The position numbers and the translations under genes are program-made. Shown here in pieces: positions 1 to 32,128 of a stretch of 32,128 bases of DNA. The first letter of the stretch is position 1. Each line of letters opens with the position of its first letter. Origin of the DNA: an uncultured Clostridia bacterium (GTDB lineage Bacteria > Bacillota > Clostridia > Oscillospirales > Acutalibacteraceae); NCBI GenBank assembly GCA_947169745.1, contig CAMVQZ010000016.1, positions 1 through 32,128 of the forward strand, given 5' to 3'. Under the pieces are notes generated by a model, which did no database searches, was not told the DNA's origin, and saw nothing but the letters and a program-made list of their open reading frames with translations.

Positions 1-251
1 TGCACCCGTGTTCGGTGCGTGCTCGCACTGAGCAATTCGCGTTATCGCTCGTTTACACTCGCTCTGTCGTGCGTACATAAACTACCGTCGCGCGGCATCC
101 GGCGCACACCGTCTCAGATAATACTCCCACCCTCCGCCGCCGCACCCCTCACAGGCTGCTTCTTGCGGCTGGGTTATTCTGGCTTCTACCATTTCACTCC
201 CCTGTCACTGAGCGCCTGTTTTCTCCCGGAATTATTTTGCAGCGTGAACGC
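1..251 (+). repeat. Structured intergenic repeat family, tandem copy 1 (left array, truncated by window edge)
   Basis: Positions 1-144 are identical to 252-395; the remaining ~105 nt are similar but diverged. Related to sequences at 31826-32128, 8826-9016 (rc) and 12389-12496 (rc). Confidence 0.93.
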
Positions 252-497
252 TGCACCCGTGTTCGGTGCGTGCTCGCACTGAGCAATTCGCGTTATCGCT
301 CGTTTACACTCGCTCTGTCGTGCGTACATAAACTACCGTCGCGCGGCATCCGGCGCACACCGTCTCAGATAATACTCCCACCCTCCGCCGCCGCAGCCCT
401 CACGGGCTGCTACCTGCGGCTGGTTTACTTTGACTTCTGGCTTTTCAATCTTCTGACAGCAAGCGCCTTTTTATCCCAGAATTATTTTACACTAACC
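252..497 (+). repeat. Structured intergenic repeat family, tandem copy 2 (left array)
   Basis: Second unit starting TGCACCCGTGTTCGG at 252 (period 251); ends ...AGAATTATTTTACACTAAC like the right-hand array unit. Confidence 0.93.
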
Positions 498-520
498 CGG
501 TGCGTGGTGGAAAAATGTAA

Positions 521-549
521 TTGACAATTCGGGTTATTTGGATTAAAAT
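521..549 (+). promoter_or_regulatory. Sigma70-type promoter for GtrA cluster
   Basis: TTGACA (521-526), 17 nt spacer, TAAAAT (544-549), ~75 nt upstream of the ATG at 625. Confidence 0.7.
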
Positions 550-624
550 ATAATTTGTGGTATTTTATACTTTTGATAAAAAACATATAAAAATTTCGGA
601 TGTTATTCCGGAAAGGAAGCATTA

Positions 625-1110
625 ATGAAAATAAAAGAGCTGTTTGTTAATAAAACAAATAATACGATGATACAGTTTTTCAGGAGCCTTTTCGTGGGAG
701 GTATTGCTACAGTTGCCGATATGGCGGTAATGATACTATTCAGAGAGCTGGTACATATGCCAGAATCCGGAGCTGCTGTGTGCGGATTTATCGTAGGGCT
801 TGCCGTAAACTATATCATTTCCACATTCTGGGTATTTGCAAAGGCCAAAGTCAAAAACCGTACCCTTGACTTTATTGTATTTGCAGTGATAGGAATAATA
901 GGACTGGGTCTGACGCAGCTTATTATTGAACCCTTCTCTGTTGAGGGAATATTCGGCGCCGGCTTCTTTGTAAAGAACGGAATATTCGGGCCGCTTCTTC
1001 CCACAGATAAGTACTATATAGTAGGGAAGGTCGTTGCAGTAGTAATAGTATATATGTGGAACTTCTTTGCCAGAAAGCTTATCCTTTATCGTAAGGTAGA
1101 GGAAGATTAA
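625..1110 (+). CDS. GtrA family membrane protein (polyprenyl-phosphate-sugar flippase-like)
   Basis: 161 aa, QFFRSLFVGGIATVADMAVMILF and AVNYIISTFWVF typical of GtrA family; RBS GGAAAGGAAG upstream. Confidence 0.88.
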   Translation: MKIKELFVNKTNNTMIQFFRSLFVGGIATVADMAVMILFRELVHMPESGAAVCGFIVGLAVNYIISTFWVFAKAKVKNRTLDFIVFAVIGIIGLGLTQLIIEPFSVEGIFGAGFFVKNGIFGPLLPTDKYYIVGKVVAVVIVYMWNFFARKLILYRKVEED

Positions 1111-1145
1111 ACGTGTAAAATATACAGAAAGAAAGGTAAATCCAG

Positions 1146-2705
1146 ATGAAAAAAGTATTGATAATAGGAGCAGGCCCCGCAGGACTTACAGCGGCATATG
1201 AATTACTGGACAGATCCGACGAATACGAGGTAACCGTATTTGAGGAAAGCGACTGCTTCGGCGGTATTTCAAGAACTGTAAATTATAAAGGCAACCGTAT
1301 GGATATGGGCGGCCACAGGTTCTTTTCAAAGGTGCCGGAGGTGAACGAATGGTGGGAAAAAATGCTTCCCACACAGGGAGCTATGCCCCACGACGACGTT
1401 GTTCTTGAAAGAACCTCGACAATAGTACCCGGAGGCCCCGATCCGGAAAAGACAGACAGGGTAATGCTGAGAAGAAACAGACTTTCAAGAATCTTCTTCA
1501 ACAGCAAATTCTTTGATTATCCCATTTCTCTCAAATTCGAGACAATAAAGAATATGGGCTTCGGCACCACAATGGTAGTCGGCTTCAGCTATATGAAAAC
1601 AGTATTTCACAAGCGCAAGGAATATTCTCTGGAGGACTTCTATATAAACCGTTTCGGCAAAAAGCTTTATTCGATGTTCTTTGAAAACTACACAGAGAAC
1701 CTCTGGGGCAGACATCCCAGCGAGATATCTCCTGAGTGGGGCGCACAGAGAGTAAAGGGTCTTTCTATCAAGGCCGTTATGAAGGATATCTTCGGAAAGA
1801 AATTCAAGAAAAAGAACAGAAAAGTAGAGACCTCTCTTATCGAGGAATTTGCTTATCCCAAGCTCGGCCCCGGTCAGCTCTGGGAGATCACTGCCGCAGA
1901 TTTCGAGAAAAAGGGCGGCAAAATAATCAAGAACGCAAAGGTAGTAAACGTCATAAAGAACAGCGACAATGTAATGACCGGTCTTGTATACGAGAAGGAC
2001 GGAAAGAAGATCACAGTCGAGGGCGACTATGTGATATCTTCGATGCCTGTAAAGGATCTGGTTGCCGGTATGAATGATGTTCCCGAGGAATTCAGCAAGA
2101 TTGCGGAGGGTCTGCCCTATCGTGATTATATGACAGTAGGCGTGCTGGTTCCTTCTCTTAATCTCAAAAACGAGACAAAGACAAAAACCATCGGAAACAT
2201 CGTGCCTGATAACTGGGTATATGTCCACGACAGAAATGTTAAAATGGGTCGTTTCCAGATATACAATAACTGGTCTCCCTATATGGTAAAGGACATTGAG
2301 CACAGCGTGTGGATCGGTCTGGAGTATTTCTGCGACGAGGGCGATGAAATGTGGTCAATGACCAATGATGATTTCGCAAAGATGGCTATCAAGGAAATGG
2401 TGACCATGGGTCTTATCGACAGTGTGGATGTTGTAATGGATTCCCACGTTGAACGTGTAAAGAAGGCTTATCCGGCATATTTCGATACATATGACCATAT
2501 GGATGATCTGCGCGAATACCTGAATACCATCCCGAACCTGTTCTGCGTTGGACGTAACGGTCAGCACCGGTATAATAATATTGATCACAGTATGTGTACT
2601 TCCTTTGAGACGGTCAAGAACATCCTTTCCGGAGAAACAAATAAGGATAACATCTGGAATGTAAATACGGAAAAGGAATATCACGAGGCAAAGGAAGAAA
2701 AATAA
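1146..2705 (+). CDS. FAD/NAD(P)-binding oxidoreductase, UDP-galactopyranose mutase / amine-oxidase-like
   Basis: N-terminal dinucleotide-binding motif [40 protein letters not shown] resembles UGM-like flavoenzymes; C-terminal [18 protein letters not shown]. Confidence 0.82.
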
Positions 2706-2764
2706 GAGACGGCGGCTCCCGGCCGCTGTCTTGCTCTTGATTTTCATAAAAACCGGAGGAAAAG

Positions 2765-4513
2765 ATGAAGAACACAACACAAATAAACAGAACCGAGCCA
2801 CTGCCGGTCACAGCGGTAAGGGTGCTTTTGCAGCATCCCTTTGTTGCAACCGCGATAGCGTGCTTTTTCTGTATGACAGTTACAACAAGCAAGGTAACAC
2901 TGATCGGGGCGGCTGTTCCTGCTGTGATCCTTTGCTTCTTCGGCATAACCGGAGCCAGCGCAGTATCGTATAAAGCGGCAGAAAAAAGCAGGAAAAGCCT
3001 GATGATATGCTTGTCGGTGATCTCGGTGGCATTTTCGGCGCTGATAGGCTATATGCTGAAGGTCAGCAAGGAGCCTCAGCTTGTGGTGCTCAACGTGGGC
3101 ATCGGAGTTGTTATCGGCATCGGAGCATATCTTTGGTCAAAAAAGAAGCTGGATGTCAGGAGGACTGTGATCCTCATAATGATACTGGGCTTTCTGATGC
3201 GCCTTGCATTTATTGCGACCATCGCTATCACTGCAAAGCAGCACGATGCAGGCAGTATTGAGAAAATGAAGGGACATCTGGGATATATTGCCTTTCTTGT
3301 GGAAAATTCCCGTCTGCCTGATATGGATGTCCGGACTGTATACCAGTATTATCATCCGCCGCTTCATCACATAATCGAGGCGGTGTGGGTAAAGCTGCAG
3401 AGAGCCTTCAGCGTGCCTGAGGCTGATATCTGGGAGAATATCCAGATAATGACAATGTTCTATTCATGCTGCTGTATGATACTTTCATATAAGATATTCC
3501 GTGCTCTTAAGCTTGAGGGCAAGGGTCTGATCGCAGCGGTAGCAGTTGTGGCATTCAACCCCACATTCTATATACTGGCAGGCAGCGTCAATAACGACAT
3601 ACTTTCAGTGACCCTTATCCTGGGCGCTGTTCTTAATACGATCTACTGGTATGAATCAAGGAGCATGGGCAGGATACTCTGCATCGCAGCCTGCGTCGGC
3701 TTTGGTATGATGGCAAAGCTCTCTGCCTGGATGGTTGCACCGGCTATTGCATTCGTATTCATTTTTGCATTTGTAAAGGATCTTATAAAAGAAAGGTCCT
3801 CATGGAAAAAATATGCGGGACAGTTCAGTGCCTTTATAGTACTGTGCGCTCCAATTGCTCTCTGGTGGGAGGTAAGGAATTACATAACCCACAGGGTGCC
3901 ATTCAATTATGTAATGAGGATATCGGACAAATCCCCTCAATATATAGGAAACATCTCTCCTCTGAAAAGACTGTTTGATTTCAGCCCCTATCAGTTTGAA
4001 AACGTCGGGGATCAGTTTACTATGTACGGCGGTAAGTATAACGAATATAATCCTCTTGTCGGATTATTCAAGACTACCTGCTTCGACGAGCTCTTTTCAA
4101 AGGATCATTATAAGGAGATATCCGGACTGGATGCAATTCTGTTCTGGACAGTTGTAATACTCGGTCTTGTAGGCTTTGCCGCAATGATCTGGTGCTTCTT
4201 TAAGGATAAGAAGATGTGCGTGGCGCATAAGATATTCATAGGTGTTCTCTATGCTACATTCTTCTTCTCATATTATGCCTTCTGCTTAACCTTCCCCCAT
4301 GTCTGCACAGAAAATATCAGATATGCGGTACCGCTGATAGTTATCGGAGCGTTCTTTGTAGGAAAGGCTCTGAATATTCTGGATGATCGCAGCGAAAAAA
4401 AGGAGAAGCTCTTTACAGTACCTTATATCCTCTATCTGCTCCTTCTTACAACTATAATAACATACAGTGCAGTATCTGTTATTACATATGATATTATCTT
4501 TGTAAAGGGCTGA
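2765..4513 (+). CDS. Multi-pass membrane protein, GT-C/family 39-like glycosyltransferase
   Basis: 582 aa with many hydrophobic segments; YHPPLHHIIEAVWVKL and FNPTFYILAGSVNNDILSVTLIL resemble ArnT/PMT/DUF2142-type GT-C proteins. Confidence 0.68.
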   Translation: MKNTTQINRTEPLPVTAVRVLLQHPFVATAIACFFCMTVTTSKVTLIGAAVPAVILCFFGITGASAVSYKAAEKSRKSLMICLSVISVAFSALIGYMLKVSKEPQLVVLNVGIGVVIGIGAYLWSKKKLDVRRTVILIMILGFLMRLAFIATIAITAKQHDAGSIEKMKGHLGYIAFLVENSRLPDMDVRTVYQYYHPPLHHIIEAVWVKLQRAFSVPEADIWENIQIMTMFYSCCCMILSYKIFRALKLEGKGLIAAVAVVAFNPTFYILAGSVNNDILSVTLILGAVLNTIYWYESRSMGRILCIAACVGFGMMAKLSAWMVAPAIAFVFIFAFVKDLIKERSSWKKYAGQFSAFIVLCAPIALWWEVRNYITHRVPFNYVMRISDKSPQYIGNISPLKRLFDFSPYQFENVGDQFTMYGGKYNEYNPLVGLFKTTCFDELFSKDHYKEISGLDAILFWTVVILGLVGFAAMIWCFFKDKKMCVAHKIFIGVLYATFFFSYYAFCLTFPHVCTENIRYAVPLIVIGAFFVGKALNILDDRSEKKEKLFTVPYILYLLLLTTIITYSAVSVITYDIIFVKG

Positions 4514-4532
4514 CGGAGAGAAAGGAAATAAA

Positions 4533-5132
4533 ATGTTTTTTAAGAAAAAACAGACGCTGCCCACAGGAATCGACTTCATTATCGTAGGGCTGGGAAACAG
4601 CGGTACAAAATATGAGGGCACAAGACACAATGCCGGATTTATGGCAGCAGACTGTCTTGCAGAAAAGCTGGGAGTCAGGATCGACCGGATAAAATTCAAA
4701 TCTCTGGTGACCTCCTGTACTCTCGGAGATAAAAAAGTTCTGCTGATGAAGCCCTCCACATATATGAATAATTCCGGTGTCGCAGTTGTTGAGGCTATGA
4801 GCTTTTACAAGGTTCCGCCCGAAAATGTGATCGTGGTATTTGACGATATCTCCCTTGATATAGGGAAAATGCGTATCCGCAGAAAGGGCAGTGACGGCGG
4901 CCACAACGGAATAAAGAATATTATCTACCTTTCCGGAAGCGACCAGTTCCCCAGGATAAAGTTGGGAGTGGGTCACAAGCCGGAAAAATGGGATCTTGCG
5001 GATTGGGTATTATCCCGGTTCAGCAGTGAGGAATATACGGTTATGGAGGAGGCCGCAAAAAAGGCCTGCGGCGCGCTGGAGCTTATGGTTAGCGGCGAAA
5101 CAGACAAGGCGATGAACCTCTATAATTCATAA
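4533..5132 (+). CDS. pth: Peptidyl-tRNA hydrolase
   Basis: IVGLGNSGTKYEGTRHNAGFMAAD, LLMKPSTYMNNSGVAV, VVFDDISLDIGKMRIRRKGSDGGHNGIKNI are Pth signatures. Confidence 0.96.
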   Translation: MFFKKKQTLPTGIDFIIVGLGNSGTKYEGTRHNAGFMAADCLAEKLGVRIDRIKFKSLVTSCTLGDKKVLLMKPSTYMNNSGVAVVEAMSFYKVPPENVIVVFDDISLDIGKMRIRRKGSDGGHNGIKNIIYLSGSDQFPRIKLGVGHKPEKWDLADWVLSRFSSEEYTVMEEAAKKACGALELMVSGETDKAMNLYNS

Positions 5133-5150
5133 GTTAAAATTGTTATATCA

Positions 5151-5182
5151 GACCGCAGGGGGGTACTCTTCTCCTTGCGGTC
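5151..5182 (+). other. Strong intergenic hairpin between pth and mfd (no downstream U-tract)
   Basis: GACCGCAGGG / CCTTGCGGTC 10 bp stem with one G.U pair and a 12 nt loop. Confidence 0.6.
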
Positions 5183-5270
5183 ATAACGCATTTGACAGTG
5201 ATGGCAATATGAGCACTGGATTTAATCGGAGCTTCCTTATTTTCAGTGATGACATAGAGAAAGGGATAAA

Positions 5271-8200
5271 ATGAAACTTCTGAATGATGTGCTGAATAAA
5301 ACAGAAGAATACAGGACGCTGGAAAAAGCTGTCGGGAGAGGACAGACTCCGGCAATGGCCACAGGACTTTCCGGGGTACACAAGGCTCACCTGATATATA
5401 CCATGTGTACAAGGCTGGGGAGACGGGCGCTGGTGCTGGCAGCGGATGAAATAGAGGCGGTAAGGCTCTGCGAGGATATCTGCGCCATGGGAAAGAAGGC
5501 GGTATTCTATCCCTCCAGAGACTTTACCTTCAGAGAGGTCGCCGGTGTTTCCGGAGAGTTTTCTCACAAGAGGATAGGAGCCCTGTTTTCCTTTGTCTGC
5601 GGAAGCTGCGATATCATCGTAGCCTGCGCGGATGCGGCTCTCCAGTATACCATACCTATGGATACCCTGAAAAAATATACTGGCGTATATCGTCAGGGAG
5701 ACGAGGTCTCAATGGAGGAGCTGGTGTCGGTGCTGGAAGGCTGCGGCTTCAGCAGAACGGATAATGTGGAGGGCACAGGGCAGTATTCTGTCCGGGGAGG
5801 CATACTGGATATCTTTATCCCCGGAAAAGCCATGCCCTGCAGAATAGAATTCTGGGGAGATGAGATAGACACCATATCTGAATTTGACCCGGAGACCCAG
5901 AGAAGAACAGACCCTGTGGAGGAATTTACCATAACCCCCTCAGGAGAGCTGCTTATAGCTGACAGGGAGGAGCTTGCGGAAAAGATCGAAGCAAAGGCCT
6001 CAGCCCTGAGAGGAAAAAAGGGAGCCGCCGCAAAGGAAATAATGAAAAAGGAAGCGGAGGCTGTCAGAGCAGGTCAGATGCTTACCTCCATCGACAAGTA
6101 TTATTCCCTTATATACGAAACACCTGCCACGCTGTATGATTATTTTGATGATAATGAGATAGTTTTTGTATCAGAACAGCCTGCGCAGAAGGACAGAGTA
6201 AGAGCTGTTATGACCCAGTGGAGTGAAGATCTGGAGGATTACGTCAAGGAGGGTATCCTGTGCCGGGGACTTGACAGCTTCAGTATGGAATGGGAGTATC
6301 ATCTTTCTGCTCTTTCCCAGCGGGACACTGTATTTATTGATAATTTCACCAGAGGCAGCTGTGAGCTCCCTCTGAGAGAACTGGTCAGCTTTACGGCAAA
6401 GCAGCTCTCTGTCTGGAGCGGCTCTCTCAGCGTATTGTGCGAAGAACTGGACGGCCTCGTTTCCCGGAATACCGTCTGCGTCATCCTTGCCGGAACAAAA
6501 AAGAATGCCGGAATACTGTGCGATGAACTGAGGGAAAAGGGCTATGACGCTGTAGAAGCGGACGAAAACACCGAACCCGGAAGCGGCGGACTGTTTGTCG
6601 CTCCCGGCTCTCTCAGCAGGGGCTTTGAATATCCCCACGCAGGCTTTGCGCTCATAACCCACGGAATTTCTCTTTCTGCCGCAAAGAAAAGCAAAAAGAA
6701 AAAACGGAAAAAGGGAGCGATATTCGCCCTGGAGGATCTGTCTCCCGGAGATTTTGTTGTCCACAGCAACCACGGCATAGGACAGTTTATGGGTGTGGAA
6801 AAAAAGGAGATACACGGCATCGTAAAGGATTATATAATAATCAGATATGCCGGAGGCGGGTCACTGTTTGTGCCTGTCACCCAGCTGGATATGATCGCTA
6901 AATATATAGGGCCGAAGGAGGAAACAGTGGTAAAGCTCTCAAGACTGGGAAGCGACCAGTGGTCAAAATCCAAGGCAAGAGTAAGAAAGGCAGTCAAGGA
7001 TATTGCCGATAAAATGATAAAGGTCTATTCCGAGAGAATGAAGGCAAGAGGCTTTGCCTTTTCTCCCGATAACGAATGGCAGAGAGATTTCGAAGCCAGG
7101 TTTGAATATGAGGAAACAGACGACCAGATAAGGTGCATATCGGAGATAAAGGAGGATATGGAAAAGGTCGTCCCGATGGACAGACTCCTTTGCGGAGATG
7201 TGGGCTTCGGAAAAACAGAGGTTGCTCTCAGGGCAGCCTTCAAATGCGTTACAGACGGCAAACAATGCGCGATTCTTGTACCCACTACCATTCTCGCCTG
7301 GCAGCACTATCAGACGATACTGAGAAGATTTGAGGGGTATCCCGTGAATACAGAGCTGCTCTCCAGATTCCGTACCCCGAAGCAGCAGGCTGAAATAATC
7401 AAAAAGCTCAGACAGGGAGATATCGACATAGTTGTGGGAACCCACAGACTTGTGCAGAAGGATATCGAATTCCGGGATATCGGACTTGTTATCATTGACG
7501 AGGAACAGCGCTTCGGCGTTGAACAGAAGGAAAACTTCAAGGAAAAATACAGCAGTGTGGATATACTCACCCTGTCGGCAACGCCTATCCCCCGGACGCT
7601 TAATATGGCAGTATCGGGAATAAGGGATATGTCGTCTCTGGAGGAGGCTCCCCAGGACAGATATCCGGTGCAGTCCTATGTTCTGGAATATGACGACGCC
7701 GTTATCCACGAGGCGATAAGAAAAGAACTTCGCCGGGGCGGACAGGTCTTTTACCTCTTTAACCGCGTGGAGGGCATAGAGGAAAAAGCGGCGGCTATCT
7801 CAAAGGCTGTTCCTGAAGCTGTAGTGGGAGTAGGACACGGCAAAATGAGCGAAGGAGAGCTTTCCGACGTATGGCGCCGTATGCTGGAGCAGGAAATAAA
7901 TGTCCTTGTCAGTACCACAATAATAGAAACGGGAGTGGATATCCCCAATGCAAACACTCTTATAATCGAAAATTCCGACAGAATGGGGCTTTCACAGCTT
8001 CATCAGCTGAGAGGAAGAGTGGGAAGATCCACAAGAAGAGCTTATGCGTATTTCACCTTCCCAAGGAACAAGGCTCTCAGCGAGATATCCCAGAAAAGGC
8101 TGGAGGCTATCCGGGAATTTACCCAATTCGGTTCGGGCTTCCGTATCGCAATGAGAGATCTGGAGATAAGAGGAGCCGGAGATATGCTGGGAGCTCATCA

Positions 8201-8735
8201 GCACGGACATATGACCGATGTGGGATATGATATGTATATGAAGCTTCTGGGACAGGCTGTGAGTGAGGCCAGGGGAGAAAAAATAAAACCGGTGGACAGC
8301 GACTGCGTTATTGATATACAGGAGGACGCTCATCTGCCGGAGGATTATATCAGCAATCTCAGCCACAGGCTGGAAATGTACCGCCGTATAGCAGATATAA
8401 AAAACAGCGAGGATGCCGGAGATGTTATAGATGAAATGATAGACAGATTCGGAGATCCTCCGGAGGATGCCGGCGCACTTGTAAATGTAGCTCTGATCAG
8501 AAGCAAGGCTCAGACCCTGGGGGTCAATGCTATAAGACAGGTGGACAGCCAGCTGAGGATATTCTTCCGGGAAATACGCTGCGAGGGTGCGGCTGATATC
8601 ATGGAAAACTCCGTAAGGCAGGGCTACAGGGCAAATCTTGATATGAGCGGCAAGCCCCACATAAGTGTGGCAATAAAAAGCGGCGAAACTCCCACAGAAG
8701 TCCTGAAGCATATTCTGGAGATCGGAAGAAGTTAA
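5271..8735 (+). CDS. mfd: Transcription-repair coupling factor
   Basis: 1154 aa; UvrB-homology N-terminus, RNAP-interaction region (LSPGDFVVHSNHGIGQFMGVE), helicase motifs LLCGDVGFGKTEVALRAAF, VIIDEEQRFGVEQKE, TLSATPIPRTL. Confidence 0.97.
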   Translation: MKLLNDVLNKTEEYRTLEKAVGRGQTPAMATGLSGVHKAHLIYTMCTRLGRRALVLAADEIEAVRLCEDICAMGKKAVFYPSRDFTFREVAGVSGEFSHKRIGALFSFVCGSCDIIVACADAALQYTIPMDTLKKYTGVYRQGDEVSMEELVSVLEGCGFSRTDNVEGTGQYSVRGGILDIFIPGKAMPCRIEFWGDEIDTISEFDPETQRRTDPVEEFTITPSGELLIADREELAEKIEAKASALRGKKGAAAKEIMKKEAEAVRAGQMLTSIDKYYSLIYETPATLYDYFDDNEIVFVSEQPAQKDRVRAVMTQWSEDLEDYVKEGILCRGLDSFSMEWEYHLSALSQRDTVFIDNFTRGSCELPLRELVSFTAKQLSVWSGSLSVLCEELDGLVSRNTVCVILAGTKKNAGILCDELREKGYDAVEADENTEPGSGGLFVAPGSLSRGFEYPHAGFALITHGISLSAAKKSKKKKRKKGAIFALEDLSPGDFVVHSNHGIGQFMGVEKKEIHGIVKDYIIIRYAGGGSLFVPVTQLDMIAKYIGPKEETVVKLSRLGSDQWSKSKARVRKAVKDIADKMIKVYSERMKARGFAFSPDNEWQRDFEARFEYEETDDQIRCISEIKEDMEKVVPMDRLLCGDVGFGKTEVALRAAFKCVTDGKQCAILVPTTILAWQHYQTILRRFEGYPVNTELLSRFRTPKQQAEIIKKLRQGDIDIVVGTHRLVQKDIEFRDIGLVIIDEEQRFGVEQKENFKEKYSSVDILTLSATPIPRTLNMAVSGIRDMSSLEEAPQDRYPVQSYVLEYDDAVIHEAIRKELRRGGQVFYLFNRVEGIEEKAAAISKAVPEAVVGVGHGKMSEGELSDVWRRMLEQEINVLVSTTIIETGVDIPNANTLIIENSDRMGLSQLHQLRGRVGRSTRRAYAYFTFPRNKALSEISQKRLEAIREFTQFGSGFRIAMRDLEIRGAGDMLGAHQHGHMTDVGYDMYMKLLGQAVSEARGEKIKPVDSDCVIDIQEDAHLPEDYISNLSHRLEMYRRIADIKNSEDAGDVIDEMIDRFGDPPEDAGALVNVALIRSKAQTLGVNAIRQVDSQLRIFFREIRCEGAADIMENSVRQGYRANLDMSGKPHISVAIKSGETPTEVLKHILEIGRS

Positions 8736-8825
8736 GGAATAACTGAATAGTAATGGTGTCGCTTCTGTTATAGAAAGCTTATGAGTAATGGAAGTTCTTA
8801 CGGTTTTCAATTAGTTTGTAAATAA

Positions 8826-9016
8826 AAATGGAGTGGACTACCGGAAGTCAGAATAAACCGGCCGCAGGAAGCAGCCCGTGAGAGGTGCGGCGGAGGAGGG
8901 TGTGAGTGTTGTCCGGGGTAGTGAGCGCCGGATGCCGCTGCACGAAAGCTTGTTTATGAATAACATAGCGATTGTAAACGAGCGATTATACGAACATGGG
9001 TCCGGCGTCACGCCGG
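8826..9016 (-). repeat. Degenerate full-length copy of the structured intergenic repeat family (minus orientation)
   Basis: Reverse complement (CCGGCGTGACGCCGGACCCATGTTCG..ATCGCTCGTTTACA.TCGCT..TTTCGTG..GCGGCATCCGGCGC..CTCCGCCGCACCTCTCACGGGCTGCTTCCTGCGGC) aligns along most of its length with 31826-32063. Confidence 0.85.
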
Positions 9017-9041
9017 GCGCGGAATTTTTTTAAAATTTTTG

Positions 9042-9070
9042 TGGACTTTATGCAAGAATTGTTATATAAT
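9042..9070 (+). promoter_or_regulatory. Sigma70-type promoter for foldase-like lipoprotein
   Basis: TGGACT (9042-9047), 17 nt, TATAAT (9065-9070); A/T-rich tract AATTTTTTTAAAATTTTT directly upstream (UP-element-like). Confidence 0.65.
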
Positions 9071-9113
9071 AAGCCTATATGCGTATGATAAACTTGAAAG
9101 GAAGAACCAGATA

Positions 9114-10271
9114 ATGAAAATAAAAAGTATCGTTAAACCTGTGGCTGTGCTTGGTGCATTTGCAGTGCTTATGTCTGCAGCCGGATGCGCTGATACCTCG
9201 TGGAGCTATAAGACAAAGGATAAGACCCTCTCAAACGGCACATGGATATACTATACTTACTCCGCCACAAACGAGGCTATCCAGAAATACGGCGAGGAAA
9301 ATAAGGACGATGACGGCAACAGCAAGACTATAAAAGTGAGCGATTCAAAATTCTACGATTATAAAGTAGAAGGAAAGAAAATGGCTGACTGGATCAAAAA
9401 CAAGGCAAAGCAGAGATGTCTTGAGGCTCTTACAGTGGATAAGCTCCTCAAGGAGAATAAGGTCGAATATGACAAGAAGCCGATTGAGGATTACAGAAAG
9501 CAGTATATTTCATATATGGAGAAAAACGGAAACGATCTCTTTACAACGCTGGGCGTTTCCACCGGCACGATCGCAGACTGCTCTGTCGTTTATCCTCAGC
9601 TTTCAAATGAGCTTTTCAAATATTTCTACGGCAAGGGCGGCCCCAAGGAGGTCACCGACGAGCAGCTGAAAAAATTCTATACCGATAACTATACGGATTA
9701 TTACTATATCCCCTATACCTTTACAACTACAGGCTCAGACGGCAACAAAACCGATATAGAGGATTCCGAAAAGGATAAGGTAAAATCAAACTTCGGAAAA
9801 TATGCCAAGGAGCTTAACGAGGGCAAGAAAAAGACAACCGATATTGATGAGGAATATAAGAAGGATTTCGAGAAGGAAAAATCCGACAGCGTTTCTGATA
9901 CAGCGGATCTTTCAAAATCCTCTCTTCCGGAAAAGCTTCAGGAGGCTATAAAGGCTCTTGGCAGCAAAAAGGCTGATGTCAAGGAAATCGACGGTGTTTA
10001 TTACCTTATATATAAGGGAGATATCAACGAAAAGGCCGCAAAGATAAAGTCAACAGAGGATAAGGATTCCTCGGATTCAGAGCAGGATACAGATGCTGTA
10101 TCGAGAGAGACTGTTCTCAGGGCTATGAAGGATGACGACTACAAATCATATCTTGAAGAAGAATGCAAGAAACTCAAATATGATACCAATGATGCTTGTC
10201 TTTCAAAATATACAGTAGAAAGAACTGTTGACATCGTTAAAAATGAGGAAGCTAAGCAGGCAAGTGCCTGA
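9114..10271 (+). CDS. SurA/PrsA-like (foldase-type) lipoprotein
   Basis: Likely start at the internal ATG at 9114 (AAAGGAAGAACCAG RBS) rather than ORF start 9039; lipobox LMSAAGC; SurA-N-like helical region; located after mfd as often seen in Firmicutes. No clear parvulin active-site motif. Confidence 0.65.
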   Translation: MKIKSIVKPVAVLGAFAVLMSAAGCADTSWSYKTKDKTLSNGTWIYYTYSATNEAIQKYGEENKDDDGNSKTIKVSDSKFYDYKVEGKKMADWIKNKAKQRCLEALTVDKLLKENKVEYDKKPIEDYRKQYISYMEKNGNDLFTTLGVSTGTIADCSVVYPQLSNELFKYFYGKGGPKEVTDEQLKKFYTDNYTDYYYIPYTFTTTGSDGNKTDIEDSEKDKVKSNFGKYAKELNEGKKKTTDIDEEYKKDFEKEKSDSVSDTADLSKSSLPEKLQEAIKALGSKKADVKEIDGVYYLIYKGDINEKAAKIKSTEDKDSSDSEQDTDAVSRETVLRAMKDDDYKSYLEEECKKLKYDTNDACLSKYTVERTVDIVKNEEAKQASA

Positions 10272-10278
10272 CAGGTTT

Positions 10279-10309
10279 AAGAGGAAGTCCGGGCGGCTTC
10301 CTCTTTTTG
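10279..10309 (+). terminator. Rho-independent terminator
   Basis: AAGAGGAAG (10279-10287) / CTTCCTCTT (10297-10305) with T-tract. Confidence 0.8.
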
Positions 10310-10332
10310 TCGATTATAAGGAGTGATGTTCC

Positions 10333-11046
10333 GTGGAGGGAATATTTGAAAGAACAGAGCTGCTTGTGGGAAAAGAAGCAATGGAGCGCCTGCGTTCCTC
10401 CAGAGTAGCAGTTTTCGGCGCAGGAGGCGTGGGAGGATATGTTATAGAGGCTCTTGTACGCAGCGGCATCGGCACCCTGGATATCATCGATAAGGACAGG
10501 GTATCTGTCAGCAATATTAACAGACAGATAATTGCAACGACAAAAAGCGTGGGAATGTACAAAACAGAAGCTGCAGCAGAAAGAGCATACAGCATCAACC
10601 CGGATGTGAAAATAAATATTTATAACCTCTTTTACAGCGAGGAAACAGCCGGAGAGTTTGATTTTTCCCGGTATACTTATGTGGTCGACGCTGTGGATAC
10701 CGTCAGCGCAAAAATATCCATAATCATAAGAGCACAGGAAAAAAACGTTCCGGTCATTTCGTCAATGGGCGCCGGAAATAAGCTTCATCCGGAAATGTTT
10801 GAAATATCTGACATTTACAAAACCTCGGTATGTCCCCTGGCAAGAGTAATGAGAAGGGAATTGAAGGCAAGAGGGGTCAGAAAGCTTAAGGTAGTCTATT
10901 CCAGAGAAGAACCCATCACTCCGGCGGTAAAGCTTTTTGATGACGAAAGCAGAAAGCCTGTGCCGGCAAGCATATCCTTTGTGCCATCAGCTGCAGGTCT
11001 TATACTTGCCGGCGAAGTGGTAAGAGATATAACAGGAGCAAAATAA
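10333..11046 (+). CDS. tcdA: ThiF-family tRNA threonylcarbamoyladenosine dehydratase
   Basis: GTG start with AAGGAG RBS; VAVFGAGGVGGYVIEALVRSGIGTLDIIDKDRVSVSNINRQ, VVDAVDTVSAK, VISSMGAGNKLHP, TSVCPLARVMRRELKARGV. Confidence 0.94.
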   Translation: MEGIFERTELLVGKEAMERLRSSRVAVFGAGGVGGYVIEALVRSGIGTLDIIDKDRVSVSNINRQIIATTKSVGMYKTEAAAERAYSINPDVKINIYNLFYSEETAGEFDFSRYTYVVDAVDTVSAKISIIIRAQEKNVPVISSMGAGNKLHPEMFEISDIYKTSVCPLARVMRRELKARGVRKLKVVYSREEPITPAVKLFDDESRKPVPASISFVPSAAGLILAGEVVRDITGAK

Positions 11047-11047
11047 T

Positions 11048-11707
11048 ATGGAAATGATAGCAGCTCTTAGCAATGAATACATATCTGTAAAAGAAGCAAA
11101 GCCCAGTTACGGGGGCAGTCAGGGATGGTTCCGGAAAACCGACCCGAAAATTGACAGACATGGGTGCGGAGTGATCGCAGCTGCCGATGTTATGCTTTAT
11201 CTGCTTATAAATGTCCCGGAATATAAAAACCCTCAGCTACTGGAATATCTTGCAGGGAACTCTCCTGTGGAAAATGGTATTGAAGCCGACATATATACAG
11301 ATATGATAAGACGGCTGTGCCGGGAATATTTTTCTATCAGTCTGTGGGGACTGGACAGCTCAAAAATGAAACGGGGAATAAAAAGGCTGAGCCGACGGTA
11401 CGGCTGGACGCCCCCGAAAATATGGAAAACCGGAAGCCGCTCCTTCGGGGAAATATGCTCTTCCCTTGAACAAAATATCCCTGTCATACTCAGGATCGGA
11501 GGCAGCGCCGGAAATTATACCGACGGCTTCAGAAAAAATATGATCGGGCAGGAGGATTTCACACCGGAAATGTTTCACGGCAGGGGAGAGAGGATATTCA
11601 GACATTTTGTAGTGGTGACAGGCGCATTCCGGAACAAAAGCGAAAACTGGCTGAGAATTTCTACCTACGGAAGAGAAGCGTATATTTTAGAAAGAAATAA
11701 ATACTGA
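11048..11707 (+). CDS. Uncharacterised protein, candidate C39/papain-like cysteine peptidase fold
   Basis: Begins 2 nt after tcdA; RHGCGVIAAADVMLYLL (candidate Cys) and RHFVVVTGAFR (candidate His) followed by ISTYGREAYI. Confidence 0.5.
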   Translation: MEMIAALSNEYISVKEAKPSYGGSQGWFRKTDPKIDRHGCGVIAAADVMLYLLINVPEYKNPQLLEYLAGNSPVENGIEADIYTDMIRRLCREYFSISLWGLDSSKMKRGIKRLSRRYGWTPPKIWKTGSRSFGEICSSLEQNIPVILRIGGSAGNYTDGFRKNMIGQEDFTPEMFHGRGERIFRHFVVVTGAFRNKSENWLRISTYGREAYILERNKY

Positions 11708-11710
11708 AAA

Positions 11711-11891
11711 TTTAAGGCAACACCGCTGGGCGACCGCCTGACGGCTTTGCACGCCATCTTTCGGCAAATTTTCCGTCATTTTCGCCAAAATCTCCTTGAA
11801 ATACGTCAGTATTCCTGCGTCGATTTTGTCAATCTGACAAAAAATTATGCTCGAAATCTGACGCGCAATCTCTGTGCGGTGTTGCCTTAAG
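11711..11891. mobile_element. MITE-like non-autonomous element
   Basis: Perfect 15 bp TIRs TTAAGGCAACACCGC (11712-11726) / GCGGTGTTGCCTTAA (11876-11890), internal 8 bp-stem hairpin TTTTGTCA-ATC-TGACAAAA, and 8 bp direct repeat ACTGAAAA at 11703-11710 and 11892-11899. Confidence 0.85.
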
Positions 11892-11976
11892 ACTGAAAAA
11901 ATAATAATGGGTGTGTGGCAATGGTAAGTTTTTGCGCGTCTTGGTTGTTTATTTCATCCGACAGTCTGTGCAGTTG

Positions 11977-12311
11977 CGTGCCTTCGGCACGGAGCCAAAA
12001 AGGTGAACCAGGGTTCCCCCCTCTGGAAATCCCTCCTCCTTTTTTAGTGCCGAACATACTGACAGCTGACAAAAGTGCGTATGTACCTCTGCTTCTATGA
12101 GCAGAAATCAAGGAACATAAGCAACCCTTGTTATCATATAAACCGACAGCTCCAAATATGTTCTACCCGGCTCATACCATGCTGAATCAGCCATACAAAC
12201 TACCCGACAAACACAGCAGGGGTTCAAGGAGGGGAATTACAAAAAGGGGCAACCTCAAAGGGGGCGCAGCCCCATTTTTGGGTCCCCGTTTTGTCCCGTG
12301 CCGGAGGCACG
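11977..12311. repeat. Candidate hairpin-flanked repetitive element
   Basis: Ends share inverted similarity: CGTGCC-TTC-GGCACGGAGCCAAAAAGGTGAACC at left; reverse complement of right end reads CGTGCC-TCC-GGCACGGGACAAAACGGGGACCC. Confidence 0.5.
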
Positions 12312-12388
12312 CACCGCAGAGACTATCGCCTCAGAAAACAAACCATATACGCACAGACTACCCCCATAACAATACCTCAATACCTATC

Positions 12389-12496
12389 GCCGCGCGACGA
12401 GAGTATATGTACGCACGACAGAGCGAATGGAATGAGCGATAACGCGAACACGCTCAGTGCGAGCACGCACCGAGGCACGCACCGAGGCACGCACCG
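12389..12496 (-). repeat. Partial copy of the structured intergenic repeat family (minus orientation) with 12 bp tandem units at its promoter-facing end
   Basis: Reverse complement contains GTGCGTGCTCGCACTGAGC..GCGTTATCGCTC..TCGCTCTGTCGTGCGTACATATACT.TCGTCGCGCGGC as in 1-100; 12-nt units GAGCACGCACCG/AGGCACGCACCG/AGGCACGCACCG at 12461-12496. Confidence 0.85.
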
Positions 12497-12502
12497 CCTG
12501 TA

Positions 12503-12531
12503 TTGACTTATGGATGAATTTATGGTTTAAT
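12503..12531 (+). promoter_or_regulatory. Sigma70-type promoter for V-ATPase operon
   Basis: TTGACT (12503-12508), 17 nt, TTTAAT (12526-12531), upstream of first ntp gene. Confidence 0.65.
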
Positions 12532-12568
12532 CTAATTGTATGTACACTTTGAAAAGGGGGGATAAAAG

Positions 12569-12880
12569 GTGGCAAAAGAAATGATAGAAGCTATACTACA
12601 GACGGAAGAAGAGTGCAGAAAAAAAGAGGCTGATGCAAGGGAACACGCGGAAGAAAAAAAGCGAAATGCCCGGACCGATTCAGCCCGGATAATAAGCGAT
12701 GCCCGCAGTGAGGTTGATAAGATGCTTCGGGACGATGCTGCCGCTATCGAGAAAAGCTCACAGCTGGAGCTCGAAAGGGACAGAAAAAAAACCGACGCTC
12801 AGTGCAGTGAGCTTTGCAGTAAAGCAGACAAAAATCTTGACAGAGTAACAAAGCTTGTCGTTGAAGCTATTACAAGCTGA
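12569..12880 (+). CDS. ntpF: V-type ATPase subunit G/H (stalk coiled coil; E. hirae NtpF-like)
   Basis: GTG start with strong RBS; charged coiled-coil ILQTEEECRKKEADAREHAEEKKR; first gene of canonical ntp order. Confidence 0.8.
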   Translation: MAKEMIEAILQTEEECRKKEADAREHAEEKKRNARTDSARIISDARSEVDKMLRDDAAAIEKSSQLELERDRKKTDAQCSELCSKADKNLDRVTKLVVEAITS

Positions 12881-12916
12881 CTTTAAAAGCAAACTTGAAA
12901 GTGTGGTGATGACGAT

Positions 12917-14899
12917 TTGGCTAAGCTAAAAATGAATACAGTTAAGATCATTGCCCTCAAAAGGGACAGAAAAAGACTTCTGGAACATCTACAGGACAGT
13001 TCCCTTGTACATATCCGCCACAAGGAAGAGGTTGAGGAGGGCTTTGAGAGAACAGACACTTCAGCTCAGCTTAATCAGTTTGACAGAAATATCCTGCTGA
13101 CAGAGCAGGCGCTCAAAATCCTGGACAGGACTTCACCTGATAAAAAAGGGATCCTGGGTGCTTTCAAGGGATCGAAAGAGGTAGACCCGGATTATGTAGG
13201 ACGGCTCAGCGCCAGCTCTGCAAAAATAATCGGTATATGTCAGAAGATCCTGGATCTGGATAAGCAGCGGGTGGATATCGCAGCGGAAAGGATAAGGATA
13301 AAAGCCGCCTCAGCACAGCTTGAGCCATGGAGCGATCTGGATATCCCGATGAACACTCCGGACTCCGCAGCTTCTGCAGTTTTTATCGGAAGCTTTCCTT
13401 CATACTACGATGACACCTCTCTGTCAGAGACGCTGGCAGAGGAAGCGCCCGATCTCGTATTTGAATATGAGCTGCTCTATTCATCTTCAAATCAGACCTG
13501 TGCAGTAATATGTACGCCTCTGAGTCAGAAGGAGGAGGCAGAGAATGTTTTGCGATCAATGGGATTCACAAGACCTCTTAACCCTACCTCAAAGACGCCG
13601 AAGGTAAAAATGCAGAAATATAGGGAAAGGGACAAGGAGCTTGAGGCAAAGCTGGAAAAAACCGAAAAGGATATCGCCGGCTATGTCGGATACAGAGAGG
13701 ATATCCGGGATATACAGGATTATTTCCAGATGAGATCCGAAAAATATAAGGTAATATCTGAGCTTGACCAGACAAAGCACGTTTTCATCCTTTACGGATA
13801 TGTTCCGGAGGAGGATTGCGAAAAGCTTCAGGAAATGTGTGAAAAGGCAGTGACCTGCGTGGTGGAATTCGGACCTGCAGGAGACGACGCTCCGGTAAAG
13901 CTGAAAAACAACAGCTTTACAAGTCCGGCAGAAAGCATTGTAACGATGTATTCCCCCCCGTCTCATTCAGACGTGGATCCCACGCCTGTTCTGGCATTTT
14001 TCTTCTATTTCTTCTTCGGAATGATGTTTTCCGACGCAGGGTACGGTCTGCTGATGATAATAGCGACTACGCTTATGCTGAAGATACTGAAGCCGGATAA
14101 GAAGATGCATGATAATCTTAAGCTTTTCCAGTACTGCGGAATTTTCACCGTATTCTGGGGACTTGTATTCGGCAGTATATTCGGAGACGCTCCGGCTGTG
14201 ATATATAAGATGGTAACAGGCAACGAGATAACAATGCAGCAGATGCTGCCCTGGCCTACTCTTGATACACAAAAGGACGCGCTGACAATAATGATCCTTT
14301 CCATCGGCCTGGGACTTGTACATATCCTTGTGGGTATGGGATGTAAGTTCTATGTTTGCTGGAAGGAAAAGCAGTATGCCCAGGCTCTCTTTGATACAGG
14401 GCTCTGGATGACGATGCTCATCGGCTTTGCAGTCCTGGGGGCAGGCATAGCGGCTCTTCCGGTGCTGGTATATGTGGGCGGCGGCATTTCGGCTGCGTCG
14501 GCTTTGGGACTGGTGCTGACACAGGGAAGAGAGAAAAAGGGCATTTTCGGAAAGATCATCGGAGGCGTTGCTTCGCTTTATGATATCACAAGCTACATAA
14601 GCGACCTTCTGAGCTATTCCAGACTTCTTGCTCTTGGTCTGACCACCGGAGTAATGGCACAGGTCTTTAATATGCTTTCCACATTGATGGGTACCAGCGT
14701 TTTTGGTATCATATTCATGATAGTGATATTCATAGCAGGTCATGCGATAACCATCGGCCTGAATGCACTGGGATCATATGTGCATACGATGCGTCTCCAG
14801 TATGTGGAAATGTTCAGCAAATTCTACGAGGGCGGCGGCAGGCTCTTTGAGCCCTTCTCCCCCGGCAGCAAAAATTTCAAAGTAAAAAAACAAAAATAA
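12917..14899 (+). CDS. ntpI: V-type ATPase subunit I (a subunit)
   Basis: 660 aa; N-terminal LKMNTVKIIALKRDRKRLLEHLQ; C-terminal membrane domain FFFYFFFGMMFSDAGYGLLMI, DITSYISDLLSYSRLLALGL. TTG start. Confidence 0.95.
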   Translation: MAKLKMNTVKIIALKRDRKRLLEHLQDSSLVHIRHKEEVEEGFERTDTSAQLNQFDRNILLTEQALKILDRTSPDKKGILGAFKGSKEVDPDYVGRLSASSAKIIGICQKILDLDKQRVDIAAERIRIKAASAQLEPWSDLDIPMNTPDSAASAVFIGSFPSYYDDTSLSETLAEEAPDLVFEYELLYSSSNQTCAVICTPLSQKEEAENVLRSMGFTRPLNPTSKTPKVKMQKYRERDKELEAKLEKTEKDIAGYVGYREDIRDIQDYFQMRSEKYKVISELDQTKHVFILYGYVPEEDCEKLQEMCEKAVTCVVEFGPAGDDAPVKLKNNSFTSPAESIVTMYSPPSHSDVDPTPVLAFFFYFFFGMMFSDAGYGLLMIIATTLMLKILKPDKKMHDNLKLFQYCGIFTVFWGLVFGSIFGDAPAVIYKMVTGNEITMQQMLPWPTLDTQKDALTIMILSIGLGLVHILVGMGCKFYVCWKEKQYAQALFDTGLWMTMLIGFAVLGAGIAALPVLVYVGGGISAASALGLVLTQGREKKGIFGKIIGGVASLYDITSYISDLLSYSRLLALGLTTGVMAQVFNMLSTLMGTSVFGIIFMIVIFIAGHAITIGLNALGSYVHTMRLQYVEMFSKFYEGGGRLFEPFSPGSKNFKVKKQK

Positions 14900-14924
14900 A
14901 CAGTCAATTCGGAGGTAAAAATTT

Positions 14925-15398
14925 ATGAACGGTATTATTTTCGCCATCCTGGCAGCAACAGTAGCAACAGTTTTCGCAGGCATCGGTTCTGCAAAGGGCG
15001 TAGGCTCTGCAGCACAGACTGCAATGGGCGTCCTCTCAGAGGATTCCTCAATGTTTGGTAAAATGCTGGTACTCACCCTTCTCCCCGGTACACAGGGACT
15101 TTACGGCTTCATCGTCGGCTTCCTTGTAATGATCAACTGCGGCATCCTTGGCGGTACAGAGCCCTCACTCATGCAGGGTCTTGCTTATCTCGGCGCTTCC
15201 TTCGCTATCGGTATCGGCGGTATGATCTCCGGCTTTGCTCAGGGAAAGGCAGCAGTTGCAGGTATCTCAATGTGTGCAAAGGATGAAAAGAACTTCTCAA
15301 AGGCAATGGTATCCATTACCCTCGTTGAGATCTACGCTCTTCTTGCATTCATCGTTTCTCTGCTCATGGTAATCACCATTCCTAACATCAAGATGTGA
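14925..15398 (+). CDS. ntpK: V-type ATPase subunit K (c-ring proteolipid)
   Basis: FAGIGSAKGVG, LLPGTQGLYGF, GFAQGKAAVAG, LVEIYALLAF closely follow E. hirae NtpK. Confidence 0.96.
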   Translation: MNGIIFAILAATVATVFAGIGSAKGVGSAAQTAMGVLSEDSSMFGKMLVLTLLPGTQGLYGFIVGFLVMINCGILGGTEPSLMQGLAYLGASFAIGIGGMISGFAQGKAAVAGISMCAKDEKNFSKAMVSITLVEIYALLAFIVSLLMVITIPNIKM

Positions 15399-15449
15399 TC
15401 AGGCGCGGTACCTACCGCAGTGAATATATAAGTAAAGGCAGGTGCGTTT

Positions 15450-16034
15450 ATGAGCAGCGGCGAAAAGATCCTTGCGAGGATAAGGCAGGAGACCGATGAC
15501 AAAATTGCCGGTATTACTGCCGATGCAGACAAGGTCTATACTGAAGCAGTCAAAAAAGCCGAAAAACAGGCACAGGACATAAAGCATGAAGGCGAACATA
15601 AGATACAGCTTCAGTCAGATAATATGTTGAAGGCTCTTAAAAGTAAAAAGGAGCTGGAAAGACAAAAAGCTATTCTCAGAACAAAAAGACAAAAGATCAA
15701 TGAAGCTATAGATCATATCTACAAATATATGACAGGGCTTGACGACAAGGCATACTTTGATATAATCGTCAGGCTGGCATCCTCTGTAAAGGCTGAAAAG
15801 GGTGTAATATATTTCTGTGAAAAGGATCTGAAAAGACTTCCGGCGGATCTGAAGGAAAGACTCAGCAAATGCGGTGTTTCCGCCGAAATCTCAAAGGAAC
15901 CCTTTGAGAGCATCGAAAGCGGCTTCGTTCTGAAAAACGGGGATATCGAGGAAAACCTCAGCTTCATTTCAATTATCAACGAAAAGCGCGAGGAAATAGA
16001 GGATATCATCAGCAAAGAGCTTTTTAAGGATTAA
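15450..16034 (+). CDS. ntpE: V-type ATPase subunit E
   Basis: Coiled-coil N-terminus and position between K and C; ESGFVLKNGDIEENLSF typical of subunit E C-terminus. Confidence 0.87.
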   Translation: MSSGEKILARIRQETDDKIAGITADADKVYTEAVKKAEKQAQDIKHEGEHKIQLQSDNMLKALKSKKELERQKAILRTKRQKINEAIDHIYKYMTGLDDKAYFDIIVRLASSVKAEKGVIYFCEKDLKRLPADLKERLSKCGVSAEISKEPFESIESGFVLKNGDIEENLSFISIINEKREEIEDIISKELFKD

Positions 16035-16046
16035 GGGGGAATTTGT

Positions 16047-17018
16047 GTGGCATTATCATATGAATTTTCTATCGGCTCGGTAAGAGCAAAAGAGTGCTCC
16101 CTTTTTTCCCAGGCTGATTTTGAACAGATGCTCCTGATGAAAAACGAGGCTGACCTCATCCGTTTTCTCAAGGATAAGGGTTACGGAGAGGGAGACACCA
16201 CTGAGGATATCCTTGAAAGCAACGAAAAGAAAACCTGGGAATATCTCAGGGGAGTTGCTCCTGATATCGAGATTTTCAATGTCTTTCTTCTCCAGAATGA
16301 CATACACAACTTCAAGACTATCCTCAAGGGTACGATATTTGAAAAGGACTACAGAAAGCTTCTCCTGGATCCCTATACTATAGATCCGGATGTGATAAGA
16401 AAAGCTGTTGAAAACAGGAAATTTGACAAGCTTCCGGAATGGCTGGCTGACGCCGCCAGAGAAAGCTATGATATTCTTGCTCACAGCAGCGACGCCCGTC
16501 TTTCTGACGGTATCGCAGACAAAGCCCTGATGGAACATCTCATATCAAAAGGAAAAGCTTCCGGATCGGGATTTCTCAGGGAATACTTTGAAACAATGGC
16601 TTTTTATGCGGATATAAAGATCGCCATAAGAGCCGCGAGGACAAAAGCCTCCAGAGATTATCTTGACGCTGTGCTTTGCAGGGTAGAGGGCCTTGACTGC
16701 AGGGCTCTTGCTGCCAAGGCGGTGTCAGGCTATGATAATCTGCTGAAATATGCAGAGAGCATCCGGGCCTATGACTGCAGGACAGCAATCGGCTTCTACA
16801 GAAGCTCTCCCCCGGCGCTGGAAAGGTTTGTTGACAACAAGCTTATCTCTCTGGCAAAAAAATACTGCAGATATACCACAGAAGGCGCAGAGCCCCTTTT
16901 CGGATATTATCTGGGATGTGAATGCGAGAGAAAGATAATATATATCATATCCGGCGGAATCAACACACGGACTTCTCCCGATAAAATAAGAGAAAGGCTG
17001 CGTGAATACTATGGTTAA
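16047..17018 (+). CDS. ntpC: V-type ATPase subunit C (d-like)
   Basis: DLIRFLKDKGYG, VFLLQNDIHNFKTILKGTIF, YYLGCECERKIIYIISGG; GTG start. Confidence 0.92.
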   Translation: MALSYEFSIGSVRAKECSLFSQADFEQMLLMKNEADLIRFLKDKGYGEGDTTEDILESNEKKTWEYLRGVAPDIEIFNVFLLQNDIHNFKTILKGTIFEKDYRKLLLDPYTIDPDVIRKAVENRKFDKLPEWLADAARESYDILAHSSDARLSDGIADKALMEHLISKGKASGSGFLREYFETMAFYADIKIAIRAARTKASRDYLDAVLCRVEGLDCRALAAKAVSGYDNLLKYAESIRAYDCRTAIGFYRSSPPALERFVDNKLISLAKKYCRYTTEGAEPLFGYYLGCECERKIIYIISGGINTRTSPDKIRERLREYYG

Positions 17019-17331
17019 GAATATTGCCATCATCGGCGACAGCGAAAGCGTCAAGGGCTTCGGCGCTGTCGGTATAGATGTAATACTGTGCAACGAGCCC
17101 TCAGACAGCGCCGTTGTACTGAAAGCGGTGGCTGAAAGAGATACATATGCCATCATCTATATGACCGAGGAGCTTTTTGAGGCGTCAAAAAAGGAACGGG
17201 ATAAATATTCAGAAAAACCCGTGCCTGCAATAATACCCCTCCCCGGTGCGAGAGGAAACACAGGTATCGGCTCCAGGCGTCTTTCTGCCTTTGTTGAGCA
17301 GGCTGTAGGATCCGACATACTATTCAGATAA
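17011..17331 (+). CDS. ntpG: V-type ATPase subunit F (E. hirae NtpG)
   Basis: IAIIGDSESVKGFGAVGIDV, AIIYMTEELFE, PVPAIIPLPG; likely start ATG 17011 overlapping the end of ntpC. Confidence 0.92.
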   Translation: MVKNIAIIGDSESVKGFGAVGIDVILCNEPSDSAVVLKAVAERDTYAIIYMTEELFEASKKERDKYSEKPVPAIIPLPGARGNTGIGSRRLSAFVEQAVGSDILFR

Positions 17332-17380
17332 TACTCTTCGGCAGACGCCGATATACAACACTAATAAAGAGGTGTGAGAT

Positions 17381-19147
17381 TTGATAAGCGGAGTAATCAC
17401 AAAAGTAGCAGGCCCTCTTGTTATCGCAGAGGGAATGCGGAATGCAAATATGTTCGACGTTGTACGTGTAAGCGACCAGAGACTTATCGGAGAGATAATC
17501 GAGATGCACGGAGACAAGGCTTCTATCCAGGTTTATGAGGAGACCTCCGGTCTCGGCCCCGGAGAAGCTGTGGAATCCACCGGCGCTCCCCTTTCGGTCG
17601 AACTGGGTCCCGGTCTCATCGGAGCTATCTACGATGGTATACAGCGTCCCCTTAACGAGATAATGAGGGTAGCAGGCAACAACCTCAAAAGAGGTGTAGA
17701 GGTGCCCTCTCTCGACCATAAAAAGAAATGGGAATTCAAGCCCTGCGCCAAAAAAGGCGATGAAGTAGTTGCCGGTGACGTTATCGGCACAGTTCAGGAG
17801 ACCCATGCGGTGCTCCACAAGGTACTCGTTCCCAATAAGATCTCCGGAAAGATAAAGGATATCCGCTCCGGAGAATTCACTGTTGATGATGTAGTTGCTG
17901 TTGTTGAAAAGGACGGCAATGAGGAAGAAATCAGGATGGCTACCAAGTGGCCTGTCCGTGTGGGCAGACCCTACAAGAGAAAACTCTCCCCGGATATACT
18001 TCTCACCACCGGTCAGAGAACAATAGATACCCTCTTCCCTATCGCAAAGGGCGGTGTCGCAGCTGTTCCGGGTCCCTTCGGCTCAGGCAAGACAGTCGTT
18101 CAGCATCAGCTGGCTAAATGGGCTTCCGCAGATATAATCGTATATATAGGCTGCGGAGAGCGCGGAAATGAAATGACAGACGTTCTCAATGAGTTCCCGG
18201 AGCTTAAGGATCCGAGAACAGGCAACTCCCTGATGGAGAGAACCGTTCTGATCGCAAATACATCAGATATGCCCGTTGCTGCCCGTGAGGCTTCTATCTA
18301 TACAGGTATCACTATTGCTGAATATTTCAGGGATATGGGATATACCGTAGCTCTTATGGCAGATTCCACCTCCCGTTGGGCAGAGGCTCTTCGTGAAATG
18401 TCCGGACGTCTTGAGGAAATGCCCGGTGAAGAAGGTTATCCCGCTTATCTGGGAAGCCGTCTTGCTCAGTTCTACGAAAGAGCCGGAAGAATAATAGTTA
18501 ACGGCAGTAATGATACAGAGGGTGCTCTCTCAGTTATCGGAGCCGTTTCACCTCCCGGCGGTGACATTTCCGAGCCGGTATCCCAGGCTACCCTCCGTAT
18601 CGTAAAGGTATTCTGGGGACTTGATGCAAGTCTCGCATACAAGAGACACTTCCCCGCAATAAACTGGCTCACAAGCTATTCGCTTTATACAGACCAGCTT
18701 TCCGATTGGTATGCAAAGAATGCCTCACCTGATTTTATGGAGCTGAGGGGCAGGCTTATGGCTCTTCTCCAGGATGAATCCGAGCTCCAGGAAATCGTCA
18801 ACCTTGTTGGTATGGACGCTCTTTCCGCTCCCGACAGGCTCAAGCTGGAAACAGCAAGGGCTATCCGTGAGGACTATCTGCACCAGAACGCCTTTGACTC
18901 TGTGGATACCTACACCTCCCTGAAAAAGCAGGTTCTGATGATGAGAGCTATCCTCCTGTGCTATGACAAGTCTATCGAGGCTCTTGAACAGGGCGCAAAT
19001 GTGGACCTTCTCATCGGAATGCTTGTCCGCGAGAGAATAGGACGATTCAAGTATGAAAAGGAAGAAAATATAGATCAGGAATTTGCTTCTATCAGTGCAA
19101 TTCTTGACAAGGAAATAAAGGATGCCCTGGAAAGGAGTGAGGACTGA
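17381..19147 (+). CDS. ntpA: V-type ATPase catalytic subunit A
   Basis: Walker [46 protein letters not shown] start. Confidence 0.98.
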
Positions 19148-20517
19148 TGCCAAAGGAATACCGCACTATAAGAGAGGTTGCCGGTCCTCTGATGATGGTC
19201 AGCGACGTTGAAGATGTAACATATAACGAGCTGGGAGAAATAGAGCTTCCCAACGGCGATATCAGACGCTGCCAGGTACTGGAGATAGACGGCAAAAATG
19301 CTCTTGTTCAGCTTTTTGAGTCCGCAGCAGGCATTAACCTCGCCGGCTCAAAGGTGAGATTTATCGGAAAATCAATGGAGCTTCCCGTATCTCCCGATAT
19401 GCTCTCCAGAGTTTTTGACGGTCTGGGTAATCCCATCGACGGCGGTCCTGCTATTATACCGGAAAAAAGACTGGATATAAACGGAACTCCTATGAATCCT
19501 GCAGCAAGAGACTATCCTCAGGAATTTATACAGACGGGTATCTCAGCTATTGACGGACTGAATACTCTCGTCAGAGGTCAGAAGCTTCCCATCTTCTCCG
19601 CCTCCGGTCTCCCCCATGCCCAGCTTGCAGCCCAGATCGCAAGACAGGCAGCTGTCCGCGGAAAGAATGAACAGTTTGCGGTTGTATTTGCCGCAATGGG
19701 TATTACCTATGAGGAATCCGATTATTTTGTACAGTCCTTCAAGGAGACCGGCGCAATCGACAGAACTGTAATGTTTGTAAACCTTGCAAACGACCCGGCT
19801 ATCGAGCGTATCGCAACTCCGAGAATGGCTCTTACTGCCGCAGAATATCTTGCGTTTGATATGGGAATGCACGTTCTCGTTATTATGACAGATATCACAA
19901 ACTATGCAGACGCTCTCCGTGAGGTCTCCGCCGCAAGAAAGGAAGTTCCCGGCAGACGAGGCTATCCCGGATATATGTATACCAACCTGGCAACTCTTTA
20001 TGAGCGTGCCGGCAGACAGAAGGGTAAGGATGGTTCCATCACCCTTATACCGATACTGACAATGCCGGAGGACGACAAGACCCATCCTATCCCTGACCTT
20101 ACAGGATATATCACAGAGGGTCAGATCATCCTCAGCCGTGAGCTTTACAGAAAGGGCGTCACTCCGCCTATTGATGTTCTTCCCTCTCTTTCCAGACTTA
20201 AGGACAAGGGTATAGGTGAAGGCAGAACAAGAGAGGATCACGCAGCTACAATGAACCAGCTTTTCTCTGCCTATGCAAGAGGAAAGGACGCAAGAGAGCT
20301 GATGATCGTCCTTGGCGAAGCTGCTCTTACAGACATTGATAAAAAATATGCTGAATTTGCCGAGGCCTTTGAGAGAGAATATGTATCCCAGGGATACACT
20401 GCAAACCGTTCTATCGAGGAAACTCTCGATATTGGCTGGAAGCTTCTGCATATACTTCCCAGAAGCGAGCTCAAACGTATCAAAGACGATATGCTCGACA
20501 AATACTATGCTGAATGA
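19147..20517 (+). CDS. ntpB: V-type ATPase subunit B
   Basis: [58 protein letters not shown]; overlaps ntpA stop (TGATG). Confidence 0.98.
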
Positions 20518-20535
20518 TCCTGTGGGGGTTCTTAA

Positions 20536-21213
20536 ATGGCTATAATGAATGTTAACCCGACAAGAATGCAGATGACTAAGCTCAAAAAGCAGCTCCAGAC
20601 TGCAAAGAGAGGTCATAAAATGCTCAAGGATAAAAGAGATGAGCTGATGCGCCAGTTTATTGAGCTGGTACAGGAAAACAAGAAGCTGAGAGATGAGGTG
20701 GAGAAAAAGCTTTCTGAATGTAACGCCCATTTTATCAGCGCCAGCTCTGTAATGAGCCATCAGGCTCTGGACAGCTCCCTTATGTCCTCAAAACAGCAGA
20801 CGGGTGTGGAAATAGATTCAAAAAATATAATGAGCGTTGATGTTCCTGTCTTTTCCTCTGTGGCAGAAAGCCCCAACGAGGGAGATATCTTCCCCTATGG
20901 CTTCGCCTTTACCTCATTTGAGCTGGACGGCGCAGTAATGTCTCTGCAGGAGCTTCTCCCGGAGCTTATCCGTCTTGCAGAAACAGAAAAAAGCTGTGAG
21001 CTTATGGCAGCGGAAATAGAAAGAACAAGACGAAGGGTAAATTCTCTGGAACACGTTATGATCCCAAGGTATGAGGAGACTATCAAATACATCTCCATGA
21101 AGCTTGAGGAAAACGACAGAAGCAGCCGTACAAGGCTGATGAAGGTCAAGGATATGCTCCTGGACAAGGCGCACAATTATTCCGGAAAATATACAAACCC
21201 AGCCGGGGAATGA
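20536..21213 (+). CDS. ntpD: V-type ATPase subunit D
   Basis: NVNPTRMQMTKLKKQLQTAKRGHKMLKDKRDELMRQF and C-terminal RRVNSLEHVMIPRYEETIKYI. Confidence 0.96.
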   Translation: MAIMNVNPTRMQMTKLKKQLQTAKRGHKMLKDKRDELMRQFIELVQENKKLRDEVEKKLSECNAHFISASSVMSHQALDSSLMSSKQQTGVEIDSKNIMSVDVPVFSSVAESPNEGDIFPYGFAFTSFELDGAVMSLQELLPELIRLAETEKSCELMAAEIERTRRRVNSLEHVMIPRYEETIKYISMKLEENDRSSRTRLMKVKDMLLDKAHNYSGKYTNPAGE

Positions 21214-21255
21214 TCCCCTGAATAATACAATAATATAAAATATAATATAATAAAC

Positions 21256-21290
21256 AAAGCACTTATGGTATCGAAGCCATAAGTGCTTTT
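21256..21290 (+). terminator. Rho-independent terminator of V-ATPase operon
   Basis: AAAGCACTTATGG (21256-21268) / CCATAAGTGCTTT (21277-21289), followed by T. Confidence 0.85.
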
Positions 21291-21303
21291 CTATGCATAA
21301 GAT

Positions 21304-21411
21304 GTCAGGGGCTATGCCTCCGAACCCCCCGGAGTATTTCGCTGTCTGCGAACAGCGACCAAAGGCTCTGCCTTTGGAAACCGCAGCCTTTGTAAAGGCT
21401 GGCGAAACTTT
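21304..21411. repeat. Palindrome cluster (REP-like intergenic repeat)
   Basis: Consecutive hairpins: CTCCG..CGGAG, TCGCTGT..ACAGCGA (21339-21358), CCAAAGGC-TCT-GCCTTTGG (21359-21377), AGCCTTT-GT-AAAGGCT (21385-21400). Confidence 0.7.
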
Positions 21412-21500
21412 ATGTCTGGTATTCTGTTACTTTCATCGCGGCACGAGAATATCCGAAACAGAGAGCACAGGCACTGTGCAGGCGTCGACGCTGCCGATGG

Positions 21501-22679
21501 TTACTGTTCCAGGCTGGGGATACGGACGTCAGGGTCGATGTCGGCGTCGTAGTCTACTCCGTCGATTCCGAAGCCGAAGAGCCTGTAGAAATCCTGATGA
21601 TATCCCTCCAGGTCTGCGTGAGTATCCAGGTTGTCGCTGCTTATTTCAGACCACAGTTTATTCACCTCTGTCTGAATCTCATCCTGCATTTCCAGGTCGT
21701 CCATACGGATCCTTCCCGTATCGTCTGTCTTTGTCTCTCCGCAGAATATTTTCTCATTGAACATCCTGCACATCTGCTCAATGCAGCCCTCGTGGACATT
21801 GTGAGCCTTCATAACCTTATAGAGAATAGAGATATAAAGGGGAACTATCGGAATCGCAGCACTGGACTGGGTGACAAGAGCCTTGTTTACGGAAATATAA
21901 GCCCTGATGCCTTTTTCGGTTATTTCCTTTGAGGCAGCAAAAAGATCATCCTTTGCCTTTCCGATTGAGCCGTCAGCATACATTGGATGTGTTATTTCCG
22001 GACCGATATATGAATAAGCCACTGTAACAGCATCGTCCTCAATAGCATCAGCTGCTTTGAGAGCTTCTATCCAGAGCTTCCAGTCGTCTCCGCCCATAAC
22101 GCGGACTGTCGCTTCTATCTCCTCTTCCGTTGCCGGTTCAACTGTAATGTTGCTTACTGTATTGTCCTTCAGATTTATTGTCTTATTTGTATATGACTCT
22201 CCTACGGTCTTGAGAACAGATGTATAGACAGTCCCGTCCTCCATTGTCCTTCTGGGAGCTGCAAGGCTGTATATAACACAGTCTACCTTTCCCATATCCT
22301 TCTTGATGAGTTCGATAGTCTTTTCCTTGATCTCCTTTGAATATGCGTCACCGTTTATGGTCTTTGCATAAAGTCCGTCAGCAGCAGCAAATTCCTCAAA
22401 AGCCGCTGTATTATACCAGCCGGAGGTAGCTGTCCTTGAGCCGGATGCTGCTCTGTCAAAAATAACTCCTAATGTGGCTGCGCCGTAGGAATAGGCTGCA
22501 GAGATTCTTGAAGCAAGTCCGTAACCCATTGAAGCGCCTACAACAAGGACTTTTTTAGGTCCCCTTTCGCTGTGAGGCTGTGCCTTGACATAATCGATCT
22601 GGGCTTTAACAGAGGCTTTGCAGCCCTCTGCGTGAGCTGTTGTGCAGATAAATCCTCTTACCTTTGGTTTGACTATCAT
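21501..22679 (-). CDS. fabV: Trans-2-enoyl-CoA/ACP reductase FabV
   Basis: MIVKPKVRGFICTTAHAEGCKASVKAQIDYVK, VLVVGASMGYGLASRISAAYSYGAATLGVIFD, IYSLAAPRR, catalytic Y-X8-K in MYADGSIGKAKDDL. Confidence 0.96.
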   Translation of the reverse strand: MIVKPKVRGFICTTAHAEGCKASVKAQIDYVKAQPHSERGPKKVLVVGASMGYGLASRISAAYSYGAATLGVIFDRAASGSRTATSGWYNTAAFEEFAAADGLYAKTINGDAYSKEIKEKTIELIKKDMGKVDCVIYSLAAPRRTMEDGTVYTSVLKTVGESYTNKTINLKDNTVSNITVEPATEEEIEATVRVMGGDDWKLWIEALKAADAIEDDAVTVAYSYIGPEITHPMYADGSIGKAKDDLFAASKEITEKGIRAYISVNKALVTQSSAAIPIVPLYISILYKVMKAHNVHEGCIEQMCRMFNEKIFCGETKTDDTGRIRMDDLEMQDEIQTEVNKLWSEISSDNLDTHADLEGYHQDFYRLFGFGIDGVDYDADIDPDVRIPSLEQ

Positions 22680-22698
22680 TTAGATCATCCTTTCAAAA

Positions 22699-23517
22699 TT
22701 ATTTTTTTATTTCAGTGTATTTATTGGTTTTCTGATCCAGGACAAGCACCCTGTCGGTGCCGTCGGCTGTAACGAATATGGGAGAGCTTAATTTGGTCAC
22801 TAATTCAAAATTGAGCTTCGGATTGTATTTATAGCACTTCACGCCCTCTCTTGTATCTAATTTGCTGTCGGTCTCAAAGGTATAATCAGAAAGGCTTTCC
22901 TTCAGACCCAGCTTTTTCATATCCAGTCCGCAGATGGCAAACAGAGCCTCGCTTGCGCTTTTCTTTGCGCCGGGGTACAGCTCCTCCTGGCTCTTGTCCT
23001 TTTTGCCGCTGTCCTTTTCGCAGGGGACATATGTTCCTGTCCAGTCCTTTTTAAGTATCTCTGAGCCGTCACAGGCAACTAATACATCTGTTCCGAAATA
23101 AATCCTTACAGAGTTTTTCTCCTTATAAAAGCACAGATAAAAATAATCCTTGCCGTTTCTTTTCGTTATATCATAATAGAATTTTTTAAAATCCGCTGCC
23201 TTCGAGGGAAGATAGAAGCCCTCAAAGCTGCAGGAATCCACAAGCTTTTCCGCTTCCTCCTTGCTTATGCTGCCCTTCGGGGGAATGATCTCATTTTCCT
23301 TGGTGTCTCTTTCTATAAGATCTCCGGTCTTTTTCGGATCGGGTGCGCTTTCCTCCGGATGAAGGTCATAGACTACCTTTCCCTCCGAATCAACGCTGAT
23401 CTGTATATCACCGCTGCCATCCGGGTTTTCGGGATCCCTTTCGCCCTCTCCGGTACAGCCGCAAAGTCCGGCTATACTCAGTGCCAGAAGAGCAGCCAAC
23501 ATAATTTTCTTTTTCAT
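22699..23517 (-). CDS. Hypothetical lipoprotein
   Basis: Signal peptide with lipobox LSIAGLCGC; 272 aa, no recognised domain. Confidence 0.75.
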   Translation of the reverse strand: MKKKIMLAALLALSIAGLCGCTGEGERDPENPDGSGDIQISVDSEGKVVYDLHPEESAPDPKKTGDLIERDTKENEIIPPKGSISKEEAEKLVDSCSFEGFYLPSKAADFKKFYYDITKRNGKDYFYLCFYKEKNSVRIYFGTDVLVACDGSEILKKDWTGTYVPCEKDSGKKDKSQEELYPGAKKSASEALFAICGLDMKKLGLKESLSDYTFETDSKLDTREGVKCYKYNPKLNFELVTKLSSPIFVTADGTDRVLVLDQKTNKYTEIKK

Positions 23518-23532
23518 TTTGTATGCTCCTTT

Positions 23533-24351
23533 TTATCTTTTTCTTAATACTCTGATAATATAATTCACTGTCAGGTCTGTTTTATTCCTTCCCTCCAGTT
23601 CCTTTTCCTTGCCGTATTTTATGCGGTGAAAATGAGGGGTCATTTCCAGAAGCTCCCTGAGAGCTTTCTCGTCAAGGCTTATTCCGAAGCTTCTGTCATA
23701 TTCGCAAAGAGTTTCAAAGCCATCTCCGTGAGGCGCCGGCTTCTTATTCTGATCAAAGACCTGGTCATATATCATTCTCTTCAGTTCAATCAGATGTCTG
23801 GATCCGGCTGTGACCTCAATCAGTATCCCGCCCTTTTTCAGTATTCTCTCGTATTCGTCATTTACAAAAAGCGAAAATACTGCCGTCGCTGCATCTGCGC
23901 TGCCGCTTGCGACAGGTATGTGAGAGGCTGTGGCAACGATCCAGGTGATATCCCTGTCCCTGGAGCAGGACATTTTTGCCCCCTCCTTGGAAATATCCAC
24001 TCCGATACACTGCGCATTCAGTTCCTTTTTCAGTATACTGGTGTAATATCCCTCTCCGCTGCCTATATCTATCAGAACAGGATGTTCGCTCCTGCAGTTT
24101 TCCTTCAGAAGCCCTGCAATATCGTCACAGACAGGTCTGTAAAATCCCCGGTCAAGAAAGGCTCTTCTGGAAATCAGCATCTCCTTTGCATCTCCCGGTG
24201 AAATGGAATGCTTATCCTGCACCAGAAGAAGATTCAGATAGCCCTGTCTTGCCTTATCAAAGCTGTGACCCTTCTTACATATAAATTTATTCTCGTTTTC
24301 CGCAAGAGGTCTGCCGCAGACCGGACAGGTAAGTATATCCCTCGCCGACAA
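23533..24351 (-). CDS. RlmA-like 23S rRNA (guanine-N1) methyltransferase
   Basis: Zn-binding CPVCGRPL...CKKGHSFDKARQGYLNLL, SAM motif LIDIGSGEGYYTSIL. Probable TTG start at 24351 with AGGAG RBS; the longer ORF to 24474 runs into the SprT gene. Confidence 0.85.
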   Translation of the reverse strand: MSARDILTCPVCGRPLAENENKFICKKGHSFDKARQGYLNLLLVQDKHSISPGDAKEMLISRRAFLDRGFYRPVCDDIAGLLKENCRSEHPVLIDIGSGEGYYTSILKKELNAQCIGVDISKEGAKMSCSRDRDITWIVATASHIPVASGSADAATAVFSLFVNDEYERILKKGGILIEVTAGSRHLIELKRMIYDQVFDQNKKPAPHGDGFETLCEYDRSFGISLDEKALRELLEMTPHFHRIKYGKEKELEGRNKTDLTVNYIIRVLRKR

Positions 24352-24365
24352 AATATCATCTCCTG

Positions 24366-24851
24366 TTATTGTATCCTTTTCAGCCTGCCGCCGCAAGTGC
24401 AAAGGTAATACTCCGGATGCTGCACCAGACGGCTTTTTCTGCTTCGTCTTATAACATTGCCGCAGCGCTGACACATCAGCTTATGTCTCTCCGGCATTTC
24501 TGTGCTTATTCCGTATTTTTCCGGGTCTGTAGTCCGGGATATATCGTATCCGAAAATATTATTCATCCGGGCGGCATAGCCTTTGAAAACCGCACCGTGA
24601 TTGCTGCAGCCTTTGCAGGTATGTATCAGCTCGTGAGCCAGAGTCTGTCTCAGAGCAATCTCCGGAGCACTGAGGAGTCTCTCTGAAACACTGATGACAA
24701 AGCCGGTTCTTTCATTTCCCCTGCAGCTTCCCAGAATAGTCCTCGCTCTGGTATTGATCCTGACCCCGGGATGGATATTCAAAGAATAAGGTATTCCTGC
24801 TGCCGCAGCTTCCTTTTTTATTTCTGCAAATATCCTGTCCGCATCATTCAT
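24366..24851 (-). CDS. SprT-like zinc metalloprotease-fold protein
   Basis: LAHELIHTCKGCSNHGAVFKGYA plus C-terminal zinc ribbon MCQRCGNVIRR...YLCTCGG. Confidence 0.85.
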   Translation of the reverse strand: MNDADRIFAEIKKEAAAAGIPYSLNIHPGVRINTRARTILGSCRGNERTGFVISVSERLLSAPEIALRQTLAHELIHTCKGCSNHGAVFKGYAARMNNIFGYDISRTTDPEKYGISTEMPERHKLMCQRCGNVIRRSRKSRLVQHPEYYLCTCGGRLKRIQ

Positions 24852-24995
24852 CAATCTGCCCTCCCGTAAAGCTCCTCCGACATCTGTCTCTATATTATAA
24901 CATCTCTATATTATAACATAAATATCAACAAATCAACGCCGTAAGGCTATTATACCATAAAATCACATACTTGAAAACAAAAATATATTTCTGCA

Positions 24996-25009
24996 GTGCG
25001 TGCTCGCAC
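24996..25009. repeat. Short palindromic fragment shared with the structured repeat family
   Basis: GTGCG-TGCT-CGCAC, identical to the motif at 18-31, 269-282 and (rc) 12456-12469 regions. Confidence 0.6.
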
Positions 25010-25017
25010 CGGGCTGG

Positions 25018-25046
25018 TTGACATCGGGGTGGGTATGGAGTAAAAT
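25018..25046 (+). promoter_or_regulatory. Sigma70-type promoter for alr
   Basis: TTGACA (25018-25023), 17 nt, TAAAAT (25041-25046), ~36 nt upstream of the ATG at 25083. Confidence 0.75.
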
Positions 25047-25082
25047 AGAAGGTACACAAAACTTAATGTGAGGCTTGATATT

Positions 25083-26276
25083 ATGGAAACTTATTTAAGA
25101 AGAACCTGGGCAGAGGTCGATATGGACAGAATAAAGCATAATTTCAAAGCGATAAGAGAAGCGGCTGATAACTCAGCCGGAATAATGTGCGTTATAAAGG
25201 CCGACGGCTACGGTCACGGCGCAGTTTTTCTTGCCCGTACATACGAAAAACTGGGAGCTTCCTGGTTTGCGGTATCAAATATAGAGGAAGCAATGCAGCT
25301 GAGGGAAAACGGAATAGCCCTGCCGATACTGATTCTCGGATTCACACCTGCTGAATATGCAGGGATACTGTCGGATAACAATATATCCCAGGCGGTTTTC
25401 TCCGAGGAATATGCGAAAGAGCTGTCTGAAAACGCTGTCAGAAAAAATAAAGAAGTTAAAATCCATATAAAGTTAGATACCGGAATGAGCAGGATCGGAT
25501 TTATGTATCAGGATAAAGAAAGAGACTTTGCATCTCTGGATACGATAACTGATATCTGTAAATTGCCGGGACTCAGGCCGGAGGGTATCTTCACTCATTT
25601 TGCCGTTTCAGACGAAGCCGAGGAAGGTGCCGAAGCCACAAGGAAACAGCTGGAGCATTTTTCTGACGCTGTATCGAAGCTCAGAGAAAGGGGCATCGGC
25701 TTTGAAATAGTACACTGCTCAAACAGCGGAGCTATTATTGATTATAAGCAGGCGCATTTCGACTGCGTGAGGGCGGGAATAATTCTTTACGGACTGTCTC
25801 CGTCAGGAAAGCTCAAGGGCAGACTGGATCTGCTTCCTGCGATGAAGATCAAAAGCGTAATCGCTCAGATAAAAACAGTCCAGCCCGGAACGGCTGTAAG
25901 CTACGGCGGCATTTATGTAACAGATAAGCCCACTGTAATAGCTACCGTACCAATAGGATATGCTGACGGATATTCAAGGAGCCTCAGCCAGAGAGCATAT
26001 ATGTCTGTTGCCGGGAAAAAAGCTCCGGTTATCGGCAGAGTTTGTATGGATCAGGTTATGATAGACGTTACCGGAATAGAAAATATCCATACCGGCGATG
26101 AGGTAACAGTTATCGGAGACGGTATGGACGGAGCAATGTCCTTTGACGATATTGCAGAGCTTACAGGAACAATAAATTATGAGGTAGTATGCCTTGTGGG
26201 AAAAAGAGTTCCCAGGGTATATCTTAAAAACGGCAGGAATGTTGGTATAATGGATATAATAAGGAATACAAACTAA
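25083..26276 (+). CDS. alr: Alanine racemase
   Basis: RRTWAEVDMDRIKHNF, VIKADGYGHGAVFLA (PLP Lys), KLDTGMSRIGF, GRVCMDQVMIDVT. Confidence 0.97.
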   Translation: METYLRRTWAEVDMDRIKHNFKAIREAADNSAGIMCVIKADGYGHGAVFLARTYEKLGASWFAVSNIEEAMQLRENGIALPILILGFTPAEYAGILSDNNISQAVFSEEYAKELSENAVRKNKEVKIHIKLDTGMSRIGFMYQDKERDFASLDTITDICKLPGLRPEGIFTHFAVSDEAEEGAEATRKQLEHFSDAVSKLRERGIGFEIVHCSNSGAIIDYKQAHFDCVRAGIILYGLSPSGKLKGRLDLLPAMKIKSVIAQIKTVQPGTAVSYGGIYVTDKPTVIATVPIGYADGYSRSLSQRAYMSVAGKKAPVIGRVCMDQVMIDVTGIENIHTGDEVTVIGDGMDGAMSFDDIAELTGTINYEVVCLVGKRVPRVYLKNGRNVGIMDIIRNTN

Positions 26277-26281
26277 AGCAT

Positions 26282-26605
26282 ATGGATTATCTTGCAATTA
26301 TTTTTTTCTTTCTTATTGTGAATTCGGCGGCTTCGGCGGTTTTGATTCTGATCGCAGCGGCAGCCTTTGTCAGATTTATAAGGGACAAGGACGGATTCAG
26401 GGAGAGAATAATAATACATATTTTCCCCGGCCTGGGCACACTGCTGTCAGCAATACCGATACTGATGTTTGCAGGACTTCAGGCTATGCGGATCATTCTG
26501 ACGCTGCTGTGTATCCTGTCCGCTGCGCTTATAGCGGCGTTCTGGATAATAACCGTCAGGCGTATGCGCAGGGAGAAAAAAGAAACAAATTCGGAGAGTG
26601 AATGA
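26282..26605 (+). CDS. Small membrane protein of unknown function
   Basis: 107 aa with about three hydrophobic segments, between alr and polA, overlapping the polA start region. Confidence 0.6.
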   Translation: MDYLAIIFFFLIVNSAASAVLILIAAAAFVRFIRDKDGFRERIIIHIFPGLGTLLSAIPILMFAGLQAMRIILTLLCILSAALIAAFWIITVRRMRREKKETNSESE

Positions 26606-29198
26606 AATGAAGCTATTGGTTCTTGACGGAAACAGCATATTGAACCGGGCATATTACGGTATCAAGACCCTGACTACAAAGGACGGTTATTTTACCAATG
26701 GTATCTACGGATTCCTGACCACATTTCATAAGCTTATAGAAGAAAATTCCCCGGATGCTGTAGCTGTCGCCTTCGACCTCAAGGCTCCCACCTTCAGGCA
26801 TAAGGCCTATGACGGATATAAGGCAAACAGAAAGGGTATGCCCCAGGAGCTGGCCTCTCAGCTTCAGCCCCTCAAGGATATAATAAGCGCTCTTGGCTTC
26901 AGGATAGTTACCTGCGAGGGCTATGAGGCTGATGATATCCTGGGTACTCTTTCCAGAAAATGCAGCGAAAGCGGAAACGAATGTATTATCGCAACCGGCG
27001 ACAGAGACAGCCTGCAGCTGGTATCCCCAAACGTTACAGTCCGGATAGCCGCCACCAAATTCGGCAGACCGGAGGTGACGGTATATGACGTGGAGAAAAT
27101 AAAGGAAGTGTACGGAGTAGAACCCCTGCAGCTTATCGAGATAAAAGCGATACAGGGAGATACCTCTGACTGCATACCCGGAGTTCCCGGTATCGGAGAA
27201 AAGGGAGCAAAGGATCTTATATCCCGGTTCGGGAGCATCGAAAGGATATATGCAGAGCTTGATACTATTGATGTCAAGCCCGGTATCAGGAATAAGCTGG
27301 CAGCCGGAAAGGAAAGCGCCTTTCTCAGTCATATGCTGGGAACGATCTGTACAGAGGCTCCTGTGGAGACTGATATCGAGCATTATGTGCCGGGCGCGCC
27401 GGATAAGGCGGCGGCAGCTGGCCTTATGGCAAAATATGAGCTTTTCTCCCTGATGAGCAAATGGGGACTCAGCAAGGAGGATGTACTTCTTCCGGATAAG
27501 GACGAGACTTCGTCTGAGGAAGAAAGGATAGTCATAAAGATATCGGATATTACAGATACAGATAAAATATATCAAGAGCTTAAAAATAAAAAGGTGGGCT
27601 TCATTGCCGAAACAGATGATGAACAGATAACCAGCCTGAGTTTCTGGAACGGAGAATATGTATTTGTTTCAGACGCCCTGATGCCGGGATTCCCGGAGCT
27701 GTGCAAACGTTTTTTTGAGGACGATAATATCAGCAAATATACTCATAATATAAAGCCGGTATTCAAGGCAGCTGAAAAAAGCGGTATCGGATGCAGCGGC
27801 ATAGTCTTTGACACAATGCTGGCAGCATATCTTCTTAATCCGAATTCATCAGATTATTCCATAGACAGGCTTATGGGAGAATATGGCATAAAAGTCTGTG
27901 AATGTGAAAAGGAGACAGGCTTTGAAAGTCTTATCCCCCTTGAAATGAAGCTTGAAGCGGAGATAGAAAAGAAATCCCAGACAAAGCTTCTCCACGAGAT
28001 AGAGCTTCCCCTGGCAAGAGTTCTTTCCGGGATGGAAAACGAGGGCTTTGCTGTGGACAAGGAGGGCATACGCCGATACGGCGAGGAACTGACAAAAGAT
28101 ATCGACAGACTGACAAAGGAAATATACGATCAGGCGGAGGGCGAATTCAATATCAATTCTCCCAAGCAGCTGGGAGTTGTGCTCTTTGAAAAGCTTATGC
28201 TCCCCAAGGGTAAAAAGACAAAAAGCGGATATTCTACCAGCGCCGAGGTTCTGGAGGAGCTGAGGGGATATCATCCGATAATAAACAATATACTTGAATA
28301 CAGGACCCTGACAAAGCTTCGTTCTACTTATTGCGACGGGCTCCTTAAGGTGGTCGGGCCGGACGGAAGAATACGCTCCAGCTTCAATCAGACGGAAACA
28401 AGGACAGGCAGGATAAGCTCCACCGAGCCTAATCTGCAGAATATACCCGTGAGAACAAAAAGGGGCAAGGAGCTGCGGAAATTCTTCTGCGCAAAGGAAG
28501 GCTGTCTGCTGGTGGATGCGGATTACTCCCAGATCGAGCTGAGGGTTCTGGCTCACATTGCAAATGACAAAAATATGATAGAAGCCTTCAGTAACGGAGC
28601 TGACATCCATACCTCGACAGCAGCAAAGGTATTCGGACTTCCGGAGGAAATGATAACCCCTGCCCTCAGAAGCCGGGCTAAGGCAGTAAACTTCGGTATC
28701 GTATACGGTATCGGCGCTTTTTCCCTGGCAAAGGATCTGGGGATAACGAGAAAAGAAGCGGATGAATATATAAAAGACTATCTCAGGCTTTATTCCGGAA
28801 TAGACAATTATATGAAACAAACCGCCGAAAAAGCAAAAGAGGACGGTTATGTGACTACAATGTTCGGCAGAAGGCGCTATCTCCCTGAACTGGCCGCCTC
28901 CAACAGGAACATAAAGGCTTTTGGAGAAAGAGTTGCCCGCAATATGCCGATACAGGGAACAGCCGCAGATATAATAAAGATCGCTATGATAAAGGTATGC
29001 GACAGGCTGAAAAAGGAAAATATGCGTTCCCGGCTTATCCTGCAGGTACACGATGAGCTTATCGTTGAGGCTCCTGAGGATGAGGCGGAAAAGGCCGCCC
29101 GGATACTCAGCGAGGAGATGCAGAATGCGGTCAGTCTTTCTGTTCCCCTTATCGCAGACGCCGGCATAGGAAAAACATGGTATGAAGCAAAGGCTTGA
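26598..29198 (+). CDS. polA: DNA polymerase I
   Basis: 5'-nuclease domain LLVLDGNSILNRAYYGI; polymerase motifs DADYSQIELRVLAHIA, RSRAKAVNFGIVYGIGAFSLA, LQVHDELIVEAP. Start may be 26598 (GTG) or 26607 (ATG). Confidence 0.97.
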   Translation: MNEMKLLVLDGNSILNRAYYGIKTLTTKDGYFTNGIYGFLTTFHKLIEENSPDAVAVAFDLKAPTFRHKAYDGYKANRKGMPQELASQLQPLKDIISALGFRIVTCEGYEADDILGTLSRKCSESGNECIIATGDRDSLQLVSPNVTVRIAATKFGRPEVTVYDVEKIKEVYGVEPLQLIEIKAIQGDTSDCIPGVPGIGEKGAKDLISRFGSIERIYAELDTIDVKPGIRNKLAAGKESAFLSHMLGTICTEAPVETDIEHYVPGAPDKAAAAGLMAKYELFSLMSKWGLSKEDVLLPDKDETSSEEERIVIKISDITDTDKIYQELKNKKVGFIAETDDEQITSLSFWNGEYVFVSDALMPGFPELCKRFFEDDNISKYTHNIKPVFKAAEKSGIGCSGIVFDTMLAAYLLNPNSSDYSIDRLMGEYGIKVCECEKETGFESLIPLEMKLEAEIEKKSQTKLLHEIELPLARVLSGMENEGFAVDKEGIRRYGEELTKDIDRLTKEIYDQAEGEFNINSPKQLGVVLFEKLMLPKGKKTKSGYSTSAEVLEELRGYHPIINNILEYRTLTKLRSTYCDGLLKVVGPDGRIRSSFNQTETRTGRISSTEPNLQNIPVRTKRGKELRKFFCAKEGCLLVDADYSQIELRVLAHIANDKNMIEAFSNGADIHTSTAAKVFGLPEEMITPALRSRAKAVNFGIVYGIGAFSLAKDLGITRKEADEYIKDYLRLYSGIDNYMKQTAEKAKEDGYVTTMFGRRRYLPELAASNRNIKAFGERVARNMPIQGTAADIIKIAMIKVCDRLKKENMRSRLILQVHDELIVEAPEDEAEKAARILSEEMQNAVSLSVPLIADAGIGKTWYEAKA

Positions 29199-29214
29199 TC
29201 AGGAGGTGTTGCAG

Positions 29215-29676
29215 ATGCTTCATATATTATTTGTCTGTACGGGTAATACCTGCCGCAGTCCCATGGCAAAGGCTATTTTTGCCAGAAAATCCGAGGAATA
29301 CGGCATATCCAGCATTTTCAGCAGTGCCGCTCTGGGATTCTGCGACGGTACCTGCGTTTCTCCTAATGCAGTCACTGTCTGTAATGAGATAGATATCGAT
29401 ATCAGTCATCACAGACCCCGGATCCTGCGGGAACACGACATAGATGTTACAGATTACTTTGTAGTAATGACCCAGGATCACAAGCTGACGCTTCTCACAG
29501 TGGGAGTGCCTCCTGAGAAAATATATGTACTTGGGGGCGGTATCCCGGATCCCTACGGCGCTGACCTTGTAACCTACAGAAGGTGCAGAAAAGCCATCGA
29601 GGAATCAATAGACACCTTCTGCAAGTTTTTGCTTGCAAATAAAAATGAATCCCAGAAGGAAACAGCTGATGAATGA
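29215..29676 (+). CDS. Low-molecular-weight phosphatase, probable protein-arginine phosphatase (YwlE-like)
   Basis: P-loop VCTGNTCRSPMAKAIF; start at ATG 29215 with AGGAGGTG RBS. Confidence 0.88.
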   Translation: MLHILFVCTGNTCRSPMAKAIFARKSEEYGISSIFSSAALGFCDGTCVSPNAVTVCNEIDIDISHHRPRILREHDIDVTDYFVVMTQDHKLTLLTVGVPPEKIYVLGGGIPDPYGADLVTYRRCRKAIEESIDTFCKFLLANKNESQKETADE

Positions 29677-30112
29677 AATAATTATCGTCCCTATGTGTAA
29701 GGAGCATATCCCTGAGCTTGCAAGACTGGAGAAGCTCTGCTTTTCCCAGCCATGGAGCGAAAAAAGTCTCGAAGAAGAGCTGGACAACCACATTGCTCAT
29801 TTTTTTACTGCTATAAAAGGGGACAGGATAATCGGATATATCGGCACATTTGTAGTCTGCGAAAGCGCCAATATATCAAACATTGCTGTTTTCCCGGAAT
29901 ACCGGAGGCAGGGCGCTGCAAGGGCACTTATCACAGAGGCCTGCAGAAATTCCCTTTCCCTGGGGGCTCAGTCTCTCTCCCTGGAGGTAAGAGTCTCAAA
30001 CAGCGAGGCAATATCCCTCTATTCTTCAATGGGCTTTGAAGAGGTGGGAATGAGAAAGGGCTTTTACAGAGCTCCTGCCGAGGATGCTCTTATACTGACA
30101 AAGGAATTATGA
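29669..30112 (+). CDS. rimI: Ribosomal-protein-alanine N-acetyltransferase RimI-like GNAT
   Basis: LEKLCFSQPWSEKSLEEEL, ISNIAVFPEYRRQGAARALI, LEVRVSNSEAISLYSSMGFEEVGMRKGFY; immediately upstream of tsaD. Confidence 0.93.
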   Translation: MNEIIIVPMCKEHIPELARLEKLCFSQPWSEKSLEEELDNHIAHFFTAIKGDRIIGYIGTFVVCESANISNIAVFPEYRRQGAARALITEACRNSLSLGAQSLSLEVRVSNSEAISLYSSMGFEEVGMRKGFYRAPAEDALILTKEL

Positions 30113-30134
30113 AAAAAGACAGGAGATTTATCTG

Positions 30135-31139
30135 ATGAAGATACTGGCAATTGAAAGCTCATGTGATGAAACAGCCGCAGCCGTCGTCGAGGACGGCCGC
30201 AGAGTGATTTCTTCGGTGATAGCTACTCAGGTAGAGGAACACAAGCTGTATGGAGGCGTTGTTCCGGAAATAGCGTCAAGACGCCACTGCGAATCCATTA
30301 ACGGCGTTGTAAGAGAAGCTCTTTCCCAGGCGGAAATGAAGCTTACAGACCTGGACGCCCTTGCTGTGACCTATGCGCCGGGGCTTATCGGAGCTCTTTT
30401 AGTCGGCGTGAATTTTGCAAAGGGTCTTTCCCTTTCCACCGGGCTTCCGCTGATACCCGTTCACCATCTCAGGTCTCATATTGCTGCCAATTACATCGCT
30501 CATCCGGATCTGAAGCCGCCCTTTCTTTGTCTTGTTGTATCCGGCGGTCACAGCCACATTGTCGAGGTAAGGGACTACACAGATATGAAGATCATCGGAA
30601 AAACAAGGGATGACGCCGCAGGAGAAGCCTTTGACAAAGCCGCCCGTACAATGGGTATGCCCTATCCCGGCGGTATACATCTTGACAAGGCTGCTTCCTC
30701 CGGAGATCCTCTCTCCTTTTCCCTTCCGAGGCCAAAGGTCAGCGGAAACCCCTATGATCTCAGCTTTTCCGGTCTTAAGACCGCTGTCATAAATCTTATC
30801 CACAACTCCTCCCAGAGAGGTGAAGAGCTTCCCGTAAACGATCTGTCTGCCTCCTTCCGCAAAACAGTAGTTGACAGCCTGATGGAAAAATTCCTTCTTG
30901 CTGCTGACGACCTGGGCTACAAAAGTCTTGTGCTTGCCGGGGGTGTTTCTGCAAATTCTCTTCTCAGGCAGCGTATGGACGAAGAAGCAAAAAAAAGAGG
31001 ACTGACAGTCTGTTATCCTCCCCTTCCTCTTTGCGGAGACAATGCCGCAATGGTAGGCGCTCAGGCTTATTATGAATTTCTTTCGGGAAACACAGCCGGA
31101 ATGGAACTCAATGCCGCAGCAACTATGTCAATCGAATAA
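30135..31139 (+). CDS. tsaD: tRNA N6-adenosine threonylcarbamoyltransferase
   Basis: ILAIESSCDETAAAVVEDGR, VVPEIASRRHCE, LVVSGGHSHIVEV, DDAAGEAFDKAARTMGMPYPGG. Confidence 0.97.
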   Translation: MKILAIESSCDETAAAVVEDGRRVISSVIATQVEEHKLYGGVVPEIASRRHCESINGVVREALSQAEMKLTDLDALAVTYAPGLIGALLVGVNFAKGLSLSTGLPLIPVHHLRSHIAANYIAHPDLKPPFLCLVVSGGHSHIVEVRDYTDMKIIGKTRDDAAGEAFDKAARTMGMPYPGGIHLDKAASSGDPLSFSLPRPKVSGNPYDLSFSGLKTAVINLIHNSSQRGEELPVNDLSASFRKTVVDSLMEKFLLAADDLGYKSLVLAGGVSANSLLRQRMDEEAKKRGLTVCYPPLPLCGDNAAMVGAQAYYEFLSGNTAGMELNAAATMSIE

Positions 31140-31153
31140 TATCAGAGCATAAT

Positions 31154-31193
31154 AAAAGCACTCCCTGTATCAGACCTGGGGAGTGCTTTTTTT
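31154..31193. terminator. Bidirectional rho-independent terminator between convergent tsaD and tetR-like gene
   Basis: AAAAGCACTCCC (31154-31165) / GGGAGTGCTTTT (31179-31190) then TTT; A-rich left flank. Confidence 0.82.
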
Positions 31194-31760
31194 GTTATCC
31201 GGATTCATATAACGGGCGACCGCCAGACGCTGACAATCGCTTACCAGATTTTCAATATGTGCCGTAATGGTCTCAGGCGGCTCCTTCATTCCGCCGGTGA
31301 CCCACGAGATAATACTGCCGGTTATTCCGTAAGCGAAAAATCTTGCAATAAACTGCTTATCCTCCTCGGATACCACATAGTTGCCGGAAACATCCTCAAT
31401 AACAGATACAAATACATTTGAGCTGACTTTATGCAGGTATTCCCGGAATTCCTCGCTATATGAAGTCCTCAGTGCATTCGCATAGAATCTGGAGCCGTCC
31501 CTTATGGTATGAAGCAGGGTCAGAAGCTTATCTGTCCAGGTGTCAAAGCTCAGTCCGTCTACAAACGGCTCTATGGCTTCATTATAGAATATCCAGTTCA
31601 GAAGCTCGTATTTGTCCTGAAAATGATAATAAAATGTCTGCCGGTTCAGGCCGCATTCTGAGGTGATATCAGATACTGTTATTTTTGCAAAAGGCTTTCT
31701 CTCCATCAGCTCTTTAAAGCCCCGGGCTATGGAATTTTTTGTTTTTATAGAATCAGACAT
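31170..31760 (-). CDS. TetR/AcrR-family regulator (DhaS-like)
   Basis: N-terminal HTH TKNSIARGFKELMERKPFAKITVSDITSECGLNRQTFYYHFQDKYELLNWIF; probable start MSDSIKT at 31760 with GGAGG RBS. Confidence 0.9.
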   Translation of the reverse strand: MSDSIKTKNSIARGFKELMERKPFAKITVSDITSECGLNRQTFYYHFQDKYELLNWIFYNEAIEPFVDGLSFDTWTDKLLTLLHTIRDGSRFYANALRTSYSEEFREYLHKVSSNVFVSVIEDVSGNYVVSEEDKQFIARFFAYGITGSIISWVTGGMKEPPETITAHIENLVSDCQRLAVARYMNPDNKKSTPQV

Positions 31761-31793
31761 AACAACCTCCGTAACAAATAATATCATACCTCC

Positions 31794-31821
31794 ATTGTAT
31801 CACATTTTCCCCATTTGTAAA
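31794..31821 (-). promoter_or_regulatory. Candidate sigma70-type promoter for tetR-like gene
   Basis: Minus strand TTTACA (31821-31816), 16 nt, TACAAT (31799-31794). Confidence 0.5.
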
Positions 31822-31825
31822 CCAG

Positions 31826-32063
31826 GCAGCGTGACGCTGCACCCATGTTCGCGTTATCGCTCGTTTACACTCGCTCTGTCGTGCGTACATATACTTTCGT
31901 GGCGCGGCATCCGGCGCGCAGTACCTCAGACAATACTCCCGCCCTCCGCCGCCGCAGCCCTTACGGGCTGCTTCTTGCGGCTGTTATATTCGGACTTAAA
32001 GAGTTTCACTTCCCTGACAGTAAGCGCCTGTTTTCTCCCAGAATTATTTTACACTAACGACGC
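31826..32063 (+). repeat. Structured intergenic repeat family, right array unit (25 bp internal deletion relative to left array)
   Basis: Starts with hairpin GCAGCG-TGA-CGCTGC; TGCACCC to next TGCACCC period is 226. Confidence 0.92.
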
Positions 32064-32128
32064 TGCACCCATGTTCGCGTTATCGCTCGTTTACACTCGC
32101 TCTGTCGTGCGTACATATACTTTCGTGG
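32064..32128 (+). repeat. Structured intergenic repeat family, next tandem unit (truncated by window edge)
   Basis: 65 nt identical to 31838-31902. Confidence 0.92.

Follow-up and report, generated by a model that had tools for sequence, protein, structure and literature searches.

The hairpins in the window (the whole stretch of 32,128 nucleotides analyzed here, which is one entire contig, C16, of a 2.53-Mb draft genome) very likely form the promoter-proximal terminus of a non-autonomous, MITE-like element that depends for its movement on an ISLre2-family transposase (p-MULT3, PF06782, Mutator superfamily) supplied in trans. Sharp ends, target duplications, orientation relative to the target, an end shared with a partner insertion sequence, orthologous promoters free of the element and covariation of the stem were each shown by sequence comparison. 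The stem truly covaries, and what this covariation points to is the end of a transposon, not a known RNA.

Compensated changes in the terminal hairpin

The initial annotation had compared three hairpins, and these were found letter for letter as quoted: the window reads GCAGCGTGACGCTGC at 31826-31840, the reverse complement of 9002-9016 is CCGGCGTGACGCCGG, and 239-254 is GCAGCGTGAACGCTGC, which has the TGAA loop described (GCAGCG-TGAA-CGCTGC). The first two differ, as claimed, at two stem pairs in which both partners changed, and they have a common flank, ACCCATGTTCG, directly after the hairpin (in reverse complement for 9002-9016).

The own genome was searched with a pattern, SCRGCGTGMCGCYGS, in which the letters of the two variable pairs may pair or fail to pair. 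It gave 174 matches with a TGA or TGC loop, and the reversed control gave 0. Among the 100 of these places that were listed, 93 are fully paired, with G..C (69) or C..G (24) as the outer pair, and the outer pair is broken in 5, where approximately 40 would be expected from the letters of the listed places if the two ends were independent. A wobble copy among the listed places, CCGGCGTGACGCTGG, is a G.T intermediate between CCAGCG..CGCTGG and CCGGCG..CGCCGG, the latter being the stem at 9002-9016.

A wider sample of 171 distinct copies was anchored on sequence inside the element, pairing not being a criterion. A perfect 6-bp stem was observed in 105 of these copies, whereas an exchange of arms among the copies would predict 20.5, and a further 21 or so have a perfect 5-bp stem, mostly GTGCG-TGCT-CGCAC. 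Stem types include GCAGCG, CCAGCG, CCGGCG, GCGGCG, GCGGAG, GCGCAG and GCACAG, and the apex GTG(A/C)C around which they form is nearly invariant (GTG.C). The initial annotation had proposed a wide alignment of copies with covariation statistics as a check, and the compensation holds when 68 distinct rows are aligned: paired cells make up 81.6%, versus 65.1% in shuffles (sd 1.3), 64 cells are changed on both sides, versus 25.8, and the covariation score is 0.351, versus 0.143 (sd 0.015) in shuffles and at most 0.149 in a control with partners slid by 1 to 3 columns. In the same alignment, 4 pairs have a double change and 11 pair types occur, neither number being above that of the shuffles, because the columns hold few letters. 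The rows are kin through transposition, and the alignment cells are therefore not independent events. The suggestion that the stem is maintained, and not incidental, is supported by compensated changes across species, element subfamilies and genomic sites. As single DNA strands the hairpins are stable, at −4.8 to −6.8 kcal/mol.

A possible explanation of the pairing, to which we give somewhat less than even weight, is that mutation itself keeps it: template switching or gene conversion between the arms corrects palindromes, and hairpin types spread as whole cassettes, with double changes arriving as units. This concerns the cause of the pairing; it overlaps with the identification of the element, and the two are not mutually exclusive. 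The hairpin types are indeed few and discrete, and the copies are kin by transposition, but several stem types were found on one interior family, within one genome as well as across several species, and at several genomic places. Loop type is linked to the next four bases (TGA or TCGA with ACCC, TGC with TGTC), as cassettes predict; the spread of cassettes leaves unexplained, however, why each of them is a hairpin of the same geometry. That an autonomous element functions without the hairpin (see below) also favors this explanation, whereas one-sided intermediates, which exist and are rare, count against it. So does the retention of the stem where interiors differ at approximately 26% of sites, with 13 of 306 stem cells unpaired in a set restricted to copies having at least four of the six pairs.

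At five loci of one genome (G006; L227, L249, L259, L264 and L268), the hairpin carries an insert of approximately 25 nt, CCAGC-GTGACGCGCCCGGAGGAAGTGCCCTTGGGGT-GCTGG. The outer pairs are retained, and the insert is able to pair internally.

Ends of the element and insertion beside promoters

The element is 85 to 260 nt long and MITE-like, with interiors that vary between species. The hairpin is its extreme tip, in support of the earlier description as the terminal hairpin of a repeat family. The opposite, distal end is CCCAGAATTATTTTACACTAAC and has a sharp boundary with unique flank beyond. In the own genome, this end was counted 31 times when one position was left free. It recurs in numerous contigs whose titles read “uncultured Ruminococcus” or Clostridiales, most of them from RUG genomes, and it is absent from all 119 other genera of the family that were sampled. 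The bacteria that carry this small mobile element are Ruminococcus-like and from the rumen. The repeat gave 87 BLAST matches in the own genome, many in tandem and at contig ends. With the full 246-nt repeat as the query, relatives matched at the ends only, hence the picture of an element whose ends are conserved and whose interior changes. The copies in the window are given in Table 1.

Table 1. Element copies, hairpins and adjoining features in the window
Feature	Position	Strand	Details
Complete MITE-like element	31826..32058	+	From the hairpin end at 31826 to the right end ...CTCCCAGAATTATTTTACACTAAC at 32058; family-type sequence at both ends
Terminal hairpin GCAGCG-TGA-CGCTGC, promoter-proximal end	31826..31840	+	
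Outward promoter beside the hairpin	31794..31821	-	TTTACA (31816-31821), 16-nt spacer, TACAAT (31794-31799); 10/12 matches
TetR-family regulator gene, served by the TTTACA promoter	31170..31760	-	TetR_N 8e-10, TetR_C_8 2.7e-27; putative start 31760 (after GGAGG), longest ORF from 31787
Tandem second copy, start only	32059..32128	+	Half a hairpin and then an exact 70-nt match to 31833-31902; cut by the contig end
Older element copy	8811..9016	-	Degenerate right end TTTACAAACTAAT at about 8811
Terminal hairpin CCGGCG-TGA-CGCCGG	9002..9016	-	
Outward promoter TGGACT-17-TATAAT	9042..9070	+	10/12 consensus matches; gene downstream begins near 9114
Tandem element copy	239..496	+	Hairpin 239-254 (GCAGCG-TGAA-CGCTGC), right end ACACTAAC at 496
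Preceding tandem unit	1..238	+	Cut by the contig start; right end ...GGAATTATTTT abuts the hairpin at 239
Partial copy, other hairpin type GTGCG-TGCT-CGCAC	12389..12496	-	
Promoter after the partial copy	12503..12531		TTGACT (12503-12508)-17-TTTAAT (12526-12531)

Direct repeats of at least 6 nt abut both ends in 20 of 73 copies, against a mean of 1.8 and a maximum of 5 in 200 permutations, and those of at least 8 nt do so in 11 of the 73 (null, 0.7); 41 copies have no direct repeat. The lengths peak at exactly 9 nt, and examples are AACTAAAGG (L242), ATCGCTGCG (L224), TTCAGTGAG (L152) and TGCAGTGCG (L067). Since the duplications abut the base of the hairpin, the element begins directly with the hairpin. 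A retro-type insertion, prompted by seemingly variable duplications, was dropped in view of the peak at 9.

Members of the ISLre2 family insert in one orientation, 15 to 17 bp upstream of the −35 box of σA promoters (PMC3942029). We called a promoter when at least 9 of the 12 consensus letters matched, with a spacer of 16 to 18, within 75 nt of an element end. An outward σA-like promoter was observed on the hairpin side at 43 of 60 sites, mostly with a distance of 12 to 17 nt to the −35 box, compared with 10/57 outward on the other side, 18/60 and 5/57 in inward searches and 7.5/60 in shuffles. The insertions share one orientation relative to the promoter, with the hairpin end promoter-proximal. 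The scatter of distances is wider than published, and at some sites the −35 box is 4 to 10 nt or over 20 nt away. When 20 further hairpins of the own genome were scanned, many belonged to rearranged copies without a recognizable distal end, and the promoter and duplication counts therefore cover only copies with a recognizable distal end.

The three window copies whose hairpin end adjoins single-copy sequence (31826, 9016 and 12496) all face an outward promoter. The distances are 4 (from the start of the hairpin to the −35 box TTTACA), 25 and about 6 nt, respectively; given this variation, the old or rearranged copies of the window alone do not show the 15-17 rule. At the tip of the partial element, a 12-nt unit, GCACGCACCGAG, is present in 2.8 tandem copies (12463-12496), which would suit an expansion of the tip.

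At a putative greA gene of the own genome (named from sequence), the element lies 17 nt upstream of TTGACA, and comparison by eye of the orthologous gene start in five sister genomes revealed the promoter without the element. A search with joined flanks for an empty site at the species level gave no match spanning the junction, because intergenic DNA is too diverged.

These insertion sites bear on the RNA reading of the initial annotation, which was not upheld. That the stem acts within a transcript, as a structured RNA or a transcription terminator, is most improbable: the stem is GC-rich and covarying with a fixed loop, and it is intergenic and high in copy number, as such a reading would have it, but the flank on the hairpin side is a promoter firing away, so that transcripts start beside the element, which lies upstream. 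Moreover, a U-tract is absent beside the hairpin, exact target duplications stand at its base, and Rfam gave no match to the element at gathering or even permissive thresholds. Among the one-sided changes in the 171-copy set, five give G.T on the given strand and three give A.C; the wobble pairs therefore favor neither strand. The other reading offered, a cruciform or protein site, is retained in a narrower form, the hairpin being in all likelihood the promoter-proximal end of a promoter-targeting ISLre2 (Mutator-like) transposable element.

The partner insertion sequence and known systems

In sister genomes, some distal ends belong to an insertion sequence of approximately 1.6 kb with a 477-codon gene that reads away from this end. 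The product matches PF06782 (E 1.2e-40), also designated UPF0236, which we take to be the ISLre2 transposase. The distal end CTCCCAGAATTATTTTACACTAAC is identical in elements and insertion sequences (L099/L274 and L125/L273), and the insertion sequence copy L099 is flanked by CGAGCCCAG on both sides. The two ends of the insertion sequence read GA(T/C)N-GTGTCAAGTAGTTCTGGGA and GTTA-GTGTAAAATAATTCTGGGA, and the element apex has the GTG core in common with them (GTGTCAAG / GTGTAAAA); the core is set back from the tip by five nt in the elements and by four in the insertion sequence.

In the insertion sequence, the end that faces the promoter is the one on the 3' side of the transposase gene (IRr). 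In this autonomous element the promoter-side end has no hairpin and only the inner core (TGTCAAG-type) is present; the hairpin is therefore not required by the transposase in general. The promoter-side end of the small elements is 10 nt longer, begins with G or C and retains only the core, as GTG in the apex and as a second end core (TGTCAAG, or decayed ACCCATG) just inside the hairpin, an arrangement that would fit the addition of a tip beyond the canonical one. The last base of the distal end is C. The interiors of the elements are no obvious deletion derivatives of the insertion sequence.

A PF06782 gene is present in 6 of 61 genomes of the genus and was not found in the window's own draft genome, and family membership therefore rests on the ends, the duplications and the target. 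Multi-copy insertion sequences are often missing from such draft assemblies, and the source of transposase for the own genome may be in trans, lost or unassembled. A matching transposase in the own genome is expected for current mobility and is not needed for descent.

The ISLre2 family has direct repeats of 8 to 9 bp, inverted repeats of 18 to 39 bp at both ends, a terminal C, an IRr that adjoins the promoter and a circular transposition intermediate (Guerillot et al. 2014, PMC3942029). The present elements resemble it in the PF06782 transposase of the partner, repeats of 8 to 9 bp, oriented insertion approximately 16 bp upstream, the promoter-side IRr and the distal terminal C. They differ in having no transposase gene, in size, high copy number and tandem arrays, and in the replacement of the promoter-side end by a covarying hairpin. 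TnGBS integrative conjugative elements share the transposase group and the targeting upstream of promoters (PMC3942029), but they are conjugative, occur in streptococci and reach tens of kb, and a hairpin tip is not described for them in that paper. Bacterial MITEs such as Correia elements (PMC10969869) are likewise short, non-autonomous, intergenic, multicopy and near promoters; in contrast, the two ends of the present elements are dissimilar and insertion follows the position of the promoter. The review of prokaryotic MITEs (PMC10969869) has no entry for ISLre2, IS256, Mutator or a hairpin, and no description of MITEs of the ISLre2 (promoter-targeting Mutator) type was found in the open-licence papers searched. 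The transposase family and its promoter targeting are already known, from insertion sequences and conjugative elements.

REP/BIME-like palindromes moved by a Y1 (RAYT/IS200) transposase, or a host protein site at promoters, can be given little credence: palindromic hairpins in short intergenic copies, more than 170 per genome and in tandem mosaics, do resemble them, but a target duplication length that peaks at 9 bp fits DDE chemistry and not Y1, the same end is carried by a PF06782 insertion sequence, promoter targeting is unlike REP/BIME, and the stem is free in sequence, unlike a sequence-specific operator. REP/BIME with RAYT is characterized by a Y1 transposase and, at the foot of the hairpin, a GTAG/CGTC tag; no such tag is evident in the 68-row alignment. 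HUH/IS200-like transposition, prompted by the hairpin and an end without inverted repeats, was dropped in view of the 9-nt duplications and the PF06782 partner.

Proposed movement and tandem arrays

We propose that an ISLre2-type transposase moves the elements in trans and would recognize two features of them, the distal end, which is conserved, and the GTG core. The tip nucleotides around this core would be free in sequence as long as pairing is kept. The foldback tip, presumably as extruded or single-stranded DNA in a strand-transfer or circle intermediate, may help the hairpin end to serve as the promoter-side end. What is new is the hairpin tip, which the autonomous element does not have, and its role is one that we infer. 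The ends of DDE transposons are normally read as double-stranded sequence, so that a covarying hairpin at such a tip would be unusual.

With tens of copies per genome in the genus, located beside promoters, the elements evidently fragment assemblies. They are also a natural data set for the question of how the orientation of insertion is determined by nearness to the promoter and by unlike ends, and a warning that covariation by itself is no proof of RNA.

Tandem arrays may have formed by repeated insertion at one promoter-measured place, followed by recombination. Repeated insertion would give arrays such as L216, in which TACACCGCC followed by the element is repeated, because every insertion re-creates the original distance through its promoter-side duplication; arrays from unequal recombination would have a similar appearance. 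Many arrays of the own genome have an inner junction ...AATTATTTT(A)|hairpin, for example at 238-239 of the window and at L016, L017 and L058. This junction, which recurs at many loci, is the distal end minus its last seven or eight bases (ACACTAAC).

Many copies in the own genome are mosaics or inverted composites. L301 (G000:C22, about 5823-6077) is a tandem array of the hairpin-side module only, with a 120-nt period and no recognizable distal end, and L290 (G000:C7) is an array of the same module with a period longer than 120 nt, also with no recognizable distal end. In genome G006, five loci (L225, L254, L256, L257 and L268) have one common left flank, GCGGGGGCTTTCCGGTCGCCCCCGC...TTGATTTCCGTG, and ACGGAAATCAACTTTCTT recurs adjoining distal ends in RUG11824 contigs; judged by their recurrence, these are another repeat family adjoining the elements.
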